Origin: Rhodamnia argentea
Lineage: Eukaryota; Streptophyta; Magnoliopsida; Myrtales; Myrtaceae
Length of the DNA: 64,000 nucleotides
Assembly (NCBI RefSeq): GCF_020921035.1
Contig: NC_063157.1
Span: 25,127,015 to 25,191,014 of the forward strand
Direction: 5' to 3'
In this document: positions 1-64,000 of the stretch, piece by piece
Layout of the letters: the number at the start of each line of letters is the position of its first letter
Numbering within the stretch: the stretch's first letter is position 1
Notes under the pieces: model-generated
Database searches by the model: none
Told to the model about the DNA's origin: nothing
Seen by the model: only the letters and a program-made list of their open reading frames with translations
Translations under genes and position numbers: made by a program

Positions 1-56
1 TTCTTCTTCTGCTGCTGCTGCTCATTAATTTCCTACTCACCAACTTCACTTCACCT

Positions 57-58
<2 letters not shown>

Positions 59-96
<38 letters not shown>
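59..96. repeat. CT microsatellite in the CMK leader
   Basis: A run of CT/TC dinucleotides lies about 75-110 nt upstream of the CMK start codon. A short TTC/GCT trinucleotide run at positions 1-23 precedes it. Pyrimidine-rich microsatellites are common in plant 5' leaders, and this one is probably transcribed. Confidence 0.8.
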
Positions 97-97
<1 letters not shown>

Positions 98-169
98 CTG
101 GAGAGTTTTTCGCCTTCGCGCGGAAGCATTCGGAGGATTGAGTTCGGCTTCGGAGCTTGACGATTGAGG

Positions 170-3100
170 ATGATGGCGGCGACCACCGTGGCTTCTTCTT
201 CTTCTTCTTCCTTCCACTGCAATCGCATCGTCTACCCGTCGCCCAATTTCTCGCGGAGCAGCTGGGTCCGACCTTCCGTGCGACATGGTTCGTCTTCCTC
301 TTGTCTGCGACGGAATGCGTCCGTCAGAGCCATGGTGTCCGAGCCGAAAACGGGGAAACAACAGCTCGAGGTCTTGTGGAACTCTCTCTGTTTGTGTTGT
401 TGGTGTTGTTGGTGTTGCTGCGTGTAAGTGTTTGCTTGTTCGCGTTGCTGAGTGCTGGGTGTTGTTTTGGTTGTGGATGGATATAGATAGTGTATGATCC
501 TGATGAGAGGATAAACCAGTTGGCTGATGAAGTGGACAGGGAAGCTCCTCTTTCTAGGCTCACTTTGTTCTCACCTTGCAAGGTACTTCTCTCCTCTTAT
601 TTAGGGATTTATCTACTTTTTTTCTTAAATTTTTTTTCTGAGGTTTTTTTGCTACAAGTATTCTGGTGGTTTTTGCACTGATTTTGGTAATCTATGGGGC
701 AGGTTAATGTCTTTTTGAGAATCACTAGGAAGAGAGATGATGGGTACCATGATCTGGCCTCTCTGTTTCATGTGAGTTTTCTCAGTCTTGATCATCCTTT
801 TTGCTTCCATGACCCTGTTTATGGTGCGAAATGTATTTAGGTATTGCTTTGGGTTCATATAGAAGCACAGTAGTGTAGCACGAGATTTTCGGAGGTTGGG
901 CTAATCTATATGCGTGCTTCCAGGTAATTAGTTTGGGGGACATAATCAAGTTCTCTTTGTCACCTTCCCAAACAAAGGATGGACTTTCAACGAATGTGTC
1001 TGGCGTACCTCTTGATGACAAGAATTTGGTATTTCCTATACCTGAGGGGTTCGGTTCATTTCACTGTCACCGTGTTCTTGGCATCATTACAATAACTAAT
1101 ATGTGATTGTAATTTTCTTTGATGTTTGGCAGATTATCAAAGCACTGAATCTCTACAGGAAAAAGACTGGCAGCAACAAATTCTTTTGGGTGAGAAGCTG
1201 CCCCTTTTGTTGGTATTTGAGTCTGTTCATGTGTGCATATAATTCTGATAATTCCTCAAAACTGGCGGGTGTGGCAGAAAGTGTTGTCTCTAGACAGTAA
1301 ATGATATTGCGTTTCTTATGTTCCATTTGCTTCAGTGAATTACATCAGGACTTTCATTAACTTTGAATTATTACAAACTACAGAGAATTGTGGCAATGTT
1401 AAAAAGCAAAAATGTCTTTGAATGTACAGTAAACATCAAAGTCAATGGGAATTACGGAATTGTTTTTTTGGTAAAGCAAAATTTCTTTTTTTTTTGGGTA
1501 AAGGGAATTACGGAACTGTTGTCCCTAACTTAATCTTATATTGATGTAGACAAGAGTTCCAACTAAAAGGGATATCACAATTTTAGAGTAAATTATGCTG
1601 GAATCCCTATGTGTAATGTAAATAGCTGAACATCTGCCAGAGTCCCACATTCTTCTATGTCCTTCTCAGAGTTTTGACCAGAGACTCAAATTGGGACACA
1701 TGGCAGGTCCATCTTGACAAAAAAGTACCAACTGGAGCAGGACTTGGTGGTGGAAGTAGTAATGCGGCAACTGCACTTTGGGCTGCAAACCAATTCAATA
1801 GTTGTATTGCAACTGAGAAGGAACTTCAAGAATGGTCTGGTGAAATTGGTTCAGATATTCCCTTTTTCTTCTCCCATGGTGCAGCATATTGTACTGGTCG
1901 AGGTGAGGTATGTCTAAACTTACAGAATACTTGCTGTTAGTCAGTTATTTTCTCGTTCCTTGTTCAAACCTTACTATTCCAGTGGTGTTTTTAGCAGAAA
2001 GCACTTCTATGGTATCCATTCATTTGCTCTATGAGCTTAAGAAGTCTATGGTGGTAGTGCTCTGTGCCTAGGTTCCCCAATAATGCTTTGGAAGGAAATA
2101 AAACTTGACCCTAACAAGACTCTGATTTCCTCCTCTTGGCCTTGCGGCCACTTAGTTGATTAGAGTGTTCATAAACCTGTGCTATGCATCTGCGTGGAAG
2201 ATGATGAATTTATGATGATCTTCTAATTCATTAATCAGGTTTTTCTGTGTACTTCTTCTATACCTTTACGTTTTCTTTGGTAAGTTAATATGATTCCAAG
2301 TTGCACCCGGTCATTATATATCCCATATTTTTCTAGGTGGTTCAAGATATCCCTCCACCTATATCCTTGGACATTCCGATGGTTCTAATAAAACCTCCAC
2401 AGGCATGTTCCACTGCTGAAGTTTACAAGGTAATAGAGTTGTGAGTAGTTAACAAAAACTCTAGTCACCTTACTCCCTATGTGCTGACAATTTTGTCCGA
2501 GGATGTCTTTTCCTATTCTCAGCGTCTACAGTTGGACAAGACTAGTAATGTTGATCCTTTAGCCTTGCTGGAAAAGCTGTCAAAGGATGGAATATCTCAA
2601 GATGTATGCATCAACGATTTGGGTAAATGAACATGACTGCACTTGATCTTGCCTTTCCTCTGTTGCTTTCTGTTCGGAAAACTTATTCTGTGTGACTTTG
2701 TGACCAACCAATTGTTGATACCTTTTTTCTTTTATATAGTTTCATTTGCAGAGAATTCCTTTCATACTGCAATGAATATATAGATTTATATGATGCCAGG
2801 CTTATTTTGGCCAAGCAAAAGACTTATGATCAGACATTCTCATCTTATATTTGCTGGTGTTTGTCATAGAGACAGAATTATATGCTATCAGAAGTTTGAT
2901 AGTTCAAATGTTTATATTTCCTTGCAGAAGCTCCAGCGTTTGAGGTACTACCATCCCTTAAACGGTTAAAGCAGCGAATAATGGCTGCTGGCCGCGGACA
3001 GTATGATGCTGTTTTCATGTCTGGAAGGTACAACAAGGAAAAAATAAAGTGATACCAGTCTAAAGTTCTAATATCCTGTGCAGAGAGTAAAGTTGTCAGA

Positions 3101-5277
3101 GGAATATATTTATTTTGCTTAAATTATCACCGAAAGCATCGGATGTTGATGTGACTTTTAAGGCTCAAATGTATACAAAGCCATTGTATTAGGATTGAGT
3201 AGGAAAAACCTTTATAGGTTTTTCATTCAATAGGAGGAGGCATTCATTAATTCTGCCAAAGTGAGTCCATAACGAAGCGTCAACCTAATCCTCAATTGTT
3301 GTAAGTGTATCACGTTCTTATATTTCTCATCCATTGACCTAAAATACTAGAAAAACCTTGAAGTGGATCATTTTTCATGTAAGGATGAAAATCATTAGCA
3401 TGTGTGTTTGGTGTGAGAAGGCTCATAACTGACTTCAAAATAATACCAACATACTGCTGAAACTCTTTTTGTACCTTGTAAGCTAAGGACACAGACTTTT
3501 AGCCTCATACAAGATAATCCCGATTCATTTTTCTAGTGAACCGTTGACCACACAGGATAGTTACTTGCAGCTCCAATATTTTCGCTAGCAACCTCAACTT
3601 CTGGACTCCCTACCTTCGTCACTTTCTGTCCCAGTGCTAGCTAGTCTCATCTCTGATAAACTGTGATAATGGATTTTATGATGCTTGCCTCTAAAAATAT
3701 AGCTTTTTGAAAGAAAACCAAACTGTAAAGTTTCAAACATGGGTTTGAAGTTTAGAATAGAAACTGATGCCTGAATTATTACAGTTGTGGCACCCATTTG
3801 GACTTTTGTCATTCAGGATTGTCCAACATCTATAATCTTCATCAAAATCTGGTAGTCCTTTTTTCTTTTTGGCCTAAACAATTCTGGTTTGGACTCTAGT
3901 TGAAAAAAAGAGTCCTTGTATTGAAATGTTTTCATAAAAGGTACAGGTCATCCATTATCCAAATTACCTGTTGTAAGTATGGCTTAGATTCAGTTCATAT
4001 TAGATAGACAATGGTAGCAATATAAGCTACCCTAAGTGTTGAACATATGGGAAGTCACTCTGGTGCAATTACCCGAAATATCCTGTGTTTAAATTGTTTG
4101 GATAGTGAGCTGGGCATCATTGTGATTGCACTGTTCCTTGCGGCGTCTGCTCTCATCCCAGGAGAGTTGGCTTTGAATGTTTTCGGATCTTCTTATACGT
4201 TCCAGGATCATGTTCTGATATCACGTATTCTCTTCTATTCCCGCAAACTAATTTCCCTATGGTGTCCAAATTTGTCTGATGTAGTGGGAGCACAATCGTC
4301 GGAGTTGGTTCACCAGACCCTCCACTGTTTGTCTACAATGAAGAAGAATACAAGGATGTATTCTTATCAGGTAAGTTACTTAAGTATTGTCAACTAGTTA
4401 TATGTTTGTTTCCTTTCTCGTTACGATAGCAAGCTTATCATGGCGATTCTTCTGGTTGGAATGGCCATAAAAACCTAGACAGGTTAGAAGCAGAAAAATA
4501 AGAAGCAAAATCTGTCACCGGGCTTCAGTGCAGTAAAATATTTGACAAGAACAATCTGGTGATCCATTTCAGAAAAAAATACTTCGTCCTGGATATGCTT
4601 ATTTTCTGTGGACAGCCCCACATTCTGCTTTCTTAATATATGCTTGATTGGTACTTAATCCCTATATCTAAAGGTCTGAGAGTTGAGACGTAAGGAAATG
4701 TTCTGAAGCTAAAGAATTGCCGAGTGCTAATAATTACTGTAAGATCCAGGAACAGGAGAGTCCCTGAGTTTTCTTCTTTTCTGTTGCTACCCATATGTTG
4801 AAGAGGTCATGATTTGTTCCTAGTAGGTACGGCCCAGCCTTCTCCAATTGTGCTCTCAACACCAGAGAAAGTAATCCAGTTTTTGCACCCTAAATAATAG
4901 GACTTCCTTATCTGTATGTGCATCCCCTGAGGTTGATTGAAGCGTCTTTCACTGTGGCATATACTGTCTAATCATCCTTCAATTCCATATGATTAACTTT
5001 CTTCGCATTCTTGGGTGGGTTAGGATGGAGATCAACAGTTGTCTTCTTTAAGTAGTTGTAGAAACAAGGGGAGGACAGCTGTGAGAAAGATGAATGCAAT
5101 CTTTCGTCGTTCTTTCTTGGACGCAAGATTTACTCTGGTCATGATCTCTGGATGAAATATTTGTCCCGTGCAGAGGCTAACTTCATCACACGGGAGTCCA
5201 ATGAATGGTACAGAGAACCTGCTTCAACAGCAACCGGTGCTTGTGGTTCAGGCCCTGGTTTTTCCTCGCTGCCATGA
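170..5277 (+). CDS. CMK: 4-diphosphocytidyl-2-C-methyl-D-erythritol kinase, chloroplastic (IspE/CMK)
   Basis: This enzyme phosphorylates 4-diphosphocytidyl-methylerythritol with ATP in the plastid MEP pathway, which supplies isoprenoids for carotenoids, chlorophyll side chains and hormones. Eleven exons keep frame throughout: 170-370, 487-582, 703-771, 924-1028, 1133-1189, 1707-1907, 2337-2429, 2523-2622, 2928-3027, 4285-4370 and 5174-5277. They encode about 403 aa. The first ~60 residues are Ser-rich and lack acidic residues, as expected of a plastid transit peptide. The GHMP-kinase ATP loop PTGAGLGGGSSN is at about residues 184-195. The C-terminal GHMP motif with SGSGSTIVGVGS is split by the 1257-bp intron 9. 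Two Met codons occur in tandem, and the first is used here. The product resembles Arabidopsis CMK over its whole length apart from the transit peptide and the last ~20 residues. I see no lesion. Confidence 0.95.
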
Positions 5278-6253
5278 TAAAACCCCAGCAAGTCCCTCTA
5301 TGTTGCTTTTCCATGTTCTATATGAACTTCCAGGATATTATATTTGTAAGTCCTAATCGATGAAAAGGAAGTTCTTTCTTCAAGAAATCAATAGGGATTG
5401 GCGATATTGGTGGTGATAGCGGTCGCAGCTGTCACTGGTGGCCAATTGCAATAGAGGATCTCTATCCTTCCTAATACAGAATAGAAGGGGAATAGATGAT
5501 TCCTCGCCTCGCAGGAATTAAATTATCCCTAAATTGATGCCATCTTATAGTTCGAAAGACTCAAGACGGTGCCCGAGAGTTCTCTTGCAAACCACTCGCA
5601 AGTTAATAGAGAGGAAAAACTCGAGAGGATACCTTCCCTCTTAGCTCGGTGGTTTGCGAAAGTATTTTGCATTGCAGGTATCGAGAAGTGAACCTTCTTT
5701 TTGTCATGATAAAACGATTTGGGCGCCTTACAAATTACTCTCTAGTTCAGTCAACCATCCAAATAACACTCGGCCAGTCTTATTTGATACTAAGAAGGGC
5801 AGGGAATGGAAAATCTGGAATGATAAGCACTCTTTTCAACCTTTTCTCCAAGCGTAGCAGAGCAAAAACAAAGCTCGAAAGTCTTTTTTGGGCGCCACTG
5901 GATGAGTCAGGAGCCAGCTGAAATTGTACTTTCCAGTAATGGCAAAAAGCTGTTTTGCCTGGAGCGGACAAAACATGGGCGGCGATTCAAGTCAAATTGT
6001 CAACTGATTAGTGATGGCGTAGATGTTAAAACGGGGATACTCCGATTCCACCTCTGACTAAAAGCAAAGATGAAGGAATCTCTCTCCCCCCATGCAGACA
6101 GAAGACAACTAAAGGACACTGCAATGCAATTTTCACAACAAGGTCATGCAACAAGATCAACTCAGATACGAAATCCAAATGCCATTCTTTCCTTTTCAAG
6201 TCTTTTTTTCTTTTCCATTTTATTTGTGCTCCTTGAAATCCTATCGGAGGGGC
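5278..6253. other. Intergenic: 3' ends of two convergent genes
   Basis: About 1 kb separates the CMK stop from the stop of the UBA-domain gene on the other strand, so both 3' UTRs lie here. A weak inverted repeat of about 9 bp (CAAACCACT and its complement, near 5590 and 5650) is visible. I see no convincing coding exon or RNA gene. Confidence 0.5.
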
Positions 6254-8266
6254 CTACAGAGAAGGGGAAGAGACGAACTCTCTAGGCAAGCTAAAAAGAT
6301 CCTTTCCTTCAAAAGGGGACGTCCACTCCCGAGAACCTGGAGCAGATGTGTCCGTAGTCGCTCCCGATGCATCTTGTAGTCCCATGAGAGAAACGCCATT
6401 TCCATTGGACGGAGGAGCAGGTCTCATGCCAATGTGGGAGCCCGCTGTAGGAACATCTGAATCAAACATGGTTGCCTTGTTCTTCATTAAAGAGGTCAAC
6501 CCCATCAACCAATTTGTAGATCTTGGGGAAGACAAACCCCGATCCAACGACCAGTCGACATTGGTGTAATCAAACTGCTGCCCAACTGAACTGTTGCTCC
6601 AGTCCACTGGAGAAGCAGCCCCTGATGAACCAGAAGAATTCAACCCAGAAAACAGTCCAAGGGAAGAAGCAGCCGCGAGTGTAGGAGGTGCATTCGTTCT
6701 ACTCCACGAACCATTACCTTGGGTTGTCCCAGGCATATCTCCCAAACCCCCACCTTGTATGAATTGCTGATGCTGTTGAAAACCCATAGTTCCTCTATTC
6801 CCTGGTGACTCCAATGGACTGCTTCCGAGACCCAATTGTTGTTGATAATAAAATTGGGGATATATCTGACCTGAACTCAGATTGCCCGCACCGAGGCTTC
6901 TACCACTAGGAATCTGAGGTAGCAACACACCTGACTTCATAATGTCAATGCCATTAGAAGGATGCCAACCAGCACCTGTTCCAGGGGGTGAGCCAACGCT
7001 TATAGCAGGAACCTGCTTTGCATTGGCTGATTGTGGTCGCTGCATCATGATAACCGGCTCCCGGACTGTTCCTAGAGGAAGATGTTTTAATTCACCCCCA
7101 ACAGCAATATAACGGGTCTCACCTTTCGCTGGTGAAGGCAACACCTGAACAGGTGTTGCCATTGAACCGGACCCAGCACCAGGCCGACTCTTCTCAGCCG
7201 GCATTGCAGAGTGTTGGGGTTTCATCCAATCCAACTTCTGCTGAAATCTCTTCACAGACTGCACATTCTTCGGCCCGGACTCCAAATAACCACTTGCATT
7301 CCCTGAACCTCTTGTGTAATTATAGTCTCTTTCATCTCTTCTCAGCTGGGCTGACAAAGATGGATTTGGTTTAAGCTGGGACATCCCAGAGTTTATGGCA
7401 ACAGTAGCTGAAAGCTTGCAATTACTTAAACCAGAAGGATCTCCAGATTCTTCTGGTTTAGAAGGAGCAGAAGACAATTCTTGCTTCTGAGTTCTCAACA
7501 TTTCCGCCGCCTTCTCAAGATCACCCTCACAGGAGACAACAGCTCTCTCCACCTCCTGTTTCGAGCACTTAAACTTGAACACCATATTTGTAATCTGAGA
7601 AAGCTCTTCTGTTATGTCAATTTTCAAGTTAGTGCCACCGAACTTTTTATCCTTCTTAGTATCAGCCTCTTCACTCCCTTCGAACAACCACGCAACTGAT
7701 TCTTCTACTCTACCTTCATTCATTATAAGAGCCATGGTCGCCCGTTCATGAGAAAAGCCCATTGCTACGAGCTGCTGAGCAAGTGCTTCAAGTTTTCTTG
7801 ACATAAGATAACCGCTGCATCGCTCCTGCAATTCCTGAGCTCGTCTCTCTTTCTGACGCTGATGCTTCTTCTCATTCTTTTGGCGGATTTTCTCTCTTTT
7901 GTCGTTGTCAGCTCCTGGGACAGACTCCTGGCGACCAGAAAGATTAGACTTGTTTTCCTTATGGTCTTCCGACTCACCGGACCAGCTGCCATTGTTGGAG
8001 ACAGAATCGAATTCGACCCCCACAGCAAATGAGCCAGACTGCTCATCTGTCTCATCAATAGTCCTGAAGCGACCATTAGCTTGAAGAGGTGAAGCGGATG
8101 AATTTGACACTGTTTCAAGAGAATGGAATGTTCCTAAAAGAGGGTTGTATGCACTGGCAGGGACCCCAGAACCCACAGTTGCAGGTCCAGAGGGCTTGGA
8201 GGCAGTCTTTATCGGTTCCTTCCCAGACTTCTTGTCCTTAGACTTGGATTTGGATGCTGGAGACAT
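6254..8266 (-). CDS. UBA domain-containing protein (ubiquitin-associated)
   Basis: This is a single coding exon of 670 aa. I start at the ATG at 8266, which gives MSPASKSKSK; the open frame runs 13 codons further upstream, but those lie in the leader beyond a splice acceptor. A basic, Lys/Glu-rich coiled stretch (about 120-150) is followed by a UBA domain (about 156-196, containing the MGF loop and the VEESVAWLF helix). A second UBA-like three-helix segment lies at about 219-258. The rest is low-complexity Ser/Gly/Gln/Asn-rich sequence, probably disordered. UBA domains bind ubiquitin, so an adaptor role in ubiquitin signalling or protein turnover is a reasonable inference. The protein resembles plant UBA/TS-N proteins of unknown function. 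I saw no catalytic domain. Confidence 0.88.
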   Translation of the reverse strand: MSPASKSKSKDKKSGKEPIKTASKPSGPATVGSGVPASAYNPLLGTFHSLETVSNSSASPLQANGRFRTIDETDEQSGSFAVGVEFDSVSNNGSWSGESEDHKENKSNLSGRQESVPGADNDKREKIRQKNEKKHQRQKERRAQELQERCSGYLMSRKLEALAQQLVAMGFSHERATMALIMNEGRVEESVAWLFEGSEEADTKKDKKFGGTNLKIDITEELSQITNMVFKFKCSKQEVERAVVSCEGDLEKAAEMLRTQKQELSSAPSKPEESGDPSGLSNCKLSATVAINSGMSQLKPNPSLSAQLRRDERDYNYTRGSGNASGYLESGPKNVQSVKRFQQKLDWMKPQHSAMPAEKSRPGAGSGSMATPVQVLPSPAKGETRYIAVGGELKHLPLGTVREPVIMMQRPQSANAKQVPAISVGSPPGTGAGWHPSNGIDIMKSGVLLPQIPSGRSLGAGNLSSGQIYPQFYYQQQLGLGSSPLESPGNRGTMGFQQHQQFIQGGGLGDMPGTTQGNGSWSRTNAPPTLAAASSLGLFSGLNSSGSSGAASPVDWSNSSVGQQFDYTNVDWSLDRGLSSPRSTNWLMGLTSLMKNKATMFDSDVPTAGSHIGMRPAPPSNGNGVSLMGLQDASGATTDTSAPGSREWTSPFEGKDLFSLPREFVSSPSL

Positions 8267-8286
8267 TTCTAAAAGCCAGCAAGTAC

Positions 8287-10788
8287 CTGAAACGTCACAG
8301 ATCATAACAACACTGCATTTAATTATCCCATTATAACAGAATCAACAAACCAGCCAAAGTCAACAAGAGAAAAGTAGCTCTAACTACCGAAAAGCCAGAT
8401 CAGTAAACCTTTTCTCTTTCCCACTTCTAAAAAAATTTACATGGTGACAAGAAGACTGAAACATCTTATAATTGAAAAGGCAGCATCATCCTTCTATTAA
8501 TGAAAATCGTGACAAGTAACCCACTAACTGTAGCCAAAAACGAGACTGCAAAAACAGCCCCTTGATAGGTTGTAAATACAGCGTACTTACATCTGAGAGA
8601 ATTTTCAGTTACAACTTCTAAATTCTTTAGGGTGACTCTAATAAGAACAGAAACATTAATGTCCATGCACATTTGTATAATAGGAAGATATGCACCCAAT
8701 CTGTGAAGAGCCACCATCTAGGAACACTTTCAGGGACTGTATCTTTAACTCACAGGACATGGGGAAAACAAAAATCTAAGTCCAGACACTTGACTTGGAA
8801 TGAGCCTTAATCATTTTATGGATCAGAAGATAAGGGCCACAAAAGAAACTCAAGGATGGAAACAGATAAAATCATTTCTTATGCTTGAGTGATTCTAAAA
8901 TAGACAGCACAGCCCCTTCGAGGGCAAAGACATTCTAGAAAGCAGGTGAGAAACTGAACAGCTTTAATTCCACCGATTATAGTCAAGATCATTAACAATT
9001 ATTTTATCCACCAATCAGTCGTGCAGACTAGATCATGTAAACATAAATCTCGACATCAGAGCATGAGGAGGGGACATTAATTAGCCGACACTTCACATTG
9101 ATGAAAACAGCAGCTATTCGAATAACTCATACAAAAAAGGTTTGAACATGCATTTAAGGCCTCAAAGAAATTATCAGAGAGGCCAGCCTTCATCTCAATA
9201 ATACCCCAACAGCTCTGACTATACTCTCTAGAGTCTAAATCATCAAATCCCCCATGTGGTTAGTGTGAGCTTCGACCATAACTACCAACTCCTGAACATC
9301 CCCACAAAAACTTTTGATGCCTGGACGCCTCTGGGATTACTATTTAATATTTATGCATTCACTTCCTCTTAGCCCCGTCAATAACCAGTGCTTTTTGCAG
9401 GTGTGATCACATATCACCACAAATGCTGTTAATATGAGTGGTCTTATGTGTTCAAGGAGGAACGTGAAAGAGAGAGATGATTCCCAATGTGTACGTGAGA
9501 AGTGCGAGATGAACTTAAAAGTAAAAGGCAGAGCTTGCATGCAATCACCACCATCTTCACCCAAATAAAAATTGACTATAACAGAGTACTAAGCCACAAC
9601 TTGCCTAATCAGACTTCCTCACATGATGGATGACATGCAAACTCCAGCATGTATTCAGAGTGTAAGAATGGCATTGGTCGAAGAGGAAAAAGAGAAGGAA
9701 AAATAGGAATGCAAGTACATCACAGCAAGTATAATAAAATCATGATCAGTCGAAAAAACGAATGCTAGCTTGAAAACATGCACAGCCCTCAAGATATATC
9801 GATAATTCCCATCGTTGCAGTAATCTCTGCCATAAATCTATAATGGAGGATTCAAAAGGTGAAAGCTGATTTCCCTGTCTCAAGTTCAGAGTCCATCTCA
9901 GTCACTATATTACTTGCCAAAAAAAATTTGAACAACTCAAAAGCCCCTTCTTGAGACAGATACCTCGGTCTAGGAAAAAATCTAATGCGGAAAGCAAATA
10001 CCGACCATAATGTAGATGCACCTAACAATTCTTTTATTCAGTCAGCCAGAATTGCTCAACAGAAATTAAAGAGCATCATCAAACTAACAATGCCCCATAC
10101 AAGTGCCATCTAAGTTAAGCAATGATTTGGCGTTCTTCTCACTCACCAAAACTGACATTTAACCTCTTGACCACATATAATCCAGTATTGCAACATGTCA
10201 ACAGCTACGGATGAATTAAAATAACGAAATGCACGACAGAGTGCGAAGGCCAGAAAAAAATGAGTTCTTTCTAGAAATACCTAAACTAGTGAATATAGTA
10301 ACCCATCAAATGCAGCAGCATGCACTCATTTCGCGCATTTCCCAATCACACCAATAGGAGCCGCGTAAAATCAGAAAATCCCTACCATCGTCACGCCGCT
10401 CTGATAACCAATTCACCCGGCACAAACAGAAAAAGGTCAAGCATGAAGGACAAAAAAGAACCAATCGAACGAAATAAGTCACCGCCAATGCCAAAATCGC
10501 CCGATCATAAATTAAGGAGGAGAATCACAAAGACTCCGCAGAACGGAGACTCTTCCGTCTCCAGAATACCTAACTCCGGCGACTCAAATCGAAATACCAA
10601 ACGCACGCCGAGCAGGAAGGGGAGGGAAGACACGAAGAAAAAAAGAACAAAAAAAAAAAACAGAGGACGGATCGGCAATCAAACGCCGCACTCCGTCGCG
10701 CAAATCCGCCGATCAACGCGAATGCGCAACCGACGGAGATCGAGAAAACAGTCGCTCGCGAACGAGCGAGGGAGGGAGAGAGACTGAC
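8287..10788 (-). other. Leader (5'UTR) intron of the UBA-domain gene
   Basis: On the minus strand a CAG|GTCAGT donor at 10789/10788 and a TTCAG acceptor at 8287 bracket 2.5 kb with no coding content. The acceptor sits only 20 nt before the start codon. Exon 1 (10789 to about 10960) is GC-rich and includes a short GATC-type run near 10836-10852. Long leader introns often raise or broaden expression in plants; whether this one does is inference. cDNA would confirm the junction. Confidence 0.65.
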
Positions 10789-10997
10789 CTGCGGGAGGAG
10801 ATTGATCGACAGAGGACGGGAGGTCCGATCGATCGATCGATCGTTCCGGCGACGGAGCGGCGATTCACGGAGGGGGAGGAGAGCGAGGGAGGAAGGTGGA
10901 GACGGATAGGAATTACGAGGCTCAAAACTAAAATGAAGAATAGGGTTTTTGTTTTTTCCTATATTCGCCCCCGCCCCCTAAATTTTTCTCTCGCCGC

Positions 10998-11005
10998 TTT
11001 TATAT
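10998..11005 (-). promoter_or_regulatory. Probable TATA box of the UBA-domain gene
   Basis: ATATAAAA reads on the minus strand, with a leader rich in CT and an AAACCCTA telo-box-like motif about 50-60 nt downstream (around 10938-10945). The spacing to a start site near 10965 is normal. Confidence 0.5.
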
Positions 11006-11714
11006 TTTAATGAATCAAATAATTTTTTTTTTGGGGGGGGTCCGTTGGAGCAGACAGTTTTTTTTTTTTCTCTCTCTCTCACTAACTGAACGGAACGGCG
11101 AACCTCCTTGGACGGCGTCCTCCAATTCTTTCCCATGTTCCCTTTCGCTTCCCGTCCCCTTTCCGATTTTTCCATTTTGGTCCCTCGAGGTTATCCATCT
11201 TCGCCGGAAGGAAGCGCCGCCTGCTCTCCTTTTTCCGGAGCGGTGACTCTTGCAGGCCGAGTTTGGCGCGACGGAGTGAAATGGAATTGGTCGGACGGAA
11301 CTGGATAAGCCGGTGAGCATGGAAATGGAGGATGTGTTCTTCCAGGGCCCGCATTCCTATATTGTGCGGGGGTACGATATGGAAGGTTTATAATAATATC
11401 TATTAACTCGGAGATTAAAGTCGAGAATATAAAAAATAAGAGAAAAAGGGGCTGTGTGTTAAATTTTATGTTTGGAACGATGCAGCTTTTGTCTGTTATT
11501 TTAAGGATCTTTTTTTTATCTTTTCTCTGAATTTGAAATTGTATGAAATAAACAGCATTGAGATTCTAAGTTAATGTATGTGTCTAAATGATTCAAACAT
11601 TCTACATTACAAACTGAAGAATCAAACCTTGAAAATTACAAGAGGAATTTAACAAGAAAACAATCACTCGAACAAACGAAAAAATTATTCGATCAATCTT
11701 AAATCTATTATACG

Positions 11715-12030
11715 GATGCTAATTAAGTCCTAAACTTTTCAATTTGACCAATGAAGCTCTAAACATTTTTGCATGAAATTCTAATGTGGTCTTTTCGGCC
11801 AATTTTCACCGGAAAATACTGACGTGATGTCCAATTATCGCTAGTCGTCCTATATAACATGCTAACGTGGATAATTTTTGGATCGCCACATCAACTATTT
11901 TCAATGGCACTTAGTAAAAATGACTACATTGCAATTTTATGCAATGATTTGAAATTATATTGGCCAAATTTAAAAGTTTAAGGCTGAATTGTCGGCCGTA
12001 CGTTAGGTTTAGGACCGATTGGGTAATTAT
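11715..12030. mobile_element. MITE-like inverted-repeat element
   Basis: The left end AATTAAGTCCTAAAC... and the right end ...GTTTAGGACCGATTGGG are imperfect inverted repeats around the shared core TCCTAAAC, and the arms also share a TTTGGCCAA/TTTGACCAA block. The ~315-bp size and lack of coding capacity suit a non-autonomous DNA transposon. I could not define a clean target duplication. Confidence 0.55.
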
Positions 12031-14145
12031 CTCCAAATAGACCCATACACTTCTAGCATTTTACTTTTGCTTCCTTTTTGCATATGGATTTTCAGTCCAA
12101 TTTAGCATGGAGAATCTTTAATCGTTATAAATGTATCTCATTTCTTGCTAAAAAACTTAAGACAGACAAGCATAAAGAAAGCACATTTTAGTTTTTGATA
12201 ATATTTTAATTTAATTCATATTAACTACAATTAACATCGACATTTATAATTAAGCAAAAATGTCTTATTGTGTTCAAATGAAAATATAACAGAAATTTTA
12301 ACCAAAAATTATAGAAGGAACGATTTTCAACATTTTAAAGTCGTCGTAGACACTACCCGACAGTACTAAAGGAATTGTGGAAGTATCGAGGCTTAAAACA
12401 CTCGACTTAGTTCCTCATTGTTCAAATACATAACAATAACATTCGTTGCTTTTAAACCGCCGTTATTACGTCCACCGTTATCCTTAAATTGTTATCTGAT
12501 TACGTCCCTGATGCATTTTTCTATTCTACTCAATCCATCGATGCCGAAATAATCATATAAACATTAATATAGACTCACATCGATGTTCACCAAATTGACC
12601 AATGATATAAATTAAAGGGAAAAGGAAGTAAACCAACTATCGGGTCGCTGTCCGCCACCATGCCTAAGCCGAGGCTCCAACTCTATTTCGCAATTACATT
12701 TCGTAAGCATTCTAAACTAAAAAAAAATTTTCGTTTTATAGTTTTAGACACCACGGGATATTTATGTTACGAACTCTTTCCACAACATTTTCATAAGACT
12801 TTAGATGAGTTTAGTGGAAATCCCAATCTAGGGCGCAATTGCATTTAATCCAACGCCCATTGTGCATAAAAAATGCAGGTTCGTTTAATGGTCGAGTCAA
12901 ACGTTGTTACTACGAAAAAGAAAAAGACAAAACTTGTCCGTACTTGCCAACTAAGACAATGCTACATTAAATGACGAAAACGATAGTCCAAAAAATATAA
13001 ATAAATAAATCAAATGAAAAATCCGAAAATTATAGATTGAATTAAAAAAAAGGTTTTTTGTGAAATGGAGCCCTAGACCCAAAGGCAGAGTCACTAGCCC
13101 AAACTAGACCACATGCAAACTCTAATTTCGAAAATTGACCGACTCCTACCACGTTGTGAATTATGCACTTTAATCAATTAGAAAAAAGTGGGAAGTCTTT
13201 CATTTTGTAAATAAAGTCACGTCGGCATTTTCCGTTAGCCAAGTTGAATGGAATGAACGGAGCGACTCGTTCGCACCAATTTGATAAATTTTAGGATTGA
13301 TCGTACAAATTTGATAAATTTTAGGATTTGATTATATTTTTTGCAAGTTTTATGACTCAATTGCACTTTTGTAACAAGATTTTACGGCTTATAATGAATA
13401 TATTCCATTAAAAAAAGTGGGAAGTCTTTCTTTTTTGTAAAGGGCATCGAAACGAAACTTAGCGCAATGCCATTTCAACCGATGCATTAATGAGTACACA
13501 GAAGCCGATATAATTATCGTATCCCGAATAATTATCCGACTAAATTATGCTTTCTTTAAGGCGTAGCAATAATAGTTCAGTATTGTATCAAGCTGCGCAA
13601 TGATTTTTTTTTAATTAATCAGAACATATCGTACAAAAACAAATGATCACATGACATTTTTGCCAATTTATTACACGCGCTAGGAAATTATTTTAGGACG
13701 TTGGGAAGACAAAACCCCAAAAGTATGCGTGGCGATGGACACGTCCTAAAATCCGTGTCCACATGCAAGTGCCAAAACCATACGAGGAATCAATGCTCGA
13801 TATGTGTGTATGTATGTGTATATACAAATCCTAAAACTTAAAAAAGTATAATTAAGTTTTAAAATTTTTTAAATTAATAAAATTAAGTTCTTTCATTAAC
13901 ACCGTCAAAATTAATTTATCTCTCTTACGTGGCATTAATTATTATTTATGAACAAAAATTAAAATATATTAAAAACTAAAAAAAATGCTGACTTAATTTT
14001 TTTAATATTTTATCTCTCCTACGTGGCGTCCTACGAAGCATTAAGGTTAACTAAAGCACAATTGGTCAGAATCCTAATTTCTACACAAAATATTAATTAA
14101 ACTAGGCTAGAAATCCAAATAAAATTCATAAAAAGACAAACTTAA

Positions 14146-14262
14146 AAAAATAAAAAAATAGCTAAAACTAAAAAAAAAAAAAAAACCACAAAAAACACAA
14201 GCATCCCCTGCTTATATTTTTTCTTTTTAATTTTTTTTAGCTTTTTATTTTTACTCTAATTT
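14146..14262. repeat. A/T-rich palindrome
   Basis: AAAAATAAAAAAATAGCTAAAA is mirrored by TTTTAGCTTTTTATTTTT about 70 nt later, so the stretch could fold as one hairpin with a loop around CACAAGCATCCCCTGC. No gene lies nearby. Confidence 0.5.
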
Positions 14263-14451
14263 AAGTAATATTATGTTTGGATGAAATTGTCCTTAATAAG
14301 GTTAGTATATTTAACCACCCAATGAGGTTAGACTCTTATTTAACACAGCATGGCCATTTGAGCATTTATTTAAAACGCAGTCTATTTTAGGTCCATATGT
14401 GAGAAAATGAAAGTACTTTATATTTTTATTTGAAATTTCTCCAAAATTTAG

Positions 14452-15226
14452 TAAGGGCGAGCATGACTATATTTTATTTTTACGTCTAAAAATTTTTCTA
14501 CTTTTATTTAACACTCTTTTTAAAAGCAGAAATTAAATTTTGATAAGAGAAATTTTTTAGTAACGGTTGAAAATTTCTATTTCTGGAGCATTATTAACAC
14601 AAAATCTTATACGAAAAATTATTATTGTTTGTTGAAAAATTTCTACTTCATTTTTATTTTATTTTTAAATTTCTTTGAAAAACATTTTTTATTATTAAAA
14701 ATATTATTTATTTATTTTTATCTCCGTGCGGCCGGAGATAGTGACTCGATGGTTGTGGGCAACAACGGCAAGCTGTGGTTTACGATAGGTGGCGGCGGTG
14801 GTTGGCGGGGTTAGGTGATGATGGCCGGTGGCAACGGTGTCGTTGTGCGTTGTAGCGACTAGAAGTGAGCGGCGGTGGCGGCAACGGTTGGCGGCAGCGG
14901 TCGATGGGGGGAGGCAGCGGCCGGCAAAGGTCGACAGTGGGTGGCGATAGCGCATGCATGGTTGGGAGAGAGAGGCGTTGAAAATGAAAAGAGGCCGAAG
15001 TGAGAAATGGATATTAATGTTGAGAGATTTCTAATTTTAAAATAGAAGTAACTTTTCTTAACTTCTAGAATTAGCTCGAAAATAATTTCAGAAGTAAAAT
15101 GTAATGTTGTGTAACCAAACGAATTTTTTTTGAAAAATTATATTATCAAACAGATTTTTACTCAAAAAATACTTATAAAATAAAAATTCATTTCTAAAAG
15201 TGTCACCACGAGGGATGCGCGCCCTC
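14452..15226 (+). mobile_element. Non-autonomous DNA element with AT arms and a GC-rich core (copy 1)
   Basis: The left end TAAGGGCGAGCATGAC and the reverse complement of the right end, AGGGCGCGCATCC..GTGACACTTTTA, are imperfect terminal inverted repeats. The arms are over 70% A/T. The core (about 14730-14955) is a GGTGGC/GGCGGTGG-type degenerate minisatellite. A second copy lies at 53656-54587 in opposite orientation and shares the arm sequence around GAAAAATTATTAT and AAAAATTTCTACTTCATTTT. I see no transposase. An 8-9 bp target duplication is not recognisable. Confidence 0.6.
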
Positions 15227-15705
15227 AACTCCTCACGAGGTATAAAAAAAAACTATTAAATTCAAAGGGCCATTGTCTTTTTTTTGTGTTTTTGGTCGGG
15301 AAGGGCCATTGTCAGTCAGGAAAACTTTTCAGGTGAACTTTAGGTCTTGGACCAAAAAAAAATATATGTTCAGGTCTTGGAATATTACAGTCGTTAAACG
15401 AAAAAGGACCCCTGCGACTTTTTGCGCGGGGTCACCGCCGTTCGACTTGCCGTTTTCCCGTTTCCATCGCTCCCGGTTACCGTTGCCGTGATTTAACGGC
15501 GAGAGGTAACTGCGGCCGCACCCCCAAAAAGGGTCTACCAGCGAAGTCAAGAACAGAACGCGATGACGTGGCAACCGGCGATTGGAACTCCGCGAGGGAC
15601 CGCAGCTTTCGACAGTGTAGAAGATTCGGGCCAAACTTAATCCCCCAGCCCCGGGGTTTAAGAAAAATAAATTAATAAATAAAAGCCGCGAAAATTTTAA
15701 GGAGC

Positions 15706-15713
15706 TATAAATA
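15706..15713 (+). promoter_or_regulatory. Probable TATA box of the NC2-alpha gene
   Basis: TATAAATA lies about 340 nt upstream of the start codon. It is followed by a pyrimidine-rich leader with a CT microsatellite (about 15885-15920). Position and context fit a core promoter with a ~300-nt leader. Confidence 0.5.
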
Positions 15714-16047
15714 TTAAAAAAGCGAGGGAATTTGGAGGCGGTTTTTTTTTTCTCCCCTCTTTTTAAAGAGAAAAGTGAGGCCTCCTGCTGCTGCTGCTTC
15801 TTCTTCCTCCCTCCGTTTCGTTCTCTGCGGAACCCTTGTCATCGCCGTTCCTGTACTTGTCCTGGTTCGGAGATAGGCTCTGTTTCTCTTTCTCTATCTC
15901 TATCTCTCTCTCTCTCTCCCTCCGCGCGAGCAGAGGCAGGGGCTGCTAGGGCAAGAGCGGAGAGCTCGCCGCTTGTACCCTCGGGGGCTGTCTTTTTTTT
16001 TTTTTTTTTTAGGGTTTTGCCTCCTGCGCTGGTGATCGTCTGGCGAC

Positions 16048-19000
16048 ATGAGGAAGAAGCTCGACACTCGCTTCCCGGCGGTAAGCAGACGCTAGTTTCT
16101 GGCCATGTGACTCTGTTATTGTCGCGCGTGTTGTTTTCCCCCTTTTCTTTTGTGTTCTTTTTTTTTTTTTAAAGGTTTTTCTAGTTATTTTTCAGCCGAG
16201 CTGAACGCGTCGTGCATGGGGCGCGTTTACATGGTTCTGTTCTGTTTTTTTGTTTTTCATCTCCCGGGCGTGGGTTGTGCTCCGAACTGTGATTATGCGT
16301 CGGTTTTTCCGTATCTAATTGATCTTGAATTCGGTGGGCGAGAGGTTGTGATTGCGAATTAGCTGCAATGGTGCGTTTTTGCGACGGCTAATAGTTGACA
16401 TGAATTAGATATTTTGGCAGAAGTTAACGCAAGCAGTGTTCGTATTCAGTTGGGACATGCTTCTGATCGTAGTTTACTGGGTTATCTGTCATTATTTCGA
16501 ATGCTCGTAGCCATGCGATGATGCACGACATCGATTTCTTAGCAGTTGGAGAATTGTTTGTCCAGCAATACTATGCACTCAGTTACTTTACCAGTTTCGC
16601 GTTTGCACTGTGGAACACATGCCAAAGTGACAGTCTTTTCGTGCCTATGTTGGTTCATTTGAAGTGATGTATCTTGTTGACTTGTGGATTATTGGAAATT
16701 TTTGTATCTCAGGACTAGCTTGCATGGGTGGGGTATATCTAATTAGCATTAGGCAGACATCTGAATCATAGATTCCTTTTTCTCTTGGGAGGATGGTTTG
16801 CCGAGGAAGACTCTCCTTTTGGATATCTGGCTGTGAAGTGTTAGTGAAACTGAAGAAAGAGCTATTAGCTTTAGAAGTCAAAGCGAGTTTCTTGTTTCCT
16901 TAGCAAGTAAAACGAGGATGTTTTGTTCCTCTTTGGAACGTAGGTTAAATTAATCCAGGAACTCAAATAGTGATAGCAATTGCCTCTTGTGGACAAAAAC
17001 TACACGAGCCATTATAGGACAAATGGCAAACTACTAACTATGGAATGTGCGAAATTCAAATTGATAGCCTATAGTATCAAAAGTTTCACAGTGCTTACTT
17101 GCATTTTCTACGATGCAAATCCATTATTACTTCCATAAAATATGTTTCACAGGTTGAAAGTTGTGCTTGTACTCAGCTTATGGTCTCCTTAGATAAATTA
17201 GTGACGGTTGGACAAGCCAACATCTATTCTGTCAGTATTGTATAGCTGAAATAGGCTTAATAGTTGGAACTGTTTGTCCATTCTCATTAAGAAGCTTTGG
17301 TTTTCCCCCTTGTCTTGTTCTTGTTCTTGTTCTTGTTTTTCTTGCCATTGGAGAAGCAATTAGATGAACTCCACATCAGTTTTTTTTGGCATCCTCAAAA
17401 TGAAAAGAAGTGAAAACTGTATGCAGAATTGGCTGATTTTATGAAGCTACCTTATTGAATAAGGATTAAGTGCTTGCACAAATCACAAGGTAAGAATGGA
17501 TGGTTGATGTTAGTGCAGAAGGGCAGTCCTTAAAAAAAAAAAATCAAGGTGAAGTTTTTGACTGAAAATAAGCGGATGAGGTACTTCAGCTTGTAGACTC
17601 AGATTCGTCAAGTTTGTTTAAGTTTTGCGGAGAGCAAACAGTTAATTGCTAAGGCTCAATGGTTGAGTGCTGAAATTCTTATGACAGAAGTGTTGAGCTC
17701 ACTTTAGGATCAAACAACAAGTGGACGTAGTGTTTTCTTCGGAAACAGGGGTAGGCAACTTGATGTCCGCTTATAATACAGATAGATGATTTTTAATTTG
17801 TCTGACGTCATTGTGATGGCCAAGCTAAAACTGTCCTGGTTTGTCACCCGATGTCTTGATGTTTGGGCTTCAGGTTCACGTACCTGGCCGTGAATTCTCT
17901 GATGTCCCTCATCCGTTCTACTGTTTACGGAATAACTTTGTGTGATTGACAGCAATTCCTTTTATAGGCCCGGATTAAGAAAATTATGCAAGCTGATGAG
18001 GATGTTGGGAAGATTGCTATGGCTGTGCCTCTTCTTGTTTGTAAGTGCACATCATCTGCATTTTGGTCGGTTTATTCCTCTCTATTTCATAATTGATAGG
18101 ATTGGCCTGGAGACTTGCTTTTGCAGTTGATCTCATTTATGTCAGCAAGAAAATCTCACTTTGATAAATCATTGCTCATGCTCTTCTATCATAATGTCCA
18201 GCTAAGGCATTGGAACTGTTCCTGCAAGACCTTTGTGATCGGACATATGATATAACCTTGAAGAGGGGAGCTAAGACACTGAACTCCTTGCATCTGTAAG
18301 CAGACTTATAGTATTTTGTCTTCCCCCTTTCTCTCTTTTTTTTCTCTTCCTTCCTTTCCTAGTTAAGATTCCCTTGTTGTGCTGGGGAGAATTGCTCCAC
18401 TGCTTGATTTTCTCTTCCTTCCTTTCCTAGTTAAGATTCCCTTGTTGTGCTGGGGAGAATTGCTCCACTGCGTGATTTTCTCTTCCTTCCTTTCCTAGTT
18501 AAGATTCCCTTGTTGTGCTGGGGAGAATTGCTTCACTGCTTGATTTTCTCTTCCTTTGCCCCCTTCAAGCATGCGAAATTGTATGTATGGGATTCCTGAT
18601 TGGGGAGCATTTTTCCCTATCTTCCTCCTCCCTGCTTTTTCCCTTGAAAGAGAATATGGCAGAATTTAATGTTCTCTCTGTCCCCTATTTCTTTCCTTAG
18701 AATAGTTGTTTCGAGGTGAATAGCTCTATAACTCTGCTCCTTTACTGCAGGAAGCAGTGTGTTCAAACCTTTAACGTATTTGATTTCTTGAGGGAAATTG
18801 TGAGCAAGGTTCCTGATTTAGGTGGTTCCGACACTGCTGGAGATGATCGGTCTGCTGCTAAAAGAAGGTTAGGTAAATGTGAATTTAGAAGTTTACCATT
18901 TCAGTGAGGGGATATGGATATTGATTTCACTTTATGTATTTGATTATCAGGAAAATGGTTGATGATGGGGAAAATGACACTGATGATGAATCAAAGAGGA

Positions 19001-20012
19001 GCCGCATGGTAACGTTTACCATGATTATGGATATTATCATCATTCCTCTCTTTTCCCTTTATATGGCTTGCCTTATCACATCATCTCGATTGTCCAGCCC
19101 ATTGGTTACACTGGATCTCATATCCGTGGATGAATGTTGCTTATCTTTTATGCTATGTTTGGGAAGGTAGAGAGAGTGGAGGGGATGAAAATGTTGGCGG
19201 CAAGTTGAGTAAAATTTGGAAATTTGTGAGAGGAAGAGTGAGGTAAAATCAAAAGTTTGTTTCTTTGCCCACCCTTTCAAAACAAAGCCTTGTAGTAAAT
19301 AGGCATTTTTGCTGCTCTACTAACTTAATAGTATTATCAGTGTCCAATGAGTACTTACTGCAGCTTTGTTTTCAGTAAAATGCTTCTGTAACTTAGTTTT
19401 GAAGAATGACAGCATAGCAAAATATTCTTGCAACTCAAGATGATTGTTATCTGGTGTCTGAAGCTCGTTCAGCCTTATTAAACTGAATCCAGATTTACTG
19501 ACAAATTTAAATGTTCCTTCTCCGTGCCATTTCAACTTCAGAATGATACTGGTCACACAGGCAGTGTTGGGAGAGGTAGGGGTAGGGGCAGAGGTAGGGG
19601 TCGTGGGCGAGGTGGTCGAGCCTCAGAGGGGGATGCAACTGCGCAGAATGAGAAGTTTGAAGTCGATGGAGATGTTCCACAGCGGGACAATTTGAATCAG
19701 GATCTTGAAGGGACTGAAAATGGTGACCATCTCTGTGAATCAAAAGAGAGCATTCCTACTCCTAGATCTGCAGAGCTGCCTGTTCGGAACTTTGACCTGA
19801 ATGTGGATTTGGATGAAAATGGGGACTCAAAATCCATATTAGCTTCTGGTCCGGCCAGTTCATCAGCAGCTCCTAACACTGGATTGAAGCATGAGGAATA
19901 TCCTGGGTGGTCCCTTTCCGAAGTTGAGAAGATGGCTATCGATCCCATTCAGCTCGCAAACATGAATAGAAGGATGGATGAGTACGATGAAGACTACGAT
20001 GAAGAAGGCTAG
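16048..20012 (+). CDS. NF-YC11: Dr1-associated corepressor, NC2-alpha / NF-YC11-like
   Basis: The product is the histone-fold subunit that pairs with NC2-beta (Dr1) on TBP-DNA and blocks TFIIA/TFIIB entry, repressing RNA polymerase II initiation in the nucleus. Six exons (16048-16080, 17968-18040, 18202-18295, 18751-18867, 18951-19008, 19542-20012) encode 281 aa in frame. The H2A/CBF-type histone fold covers about residues 8-90 and opens with MRKKLDTRFPAARIKKIMQ. The tail has seven RG dipeptides (136-149), a DLN-type segment FDLNVDL (209-215, resembling an EAR repression motif) and an acidic C-terminus DEYDEDYDEEG. The length and N-terminus match Arabidopsis NF-YC11 well. The first intron is long (1887 bp), a common site for plant regulatory sequence. 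Confidence 0.93.
18341..18557 (+). repeat. 68-bp tandem repeat in intron 3 of NC2-alpha
   Basis: Three nearly identical 68-bp units and a partial fourth lie head to tail; TCTCTTCC recurs at 18343, 18411, 18479 and 18547. Units differ by one or two bases (for example GCTTGATT versus GCGTGATT). The array lies wholly in the intron between exons 3 and 4 and adds no splice-critical sequence. Confidence 0.9.
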
Positions 20013-20753
20013 GTCAGCAGGGTTTTTTGGTGCTATTACTTTTGTGAATCCTCAGTGTTGATGCAAAAATCATTAGATGTGTTTGAATAGAGGTTTAGAC
20101 AGCTCACATGCTAAACTTAGGAAACAATGTCTAGACAGGGTCAAAATTGACTATATTCAAGCTCCTTTAGGAAGTTCATAGTTTAACGGGTCAGATTGTA
20201 TACTTGTACAGAAGCTTTTGATGGTTGTCACTTGGTGTTATCATCACTCAGCTGATCATTGTCACTAACTTTTAATCCCTTTTTTAGTTTGAAATGTACT
20301 TTATTTCAATGCACGAGTGCATCATATTATATATGTGTTAACCATCTTGTCTTGTACTCCTGTGTGAGGAAAAATGATGTCTCATAGTTCACCAAAGACG
20401 ATGTCCGCCATGGTGGGATACGACCTCACATTTTTTCTGTTTATTCTTGGGGCAATGTGAATTCTTCGGGTTGAAAGGTGTTCGCATTTATGTGAGCTTT
20501 TAAAGCCTCAACCAATGTAGAGCGTGCTGTGTATACCTAACAGTCTGGAAGTTTGATCCTCTGGTTTGAGTAACTTTTCCACCAATCATCCAATGTCCAT
20601 TTTCTGGAACCACGGTGTTTGCTTGGGTCACTGCGGAGTCCCATCTCTGCTTTGTGCATAAATGCGACGAACCAAGCTTCTAAAACTATCGTCAAGAACC
20701 AACACAAGCAAACCAAAGCAGCACAAGGCTCTTATCCTTCAGGACGAATTCCT
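20013..20753. other. Intergenic: NC2-alpha 3'UTR and ankyrin-gene promoter/leader
   Basis: This 740-bp stretch probably holds the NC2-alpha 3' UTR and the promoter of the ankyrin gene. The reading frame of the ankyrin exon is open upstream to about 20619 but contains no in-frame ATG before 20754. I see nothing else. Confidence 0.5.
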
Positions 20754-23633
20754 ATGGATCCTAGGCTCTCCGAAGTTATCCAGTACGAAGATGTCACCTC
20801 GCTCCGCGCTTTGTTAGCTGAAGATCCGCTGATAATGGAAAAAGCCGTGCTGGGACCAACGGCAGAGACTCCTCTTCATGTGGCTGCGCTCGCTGGAAAG
20901 AGTGAACTGGTGAAGGAGATTGTTAGCAGGAAGCCCGATTTTGCAAGGGAATTGAACCACGACGGCTTCACGCCGTTACACATTGCGTCGGCCACGGGGA
21001 ATTTGGAAGTCACGCGGGAGCTTCTAATGTTAGGCCCCGATCTTTGCGTGATCAAGGACAAAGGTGGCCGGACGCCGCTCCACTATGCGGCCATCAAGGG
21101 GAGGGTCAAGGTAATCGAGGAGTTGCTCTCCCAGTGTCCTCAGGCCCTCAAGGAATGCACTGCTTGCGGCGAGACCGCACTTCACCTGGCCGTGAAGAAC
21201 AGCCAGTTTGACGCGCTCAAGAAGTTGGCGGAAAAGGCCAGTGAAGATGGAGATGCAGACGAACTGGTGACCGCCGAGGATGATGATGGGAACACAATCT
21301 CGCAGCTGGCCGTGGCTTCGAAACAGCTCCGGGTATGTTCCAGCCTTTTGAGGGTAGTTCACAAAGAATTGCTCTGCTTAGATGCAGGACTATGGATAGT
21401 CGATAGCCTGATAATTTCATTTCTGCTGGAGGAAGGAAAACAAGTAGGTGAAGTGAAAATCTCCCAAAATGTTTCTAGTCCTTGTTAAGTCCTCTGAGCT
21501 TTCTTCTTTGAGTGAAGCATGCAGAACAAGATGGCAAGATTAATTTGAGAGGCAAAAAGGTCGTAAACACTAAAGGAATCTGAAAGATAGTAACCCAGAT
21601 GGATATGATCCGTGGGTGTTATTATATTAGCTCAATCTACTGAAACTGGTCTCTGCACAGATTGCAGGAACTAGATAACCATTAGAGCAAGAAGAAAATG
21701 GTTAAAACGTCAGACGGAACATGAGCTGAATCGATTTCGAACATATGGATGATCCAGAATCATCTATCAGAAGGATTTTTCTTTCCCATTAAGTCCATGA
21801 CTTCATTGCTGTTTTTGCAAATTCCTCCAAACAAGACAAGAAAAGAGAAGAAAAGAAGAAGAAGAGGTCATGTCGTTTGAGATGAGTCACGCGAGATGAG
21901 TCCGACTTATCAATTTACCAAGTCTGGCTAATATCTTGGTGTCCCTCCCAAGCTGTGTCACTAATCCTTTCTGAATTGCAACCTGTCCTAATCCGACACT
22001 GATTTGATCGACGCTACGGGGCCAAGTATAGCCGAGTGTCCTGTTTTACGCGTCAAAATGATCGGTTGTGCGTCCTCAGAAATCTACAAAACTTCAGGAA
22101 AAAAAAAAATCTGCTAGAAGGTCGTGGCGTCCTTCGAATACTCTGATTTCGCTCCTTCTGTTGTCGAATGCTTGAGCCGAAGGGTCATGGACCCCGAACA
22201 ACCAGATTCTTCCACAACTACCAATCTACGAACAAACTCCAAATTCATTCAAGAAGCGTAAGCTGTCAACAAGTAACTCGACTTGCCGTGATCATGGTCC
22301 CCTCAGACATGGTCCACACATGGACATCAAGAGCTACTCAAAACTCACACCAACCAACTCATCTATGGACAAGACACCTCTCTGTCAGCTGACAAAGACT
22401 TGCCTGCCCATTCTCAATCTTCTACATTCCCTGTGTCTCTTAGAAATATCCTGTTCAGATCCATGTTTCGTCCCCTGGGCTATATCGACAGTCTCGTTGT
22501 GAATGAAACCACAAGATTATATCTCGTGGCAGTAGGAGTGTGGCAGTAATTTTGGGCTAGTAACTTTCATCGTCGAGGTAGTAATTGTTCAAACCGATGC
22601 AGTAACGGTCACAGGATCGTAGAATCTCACGGATTCCCTGCAACACAATCATTTTTTCTTGTAAGAGAATCTTTTCTAGTAAGGATGGAGATCTGAAAAG
22701 AGAAGAATGAAACTATTAGGACGTTGGATCTTGTCACTGTTGGCATGTAAAGATTGCGAACATAGTTCCAGAGCATAGTCGTTTACGAAGAATTGGTCGC
22801 TCGAAAATCTACGTGAGATGCCCAGTTTCAAGTTGGAGCGTTCTAATTGACTCCGATCTCGTTGTCAAACATACCTGACATAAAAAAAAACTCGAAATGC
22901 TGTGAGTTAACATTTCTTACCGTAGCCTCTCACTATTCTCATTCTGCTTGTTTATTTGATATGGGTAAAAAAATGGCAGATCCTAGACTTCCTGAAGAAG
23001 CAAAACATGGCGAGCAGAGACACTATCGACGTTGTTTCAGGTGATCAGCTCGATGAACAAACCAATGCCAAGCCTCAAGCAAATCGAAGCAAGAAGGCGG
23101 CTACAAAAGCGGACTCAAGGCAGCAGTCGTGCAGCAGCAGCATGTGGTCGGAAGTGGAGCAGATGGTGCTAGTCGTGGCGAGTTTAATAGCAACCATCAC
23201 ATACCAAGCAGGACTGTCTCCTCCACAGACCATTTGGGGCGACAACATGAAGCTGAACGAGCAATGCACGTCCCACCATTCCTTCTTCAGCTCGACGAAG
23301 CTGTGCCCCGTGACCGCTTACTATCTCTTCATGTCCTTCAACACTTCCGGGTTCTTCTCCTCCATTTTCCTCATATTCTTCTACAGGAATCCAGCCTACG
23401 TCCAGGTTCTGCTGCCCGTGGCTCTGCTCTCCATGGTCGTCACCTACATAACTCTTTCCGTGACCATGTCCCCAAACGGTCTCTCCTTGCTCTTGATATA
23501 CATCATCACACTTGCGATCTTCCTCTATTGCATGTTGGCAGTCGAAGTGGTCAAGACGATCTTCCGCAAAGCCTGGCTTTGCAGCAGGCAAAGTAACGGC
23601 CTTGGTCACAAGCACCACGAAAGAGGCGATTAG
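20754..23633 (+). CDS. Ankyrin-repeat membrane protein with C-terminal PGG-type domain (BDA1/ACD6-like)
   Basis: Two exons, 20754-21332 and 22980-23633 (intron 1647 bp, GT-AG, phase 0), encode 410 aa. The start MDPRLSEVIQ is the usual opening of BDA1-type proteins. Ankyrin repeats lie at about 38-67, 71-100, 105-134 and 139-168, with a weak fifth at 179-193; TPLH motifs occur at 39, 73 and 107. The second exon has a basic linker and then the PGG domain with four predicted membrane helices (about 252-271, 305-326, 332-353, 360-383). The family acts in plasma-membrane or ER immune and salt-stress signalling; the substrate or partner is not evident here. The signature AGLSPPGG is AGLSPPQT in this protein. 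It stands alone, although such genes are often clustered. Confidence 0.88.
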
Positions 23634-25184
23634 GAAGCGTAGGCCGTCTTCAGCAAATGTCTCCAAAGCAGGCGCGTGACTTTTGGCTCTTTCAAGTCTT
23701 CCAGGTACTTACTTGTGGACAAGCAAAATCACTATGTAGGTCTGTACGGTTTGCGGTTTACGCTCACTTGTGGAGCGGTTCCAACGAGTATTGTCAGGAG
23801 TTGTGCTTCCCCTTCGCTTGTGCGTACATATTAGTAGAAAATGACGTACTAAAGATAGATTTCTTCATTTGATTTACTATACTGCTCAAATAAGTCGCGA
23901 TTGTTCTCGCTTTTTCGCCTAAACAGTTCCAGGTATCAGGAAGGAAATTAGAGTCCATCTTCTGCGTGCTAGAGGTAGCTTGTATAAAGTTAGATTCCCT
24001 GGTTCTTTCATAGTTACTAAACTGGACAATATCAGATCCTCCAACCTATACGAAGAGAACTCTGAGCAAGAACTAAGAGGAAACTACTTCAGCTTTACAT
24101 AACACATGGTCAAAGCCACCAAACTGAAAGGTAAGAACTGAAGCAATTGTACAGAAAACAAATCATGTCTCAAGATCTACACTTCGACATAAAGATGGGG
24201 ACACCGGTAGCAACATTCTTATGTCCTTACAAGCAAATACAGAAGAAAGGGAAAAAAAAAGTAGTTTCTTTTCGTAAAGTGGAAACACCTTCAACTTTAT
24301 TATGTGCCTTTTACTTTGGTCCCTCCTAGAAAACCGCAAGCAGGCCTATACATATCTTCAGTCACCCTGAAACTGAAAGAAAGAGATAATCGGTGAGGCT
24401 AAATCAATTTAGGTCAATGGTTATGACCGCGCGGCAATACAGCTGCCAAACAAACTTAGTTCCCTAAAGCACGACATGGTGTCGGGCAAGTGTGATCTTA
24501 ACATGATTCGGATATAATTGCTCTATCCGACAATATTTGGCTACAATTTCCTTGAATCATGAAACGACAATACAAAAAATTACCTACAGAGGTCGTTTAA
24601 GGTACAATCAAATCAGCAAAAAATAAAAAGGCAAATCAAGAAGCTCGATTCTTTTACTAAGCAGGACAATCAAATATTCAACGAGTTATATGGAGAACAA
24701 TACCATCTAGATTCAAACATTCAACTGATAGGGCAATAATCTATCAACAATGCAGGAAGTGACTGTCCGCTCATCCTAGACACTGCGTGCAATTGATCTT
24801 TTCGTGTGAAAAAACAAACTAACAAGCCTTGAGCCCTGAGACTACAGAATGAACCGAACAAAGTACCTCATGACAAACAAGTGTTTTGGTGAGAACTCAA
24901 TCACATGTATAAACAATCATATCAGACAAAGTTTGTCACCAGCATGATATTATTTAGTTTTCAAGTTATTGCTGTTATTCCATCCTAAGAAATTAGACAT
25001 AGGATGAAACCGATCTGATGAGAAGTAACCTTCGAAGTTGGGAACTGCATACAACCCATGTTTCAGACATGAGAGTGAATCTTAGGTGAGATCAAGTGTG
25101 ACTGCCAAAAAACAGGTGCAAACGAAAGAAGACTAATCCCTACAAAGCCCAGATATTTTATTTCTAGAAATGATTACCATGAAG
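23634..25184. other. Intergenic: two convergent 3' regions
   Basis: About 1.5 kb lies between the ankyrin gene and the cystatin gene, which converge. AT-rich 3' UTR-like sequence fills it. I see no coding exon, RNA gene or repeat pair. Confidence 0.45.
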
Positions 25185-26053
25185 CTAAGCACTAGCTTCG
25201 CCGGGGGCGTCTCCGACGAGCTTAAATTCCTGGACCTCCTTGAAATTCATCCACGGCTTCACCCAAACCTTAGCTTCGTATACCTTCTTGACACCCCCAT
25301 CGGTTGCTTCAACGGTGATGTAGTACACAGTACCCGCAACCACCTGCTGTTTCGCATTCACGACCTTCACAAACTGCAGCACCGCATTCTGGTCCCCCAA
25401 CAACAGATTTCACACCATCAGCACACTATTGACAAACATTTGAAACAAAAACAAAATGGGAAATTTAAGAACAAATATGACTTTCTTTCTGCTACTTCAA
25501 GCTGGGCGCTTTCATGTCTAAGAAACTGCGGGTCAAAAAGCAATTTCCCCCCTTTAAAAGACTCAAATCTCAATCCAATAAATTGATCGATCATCTACTT
25601 AGATTTCCTTTATGCCAATGACATGGCAATTGAAACTTCCACCCGACAAATCCTCGCAAATGCACGCAGACCGCCCTCGACACTGCGATCATCTGCTTCG
25701 ACCGAACGTGATTAGCATCAATTTCGAGCAGAGATCCCCAAATTCACTACACCCACATCCCAAATTTCCTAGGTTTACATCAGCATCGCTTACAATTAGG
25801 GCAACCACGACAACCATTGCAGCCGAAAACAAACCCATCGAAAGCCATGAAAATCTCATCAAATTCCAATCACCCATCAAGTCGAATCAAATTGAAAAAA
25901 GAGAAAAACAAATGGAAAGGAGAGACAAAAGGAAAGAGAGAATCCGAGTACCTCCTTCTTGTTGTGCTCCTCGACGGCAAAACGAGCGAGGCCATCGATC
26001 TCGAGGCTGTTCTCCTTCCCCTCGACTTCACGAATTCCTCCCGGCGTCGCCAT
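25185..26053 (-). CDS. Phytocystatin (cysteine proteinase inhibitor)
   Basis: Two exons (26053-25952 and 25388-25185, phase-0 intron of 563 bp) encode a 101-aa inhibitor of papain-like cysteine proteases. All three contact elements are present: a Gly-Gly pair near the N-terminus (residues 5-6), the QVVAG first hairpin loop (49-53) and the second-loop Trp in PW (79-80). The plant-specific alpha-helix motif LARFAV is at 22-27. No signal peptide is seen, so this is the short cytosolic, oryzacystatin-I-like class without a C-terminal extension. The intron position just after the LARFAV helix is typical of plant cystatins. Likely roles are control of endogenous proteolysis and anti-herbivore defence (family knowledge). 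Confidence 0.95.
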
Positions 26054-26165
26054 TGATCCTCAGTTCGGAAATGAAATCTCTCTGTAGTCTTGCGGTCTGA
26101 AGATACTACAAAGAGGGAAAAGGCCAAATCCAATTGTTCTCAACCTTTGCCCTTTGGATTGCCCC

Positions 26166-26173
26166 TTTTATAG
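26166..26173 (-). promoter_or_regulatory. Probable TATA box of the phytocystatin gene
   Basis: CTATAAAA reads on the minus strand about 115 nt upstream of the cystatin ATG, giving a short leader of roughly 80 nt. Confidence 0.5.
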
Positions 26174-26179
26174 ATTTTC

Positions 26180-28850
26180 CACCGTACCGTAGCCAATCAA
26201 GCTCGCCAAATGACCATTTTTTTTTTTTAAATGAACTTGTTTGATATAATTTAAACTTTAATAACCGAATATCACAATTCCGACCACATCCACCAAACGA
26301 TGTTAACATCCATGGTCCAATCCGAGAACCGAACCGACCGGTTTTAGAGTGATTCATGAAGAGCCCGTTCCAATTCCCGATTTCACATAAGGAATCGGAT
26401 CGCCTAGACTGGACCGATCAAAATTTCTTAAATTTGTTTTCTTTTTTATTCTGAAACAAATCCTAATCGATAAGTTATTTTTTTTTCTTTTAATGTTGGG
26501 AAACTCTCACTTATAGAAAATAGAGAAAATTTAAAAAAAATTTAAAAAATAAGGAAGGAAGGAGAAATCATTGATTATGAGATTGATCCTAGAGCTGCGT
26601 TGGACCAGTCCAATCGATCCGGACCCCGATTTTACAAATTAGAAACCGACTTTGCCCGATTTGATTCTAAGTTACAGAGTGGGAAACCAATCATTGCTAC
26701 ATTCACCCGCATCAAATTCACGACCGGCCATAGAGAACAAGCAAAGATCGAATCTCACTTCCTACGACGGACATATACGAACGTACTACTAGGCACGGTT
26801 GGATTTCGAAAAGCTTTTTCGAACAATTTCAATTGACGGTCGATACGAACCGTTAAATCGGACGAGTCTCACGCAAGATTCTTAGGAATCGAATGGTTGC
26901 TTTGGTCTTTGGCGTGCCTTTGCCTTCGTTTCGGCCAAATTGTCTTTGGTTTTGGCTTGCCGTGGTCAGAATTATTGGGCGCCCGCCGGTGCCGGGGGAT
27001 ACAGCGGGTGGTGGGCCGTGCCAGGGTGGCACCAATGAAAAAGAATCCGGGTCAAACGGGATTGGGTTTGACTTTTTTCTTTTGCCCTATAATCGTGAAT
27101 GGCTTTTGAGTTTGGTGCTTCAAGAGGAAGATTCATCAATCCTGGAATTGGGATTAATCAACAAAGCAATCGAAGTTGATGATTACAATTTTCCAAACGT
27201 GTAAAGTTAATTCCATCTCCCAAAACCCAAAAAAAAAAAAAAAATAATTCCATCGTCTGTCATGCTATAATTATTTCTTTAAAGATAAATTTTTCTCATA
27301 AATCACCGTGATATTGTTACAAAAAAGAGATAATATAATGAAGTCAATCCGATTACCAACATAGATCTAAACGATGATTCGACGTGCAAGAAATAACGAT
27401 CGCTTTCAGTTGCTGTTGATTCGGCCGACGAGGTGATGATAGGCAAGTTGCCTAGATGCAAATTGCACGCCGTATACCCCAAGAGCTCGGAAGTCCCATT
27501 TTATCCGTCACGTGATCGGATTATGAGCGGGTTGACGTCTTCGAATTCCTCACCAAACGCCCCATCGGTCGAGAGAAATTCCACACGCCGCGTTGGCCTC
27601 CGCCTCACGCGACGGGAGTAAGCATCCGTGACAAACATTTAAAGGAGACCGCGTAACATGGGAAAGGGTCGAGGAAAGGTTGAACCGAAGGTACCTAACC
27701 CAATCCCAAAATTAAGCTCATTACCTAAAGGCACCCGGTTGAGTCAAAAGGAAGGGGACATTGGCCTAAGCTTCCCTCGAACTTTAGCCTCCGCTAAAAG
27801 GAATCCGTGGACTTCTTGTTAAACTAACACGTTCATGGAACTCCGCCGCCTCTCGTGTTTGAATTGAATTCGAAATCCCCAGTTGGTAGATGGTCACGGA
27901 ATCTGATTCCCCTCCATTGTTTATTATGATCCTGAGAAATCTCCGACGAATTGCGTGGTTCGGTTGCTTTGCTAAGCAGGGATCTCGCCCTTCGAAAGCA
28001 AGATTCTTAGTCTCACATCGGAGTTCCCCCTCCCCATATAGCTTATAATCCAAAGCAGTTCCGGAGTCGGTCCAACAAGAATATTAAATGTTTCGAACCC
28101 TTTGATGTTCGTTAGTAGGTTTTTTCGTAATTGAAAAGAAATCACAATCGACGAGCCTTTGGGCCTAATTTGGGAGGAGAGGGGAGGGGGTTTCGGCCCA
28201 AGCCCGTCTAAGTCGATCGTTGGCTCTTTACACTAATCAAGTACTCCGCAGGGGCCATGAATCAGTAAGCCCACTTCGCATCAGACGTGAATCGGTAAAT
28301 CCCTCATTGGTATAGTGGCGGTATTGGATGATCGAGCGTTCATCATGACCCGATGGATCTAAAACTTCCTCGAAAAGGAATTGATTCCACGCCCGGAGAT
28401 GAAAGGAAGAATGTGCCGGTAGGCTGCTCTTCTCTTCTCTTCTCTTCTCTCCTCTCAAAGTCGAAACCCGAACGTCACTTCCTACTTTTGCTTCGGCTAA
28501 TCATCTTCGATCGACACCTCATGGTTGAACGAGACGACGAACGGAAGGGTTCGGAATCGAGATCTTTCGCTCTCTCTACAACTCTCACATGTACTGTGAT
28601 GAATGGATAGCTTGTGTGACCGAACGAGAGAACGCCCGATGAGCGATGAATGATTGCTACGGCCATTTTACTAAGAAAGATATGTATTCGATTGCACAGA
28701 CTGCGAAGCGATTTCAGAACGGTTCGCGAGGACAATTGGTAACGGTAATCATCTCGTTTCTTTTATGTCCCTTCGCTTGTCCTTGTTTTTTTAAATGTCT
28801 GGTAAGAATTTCGATTAAGAATATTTAAAAGACGGAGTCCTATTAAAAAA
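26180..28850. other. Gene-free region of degenerate repeats
   Basis: No supported gene lies between the cystatin promoter and the tRNA. The stretches around 26320-26420 and 26590-26660 carry CCGAACCGACCGG / CCGGACCCCGATT sequences typical of dispersed repeats. Near 28005-28060 a TAGTCTCACATCGG..AGCTTATAA pattern resembles the end of an LTR or TRIM-type element, but only a fragment is seen. A TCTTC pentanucleotide run lies at 28429-28455. The open frames here look non-coding. Confidence 0.45.
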
Positions 28851-28923
28851 GGGGATGTAGCTCAAATGGTAGAGCGCTCGCTTTGCATGCGAGAGGTACA
28901 GGGTTCGATCCCCTGCATCTCCA
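28851..28923 (+). tRNA. tRNA-Ala(UGC): tRNA-Ala (anticodon TGC)
   Basis: The 73-nt sequence folds as a full cloverleaf. The acceptor stem GGGGATG pairs with CATCTCC, with discriminator A. The D arm carries the A-box TAGCTCAAATGG. The anticodon stem CTCGC/GCGAG encloses loop TTTGCAT, so the anticodon is TGC. The T arm carries the B-box GGTTCGATCCC. There is no intron. A TTTT pol III terminator follows at 28925-28928. It is nuclear in type and close to known plant tRNA-Ala genes. Confidence 0.97.
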
Positions 28924-29282
28924 CTTTTACTGTATGCTTTTTGGCTTTCCTTTTTCCAAAGTACATCATCACTGAACGAAGAAGCCAGCAGAGCCAGTGC
29001 TTTCGAAACAGTAAAAAAGGGGGTAAAAAAAAAACACAACAGCAACATTGAATAAGTAAATTACAAATTAAGAGACATTCTTAATCAAATCAAAATTAAG
29101 AAACAAGGGCAAAACGACGAGAGTGAATTCTCACGCGCGACGCGTTTCGTTTTCCTACGCACCCGTCCTCCCCACTTTCACAGATAGATCTTGTCTCCTT
29201 CTCTCCCTTCACGGGATGCTAACGCCACAACTCTACGTTTTAGCTTTTTATATTCGCCCACGAGCTACGCCACGCATCCTCC
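28924..29282. other. Intergenic: tRNA to F-box/kelch gene
   Basis: This 360-bp stretch holds the tRNA terminator and presumably the 3' UTR of the F-box/kelch gene on the other strand. I see nothing else. Confidence 0.5.
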
Positions 29283-30523
29283 CTAGTATTCCACGCACGC
29301 GCATGTGGCGCGTGCCATCACCTCCGGCAGATCGGCCCCTCTGCTCCACTCCCCCGCCGCCGTGTCGTACACCAGCACCAGCCCTTCCCTCAGCCCTCTC
29401 TCGCTCCTCCCGCTCCTCCGCAGCAGGTCGTCGATGCAGCCCGCCACCTGGACCAGCACCACCTTGTCCCCGACGCCCACGCAGCTGAACTTCACCGTTG
29501 AGTCCAGCCGCACCTGCGTCGGGAGAGGCGGGCTCTTCGCCCGGCTCCACTCCCCGAAGCCCCCGCTCTTCCGGCGCGCGTCGAGGCTCCAGAACGACAG
29601 CTCGAGCGCGTGGCTCGCCAGGACGTACACGTGGCCCACGGCCGCGCAGGCCGCCACCGCGCAACCCCCGCCGGGCACCGCCCGGCTCCTGAGCCACCCC
29701 CGCGCCTCCACGTCGTACAGGTCCATCGAGCTCGCGTACACGTGCGCCTCCGCCCCGGCGGCGCGCGGCGGGTCGCTCCCCCCCGGGGGGCCTATCCGGA
29801 GGCCTCCGATCACGTAGAACACGCCGTCCACTGAAGCGCCGACGCATCCGTACCGTCTCCTCGGCGCGTGCGACACCACGCTCCACCCGTCGCTTTCCGG
29901 ATCGTACTCCTCAACCGCCGATGTCCTTCCGCCCCCGCCGGCCACGTAGATTCTCCCGGAATGCACCGCGACGGCGAATTTCTTCCTCGGGAACGTCATC
30001 GGCGACCTAGAAGTGACGCACCCGGTCCAGGTGTCGTAGCGAACGACGGCATTCCGGCCGATGATGTAGATCCTCGGGCCGATCGCGGCCAGGCGGGCGT
30101 GGGGTACGAGGCCCTGGAAGCTAGCGGGGGGAATCCGCCGCCGTCGGGGGAGGAAGAGGGAGACGCGCCAGAGGGAATCGGAGTCGGGGTCAAGGTGGAG
30201 GGAGGCGGAGAGGAGGGCAGAGTCGAGGGAAGAAAGGGCGAAAACGGCGGGGCGGAGGAGGCCGTGGACGCGGCGGAGGTCGGAGAAGGCGGGGGAGTCG
30301 AGGATGCGGGACCAGCGGCGGCAGACGGAGGCAGCGGAGGGGAGGGAGGAGGCGGGGAGGCGGGAGAGGCACTCGAGGAGGAGGTCGTCGGGGAGGGAGG
30401 AGAGGGTAGGGGCGGGGACTTTAAGGGGGGGTGGTGGTGGGGGGAGAGGGATTTGTCGTGAGGGTTAGGGAAGCAGGACTTCATGAGCCATGAGAAGTGG
30501 CGAGAGTTGCAGGTCTCCGACAT
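29283..30523 (-). CDS. F-box/kelch-repeat protein, frame interrupted at a G/C homopolymer
   Basis: Without interruption this would be a single-exon protein of about 413 aa. It opens MSETCNSRHFSWLMKSC, followed by a Pro/His-rich linker, an F-box (LSSLPDDLLLECLSRL ... VCRRWSRIL) and kelch-type beta-propeller repeats (for example RIYVAGGGG, VFYVIGGL, LYDVEARGW). Such proteins are substrate adaptors of SCF ubiquitin ligases. The N-terminal ATG frame and the F-box/kelch frame differ by one base. The switch coincides with a run of seven G (plus strand, 30425-30431); eight would give one frame. The F-box frame has no in-frame ATG of its own upstream of the F-box, because a stop precedes it. Beyond this point the frame is open to the end, including both domains. 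The lesion may be a sequencing error or a real loss-of-function allele. The strong GC bias (mostly C/G third positions) contrasts with its neighbours. Confidence 0.8.
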
Positions 30524-30699
30524 CTCACTGTGAGTGAAGAGACAGAGATGTGAAGGATGGAGAGAGAGAAGGGAGGAAGAAAAGTAAGAAAATGAATGGG
30601 AATCTCTCCCAAGCTCAGGACGAGGAAGAGATAGGGAGGAGGCGAGTGGTGGACGGAGCTGCACCGTACCGGTCCGTCACTGTGGCCGGAGAAATTCTT

Positions 30700-33600
30700 C
30701 ACCGGACCGATTCTCCGGTGGAACTCCGGTGACGATCAACCACCGTCGATTCGATGCGGTGCTATGGGCCGGGATATCTAAAAGTACTTTGATTGAAGAT
30801 TGACTAAGAGGTCTTTCTATCACCACATAAATTAATAAGCAACGTTGACGTTTAAAGTACCAATTTACATTCATTTTTTCTTAATCATTCTTATAATCCG
30901 ATATGTATTTTGCAAAAAAAAAAAAATTAGAGGATAAATCTATGGGAAAACCCTGATTTCTTTTGTTTTGTTTTTTTTTTTTTTGTGATTTGTGAAATGT
31001 CATTCTTGAAACTTTAAGTCCATATGATTTTGTTTCACGTTAATAACCTTATTAAAAATGTTACAAGCACTCGCGCATCTCTGGCTTGGTTAGCGACCAT
31101 TCATGCGACCAAGCTAGCTTGTCACTGAACGCTCATGTTAACTTCTTGTGACTCGTCTCGAGAGGAGTAATCTAGTGAGTTCAACTTGAGAATTGAACGA
31201 TTTTAAAACCTAAATGATGTCATTTTTAATTGGAGTTTTTTTTTTTTGGGTGTCTTGCTTTGATTAAAAGAAGATGGGCATGTTGAATATGAGTTTTGAA
31301 GCTAGAAAGTCTAGTAAATTCATCAATGCCTTAATCCTTATGCTGCAAAATTGTTCATGTAATGTATTTCCCTAAAATAACAATCATCTTCATTAAAATT
31401 GGGGACCTTTAGTCGATCTTGGGACCGGCTAGGTCAATTTTAGGCCGGTTCATGAACAAATTGACTCCAATAAACCCAAAACCTACCCACCTAGAAATCG
31501 ATCACCTTTAACTTATCTCGAGCTTCGCGAGAGACTATAACGATTGATAAATCTGAATATCTCCAAATTTCTTTGCTGAAAATAACCTTTGGTTTTTCAA
31601 ATTATTTCAAAATCCTTTGCTTTTGAATGCCGCATAGCTGCCAGCGGAAGGAATATTTAACAGGTGAACCACCTAATTCGTCACGCGTGTCTAACGAAAG
31701 GACCCAATGAACAGACAAGCCCGTAATTTTATGGTCACAATTGCACACATGAAAAGTCCATCGACAACATCATATAAATCGAAAAAGTTAAGAAACTTGT
31801 GGCTCCAAAAGAATTTATAAAACCATAAAGAAATCAAGCGCGCATTACCTATCTGAATTGAATAATAAACATGGTTGCAAGATCTTCTTCGTCCCGATGA
31901 TGATGGACGAAAGTGCAGCATTTCTTTGGTCACGGTCATAATAACACGGGCAATCTTTACCAGCGTGGACTTCCCACGTAACATCCTCTCATGGCTCCAT
32001 TGCCTTTTTCAACCTGGGCACTTTTACAATATTGCAATATTTATTTGATTCTGCATATTTCTCAAATATTTTACATATATCTCATTTGATTGTGTACGGT
32101 CGTGATGGATTAGATTTGATATTCATGTCTATCTTATTACCTTAATAGTTGTACAAAACAATTTAAACATAAGCTGATGTAATTTTTGTTATAATATATT
32201 GAAATATACGCAGATTCTAGTCTCCTCTCTCTCGCATCATTATTCTTAATCAACGTTGCGCCGGCACGGGTATGCAAATTCATCGGGTCTTGACTCGCTA
32301 GGCCGAGATTTTCTTTCGTCGATTGAGTTTATTTTGATGGGGACAATGCATACATGTGTTTCAAAATCGAATCGGATTTAGGCGGCTTATTATAAGAATC
32401 GAACTAGTCTAACGTAAGCATGTTTGCTTTCTCGTTCAAAAGTTTTTGGAAGGCTAATTAGCTAAAATAGTTGAAGGGGTTTATCGGGACATCACACGAG
32501 AATAAGAAAAAGAAAAAAGAAAAAAACACAAAAAAAAAAAAAAAAGAGATTTACTATATTTTTATTTACTAATTCGCACTTACATAATGATAAAACCGAG
32601 AAAAATATATATGTCCCAAAAACGGGCTAAAAAAACCTAAAACCTTTTAATTCCACCATAGGGAAAAAAAATAAAAGCCCAAAAGGTTTGAGGCCCCCAA
32701 CTCTCGACGTAGTATAACGTAAACATGTTTGCTTTCCCATTCAAAAGTATTTGGAAGGCTAATTAGCTCAAATAGTCATCCAATAAAATCTACAAATAAG
32801 CCGATGTGATCTTCGTTATGATATATAGAAATATATACAAAAATTTCAGTTTTCCTCTTTTTCGCATCACTATTCTTGATCGGTACTCCGCCGGCAGGAC
32901 TATGTGAAATCATCGGGTCTCGACTGGCTAGAGCCGGCCCCGCTTAAGGTTTTCTTTCGTCGATGGGTTTATTTTGACGAGGAAAATCCGATCAGGTGGC
33001 TCAAAACCTCATCGGATTTAGTTGGTTTATTGTAGGAATCGAACTAGAGGGGGCTAGGAGAATGTAATAAAAGGAAGCTACAGGACTCACCTCCCTCAGT
33101 ACCTAATTAATTATTTTTGTACGTGGCTTCCATCATTATTTCCTCTAGCTTTCTCGCATCTTTGCGCGTGACGCGCACGTGGACAATGCCGCCGTGGAAT
33201 TAATAGCTCCCTAACTCTCTCTCTCTCTCTCTCTCTCTCTCTTCAACTTTTTCGGGGCTGGCAATGAAGTTTAAAGCAAAAATGGACTTTTGATTCGACA
33301 AGAAACCACCGTCTTTGCAACTTGATCACGTGAGGCGTTCCTTTTCTTGAAGGCATCTCCACGACTTTAAAGAGGTTTTTAGGGCACCAAAATAAAATAT
33401 TTTTGCATAAAAATTATCTTAAAAAATAGTTAATTTTTATTTATCTGATAATTTAAAATAAAAATATTCCCTTCTTATCGAAAAAGGGAGTTGTTTTTTT
33501 TTTTCCCGGGTCTAAATTTATCGTAATCAGCCCATAAAAAAAATGTTTGTTCTTCATCTAAACACCGAAAAATCGGAGAACAAATTTTCGAAAACAGTTT

Positions 33601-34216
33601 TCCTTCGGACTAAAGATGCACTTTAACAAAATATTACATTCTATATATAGAGAGAGCCCAAAAATCTTACCGAAGGTCCGACCATATTCGGAAAAAAAAA
33701 AATATTAAATTTCTTGTCATATAATTTGGTCGGGTTTGAGAGGGATTGGGCCGGGCTGGGCCCGACATTGTAAATTGCCTACTCAAGCCCGCCCATTCTC
33801 TAACCTCATAAGCACGTCTCGTGAATATTTAAGAAAACCAATGACCAGGGTCAAGACCGTAAAAAACGGCGTCGGATTTCGGCCCAGCGCAACAAGGCCT
33901 GAAGAAGATCCTCGTCCTCCTCCCTCATCCGAGACCGCTCGACGGAAAATGACGAGTGACCGAGTGGCGAAACCCAGTGATCCGGTTTCCTTGCTTCCCC
34001 AAAAACAGGAATTGCAGTCTTTTTCCACCTCTCATCTTCGTGTGGCCACAGAGAGAGAGAAGAACAGAGAGCGGGAGACCAGACGTGTGCAATGTAAAGA
34101 AGGCAGTGCTCTCGAATTTCAGATATCTCTCCTCCTGCCATCATCATCTCGTCGAAGAGAATCCGGTTCTTGTTCGAATAGACCCTCCATTTGGGGCGCG
34201 AGAAGAAGACGGAAAA
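30700..34216. other. Gene-free region with direct repeats
   Basis: This 3.5 kb of AT-rich DNA lies between the divergent F-box/kelch gene and the small gene at 34.2 kb. It contains a degenerate long direct repeat (32150-33055), a poly-A/T run near 32505-32545 and a CT microsatellite (about 33208-33242). No coding exon is supported. The last ~250 bp are probably the leader and promoter of the 34.2-kb gene. Confidence 0.5.
32150..33055 (+). repeat. Degenerate direct repeat (~300 bp units)
   Basis: Two blocks match. GTAAGCATGTTTGCTTTC ... GGCTAATTAGCT at 32411-32470 recurs at about 32717-32770. The segment ..AAGC(T/C)GATGT .. CATCGGGTCT .. TTTTCTTTCGTCGAT at 32170-32320 recurs at 32790-32970. 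The block order is X-Y-spacer-Y-X, which fits two units of a tandem Y-X repeat broken by unrelated sequence at 32480-32710. The copies have diverged by roughly 20%. The family is not recognised. Confidence 0.55.
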
Positions 34217-34518
34217 ATGTCTCTGTCCACAGGTTTTGCTTCGCTGGCGTTCACAGAGGAGGTAAAGAACTGTAAAATTTCTTTTTCTTTTTCTGTGGTG
34301 AAAATGTGTTTGATCTGAGTTGGGTTTTGATTTGGGTGGATGTCACGTCGCAGTGTTATTTCCACAACGCCATAATGGACATGGAGAGGAGTGATGAGCG
34401 AGAGCAAGGAGCTGACGAGAATGGAAGAACAGAGGAGAGAGATGAAGCGACGAGGAGGCCTTGGATTGCGTTGGAGTTCGATGGGTTGAACTGCTTTGAG
34501 ACGATCGTGTCGCATTGA
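34217..34518 (+). CDS. Possible small uncharacterised protein (69 aa)
   Basis: I do not recognise this gene. An ATG at 34217 opens MSLSTGFASLAFTEE. A GTAAAG donor follows at 34262, and after a short intron a CGTCGCAG acceptor at 34353 leads to exon 2 (34354-34518), in phase 0. The predicted protein is 69 aa: a hydrophobic start, a central Glu/Asp/Arg-rich segment, and a C-terminus RRPWIALEFDGLNCFETIV ending SH. The bias from acidic/basic low complexity to an ordered-looking aromatic C-terminus, plus clean splice sites, suggests a real gene rather than chance. The 91-nt intron is a normal size for plants. There is no signal peptide or known domain. It needs transcript support. Confidence 0.45.
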
Positions 34519-35505
34519 CGTGCCTTTGTGATTATTTTGTGTGTTCATTTTTACTTTTTCTGTGCTATTCTTTTTTATCATGGTTTTTTTTTTTGGGGGA
34601 GGCCCAATTCCTTTTTAGATCTTTGTTAGATTGTAAGGAACGAAAAGATGCAACTTTGAGGGTCCAAAACTCTATGTTTCTCTCGTTCTGATTTTCCTCT
34701 TTAGATTCAAATTGGGATTGTTACGTGAAAAGGGATGAATGACTTTGGCGAAAGGTGAATCAGTAACGCATGAAAATTTTTCGAAATTTTATCATTAGTT
34801 TTTTAAAAAAATATTCTCTCTATTGATAAAGAAAATGTATGCACAAGTTGATTTTACTTTTACACATTCAATGAGCAGTTCTAGTTAATTTCTTTGTATT
34901 TTTGTCCATTAATGGAGTTTCTTATTTAATATATAGGGAAAATTTTAAATAAGAACCCGAAGTATGACTTGTTTCAAAGAAGGGCACATGATCAATGATA
35001 TTTCCTCATTTACATTTTCCGATTTTTTCCTTTCCTTTTCTCCCGTGGCCATCGGCGAGGGGCGAGCGGCCTCGCCAAATCGAGCGAGGCGACCCTCCCC
35101 CGCTTAGGTGAGGCCACCCAGCCCTCGCCAGCGGCTGGAGATCGGCCACCAGCAAAAGGGAAGGGAAAAAATAAAGAAAAAGCGGAAAAAAAAAAGATCA
35201 GAAAATGAAGAAGACGAAAAATACCTTTGATTATGTCATTTTTTAAAACAATAAGAGCACTTCAGGCCTTTTTTTTTTTTATAAATAAGATCCACTTCAT
35301 GCTCTTATTAGAGAAAGTGAGAGCTCTTTGGTCCTTATTTGGAATTTTCTTTAATATCTATGTATTTGAAGAGCCATGAGTTTTCCAATTGATTTGCCAT
35401 GTTGTGGAAAATAACAGGGAAAAATAAAATAAATAAATCAGACAACAGGATTCGGGTCCATCCCCCAAGCCCACCCGAGAAAAGCCCCGGCCCCGTACAA
35501 GAAAA
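34519..35505. other. Intergenic with one inverted-repeat element
   Basis: Between the small gene and the cyclin promoter lies AT-rich sequence plus the element at 34935-35350. Nothing else is supported. Confidence 0.5.
34935..35350. mobile_element. MITE-like element with GC-rich core
   Basis: The left end GGGAAAATTTTAAATAAGAACC and the right end, read in reverse as AAGAAAATTCCAAATAAGGACC, form imperfect terminal inverted repeats. The centre (about 35040-35150) is GC-rich with repeated CTCGCC/GGCGAG blocks, flanked by purine-rich AT sequence. It has no coding capacity. No clear target duplication was found. Confidence 0.5.
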
Positions 35506-35516
35506 CCCAACGGCTA
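35506..35516 (+). promoter_or_regulatory. MSA element 1 (mitosis-specific activator) of cyclin B1
   Basis: CCCAACGGCTA matches the MSA consensus YCYAACGGYYA at all positions. MSA sites are bound by three-repeat MYB (MYB3R) factors and drive G2/M-phase transcription of plant B-type cyclins (established for tobacco, Catharanthus and Arabidopsis). Confidence 0.75.
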
Positions 35517-35576
35517 CAAAATTCCAAAATAGGGGAGTCCCCATCGACGCGAATAACAGCCGCTCGATCCTCTCAA

Positions 35577-35587
35577 TCCAACGGCAC
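35577..35587 (+). promoter_or_regulatory. MSA-like element 2 of cyclin B1
   Basis: TCCAACGGCAC keeps the AACGG core and most of the MSA consensus, with mismatches only at the 3' end. Confidence 0.55.
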
Positions 35588-35607
35588 ACATCTCGCCAGA
35601 GAATTTT

Positions 35608-35618
35608 TGACCGTTGGG
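35608..35618 (-). promoter_or_regulatory. MSA element 3 of cyclin B1 (reverse orientation)
   Basis: On the minus strand the sequence is CCCAACGGTCA, a full match to YCYAACGGYYA. It lies just upstream of a TTTAAAAA TATA-like box (about 35631-35638), the usual position for MSA sites in cyclin B promoters. Confidence 0.75.
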
Positions 35619-35953
35619 CATGGCGTCGATTCCTTTAAAAACCACCATGGCGACGGAGAGGGAGGCTCTCACAAATCACAGCACTGTACTTGCTCAACAA
35701 AGAAACCTGGAGAAGACACAGAGAGAGAACAAATTTGAAAAGAAACGAGAGAGAAGCAGAGAATAGTTGGCGGGGGTGGTGATAAATCTCTGGGGCCGAC
35801 TGCAGGGTTTCGAGGGTGGCGTCGGCGGAAGCAGAAGGCGAGACGACGGTAAACGGCCGTCTCCAGGGGTTTCTGTCGGCGCTGTTCGCGAGCATAGGAG
35901 GAGTCTTCGGGACCAATTGCAAGGAAGGAGAAGAAGGAAGAGGGCAAGGAGAT

Positions 35954-38632
35954 ATGGCCGCGAGAGCTGTTGTTCCACAACCCAGAGGTTGGCTTCAAAA
36001 GTTTGGATCTTGATTGCATGATCGTTCCTTCTTTGATCAGATCGTTAGTGGGTGTGTTTTGAACCCTTCGTAGAAATGAAGAGTTTTTTCTTTTGGGTAT
36101 GAATTTTGAGTTCGGTTTGGTGGCGATTATGTGAAAGCTGCTAGCAATCTTTTGTCGGCAATTCGACGAGTTAGAATGGAAGTTCTTCAATTCTGCATGT
36201 CATTGACGAAATTTTCAGCCTAGACATAAATTTTCCGCTAATCGTCGGTTTAGTGAAAAGTCTTTTTTTGTTTTTTTTTAAGTCTGATCGATTACCATAG
36301 TCCTACATCATTCTCGCTGTTCTCGTTCGTGGTACTTTGTTTTCTGGGGCAATAGCGTAACGTGAAAGAAAATCCCACCCAAGGTTTGGTTGCGCAGAAG
36401 GCTTTCACATAAAGATTGGTTTTTTTGATAATGGGTTCTTCCAAGAACTTTCGAGTCTTGACTCCTTCTTGAGCATGAGGGACGTGAAGTGAAATTTTAA
36501 CCTTCCGGGTACTTGTAGGAGGAGAAAATCATAAGAATGTGGCCGGAGAAGCAGCAAGGCACAGACGAGCTCTTCAGGATATTGGTAATCGAGTGTCAGA
36601 GCGAGCTGCTCAACAGGTATAAACTTGGGACCTAGTTATATGTGTCAATTCATGCTCTGAAAATCGCCTTTCGGTTGGAGTTGAAGTGAAATCTGAACCA
36701 GATATCTTGTGTGTTAGAAAAATGCAAAGCAAGCTGTAGATCGAGCATTAGCAAACAAAAGAACAGTCACAGAAGTAACAGGCGCAGCCAAAGAGAAGGC
36801 CCTTGAGAAACCTGTACCTGAGTCTGTTGTTGTGATAAGCTCCACAGAAGAAGACAACAGTAAAGTTGCTGTTAGAAGGGAACCCAAAGCAGCTGTAGAT
36901 CGTCCATTAGCAACCAAAAGAACAGTGACAGAAGTAACAGCTGCACCCAAAGAGAAGGCCCTTGACGAGCCTGTACCTGAGTCTGCTGTTGTGATAAGCT
37001 CCACTGAAGAGGAGAACAGTAAAGTTGCTGTTGGAAGGGTACACAAAGAAGGGCCCTCCACAAAGAAGAGTCTCACTTCTGTTCTCACGGCACGAAGCAA
37101 GGTAAAATTCGAAAACTTTTTATAATACTATCATAGTACCATCTTTATGTATGTTTTTACTATTTTTACTCTTTTGCTTATTGTGCTTTCGATGATGTAA
37201 TTCTTTTTCACCTTCAGGCTGCTTGTGGGCTAGCTAATAAGCCTAAGGACTGCTTAGTGGACATTCGAAGCAAGGTAAAATTCGAAAACTTTTTATAATA
37301 CTATCATAGTACCATCTTTATGTATGTTTTTACTATTTTTACTCTTTTGCTTATTGTGCTTTCGATGATGTAATTCTTTTTCACCTTCAGGCTGCTTGTG
37401 GGCTAGCTAATAAGCCTAAGGACTGCTTAGTGGACATTGATGAAGCCGACGCTAATGATGAGTTGGCCATGGTCGAGTACATCGATGATATCTACGCTTA
37501 CTACAAACTCACAGAAGTAAAACTTTTAGCAGAATGTCATCTTCTGACGTGTGCGCACATTTGTGTACTTGCATGTTGCTCACTTATCTAATACTTCAAC
37601 AGGACGATGGTCGAGTACATGATTACATGGATAACCAACTGGAAATCAATGTCAAGATGAGAATTATCCTGGTGGACTGGCTGATAGAAGTTCACCGCAA
37701 ATTCGAACTCATGCCAGAAACTCTGTATCTCACTGTAAACATCGTCGACCGGTACCTTTCCATGAAAGTGGTCCGGAAGCGGGAGCTCCAGTTGGTTGGG
37801 ATAAGTGCGATGCTAATAGCATCCAAGTATGAAGAGATTTGGGCACCGGAGGTCCTTGCCTTCTTCCCTAACTTATCCTGATATGCTTCGCCATAAAAGT
37901 TTACTTTGAGAGGAAGTTTTTTAATTTGGATTTCGGTTTTCTTTTTGCAGGTCAGTGACTTTGTAGTCATATCAGACAATGCTTATGTTAGAGAACAAGT
38001 GCTGGTCATGGAGAAATCAATATTGGAGAAGCTGGAATGGTATCTGACGGTTCCCACACCATATGTCTTTCTAATCAGATACATCAAAGCCTCTATTCCA
38101 TCTGATAAGGAGGTAAAAAACCCTGTCCTAACTTAGCGTACTAATACCGTGTTTTTTCATTGAAGTGACCATAATTTTTTGCCAATGCAGATGGAGAACA
38201 TGGTGTTATACCTGGCTGAGTTGGGTTTAATGTACTATTCCACAATAATCCTCTATTGCCCCTCTATGATCGCCGCATCAGCAGTTTATGCAGCCCGGTG
38301 CACCCTTGGGAAACACCCATTTTGGACTGAAACCTTGAAGCACCACACAGGGTACTCTGCAGATCAGCTGATGTGAGTTTATATCATGGTCTCTCACTGG
38401 TCTTCTTCCATCTCATGAATTGGGATGGTTATATATGTCTGTTTATCATTGATGGTGAATTGAAGTGCTTCATTTTTTTGTGGACAGGGAGTGTGCAAAG
38501 CTTCTTGTTCACTTTCACTCAGAGGCCGCAGAATTTAAGCTCAAAGCCGCTTATAAGAAATTCCAAAGTCCCGATCGAGGTAGCGTGGCTCTTCTACCTC
38601 CAGCCAAAAGCCTTTCGGCTGAAGAACCATGA
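35954..38632 (+). CDS. CYCB1: G2/mitotic-specific cyclin, B1 type
   Basis: This is the regulatory partner of CDKs at mitosis and is degraded by the APC/C. Coding exons: 35954-35987, 36519-36616, 36718-37101, 37218-37274 (duplicate, optional), 37391-37516, 37603-37851, 37951-38112, 38191-38372 and 38488-38632. All junctions keep frame, giving about 478 aa with the duplicate exon or 459 aa without it. The N-terminus [12 protein letters not shown] is typical of plant B1 cyclins. The destruction box RRALQDIGN is at residues 27-35. The cyclin box covers about 225-420 with [16 protein letters not shown] (252-267) and [10 protein letters not shown]. Exon 3 contains a two-copy 53-residue tandem repeat (about 45-150). 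The donor of the KYEEIWAPE intron is GTCCTT, unusual but forced by the conserved frame. MSA elements upstream imply G2/M expression. Confidence 0.93.
36718..37035 (+). repeat. Two-copy 159-bp coding repeat in cyclin B1 exon 3
   Basis: The sequence GCTGTAGATCG...GTAACAG recurs 159 bp (53 codons) downstream, at 36733 and 36892. Both copies encode a variable-linker segment ([14 protein letters not shown] ... [14 protein letters not shown]). They differ by several substitutions, so this event is older than the perfect duplication further down. It lengthens the disordered region between the destruction box and the cyclin box and leaves both domains intact. Confidence 0.9.
37093..37438 (+). repeat. 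Perfect 173-bp tandem duplication spanning intron and exon start
   Basis: Units 37093-37265 and 37266-37438 are identical by eye over all 173 bases. Each holds the last 9 nt of exon 3 (CGAAGCAAG), the whole intron and the first 48 nt of the next exon. The copy thereby makes a new 57-nt exon (37218-37274, 19 codons, phase 0) flanked by intact GTAAAA donor and TTCAG acceptor. Its inclusion would repeat [16 protein letters not shown] in the protein; skipping it restores the standard length. Confidence 0.95.
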
Positions 38633-38731
38633 GACGTTCCCAGCTAGGACCAGATTTCAATTCTGCAGGACACCGGTTTGGGGGGCGGGGGGGGCTTGTA
38701 GAGAGAAGTTTCCCGCTTGCCTTTTAGGGAG

Positions 38732-39112
38732 GAGAGAGATCATCTGGCTTTTATGATCTTTAGATTTCTTAGTGATTTTCTTTTGGGATGCCCGTGTAAG
38801 CAATGACTGATGAATGTGGATTTGCTGTTACTGACTTCTTGTTGATATTTCACTCAGCTTGTGGTCCATGAGCACTATCTCTTTCCCCTCTATTCTCCTC
38901 AAATTGAACTTGGGGAAAACAGGAAAGTAGGAGAGAGATCATCTGGCTTTTATGATCTTTAGCTTTCTTAGTGATTTTCTTTTGTGTGACGCCCGTGTAA
39001 GAAATGACTGATGAATGTGGATTTGCTGTTACTGACTTCTTGTTGATATTTCACTCTCAGCTTGTGGTTCCCCTCTTTTCTCCTCAAATTGAACTTCGGG
39101 AAAACAGGAAAT
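38732..39112 (+). repeat. 199-bp tandem duplication in the cyclin B1 3' region
   Basis: GAGAGAGATCATCTGGC starts at 38732 and again at 38931. The two copies run on in parallel through GATGAATGTGGATTTGCTG and AACTTGGGGAAAACAGG. They differ by small substitutions and an indel of about 18 bp (CCATGAGCACTATCTC is missing from copy 2). They lie just after the cyclin stop, probably in its 3' UTR. Confidence 0.85.
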
Positions 39113-39519
39113 TTAGATTTGTCATACGAAACTTTTTCCTCAATTCAGTTTCAACATGAATTAACCTTGGACAATAGAGATGAAGCGGGCTCTAAGTTTC
39201 TTAGCAGTCTCCAAGCTCATATGATCACAAAAATCAGGCTCATATGATGAATTTTGGGGTAATAGGAAACCAGGAATGAAGAAAGGAACTTGGAGGAATT
39301 GGACATTAGGAAAGAAAGAATGTAGATTGGTCATCAAATTCAACATGTTTCTCAGCAAAATCACTTGCAGATTTGACGAGGCTGACATATATATTCCTCG
39401 GACGATTATTATTATTACATCCTCAGAGAAGTACTTCACAATCCTTCTAACATATAGTGGTCTGCACCAGACGAAGGAAAATGCCAAAAGCAGCAAAAGT
39501 AAATCACAATCTTTCTCTC

Positions 39520-40110
39520 TCACTCAGCCTCTCTCGTATCTCCATTACAGCCATCATCTATCTTGACTTTAGCACCGCAACAGCCGTGCCCGTTGGGCTT
39601 GCTCTCTAATTGTTTCCTGCAGCACCTATATTCGTCCCGACCGCCTTTCTCAAGCTCCGACTTCCTTTCCAGAAACTCCTTATTCTCCTTCCAGACCTCA
39701 CCATTGGTGTATACCTCTTTCTTCCAGATGGGGACAGATGCCTTTATCTCGTCGATCAGAAACTTACAAGCATCCAGCGCATCGTCCCGGTGAACCGATG
39801 ATACTGCAATGAAGACACTCGTTTCTCCAACCGGGACAGGGCCAAGGCGGTGGGCGGCTGCGATGGACATGAGATTCCAGGATGATCTAGCTGATTGACA
39901 TGCGGACTTGATGCACCGTACAGCCATCGGCACATATGCTTCGCACCGGAGCTCCAAGACCGTTTTGCCCTCAAATGTGTCGCGAGTTGTTCCAGAAAAT
40001 GTTGCGATGGCACCGGCCTGTGGCGCGCTGACATAATTGATATATTTGGCCATATCAACTGGGTTGTGTTCTTCCAAGATTTCAATAAGATCTCTATCCT
40101 CATCAGCCAT
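39520..40110 (-). CDS. CNX6: Molybdopterin synthase catalytic (large) subunit, MoaE/CNX6
   Basis: The enzyme inserts sulfur into precursor Z (cPMP) to make molybdopterin, the second step of molybdenum cofactor synthesis. It works with the small thiocarboxylated subunit CNX7 in the cytosol, and the cofactor serves nitrate reductase, xanthine dehydrogenase and aldehyde oxidase. It is one coding exon of 196 aa. MoaE motifs are all visible: GAIATFSGTTRD (33-44), LELRCEAYVPMA, AAAHRLGPVPVGE (84-96) and the active-site Lys region KASVPIWKKE (123-132). Plant orthologues usually have Tyr at position 56 of the LELRYEAY motif; here it is Cys. The last ~45 residues are Lys/Cys/Glu-rich and variable, as in other plant CNX6. 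A ~0.9-kb leader intron (about 40178-41105) separates it from its 5' exon. Confidence 0.95.
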   Translation of the reverse strand: MADEDRDLIEILEEHNPVDMAKYINYVSAPQAGAIATFSGTTRDTFEGKTVLELRCEAYVPMAVRCIKSACQSARSSWNLMSIAAAHRLGPVPVGETSVFIAVSSVHRDDALDACKFLIDEIKASVPIWKKEVYTNGEVWKENKEFLERKSELEKGGRDEYRCCRKQLESKPNGHGCCGAKVKIDDGCNGDTREAE

Positions 40111-40177
40111 CTTTCCACCTCACAAGTATCGTTTGGCTTCGATGTCTTTACCGTTACCGGCAAGAGGATTCCTATAC

Positions 40178-41105
40178 CTGAAGAATAATGTGGAGGAGGT
40201 GAATGAGCATGAGAATGGCTTATCAAATCCTCTAACAGCAACAACAATGCAGGACAAACACACACACAGACACAAAAAAAAAAAAAACCTGGCGGATAAC
40301 AACATCATGAGAGGTACATACAGAGACCATAAGTTTTCAAAGCATGCAGTAGGATATCATGTTCATCACTACATGGCTCCTGAAGGTTCCAAAGAGGCAG
40401 CTTTTGACTTTGCACAGAGCTAAGCCTCTATAACTAGTCAATCTGCCAATGGAATCCTCAGTTCCCAACAGCCAAGAAAGATAATGTGATAGCATGAACC
40501 TATGCACTTGGTCGAGTCTCACCGTCTATCCATTACAGGTAACAAGACAGGTCACCAACAAAAGGAATTTACCATGTAAACACACTTCGTCCTAACTTGG
40601 ACGCCCATCATAGACTTGGATTAGATCCGCCGCCAACTAAATCGAACCCATTACGCAGCCGATCCTAAAGCTTCCGATAAGGGCACGTTTAAAGAAACAT
40701 AAACCTCAAGTCAAGTGCTTCAAAATCTCAAGCAACGAATTACATCCCAATACATTGTAAATGCCACCAAAGCTTTTCAGTCGGGATACGCTATTGGCAA
40801 TTGGGATCACCAGTTTCAAACGGTCTAATCCAGCTTGCGCTCTGAATCCCATTCCTCAGAGGCGTCCACCGCCATCGCATGATCTTGTCGGCGCTGTCGG
40901 AATAGGAACAGCACAACACATCGGTGTTTACGAAACAAAGCACCTCGAGACTCTCAAGCCCATCGCAACAGAAACCCGGTTTTCACCTCAACGAAGAGCC
41001 CGAACTCTCGTTGGAACAGAGAAATCCACAACAGAAACGATGACAAGCGCGGAAAAGTCAAAATCACAAGAAACTAGGGAGAGAGAGACAGAGACAGAGA
41101 GATAC
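40178..41105 (-). other. Leader intron of CNX6
   Basis: On the minus strand CCAG|GTATCT (donor, 41106/41105) and CTTCAG|G (acceptor, 40178/40177) bracket 928 bp. The leader exon 1 upstream is CT-rich (a GA/CT microsatellite near 41232-41262). Plant genes often carry such leader introns. No transcript was available to confirm it. Confidence 0.6.
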
Positions 41106-41227
41106 CTGGAAAGAGAAGGGTGTGGCTAATTCGGCCATCATCTTCGTCTGCATCGGCAGGCGAAGTGAAGAAGGAAGTGGCCCCTTCTCTGTAGTTTCTG
41201 TTCAGAATTTGCGGGAGTCGACACAAC

Positions 41228-41267
<40 letters not shown>

Positions 41268-41279
41268 GCAGTTCAGTGG

Positions 41280-42718
41280 GAGTGGGACCATTGAAAGTGT
41301 CCTGTCCCCCTTTTTAAAAAAAAAAAAGACTTTTTGAGGAATAATCACGTAAATGTTTGACGACGAGAAAAAAAAGTAAAAGGATTTTTAGTTTATAATA
41401 TATGGTTTATACTCACATTTTATCATCAATATCTTGGAAATTCGAGTGATTTTTAACAAAACATGCTTAACAAGTACTCCGGGACGAACTCCTAAGCAAC
41501 ACCCTTTAATGAAAATACTGTGCAATCTAGAGATCATGTGACTCGAGTTTATCTCGATCAGTTGATTATAAAAATTTCATTGTAAGTGATCCGTAAATTA
41601 TTAAAGTAATATTGATTTAACACGATATCGATATATGTGAATTCCATTCCGATCCACAAAACTCCACTCTCTCGATCTTGGCATTTTTCCCAAGGAATCT
41701 TGGGCACTTTTTTTCTTTGAAAAAATAAAACAAAGGGGAAAATTTTTGGCATCTTTTTCGTGGATCGAAAGTGGAGTGATGGTGATGGATGAAACAAGAA
41801 TCTCTTTTGCTTCGCCCGTATTTAGTCTATGATAATCCCCATAAGAGATGCCCGTCATCTTTTCCATCACTTAATATTTAGCAGTCGAAATTGGAGATTT
41901 CAACAGACGCAAAACAAAAAAAAAACATTTTTTTTTCCACTCTACTCCAACCCGGAGCGCCATTCATGTTTTTCGATTTGGCTCGGTTCGATTCATATAC
42001 CAAATCCGAACCAACCTGGCTAAATTGGGCCGGTTTGAATTTGGCCAGCCTGAATTTACATGGTTCTACTAAACAAGAAAACTCCTCTTGATCTTACCAT
42101 AATTGAGGTGAACCCTGGATAATATCTGTTTTAGAACTTAATTGCACGTACAATAACTATTTTTCACGTGCTTCAAAGGTAACTGGCAATACATAAGAGA
42201 CCATAACCAATCTATAATTTCGATTCGTATGTTACCAACAGAGTTCATATCAATGGAATTGCAAATGCAGTAGGTAAGCATTTGTGGATTTCAATCTTAT
42301 TAGTAACAATAGTCAGTACCAAAGTCACACAAAAAATATGCCATACATGTTGACCAGCAGAATCGTTCTTCTTTCAACAATTCCAAGCATTTCATTTACC
42401 AGGGAACCAAAATAATCAGTCAATCAACACACAAAAGCGACAGATTTTGTAGCAAGAAAAGTCATGCTGTTGCAATCCAATGACCAAAAGGCAGATAAAA
42501 GGATGCCTTGAATGTTGGGGCTAGAATTAGCAGCCCGAAACCGGAGGGGCGAAAAGACGAATTTAAAGGGAAAAAGGAAAACGGAAGCCCAAGAAAGCAG
42601 AACACAGCTAATGCAGGGACCGCGAAGGCAACATTCTACTGTTACAAACTTATGATACATGGGGTGAAAAAGAAACTCAGGATAATTACATGTTTGTTAA
42701 GGCAATGTGATGTGACAT
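41280..42718. other. Intergenic: CNX6 promoter and SCAB1 3' region
   Basis: The two genes run in tandem on the minus strand, so this stretch holds the CNX6 promoter and, at its upper end, the SCAB1 3' UTR. Open frames here look like noise. No repeat pair is seen. Confidence 0.45.
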
Positions 42719-45700
42719 CTATTGGGCAGCAGATGAGAGAGATCTATCATCTGGCCCCGCAAGAACGATCTGCCAAGTTAAATGAGCTCGTTCAGTTTCT
42801 TTGTTATTGGTATCGACTGATAATTGAAACAATAAGGGAAACAAAACTTGGACGTGGGAACATGCTCAGAGACTTACATTACAGTCGTAGGCAAACCTCC
42901 TGGCAAGCATTATGGCCGCATTCCTTTCTCGCTCCGATTCGAATGCTAATACAAAGGAAGTACCATTCTTAACTTGCCAAAACAGCGCTTGTGGTGCAGC
43001 ATTTCCACCTCCTCGAACCCCACACAGCTAAACAGTAGGTGAATTGCATGAGATGACCCCACAGACTTAAGACGGTTAACGCGTGCTTGAAGAAAACAGA
43101 TCAATGTAAATGCATGGATTCACTTAGCTAGACAATTGAGTGCTAAGTTTGTATAATCTACTTCAGCAGCAACTTCTGAATTGGGTTTTATCATCTGTAC
43201 ATGTGTGCACTGACCAAGCTGGCCTAGTGTCTTGGCATTTGCAACATCAGTTTTAAGTGAAATAGCTTTGAAGACAGTTCACATTGCCAAAATTGTATGC
43301 ATGTGTTGACACAATCCCATAGATCTTCCGAAAACATTTTCAATTTCTTTCACTTATCTCATATTATTGGATCACTAATGTTCCAATATCCAGGCACAAC
43401 AGCAAACTTCTGCAAACAGGCTGCAGAAAACAACCCAAGCAGGTTTCTGTTCAAGGTTTAACAGCATGGTCTAGAAACAAATAAATGCCCAGTCAAGCCA
43501 CAGCAAGGGCACACAGAAATTTCACAACACACAACACCCCCCCTCCTTCTTCCCCCCGGGGTGAAAAAAAGAGTTCCATGCGTCATTCCCTGGCCAATGC
43601 ATAAAATTTCATTCTAGAAGAATTTATTGAATTCTTTTATACCTGCATAGAGCTGGAATAGTATTCTTTTGCAACTGTTGTCTTTCCCTTAGAAAGCTTC
43701 ATTCTCATTTTCCCCACATGAAGGACGTGAATAGATTCCGATATGTGGTCTACACCACTCATTTGAGAGATAATTACCTACATCACAACAGCCATAAAAT
43801 AAGAAAACTGTACACAGAGTTTATGTAGGAAAAAATATGTGATCTTCATCAAAGAGATGCATAAACATCATTTTGAGCAGCAAGGCAATAAACCAAGACA
43901 CCCAAGCAAATGCAAGCTTACACTATAACCTGTATTCACTGAAATGAAGCTGAGATGTAGGGCACAGCCATCACTCTCATCTTGACACAGGAGGTGGAAT
44001 CCACACACTTACGAAAATCAAGCAGGTGCATGCAAAATAAATGACATAAGCATCCCAGATGATTACATCTAAAAGGGACATGAAAAGAGAATGGAATATT
44101 GAGGACAAAGCTTCTTCCAGATACGTACGGAAAACCAATGTGGTCCACATATTAAACAAATAATACAGCCTTTCTTGTGGAAAAAGGTTTTAGCATTTGT
44201 CAAATATGGAGAATACTGAAGAGTCTGACCTACTTCAGAACACCCTGAAGGCAATAAATAGGAAGTGGGAGACATACATTGAATGCGGTATCATGTTTCC
44301 GAACGAGCGCCTCAACATAACTTCCAAGACCTGGAGCTGCTCAACAAACAGGACATTAGTCTTACTTTAACACAAACGTGCACAAGCACAAAAAGCAGTA
44401 AATTCAGTTAGAAAGGGACAGGTAAATAGGAGTATAAACTACAGAGAGCATACCTGGCTCAATTGGGCCAGTGGTTGACAGCGTAATGTGCTGGCCCTCC
44501 GAAAATATATCAGCTTGCAGAACTCGCCCAACATCGAAAGGTTCTGGAGCATAAACTTGTTTGGTAGCTCCTGCATGGTGACAAATGAAATTGGCAGCAT
44601 CAAGCAGACAATTCCACTTTTCTCAAGGCCTGTGCGTAAAGCATACGCCTTAATTCTGTCATTTTTCTATACTATAGCACATATTTCCAAAAAAGACCAG
44701 ATCAATGAGTTTTACTCTGATGTGAACAGTCATCTACAAATTTTGCACACGACATTGATTCTCAAAAGATGTAACCCAAGTTCTCTCATGGAATTTCCTC
44801 TTTCCATGGTCTTACAACGAGCATGGTTTACTGTCCAGAAAAATAGTTTATTAAAGCCACCAAGTCTCCTGCAAGCAGATTGAACTTGTGCAAACTAACA
44901 TTTCGCATCAAATAAACCTGATAGAAAGCGTCACATACATAGTTATCCTACATCGAAATTTTCTTATGGCTACATAGATTCCTTGCCGAATAAAAGCAGT
45001 GGATAGGCACATAGACATAGAGGTCACTGCTCAGGATCAAGTAACCTATAAACCCCATGCAGGACAAAAGGCATCACCCTAGCAAGCTTTTTGCCATTAA
45101 AAAGAAATGAGGAAAAAGAAAAGAATATGCATGTAAAGCATATTTGTCTGTGAGGCAACTAAAACCCTGAGATAGGAGCCAGGGAGTTGGACAGCCTGCC
45201 ATCTTGGCTTCCACAGATCTTGATCCAGCCAAAAAGAAAACGAAAACTAGCATGTGGACCTATAAACTGATCTGTCTAATCTCAAACACATACCTGAAAT
45301 GAGCTCCTTTTTGCCACCATCAGTTAACAGACGATACCATTGAACTGAGAACTCAGAAATTTCAGGAGCATTATCAGAGCTACGAAGAATACGCAAAATG
45401 GATCCCAAAGCTTCAGGGCCATCTAATTCATATAGAAGAGGATTTTTCTCTCCGCTCTTGCACGTTGCCAACTGGATAAGGGGAGGAAAAGATATGGTCA
45501 AAATATTTAAAAAAAAAAAAAGGAGATAAGAAAAGGTTTAATGTTATTGTTTGTTTGCGTTAGCGTCAGAACAACCTATGACCAAACAAACTTTGCATGA
45601 AATCGATACACAGTTGCATATTGACCTTCGAAAGATCAATAATCGAGCCTATCAATACACCAACCTCCTTTTGAAGATGAAGAGCACGTTTTGACTTTTC

Positions 45701-48700
45701 AGCAAGTTGACTCCTCAAGGCACGAAGTTCATGTTCCATGTCCATTACCTACAGCGGTGTGTCAATTATGTTAGAATCTAAACACTCTACACTATGCAGG
45801 CAAAAAAATGGAGCTTTAATCATATGATTAAGTTGGCAAGTCAACCCCTGTTAAAGAGCTAGTACTTCAAAACTACAAATGATATCATATGAAGGCAACA
45901 CAAGTGCATCACATGTGATCCAACTACTAGTTGTATGAAAAAAGCCAAGCATAGCTGTACACTGCTGTAGACACAACAGAAATAGAGAGAAGAAATGACA
46001 TTTTAAAAGTTTTCATAGAAACAGGAACAAAAAATGTTGGAAGCAGGGATGGCAAAAGATAAACGCAATCAGAAGAACAAGACAGGAAGTGCATCAAATG
46101 CTATTCTGCATGTCATAGCAGCCAGGAGTGCTTAGCAGTAGGTGCCACATTATGTGTACACAGTTAATTCTAGTGAGAAAGAGAAGTGCTGAAAGCAGAA
46201 ACATGGCCTTGGGGAAAGAATTTGATTTCCGTAAGAGTACTCTGGATAAAGGCACATGCATGAAGACAGAATCCTGACCAATCAAGCTCCCAAAACTCCA
46301 AAATACAACCACTTTTTTGTGCTCTTTTCCTCCAAAGACCACATTCCCCTCTAATATTCAATGACCACTTCCACCATCCATAGGATACAAGTTCAAATAA
46401 ATGGAAAGGCAGCATGCATGTGAAAAGCAAAAGAAAATTTAGTAGCTTCATGTTGCTTTGGCTACAAGTGCATCAACTCCTCCATTCTTTTGAGAGCTAA
46501 GTGCAGGCCCTTTCAAGGCTAGGGTAGATCGGATTCAGTGCTCTTGGCACCTTATTTCGCTATAATACAGGAATTATATATGCATGCACTGATTGGTGGA
46601 TGCAAAACAAGAGTGTGGAGAAGAAATCTCGTGATGTACAAAATATACCATCCTTGGATGGATATAATCTACGTACTGATTTGGATAGCATATGTCATGT
46701 AGTACTTGGTAATCACCTATGGTTTTAGACCAGAAAAATATCACCACTAACACAAAATGTACCTTGCTTGGCTGATGCAACATTTTGATGCGTCTAGCCT
46801 CTTGAACCTCCTTCATCAATTCTTCCGGATCCTGAAAATACCTGACACTTAGATCCACCCAAAGCACAAAACACAGTCGAGATCATCCACTTACATTACA
46901 AAAAATATCCCCATACAAGGCCATAGCAAATGATGAATTTAACATGCAAAGTGACTTTCTTTGACCTATATTCTTAGTAACAAGTTAACTTTTTGAGAAA
47001 TAAGTTGCAGTAAATGATGCATTTGAATATCCATGGAGATTGTATAGGTGGAAGCAAAAAACTGGGGACTCTAAGGTTTCACCGAGGACCATATAAGCAC
47101 CTGTTTCCCCGAAGCCCGAGACATGGTTTCATGCTCCTGAAGGGCTTCTTCCACTCTTTGTACTGCAGCTCTAGCACTTTCAATTTCCGCACGAGCAAAA
47201 GCTCTTTCCTCTTCGACAAGTTTCTTGGCATCCTCTGAGGCCTACATTGAAAATGGCAGCCTACCGAATTACAACATACAAGCAATCCGAATAATGACAA
47301 AAAATTGTCTGAGAAAAGAACAAGTCCATTTGGCTGCCGTGGATTCAAGAAAGCATCACTCTTCTAATGTTCTTATAGGTCGAAATAAGTGCAGAGAAAG
47401 GGAAAAAAATAATCACAATCATTTCATGGTCAGTTAGGGATGAACATTTAAAGCTCATTTGTGTAGGAAGAGAGCGACAGATTTTCACTCCAATGTAAAA
47501 AATCAACAATGTAAAATAGAGTGCGAAAGCCAATATGCATTAGACCTCCTTGTCCATACACAATATCAAGTACCAATTACGCCTTACCGGAATGACAGAC
47601 CATGACAATTGGAATCACTGACACAAGTTGACTGAGCACAAATTATACCTGCTTTAGGAAATTTGTTAGTCTATTGACTTCTGCCTTCTCTTGAATAAGC
47701 TCTCCTTCTCGTTGAGATAACTTAACTGCTAAAGCTTCCACCTAGAAGAAAGTGAAACTTGCTTAAATTCTTTCAGTTGACAGCATAAGCAGCATCAAAC
47801 AATCGAAACATATTGTGAAAGATAGCACCATGAGATCCACTTTATAGTAAGAAAATTTTTCCGTTAGGAAAGGGGAATAAACCTAAGTGTTGGAGGACAA
47901 AGAAGTCAATGCACAACTTTGTTCATCTATCTATAGAGAACGGGCTATAGGATAATAGATGAAACAAACACAAAACAAGACGACCAGAGAAACAAAACAA
48001 TAGCAGCCATTGAGTCCAGATCAAGCACATGGAAAACCGCACAAATAGTACCATTTAAAGATGTGCTGCAACATGTAGTCAGTCTTACTTAGCATAACCA
48101 TAACTTAAATTCATTCTACACCAATTTCTTGAGACATGTAAATATAGAATGGATAATTGGTTCATGAGCAGTAAAAGTAAGCTCCAAAAATGCCTGTCAT
48201 CTATCGAACATCAAGATAATAACATGCAAGTGAACATCCAAATAAGCCCCTATATTCAATAGAGCATCAAGCATTTCAATCCACCGTTTGAAGTTCATGT
48301 TTTCAAAAGTTTAAGTTATTATCCTTGGGGTTACTTTCTCGACATCCTGCAAGCTGCAGCCCCACCATAATTAACCTGTCTGGGCACTCAAAACATGATC
48401 GACAAAAGGTTTGAGCTAACTTCAATGATGCAAAAAAATAAAAAAATCCAAACAGACAACAGTCAGCTTTTGAGTTTTACTGATTTATGATATAGAGCAA
48501 AGGCACTCAAGAAGAAAATGATGACAGAAGGAGCAGAGAGAAGAGTCCCACCATAGCTATAGCTTCTTCTACATCGTCCTTATTCCGTCCTGCAACACGT
48601 CCTTTCAACGCTTCCAATGCATCTCTAAGCTTCTTCAAGATAACATGTTTTTCCAGGGAAACAGCCTCTCTAACTCTAGCCTGAAGTCCACGCAAGATTG

Positions 48701-49279
48701 CCACTATTCAATTACACATAGCAGCACAGCCAAGATAAATCTTAGCTGAAAGCATCAAAATTGAGAGGCAGAGGTGGCAACATGAAATGTAAAACACACC
48801 CTAATAAAGTGCAACTAACCAATCCCTCAAAAGACAGCCACTCCATACGACCTCAACATGAGAAACATGAAATTCATGATCTACAAGAGTATTTTCTGGC
48901 CAAACTCCAATTTTTTGACATCATAACCTAGCTGACACAATAAAAAAAATTCAAGACAAATGTCCCGCCCAATCAAGAAACCCCAAGAAAAATTTACCTC
49001 TTCAGACAATTTGGCAGCGGCAGCCAGCCCCTTCTCAAACTTACTGGCAAGGTCACGAACTGATAAACGCTTCTGCTGCTCCAACAATAGAGCAGTCTCA
49101 TGCGCAACGACTTCCTTCATGGACAAAGTCTTTTGATCATCCTTTCCATCAATAATCAGGTTATTAGCCCCAATCTTGTAATTTGGGAACCGACTAGAAG
49201 CAAATATCACATCAGCTGACACCGTGGCAAAGGCCTCCTTTGGCATAGTGTTGCTAAAATCTCGGATGGCTCTCGTCAT
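42719..49279 (-). CDS. SCAB1: Stomatal closure-related actin-binding protein (SCAB1-like)
   Basis: SCAB1 binds, bundles and stabilises actin filaments in guard cells and is needed for normal stomatal closure (Arabidopsis knowledge). Twelve coding exons run from 49279 down: 48998-49279, 48552-48680, 47649-47741, 47101-47241, 46763-46831, 45665-45748, 45294-45471, 44454-44570, 44278-44336, 43643-43777, 42878-43027 and 42719-42769. Together they give 495 aa, almost the same as the Arabidopsis protein. The N-terminal actin-binding part opens MTRAIRDFSNTMPKEAF. A coiled coil follows (about 95-290; ASEDAKKLVEEERAFARAEI ... RIKMLHQPSK). The C-terminal Ig-like/PH fusion carries VQWYR, YVEALVRKHD, MRMKLSKGKT and LAGPDDR. 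All exon junctions agree in phase. The introns are short to medium. Confidence 0.95.
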
Positions 49280-49297
49280 ACTGGAAACGAATTTGCC

Positions 49298-49885
49298 CTG
49301 TCAACCACACCAAACACAAAGCTAAACACAATGGATAAAAAAAGGCCACAGATATCATTTTCCTCCATAGAATCCGACAGAAAGAATATATCAAAAGGCT
49401 ACAGATATCATTTTCGTCCAAAGAATATATCAAAGTGATTTAAAGTATGCAAAATGAACACGAAATTGCTCCAGATATATTTCAAATTTGAAGCCTGTGA
49501 ATAAAAGATAAGCAAGACAAAACCCCCCACAAAAAACCAACGAAAAAGGAAGCCCATCAGAGACAACTTTACCGCTAGTCGTGTCAGACACAGATAATGT
49601 CCGAATCAACGAAACGACCCTTTTCTTCAAGAAACAGATTATTTAAGGCACAAAAAGAAGAATAAGCAACAACCCAGAATCCAAAACAACAAAAGGAGGA
49701 CCTCCAGAGCAAGAACAAGCAACGCTAGCAAGTAATCCCAATAGTTCGAAAAGAGGCAGGGTCAAACAGAGAACCAGAGCTATGAAATGGAAAACCCAGA
49801 AGAGAGAGAGAGAGAGAGACCGGGAAGAAGCAAGAAAGCAAGAAGACTTACAGATCATGTGAAAGAGGGGAAACACGAGCGTTAC
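49298..49885 (-). other. Leader intron of SCAB1 (donor uncertain)
   Basis: A TTGACAG acceptor lies 18 nt before the ATG. Two donors are possible on the minus strand: GTTG|GTAACG near 49885 and the stronger CT|GTAAGT near 49850. Either gives a leader exon of 100-140 nt starting near 49990. A GA microsatellite at 49800-49820 lies inside the intron. Confidence 0.5.
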
Positions 49886-50235
49886 CAACAAGAAGAGAAG
49901 ATCACTAAATGAAAGTAAATGAACTCCTCCTTAAAGATTCGAAGAAGATTCAGAGGGATGGCGAGACTGGAAACTCTCGCTTCGAATTGAAATCACCCTC
50001 GCGCACAAATTGAATGCGACTGCGACTGGAATGATGAGAGAGAGAGAGAGAGCAGGTAAAGGTTGGTGCTTGTGCTTTGCAAAAGCAAAGGGGAAAGAGA
50101 AGAAAAGCCGCCCTCTCCGTGTCTCAGTCTTTGGTTTTGGAGATAGTCCACCTCTACGCCCCGACAGAAGTATGTCCGGCGACGATGACGCAGGCACCTG
50201 ACGTAATAAATCCACCAATTTCAGAATTTAAGTGC

Positions 50236-50425
50236 CACGTGGGATCTCAAATGCAAAAATAATGTGATCAGCCGATCACATCACTTTCGTCTGAAACGTA
50301 TTGAAATCACCCAAGATTAAGTAACACCGGAGTGATGGTCGAATCGCTCACTTTTTATATAGGCGGTCACAAATTCGAGCAGTGACGTGATTTATCTTTT
50401 GATTAGCCGAATTATTTGCCACGTG
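50236..50425. promoter_or_regulatory. Two G-box/ABRE-type CACGTG sites upstream of SCAB1
   Basis: CCACGTGG (core CACGTG at 50236-50241) and GCCACGTGTC (core 50420-50425) lie about 250-450 nt upstream of the presumed SCAB1 start site. CACGTG with flanking GCC/GTC is the ABA-response (ABRE) or light-response G-box type. An ABA link would suit a stomatal gene; that link is inference. Confidence 0.5.
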
Positions 50426-52795
50426 TCCTGATTAAGGTCGGCTCGAAATCTGATCAATGCGCTTCTCCATGTGTCACCGCTCTCGTCGTTAGATTGCCAT
50501 TCCCACCCCCGAGAGTTTTAAACATGTCACGAATAATTACTTTTATATTTTTTTTGGTAAAGACGAAGAAAGAATCCTAGAGTCCCATATTTAGCAATTC
50601 CCGAACTCTTTCTTCTGTTCACTCGTGGGATCCGGGCGATGATGGACTCGCCAATCTCGAATTCTGATTTTCCAAACGAGTCCCAGCAATTATGCGGTCC
50701 TCCAAGGGGCATGCTTGCTTCAATCGAACTTTTTATTCAAACTGAAACCTGCTTTTTTTGGCGGGTTCCACTACTTGATTAGTCGATAAGATAACCCCCA
50801 TTCTTTCTTATTCAAAAGAAATTATCAATGCAATACACCTGCCGTAGAGGAAGCCCAAAATAATAATAATGATTAAAAAAGAGACAAGATTAATCAGTTA
50901 ATAGAAACTGAATTACATGTTTATTAACAGTCAAACATTGATGGCGACGATGTATTTCCCAATCGATCGTAAGTATATTCCACAGGTTATTGTGCCGATT
51001 ATATGGAAGATAGAACTAATCGAAAGCACGGGTGAAATATAGGTTGTTTAAGCAAGGTCATCGACATTTAATTTATCCCGCTTTCGAAATTTGCATGCTC
51101 TGTTCGTATTGCGAAAAATGAATAATTTAAAAAATATTTTTCTAAAAATAATCGATTATATCGCTTACAAAAATAAAGAACGAAAATTTGTAGACATAAA
51201 TTATTATTGATAATGGAATCAACTAATTATTTCAAAAAATACAAGCGATTATTTTTTAAAAATTTCTATTTATTTCTCGTAAAAGGAACACACCATTCGT
51301 AAGCTAAGTTATACTTTAATTGAGCCGGGCTATTGACTTATTTTATAAGGTAATTTGATAAGCAACCGCAAACATTTAACCCAGTAAATCATCATTGATG
51401 TATACTAAAATGATATGGAAAGATGACTCGACGAATATTTAACTCGGTAAATCATCATTGATATTTATTTATATTTATCATTTAGATGTTCAACAATGCA
51501 TAAGAGTGCTTGTCTGCACTTTCTCAAAGTTGAATTTCTTAAGTTTTGACGTTTCCCCGTGAAAACTTAAAGTATTACCTAAAATTAAACAAACTGTATG
51601 TCGATTTACATCTCAACATAGGACTTTTTTTCAAAAGGTTTAAATTTTTTCAATAAAAGTCAAAGCGCGTACCCATGAGATTGGAGAAAAGTCAAAATTC
51701 AAAAAGTAAAAACCACTCCAACGGTTCTGATTTAAAATCCTAAAAGTCAAACAAACTAATTTTGTGCTACTTTTATATTTTACTTTAATCTTAATTTAAA
51801 GATGTGAATTGGAGAAACCATCCTCTTCTATTCTATTACCCTCGTAACAAAAACAAAACATGGACTTTTATCGCATGAATCATATGATTCATTTACTATT
51901 AGGAACCTACGACCAAGAACATTCCGAGCGACTTTCTTTACTTTCCCATTAAAATCTAAAATGTTAGAAAGTTCTAAATAAATTGTATTAGAGCCACGTG
52001 CCGGTTTTTTCTAACATTGTAAAAAAGCTAAAACGCATAATCAAAAGTCACTTCGTATGAAGTCCGAAATCTTGCGTTTGATTGCACTTTGACTTTTTTT
52101 TTTTTAGCGTGAAACTCCTCAAACTTTCGAAACATTTAAATTTTGATAGATAGATTCTCATGCAATTTTTTTTTCATAATTTTTAAAAGTTCGAATAATC
52201 AATTTAATTTAGTTGGTCAAGTAAATAGCTGCTTTTGCTTAAAAAAACATGCAAACAAAAGGAAAGGAACAAACGTTGGAATACTTTTTGTAGCTTCCGT
52301 TAATACCAAGGTCAACGAGGAAAGCGCAGCATCAAATTCTCATGAAAAGGTCGGCATTTGAACCGACGTGCCGTTTGCTCTTTTCTTTTTCTCTTCTCGG
52401 GCTTTGACATTTGACGTGGTCAAGATGTCCCTGTCCTGTAATTTCCTGATAATATGAGGACCTTTCAGCAAATTTTTCGACACGACGTTAATCCCACGGT
52501 CTAACACAATAATTTGATTGATCGATTACATCACGAATCACTAAACGGAGTATGTTTTTAATCCCGTCTCTATCATCACATGCCGTCCACGATATTGATT
52601 ACGTATTGAGTTATTATATCTAATATGAAGTCATTATATCATGTACAACTTTATATTTATTTATGGAAATTTTGGCACATTATGAGTAATATTAAATGCC
52701 TGGTTACCACGTAGGCCCGACCCAAGCATCATTGAAGAATGGTAAGTAATTGTGAGATACCTTACAAGATACTACTTATATAACTTTATGGGTTA

Positions 52796-53000
52796 ATACA
52801 AAAAAAAAATCTCAAAATATGTCTATGATGACATAAATATCCCAAACTTTTTTTTTGTCACTAAAAAGCACTAAACTTGCTCATTGTGACACAAATTACC
52901 TTAAACATTTTATTTTGTGTCGTAAAAAATCGAACATATATCAGTGTGACAAATATACTTTGAATGGAATTGTAACAAATGGTACCCACATGCATGAGTT
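52796..53000. mobile_element. Diverged half-copy of the 56.5-kb MITE family
   Basis: It repeats the layout of that family's left arm: AAAAAATCTCAAAATATG ... TGATGACATAAATATCCC ... AAACTTTTTTTTTGTCAC, then a second AAACTTG..CATTGTGACAC block. No matching right arm is found, so this looks like a fragment. Confidence 0.5.
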
Positions 53001-53089
53001 TGGGCTTTTTCGTGACATGAGAAAAGTTACTGTACCTGTTATTTACAAGCACAAATAACACGAACAATCTTTAAATTTTGGCTCAATAC

Positions 53090-53580
53090 CTAATACCGTC
53101 CATGTACTTTTAATGTATCTATCATGGTCCGGTAACTATTGGTATTGTGGTCATTTGGTTTGCTCAAACAACAACTTAGACATTGCTTGATGATGTAATT
53201 ATTGTATGTTGAGTTGGATCTTTGAAAATAATGATGCAATATGTTCATCTTTTTATCCATTTACTTTAGGAAAAGAAAAAAAAAATAGGGTGTTAACATG
53301 TCCATCGTCATTTGGCCATATATATTATTATATATTGATTTGACATGAATATCTTACTTGGATAATTCATGTGTGAATATTTTTGTTGTTGTCCACCATT
53401 CATATTTAACGGATTAGATGTCAAATCAATAGATTCCTATAATTTGGATGGACGAAAAGATGGTAATATGTTCATATAGCGTAGGACTAAACTGAACATC
53501 TATCAATAAATCAGGGTTATATTGAACAAATTAAAATGTCACGGACGATATTGTATATTAGATCAAAGTTCAAGCACGTT
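53090..53580. mobile_element. MITE-like inverted-repeat element (family shared with 63 kb)
   Basis: The left end AATACCGTCCATGTACTTTT and the right end, read in reverse as AATATCGTCCGTGACATTTT, are imperfect terminal inverted repeats. The right arm also matches the element at 62985-63310 (shared pattern TTCAAT ... TGATTTAT ... ATGTTCA). It is non-coding. Confidence 0.5.
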
Positions 53581-53655
53581 TGCGTCATGCGTCATTTTCC
53601 TTTATTCACAAAGCTTTCAATATTATTAATATTATTTTTTTTGCCACAGATTGGT

Positions 53656-54587
53656 TAGGAGCATGATAACATTTTTAGAAGTGGATTTCTACTTTAGATG
53701 TGTTTCTAAAACAGAAATTCGTTTGGTAATTTAACTTTTGAAATAGAAATCCGTTTGATAAAAACTTTTACTTTTGAAAAAAAATTTGACTACTGAAGTG
53801 AATTTTCACTTTTGAAGTTATTTTTCTCCCAATTTGAAAAGTTTTAAAAAAATTACTTCTCGACTCAAGAAGTATTTCTTTTGACCAAAAAAAAAAAAAA
53901 CTCAAGAAGTATTTATTTCCTTACCATCTTTTCATTACACCATAACCCTTTTTTCGACCATGCTTGTCGCCCATCACCAACCACCAACCTTCGCCAGCCG
54001 CAACCTATTACCACCCTCAACCACCGCCGACCATTGCCCACCACTCGCCACCGGGGCCACCCGCCGACCTCCCTTCGCCGCCAACCATCGCCCACCGTCG
54101 ACCTTCACTAGCCGCCGCCCACCACCACCGACCATTCTTGAACACCGCCTATCGACCATTGCCGTCCGCCACCAACCCTTGACTAATGCCCCACTCGTTG
54201 TCAACCACCGCCACCTCCGGCCGTTGACCGTCACCTACCACCTCCATCGCCGAGTCACCATCTCTAACCACTAGAGTAAAAAATAAATAAAAAAATTATT
54301 TTTAAAATGTCATTTTAATAAAAAAAATTTTTAAAAGAATTTTAAAAATTTAAAAATGAAGTAGAAATTTTTCGGCAATTGATAATAATTTTTCATATAA
54401 TATTTTTATGTTAATAATGTTTAAAAAGTAGAAAATTTCAACTGTTACCAAACGAATTTCTTTGATCGTAAATCAACTTCCGAAGCAGAAGTAGAAAAAT
54501 CGACTTTTGTTTCTGAGTAGAAGTAGGAAAATCAATTTTTGGCTAGAAATTGATTTATGAAGTAAAAGTGTTACCATGCGCGCCCTA
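53656..54587 (-). mobile_element. Non-autonomous DNA element with AT arms and GC-rich core (copy 2)
   Basis: This is the opposite-orientation partner of the 14.5-kb element. Its ends are TAGGAGCATGATAACATTTT on the left and, in reverse, TAGGGCGCGCATGGTAACAC on the right. The core (about 53960-54270) is a CCACC/CGCC-type degenerate minisatellite whose complement matches the GGTGGC core of copy 1. Open frames inside the core are repeat artefacts. Confidence 0.65.
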
Positions 54588-54976
54588 GCTCACGGACTCG
54601 AGGGACAGAGTTGAAATGGTGAATGCATACCTAAGTCTAAAGGCATGCCGAAACGAAATATCTTAGATGGCTTCACCGTCTGCGGAACTAGTCGTACATC
54701 TAACCCCATTTGGGCTCATCCAAACGACGCGAGACTTTATCCACGTTAAGAAGCAATACTTGAAATCTCTACGAGAACTCGTATTATTTTTTTGTAAATA
54801 CAAAGCACAGGGGCTACGTCTGGGTCACGTGATCACCGCCGCAACTAGCCAGCGAAGCATCACTCTTCGCTCCGCCGTTGAGGCCGACGCTCAGCTTCAC
54901 CGTCTTCTCTCCGAGATCTCCCTCCCTTTCCCTCTCTCTCTCTCTCTCCCTCTGTGGAAACCCTAGTAGAGCACGG

Positions 54977-57900
54977 ATGGCGAGATCGCCGCAGCGACAC
55001 CACTTCGTCGTCGTCGTCTTCCTCTCCCTCTGCGTCCTCCTCCTCTACTGCCACTCCAACACCTCCCTTTCCGCCTCCATCTCTGCCTCCCAGAACCCTA
55101 ACCCGGACCCCCGTTTCCTCCCCAATTCCCGTCCGGAAACCCGAGCGCCGACCCCTGGTTTCACTCTCCTCATCAAGGTCCTCGCCTTCAACCGCCTCGA
55201 CTCCATCTCCCGCTGCCTCCGCTCCCTCGCCGCCGCCGACTACGTCTCCGACACCGTCCACCTCCACGTCTACATCGACCACTTCGATAACAGATCGGGC
55301 GACGTGGAATCGAGCTTGGGTGCTTCGCGTAAGATTCTGGATTTTGTCGATGGTTTCAAGTGGGAGTTCGGCGACAAGCTGGTGCACTATCGGACGGGTA
55401 ACGCGGGGCTGCAGGCGCAGTGGTTGGAGGCGTGGTGGCCGAGCTCCGACGACGAGTTCGCCTTCATTGTCGAGGATGATCTGGAGGTCTCGCCGCTTTT
55501 CTACAAGTTCGTTAAGTCCGTGATATGGAACTATTACTACAATGCTTCGAATTTTAGTCCGATGATATACGGAGTGACGCTTCAGCGACCAAGGTTTGTC
55601 CCAGGTACCTTTCCATTTGTAGATTTCTCTTGGCAATTTTGTGTTCACTTGAGTTGTCGAAGTAATATATGAGGGGAGATGGAATGATGCCAATGGAGCA
55701 CAGGTTGAATCTGCCGTTTGGTTTAACTTAACTTTTGCAACACTAGCTCTGTGGTTTTAGGTTGAAAGGTGATGTCTATTCGATGATCAGTAAAGGATTC
55801 GAGTATTCTTAGAGATGTCAAGAAGGCTTGTTGTGATCTCACCGATGCTAACTCTAAAGTTTTTAAGATGGCAGCTCGATTTTGAACTCCTGTAGACTCT
55901 GCCAAATCTTTTGTCATCAGTGCTTTTAGATTTGAGGCTTTTCGTCTAAATTATGCTGGGCAATCTGGTTTCGCTTCTGGAACTGTGGAATTTTTGTCAG
56001 CATAAATGGGCACCAAGGTCTCAGTATGGATTGCAACATGCGAAAGAGTATGTAGTTGACTAGTGATGGTAATTGCAAGACAAAAGATTTTGGATATCCA
56101 GTCTAAGCATATATGACTGCTATGATTTTATTGGCAAACTGTGGTCTCGTCTTTACTTTTCATAAAAACTCCTTACAGTTGAGTCGATTAATGTTTGGAG
56201 AAGATTTAAGGTTTTCTTTTTTGACTTGACCAGGACACCAGAACATTTTTAAATACCTCAAACTGGGGCAGAGTGTTTTCTTTTAATGAATAATTGCTGG
56301 CAGAGTATATACTGGTTGTTATTTCAGATATAATTTGTAGTCACTCTGAGAGAACTGTGTTCTTAAAATGCTAGTTACATGTTTCCATGTGCAACGTCTC
56401 GGTAGTCGCCACAACACCAGGTTGTTGTCTTTCTTATATTTGTTTATTTATTTTAAAAGCTGGTAAATTCAAGTGAAAAGCCACAAAAAATCCCAAACTA
56501 TGCCAATTATGACGTATTTACCCTAAACTTTTTCTTGACATGAAAACCCTAATTATGCCCATTATAACACATTTATTCTAAAATTTTTCTTGTGACATAA
56601 AAAACCACAAACTTGAAAATACAATATATTTACTTGCCGTTAAGATTCCATTAGACGATTTTTCAGTCAAAACAATATTGTTCTTATTTTACTTAAGCTG
56701 CGTGGGCGCCTTGTCAACACCGTTTGTTTTCTGGTGTCCGTGTAGGTAGATTTTTACGGTGCTCATTGACGAAACCTTGATAGTAGGTAAATCTCCCACA
56801 CAAGTTGGGATTTTCGGTCTCACAGAAAAAAGTTTAGGGTAAATGTGTCGTAGTGAGAATAGTTTGGGGTTTTTGGTGGCTTTTGCCCGAAATTCAAAGC
56901 CATACTAGTAATTTCTAGCATATATCTATTGGTAACATAATAGACAACTAGTCCCACTTTTTTGCATGACTTGTCCATGGGAAGACGTGTATGTTATATA
57001 GGATCATATAAACAAAACAAGATAGGAGCCTCTCTGGCTGACCGGGAAAAGAAGAAAAACAAATGAAAAGATCTCTGATGATGAAAGCATTGAGAATCGG
57101 ACCTTAAACGGGTGGGGACTTGATGCTTAGTGAGTTGCCATTTCTTGTTGCCCTTTCAACTTTAGACCGTCTTTTTTCCCCACTAATTTGTAAGGAAGTC
57201 AAAACTATCTCCTGGATCCTTCGATTTGCATGATCCACATCTCTCACTGGATGTGCAGGTATTATGTAATCTATTAAAATATGTTTGGTTGCTATGGCCA
57301 GGTAAGCATGGGAACAAACTGCAGGTTGATGGCAGAACTCGAGTTTTCCTGTATCAGTTAGTCGGGACTTGGGGTCAGATTCTCTTTCCAAAGCATTGGA
57401 AGGAGTTTAGGAGGTGGTATGACTATCACAAGGCGAAGGGCATCAAGCCAATTCTTGAGGGAATGGTAGTTTGAATATCTTTTTCCTACTCTGTTCCTAT
57501 CACATTGATTATCTCCTCATCATGTTCATTAGATGACTTGAGTCTGGAAATACAGGTGACAACGGGATGGTACAGAAGGCTGGGAGAGAAAATATGGACT
57601 CCATGGTTCATAAAATTCATTCATGATCGTGGATATTTCAACTTTTATACCAACTTTTTACAAGAAAGGGCACTTAGCATCTCTCATAGAGATACTGGTG
57701 TCAACTATGGTAAAACAGCTGGGCCAGATTCTCATCTTCTGAATGAAGCTCCTCATGATTTCAGTCTTCTTGAGATGCAGCCCTTGAGTAATCTGAAGTG
57801 GTATGATTTTTGTTTTAGAGAGGTGCTTCCTGGTAGGGTCGTTAGGAATTTCAATGACCTTGGTGTTGTTCTTGACACTGTGCAAATAAATGAGACTATA

Positions 57901-58647
57901 GTGCTTGTGAGCCTCTTTGGGTTTCAAGAGATCATCATCAGGAACATGCTCTGCCACTTTGAGAGGCTGAATATTCGTAACTACATACTTATGGGCCTTA
58001 TGTCAGATTTGCTGTTTGATCTTGCTAGAAGGGGACATCCTGTTATTGCTGCAGACCAGTTTCTGGATAGTGTGGGGGCTAATGAACTGAAGGGACCTGT
58101 GAATTCCTCTCCAGAGTTGATCAAGAATGTTATGACGAGTACATATGCGATTAAGAAATGTTTAGAACTTAGATACAATGCTTGGGTGGTGGATGCAAAC
58201 ATGCTCTTTCCTAACGGAGGCATGTTTCAGGCCTTGACCGACTCCACCTTTGACTTATATGTTTGGAAGAGCTTGGGTGTGATTTTTGTTCAGAGATCCT
58301 CTGCTGTCAGGAAACTATGGCTCAATAATTTTGTGCATGCAGTTGAAGCAGGAGATTCTTTGTGGGATAAGCTTTCAATAGCACGGGAAAACGGCAATTT
58401 TGCAGACATAGCAGCAAGTTTTCTAGAATCCAAGAGGGTGAGGGTCAAGAGGATTGACGATAGAAGCCTCGGGGTTGACATTGGCAGAAGCATTGTCGAC
58501 CAGGCTTCTCCTGGATTAGAAAACAAGGTACTGTACTGGTCTGCTGATACTGCTCCGGATGTAATTCGGAAGCGACTTGAAGAGTTGAAAATGTGGACCC
58601 TAGATGGTGATGACTCTTGTTCGGCAGTGGTTTGTCATCAATCATAG
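54977..58647 (+). CDS. Golgi-type glycosyltransferase, type II membrane protein
   Basis: Three exons (54977-55604, 57302-57465, 57556-58647) encode 627 aa in frame. A short cytoplasmic tail and one signal-anchor helix (about residues 10-24) predict a type II Golgi protein. The stem is Pro/Ser-rich. The N-terminal domain has a GT-A-like fold pattern: FTLLIKVLAFNRLDSISRCL, then an acidic motif FIVEDDLEV (about 163-171) as a candidate metal/nucleotide-sugar site. The C-terminal half contains WVVDANMLFPNGG (about 475-490), reminiscent of nucleotide-diphospho-sugar transferase domains. It resembles the Arabidopsis family annotated only as transferring glycosyl groups. The donor and acceptor sugars are unknown, so a bifunctional enzyme or one active plus one structural domain are both possible. 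Intron 1 contains a MITE (56473-56889). Confidence 0.88.
56473..56889 (+). mobile_element. MITE with long inverted repeats and 8-bp target duplication
   Basis: The 417-bp element begins GTGAAAAGCCACAAAAA and ends ...GTTTGGGGTTTTTGGTGGC TTTTGCCCG, so the termini are inverted repeats of about 55 bp with mismatches. It is flanked by AAATTCAA at 56465-56472 and again at 56890-56897. An 8-bp duplication and no coding capacity point to a hAT-type non-autonomous element. It lies in intron 1 of the glycosyltransferase, in the gene's own direction of reading, without disturbing splice sites. Confidence 0.75.
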
Positions 58648-59819
58648 CATTGGTTCGGTTTTCCCAATTTCGGCGATTTGGCTAATTTTAACACTAATTC
58701 TTTTGTACAAACGCCATTATATTGACCAATTTTTCACGGTTGCTGGGAATGCCTATGGCAGAAATATTGTTGGATTTTTCGGGTGACAGCCAGTCAACAT
58801 GAGTGATGGTTGGGGTCGGACTCAGCTGAGTTCGCGCAAATGAGGAGTCATGTTCTCTACTCCAGGCTCATGTTTCGTCTTCTCATGGAGTCAGAGAAAT
58901 TGAAAGAACACATCAAGTTTATGAGGACTTGTCAACGCCAATTGCACTTGCTGCCAAGTGCCAAGGGGAGAAAAATGAAACATGGTCTTGCTTTATATTT
59001 AACCACGTGAGTCGAGATGTTTGTGATTTCAACCGAAATCCACATTCCAGCTAATGAAAATTCAGAAATATGTCTATCGCCTTATGAGGCAGTTGCCCTA
59101 GAATTCGTGAGTAAGGTTCCAACTTTAAATTCAACAGATGACTGGCCGCGAAATCATTGATAAGGACTTTCCTGGTCTGAGTTGAATGTTTATTTTCTTC
59201 GCTAAATCACATAGGCCAACCGTTATAGATAATCTATTTTCCTGCGTCCTAGTTAATGGGGTCTGACTTGGAGCTCACATGATTCACCTACCGGGATGAG
59301 CTGTACCACAAATATTCCTCTTACAATGGGCAAATGGATGATTGAACGCAGACGTTTCCTAGGCCACGTAGTAGAAATTACAGATTGGGGGATGGCCAAT
59401 GAAGAAGAGCTTCCGTGCTCCCCAGGTTAGTAAAGGCCCCGGCATGTTGTTTTCCACACAAAGAAACGACGATGTCCAGACTTGCAAAGAAATAGAGACA
59501 ATGAATAAATGCCCAAGAAAATTATTTACAACTTTCTTCCTCGGAGCTTCAATTCTTCCATCCATATGACTTTGCCTTTTCGGCTCAACCGTTTGTGAGG
59601 AAATCACGCCTAAATACACAATTTGATGTCAATCTGCTTACAGGAGAAGACCTCAAAAGAAAGGAGATTCAACACTTAAGCTACCATCACCCCTTGATAC
59701 ACACACCGATAGGTCCTGGCCAAATTTATGGAGTTGATTGCTCTGCTTGGGGCTGATCCTGCTTGAACCTTATGGATAGCTGGCGAGAATGAGGAGACTT
59801 CCATCTATATAATTCTTGT
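58648..59819. other. Intergenic: glycosyltransferase 3' region
   Basis: About 1.2 kb holds the glycosyltransferase 3' UTR and anonymous sequence. No gene or repeat pair is supported here. Confidence 0.45.
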
Positions 59820-60150
59820 GGTGAATTGCCCCCGAACACCACTCACCATCCCTTTCATCCTTTCCATCCTCTGCCTTTTGGGTTCAGGCGACCGACATAC
59901 GCATGCTACGGCTGCGGCCAATTGGACAGCAAGCTTCTCTGTTGGAGCAGGGACTGTAATTTCACACTGAGTCCCGATTGTGCGCTCTGGCCTACCAAAA
60001 AATATTTGTTCGTCGGACAGGGGAAAAGTTCAACATTTCTTGCACAAGCATCCCTTTGGCTCTCGTGAACACCCTTTGGCTCTCATGAAATGAGGATAAT
60101 GATGATTATGCTCAGCATGTAAGAAATGCTGCTCGATTGAGAGCTATTCC
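59820..60150 (+). pseudogene. Relic of a DC1 (Cys/His-rich C1) zinc-finger gene
   Basis: A frame of about 80 codons reads HHPFHPFHPLPFGF ... YACYGCGQLDSK ... CWSRDCNFTLSPDCALWP. The HPHPL-type His pair, the two CxxC-type pairs and the FxLxxxCA ending match a C1/DC1 finger of the plant CHP-rich family. Downstream, HKHPFGSREHPLALMK-like sequence appears only in a shifted frame and breaks off. DC1 proteins normally have several fingers over 500-700 aa, so only a fragment survives. No ATG context or promoter is convincing. Confidence 0.6.
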
Positions 60151-60378
60151 TGCCATCACTGCCCGTCCTTCAGAATTCACAAATCATGTGCTGAGCAAAT
60201 GCCGCGAGCAATCCAACATTTCCCACATCCACAACATCCTCTCGTCCTTCAGAATTCACCTTGAGAGGCCGCTTACAGTCTTTTTCCTTGGTTCTTAAGT
60301 TGCAGGGTAGACTTTGCAGTCAGCATTTGAGATCCTAGCTGATGTGCAAACTCTTCTGAACGTCCATTTTGGAACATA

Positions 60379-62832
60379 CTAGCCAGCTTCTGCAAGCCAA
60401 ACAAACGGATCTAAATCGTCTACTTTCTCTCCGACCACAAAAGCATGCACTTTATCACGTGTCTGAACCCAACTAAAACCAGGGTTCTTTTTCACTGCCC
60501 TTGACTTCATCAATTCTCTCACTCTATCTGCCTCATCCCATCTCCCTGCTTCTGCGAATAAGTTGGAAAGAAGTACATAGTATCCACAATGATCTGGCTT
60601 CAACTTGAACAGATGATCAGCCGCCCAACAGCCCAACTCTATATTCCCATGCATACGACATGCCCCCAACAAAGCACCCCAAATATTAACATCTGGTTTG
60701 AAGGCTAGGCCTTTAATTAGTTCCAGAGCTTCTTCAAAAAGGCCAGCTCGGCCAAGAAGATCAACCATACAAGCATAGTGCATCTGTGTTGGCTCAAGAT
60801 TCTGACACCGCATTTCTTTAAAGTACTCCCTTCCCTTCTCAATGAGCCCTCCATGACTACATGCTGATAAGACTGCAATAAATGAAACAGAATCATATTC
60901 CACACCATCATTCATCATTTCTTCAAAAAGGTTGATAGCAGTCTCTATTTCACCCAGCATCCCGTAACCCATGATCATAGTGTTCCAAGAGGCTACATCC
61001 CTGTATGGCATACGGTCAAATACTTCTCCAGCAATATCAATCTTTCCACATTTCATATATAAGTCCAGCAATGAGTTTGCAACAAAGAGATGCATATGAA
61101 ATTGTTTCCTGACCAGTAGACCATGGATTTCTTTACCATGCTTGATTGCGGCTGTGTTTGCACAAGCTGAGATAGCTCCAACAAAGGAAACAATGTCATA
61201 GTTCATTCCCATAGAGTGCATTTCTTTTAATAAACTAAGAGATTCCAAGCAATAACTAGTTTGAGAATAGCCGACAATTAGTATATTGTATGTTACTTCA
61301 TCTCTCTGTGACATGCTGAAAACTTTTCTGGCAAGGTTCAAGCAGCCACACTTTGCATACATATCTGTCAAGGCATTGGAGATGAACACGTCAAAGGATT
61401 CTCCCATGCGAAATGTCCTTGCGTGGATCTCTTTTCCGGTAGAAAGCAAACCCATCCTAGCGCAAGCAGGAAGCACGTTTGTGAAACTTAACGAGCTCGG
61501 AACTTCACCATGAACTTGCATTTCTCGTATAAGATTTATAGCTTCAACCTCTCGCCTGTTTTGAGTGAAGTTAGCAATCATAGCATTCCACGACACCACA
61601 TTGTAGACCTTCATTTTATTAAACACCCTAGAAGCCTCAGTTGGATGGCCTGATTTTGCGTACATGTCAATCAATGAGTTGGAGATGAACAAATCAGTTT
61701 CCACACCCATTCGTATGCTGTATGCATGCACCTCTTTGGCCAAATCAAACAACTGTAATTCAACAAGCACAGGAAGCATACTAGAAATGGTGACAGAGTC
61801 TGGCTTCAGACCCTCAAAGACCATTGACCTGAACATAACCAAAGCATCTACATTGCGCTCCCCATAAGCAAAACCCGTTATTATTGCATTCCACGAAACC
61901 TCATTCTTCTCAACCATCTTGTCGAAAAAATGCCTCGAAGCCACTCCATTCCCACACTTTGCATATGCATCCACCAACGCATTCCCAACAGTCACATTTG
62001 TAACCAGCCCAACCTTGACCGTGTAAGCATGAATCTGAGACGCCATGACTTCATCCTCGAGTCCGGCGCATACTGGCAAAACACTAATAACGCTCACCAT
62101 GTTAGGCCTCATCCCAGACCTCGAATTCATGTTGTTGAAAAACTCAAACGCCTCCTCATACAAACCATTCACCGAAAAGACTCCGATAACAGTATTCCAT
62201 GAAACGACGTCCCTCTCAGCCATTTCGTCAAACACCTTCTCTGCGCCTCTCAAATCCCCACAGTTACCGTAAAACTGCAAAAGAGTGTTCCCCACGTAGA
62301 CATCGCCATTGAAACCCAACTTGAACACGACCACGTGAATTTCCATCCCCTTCTTCACTTCCACAAAATCAGCACAAACCTTGAAAACAAAAGGGAACGT
62401 GTGGCCGTCAGGTCGAACCCCACTCCTGATCATCGCGTTGTACGTCTCAAACCCATCATGAGCTCCACACACGGAGTGAGCCCGGATGAGAGTGTTCCAC
62501 AAGAAGGCCGTGTGGCAATGCCCAAACGTCTGACGGAACAAGACGCGACCCGCTGCGATGTCCCCATAACCAGCGTAGCTCAGGATGAGCGAAGCGCAGA
62601 GAGAGACGCTGCGAGGGAGGGAGCGACCCACGATCCCCAGAGCGTGGCATTGCTTGGTCCGGCGAAGCGACTGCGATATTGAGCAGACGGCGAGGAGGTC
62701 GGCGTGCGTTTCTTTGCTCCGGGTCGACGGAGCCGCGGAGAGGCTCGAGCACGGTGATAAAGATTTGATTTTTGTTGATAATGCTAAGAGAGGATTGCGA
62801 AGGGACTTGAAGGCATGGTGACATGGTAACAT
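60379..62832 (-). CDS. Pentatricopeptide repeat protein, PLS class with E domain
   Basis: This intronless gene of 817 aa is probably targeted to a mitochondrion or plastid; the first ~40 residues are Ser/Leu/Arg-rich and poor in acids. About 15-20 PPR units follow in P-L-S order, with typical units such as DVYVGNTLLQFYGNCGDL, DVVSWNTVIGVFSVNGLYEEA and NALTDMYAKCGCLNLARKVF. The C-terminus (NPGFSWVQTRDKVHAFVVGE) is an E/E+ motif. The DYW deaminase domain is absent: the protein ends LDPFVWLAEAG. PLS-E proteins bind organellar RNA in sequence-specific fashion and often act in C-to-U editing with a DYW protein supplied in trans. The RNA target cannot be read by eye. The frame is intact and intronless, as in most of the family. 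The start at 62832 (MLPCHHAF) has no in-frame upstream rival. Confidence 0.92.
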   Translation of the reverse strand: MLPCHHAFKSLRNPLLALSTKIKSLSPCSSLSAAPSTRSKETHADLLAVCSISQSLRRTKQCHALGIVGRSLPRSVSLCASLILSYAGYGDIAAGRVLFRQTFGHCHTAFLWNTLIRAHSVCGAHDGFETYNAMIRSGVRPDGHTFPFVFKVCADFVEVKKGMEIHVVVFKLGFNGDVYVGNTLLQFYGNCGDLRGAEKVFDEMAERDVVSWNTVIGVFSVNGLYEEAFEFFNNMNSRSGMRPNMVSVISVLPVCAGLEDEVMASQIHAYTVKVGLVTNVTVGNALVDAYAKCGNGVASRHFFDKMVEKNEVSWNAIITGFAYGERNVDALVMFRSMVFEGLKPDSVTISSMLPVLVELQLFDLAKEVHAYSIRMGVETDLFISNSLIDMYAKSGHPTEASRVFNKMKVYNVVSWNAMIANFTQNRREVEAINLIREMQVHGEVPSSLSFTNVLPACARMGLLSTGKEIHARTFRMGESFDVFISNALTDMYAKCGCLNLARKVFSMSQRDEVTYNILIVGYSQTSYCLESLSLLKEMHSMGMNYDIVSFVGAISACANTAAIKHGKEIHGLLVRKQFHMHLFVANSLLDLYMKCGKIDIAGEVFDRMPYRDVASWNTMIMGYGMLGEIETAINLFEEMMNDGVEYDSVSFIAVLSACSHGGLIEKGREYFKEMRCQNLEPTQMHYACMVDLLGRAGLFEEALELIKGLAFKPDVNIWGALLGACRMHGNIELGCWAADHLFKLKPDHCGYYVLLSNLFAEAGRWDEADRVRELMKSRAVKKNPGFSWVQTRDKVHAFVVGEKVDDLDPFVWLAEAG

Positions 62833-63654
62833 GTAGAGAGGACAGGGTTACGAACTTACGAGGATTCGCGAATGTCGGATCGCCGACACGCCAGAGCATC
62901 GGGTGTCGAAGATCCACAAAGCTGACGATGGGTGTTGCCTCCAGTGTTTTAAGACCAGAAAAAAATAGTAGAGGGTGCTAAATTTTAGCTTAATATGGAA
63001 TGTGATGTATAAATTTTGAATTTATTTAATATGATTTATGAATTTTAGATCAATGTGCAATATCATCCTGAATTCTGAATTTATTCGGTGTGATTTCAGG
63101 ACTTTTAATACTCGTTTAATTTAGTCCATAGAATATAAATATATTGAGTGCTATTTTTTCATTAATTCAAATCCATTGATAATATTGAATATTTTCATAT
63201 AATTTAAGGGCTAGATTGAACATAAATCAGAAGTTCAGAGATCGCATTGAATAAATTTAAAGCCCAGAAACGACATTATATATTAAATAAAAGTATAAAT
63301 ATCATTTGTGTCGTTACCCTTGTTGAACAACGTGGATCTTTGCCTTGACCTATAAGAGTTTGATACTCTCGTTGGTGGCTCTCGCTGTCTCAATCGTTGG
63401 ATGACATGAATATGAAAGTATGCTTGTGGCAATTGTATCATCTAACTGAAGATGAGAACAACATGGAGCAAAAAGATTCTTGCTTTATCAATGACAACGT
63501 TGCATAGAAACACTTATTCATCATCTCTCCCAAGATCCTTGTGTTTAACGTGTAGTGAACCTGCAGGATTCAGGTAATAATTTCATAAAAAAGAAAGCCG
63601 AAAAAAATAAGGCGAAAAAAAGGGTATGATCTTTGAATGGGATGCTTCAATGTT
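62833..63654. other. Intergenic: PPR promoter, MITE and NPF 3' region
   Basis: This stretch holds the PPR gene's promoter and leader, an inverted-repeat element (62985-63310) and presumably the 3' UTR of the NPF gene. Confidence 0.5.
62985..63310. mobile_element. MITE-like inverted-repeat element (family shared with 53 kb)
   Basis: The left arm TTAATATGGAATGTGATG...GAATTTATTTAATATGATTTATGAA is matched in reverse by the right arm TTAATATATAATGTCG...TAAATTTATTCAATGCGATCTCTGAA. Arms of about 80 bp flank a ~150-bp middle. The right arm is also similar to that of the 53.1-kb element. It is non-coding and close to the PPR gene's 5' end. Confidence 0.6.
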
Positions 63655-64000
63655 CTAGTTCTGCCCATTTGTTGACTTGGCTTCGGTTTTGAATTCTGAA
63701 TCTTTTATCTTGTACTTGTACCAGGAAGCCCAAAACACATAGTTTGCCAGGTTGAGGCAACTCAGCACAGCCAGGAACCAGTAGAACAGGTTCAGCTTGT
63801 TCGAGTTCAGGTTCTTCCCGTGCAGCCACCCTTGCTTGCTCGGGGCGATCCTTCTGGTGACCGAGTTTATGATGTTGACAAAGATGGTGCTCAGGAAGTA
63901 GCCGAAGGATAGCGACAGCCACGTGAAAGAAGTAGATAGCGACCGCATTCCCAAGGGTGCCTCCTTGTAGAAGAACTCTAGCAATCCGACCACTGTGAAC
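63655..64000 (-). CDS. NRT1/PTR FAMILY (NPF) transporter, C-terminal part (runs off the window)
   Basis: Only the last 114 or so codons are in view; the rest lies beyond position 64000. The sequence FTVVGLLEFFYKEAPLGMRS is the conserved C-terminal loop of plant NPF proton-coupled nitrate/peptide/hormone transporters. Two membrane helices follow (SLSFGYFLSTIFVNIIN and LFYWFLAVLSCLNLANYVFW), then a basic cytosolic tail WYKYKIKDSEF. The spacer GWLHGKNLN..KLNLFYW suits NPF4-type members, but the subfamily and substrate cannot be fixed from this end. The final exon begins outside the window. Confidence 0.92.
   Translation of the reverse strand, partial: FTVVGLLEFFYKEAPLGMRSLSTSFTWLSLSFGYFLSTIFVNIINSVTRRIAPSKQGWLHGKNLNSNKLNLFYWFLAVLSCLNLANYVFWASWYKYKIKDSEFKTEAKSTNGQN

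Follow-up and report, generated by a model that had tools for sequence, protein, structure and literature searches.

The window, by which we mean the whole 64-kb stretch of DNA analyzed, contains a B-type cyclin gene on the forward strand. Its gene model was inferred from reading frames, splice-site letters and likeness to cyclins, and each of the eight introns in this model starts with GT and ends with AG. We take the gene to be of the B1 type from its AACG..NKPK..VDI block, which is common to a related gene on contig C7. The features of the locus are as follows.

35954..38632, + strand: B-type cyclin gene, ATG to TGA, nine inferred exons (gene model, Pfam)
35954-35987, 36519-36616, 36718-37101, + strand: exons 1 to 3 (inferred gene model)
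37218-37274, 37391-37516, 37603-37851, + strand: exons 4 to 6 (inferred gene model)
37951-38112, 38191-38372, 38488-38632, + strand: exons 7 to 9 (inferred gene model)
36732..37049, + strand: tandem repeat within exon 3, in frame and diverged, two copies of 159 bp (53 aa each) (repeat search)
37093..37265, + strand: first copy of the 173-bp unit (repeat search, string equality)
37266..37438, + strand: second copy of the 173-bp unit, equal to the first (repeat search, string equality)
37102..37217, + strand: intron copy 1, GT..AG, 116 nt (sequence, splice-site letters)
37218..37274, + strand: exon 4, new, 57 nt, phase 0 (inferred gene model)
37275..37390, + strand: intron copy 2, GT..AG, 116 nt, identical to copy 1 (sequence, splice-site letters)
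38730..39111, + strand: third tandem duplication, downstream of the stop codon, with a unit of about 190 bp (repeat search, alignment)

Two other features of the window were recorded. An open frame of 196 aa, in which Pfam matched a MoaE domain (1.2e-36) and which presumably encodes the large subunit of molybdopterin synthase, lies on the reverse strand at 39520-40110, and a 68-bp unit is repeated 3.2 times with 97% identity at 18340-18556.

The two 173-bp copies abut head to tail and are 100% identical by repeat search and by string equality. The unit opens with the last 9 nt of exon 3 (CGAAGCAAG), runs through a 116-nt GT..AG intron and takes in the first 48 nt of the exon that follows, which amounts to 116 intronic and 57 exonic nucleotides. 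The bases outside the copies differ on both sides (A37092 versus T37265; C37266 versus G37439), indicating that the unit is exactly 173 bp long and that the junction lacks microhomology, for which the flanking bases were inspected. A chance origin of the exact repeat was ruled out by the 173 identical bases. Exon 4 contains no in-frame stop and encodes the 16-aa AACG..NKPK..VDI block followed by RSK, and the source of the extra intron is the neighboring intron, to which it is 100% identical. The gene contains adjoining homologous exonic copies, each with splice-site letters, as in a tandem exon duplication. Joining of the inferred exons predicts a protein of 478 aa with exon 4 and of 459 aa without it. 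The initial annotation had proposed a perfect tandem duplication that creates a 57-nt phase-0 exon with intact splice sites and allows proteins of 478 and 459 aa, and our exon and intron anatomy agrees with it on each of these points. Its further suggestions, that the gene may make both proteins and that partner or degradation behavior may be affected, go beyond what this anatomy shows.

Pfam matched Cyclin_N at residues 224-349 (3.1e-48) and Cyclin_C at residues 351-469 (3.6e-38) of the 478-aa form. Destruction boxes follow the pattern RxxLxxIxN, and RRALQDIGN at residues 27-35, near the N terminus, fits it. The altered segment lies between this destruction-box-like motif and the cyclin box, where the initial annotation had placed it. 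Exon 4 corresponds to residues 173-191, so that the linker preceding the cyclin box would gain 19 residues.

The closest relative of the cyclin gene found elsewhere in the genome is the gene on C7. It contains a single copy of the block AACGLTNKPKEQIVDI and, at the RSK|AACG place, one intron of 91 nt. A repeat search of 2,801 bases of this relative found nothing resembling either coding duplication; the only two direct pairs reported were 34 nt each, with 76% and 71% identity. The 173-bp duplication is thus absent from a gene of the same genome. When exons 6 and 7 were compared with their C7 counterpart, dN was 0.22 and dS was saturated. Since synonymous sites of the cyclin box are saturated, the C7 relative is distant; it polarizes the duplication but cannot date it. 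The intron at 37852-37950 of the cyclin gene has no counterpart in the C7 relative.

The age of the duplication was estimated from the identity of its copies. If the duplication is real, zero differences over 173 bp give a 95% upper bound of 1.2, 3.5 or 8.7 million years, and the 116-nt intron alone gives 1.8, 5.2 or 12.9 million years, at rates of 7e-9, 2.5e-9 and 1e-9 per site and year, respectively; any gene conversion would lower the apparent age of the pair. The absence of any difference, intron included, also fits an assembly error, and the choice set out in the initial annotation, between a very recent event and an assembly artefact, stands.

We therefore weighed the possibility that the plant has one copy and that the second 173 bp was introduced by the assembler or during polishing. 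In 264,000 bases of the same genome, comprising the window and 20 10-kb stretches at hand-chosen round coordinates, Tandem Repeats Finder reported 13 rows with a period of at least 50, some of them overlapping, and the 173-bp pair was the only row with 100% matches. This exception and the lack of any difference in the 116 nt of intron favor an artefact, as does the position of the pair 43 bp behind another tandem repeat, which makes the place harder to assemble. On the other hand, neither the window nor the 8,001-base locus surrounding the duplication contains any N letters, contigs C1-C11 are chromosome-scale (23.9-37.3 Mb), and 2 x 173 bp would be readily spanned by long reads if the assembly used them. 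The exonic gain is also frame-neutral, which an error would produce with one chance in three. Short-read assemblers tend to collapse repeats of this kind rather than to expand them. Taken together, we regard an assembly artefact as unlikely, although it is an explanation to be taken seriously.

Searches of the assembly (346,658,060 bases) were evaluated on the best-scored candidates. Among these, the 173-bp unit was matched at one place, the full-length flanks were matched once, and no second assembly copy with the one-copy state was found. One flank search returned its own locus and four short matches to intron 2, and a second returned its own locus and parts of the relatives on C7 and C9, again among the best-scored candidates. 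The intron 2 matches involve 36656-36710, are 44-51 bp long with 86-96% identity, and lie on C22, C16, C8 and C4; this stretch is perhaps a small repeat element. Junction DNA had no match in a viral contig database, and DNA from inside the unit had none in a genome contig database; both outcomes are expected for plant DNA and carry no weight.

The cyclin gene contains two further tandem duplications. The 159-bp copies in exon 3 are 89% identical, with 18 of 159 bases differing, and double a 14-aa block. The changes between the 53-aa copies are 12 nonsynonymous and 6 synonymous (dN 0.107, dS 0.172). The copies of the third duplication, which probably lies in the 3' UTR, occupy 38730-38926 and 38929-39111 and, with gaps disregarded, agree at 174 of the 179 bases aligned. 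Outside the cyclin gene, the 264,000-base yardstick holds five places with a period of at least 90, two of them on C12, a small contig; tandem duplications are nothing out of the ordinary in the sampled DNA. Against these five places, 0.077 tandem duplications would be expected in 4 kb, where three were found (Poisson, 7e-5; for two or more, 0.003), but the comparison was made after the fact, with a small yardstick of non-random placement, and the third duplication was not listed by Tandem Repeats Finder, so that the figures are a hint of a duplication-prone locus and not a test. The exon 3 duplication and the one downstream of the stop codon, neither of which the initial annotation mentioned, make a real 173-bp duplication more plausible.

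Three tandem duplications within one gene might also mean that this cyclin copy is weakly constrained and decaying, with the 173-bp copy as one of several lesions. The 12 nonsynonymous and 6 synonymous changes in the 53-aa repeat are in line with this explanation, and so is the donor GAG|GTCCTT (37849-37857; intron at 37852), which agrees with the consensus at only 5 of 9 letters, a score that two other donors share. However, the open frame is full-length and both cyclin domains score strongly in Pfam. The comparison of exons 6 and 7 with C7 also speaks against decay, as a dN of 0.22 against a saturated dS reflects purifying selection, on the pair overall rather than on the cyclin gene alone. 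We consider a decaying gene very improbable.

We examined the splicing signals carried by the duplication. The duplicated donor, AAG|GTAAAA, agrees with the plant consensus at 7 of 9 letters, the top score among the gene's eight introns, and the duplicated acceptor agrees at 5 of 6, with one other intron of the eight reaching 6. Both intron copies contain 49% T and 26% GC; none of the other introns is as rich in T or as poor in GC. If the first intron copy were retained, a stop would be reached at codon 180. Short introns such as these are expected to be removed separately, by intron definition. Because the two introns are short and T-rich and have identical splice sites, routine inclusion of exon 4 is to be expected rather than a regulated choice.

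Regulated isoforms are nevertheless possible: the 478- and 459-aa cyclins could be made according to tissue or condition and behave differently or, less likely, exons 4 and 5 could be mutually exclusive. The frame is kept when 37218-37274 is skipped, and duplicated exons are described as a source of alternative splicing (PMC9013439, PMC2674458). For tandem exon duplications, PMC9013439 puts forward the hypothesis that a copied arm of an intronic stem-loop leads to mutually exclusive splicing. Folding of 37050-37520 was ordinary, with a z score of -0.84 and an equally or more stable fold in 18 of 100 shuffles; this test found no unusual RNA structure in the region in terms of overall fold stability and does not address competing structures. 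Moreover, the splice sites of both copies are identical, and nothing was seen that would mark one of them for regulation. Exon 5 (126 nt), like exon 4 (57 nt), is a multiple of three, and either could be skipped in frame. A message lacking exon 5, however, would lose residues 192-233, including the start of the Cyclin_N match, and for this reason a mutually exclusive choice between the two exons appears unlikely. In titles and abstract openings on plant cyclin B1 and alternative splicing we found no such case, which we do not take as evidence of absence. Regulated production of two cyclins thus seems to us rather improbable.

The explanation that we favor, with some confidence though well short of certainty, is that a 173-bp segment made up of exon, intron and exon was recently duplicated head to tail in a B1-like cyclin gene, with both introns probably spliced by default. 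Since the copied segment comprises an entire intron flanked by exon ends, all splicing signals would have been carried along, and one step would have produced a new exon and a new intron together. The plant nucleus would then remove the two short, T-rich introns one by one. The 478-aa form would be the main product, and skipping of exon 4, which restores the ancestral layout of 459 aa, would be minor; this ranking of the splice forms is drawn from intron length and composition.

A PDB sequence search was carried out with a 291-aa query in which residue 18 is the start of the VDI that ends the duplicated block. The human cyclin B1 chains 9q3n, 9skq and 7nj0 align from residue 18, and the other chains start after it, among the best 60 of 65 matched sequences. 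Alignment ranges were read from the match table, and the printed alignments were those of two cyclin A2 chains. Because these PDB chains align from VDI or later, nearly the whole block lies outside the aligned core (best 60 of 65). The 19 extra linker residues are probably close to neutral. A more far-reaching alternative is a young, perhaps segregating allele that provides a second B1-like isoform, in which the doubling of the conserved AACG..NKPK..VDI linker block would alter cyclin binding, placement or destruction in mitosis and splicing would set the dose; we give it little credence.

If real, the duplication would be a very young case in which one mutation gave a gene of the core cell cycle both a new exon and a new intron, with all splicing signals inherited and the frame intact. 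Newborn copies are identical at the start, so their handling by splicing could be measured before selection acts. Apart from this value, the event would be minor, a linker change that is probably near-neutral.

The closest parallel that we found is the potato RdRp gene PGSC0003DMG402000361, in which, according to PMC4974935, a tandem duplication over an intron/exon border gave rise to a new intron, as documented by genomic and RNA reads. In both plants an intragenic tandem duplication is associated with a new intron, extra exonic sequence and inherited splicing signals, and both genes contain a second tandem duplication, which in potato is 83 bp long and lies in the first intron (PMC4974935). 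In potato, the duplicated segment covered the 3' part of the intron together with the beginning of the exon, and the donor is a cryptic exonic site (PMC4974935), whereas in the cyclin gene the entire intron was copied with both exon ends. The potato copies differ at ten nucleotides, and their case is backed by reads (PMC4974935); the cyclin copies are identical and known from assembly sequence. The model of Rogers, described in PMC4974935, in which an AGGT-bearing exon stretch is duplicated, likewise yields one more intron from a tandem duplication, but there coding sequence turns into intron, whereas the cyclin gene had a ready intron as its source.

The cyclin gene also resembles the tandem exon duplications treated in PMC9013439 and PMC12343006 in that exonic sequence is doubled inside one gene. 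In the full-exon duplications described there, one exon between introns is copied, often discussed with mutually exclusive choice; exon 4 of the cyclin gene, in contrast, is chimeric, joining the start of one exon to the end of the preceding one. Exonize (PMC12343006) defines an inter-boundary class of matches that contain exonic and intronic sequence, and it reports that across 20 genomes the genes with partial, inter-boundary and intronic events outnumber those with full-exon ones. Exon duplications, including ones that span exon and intron, are already catalogued (PMC9013439, PMC12343006), and to these the cyclin gene would add a case in which a complete intron was copied with both exon ends and no divergence is visible.
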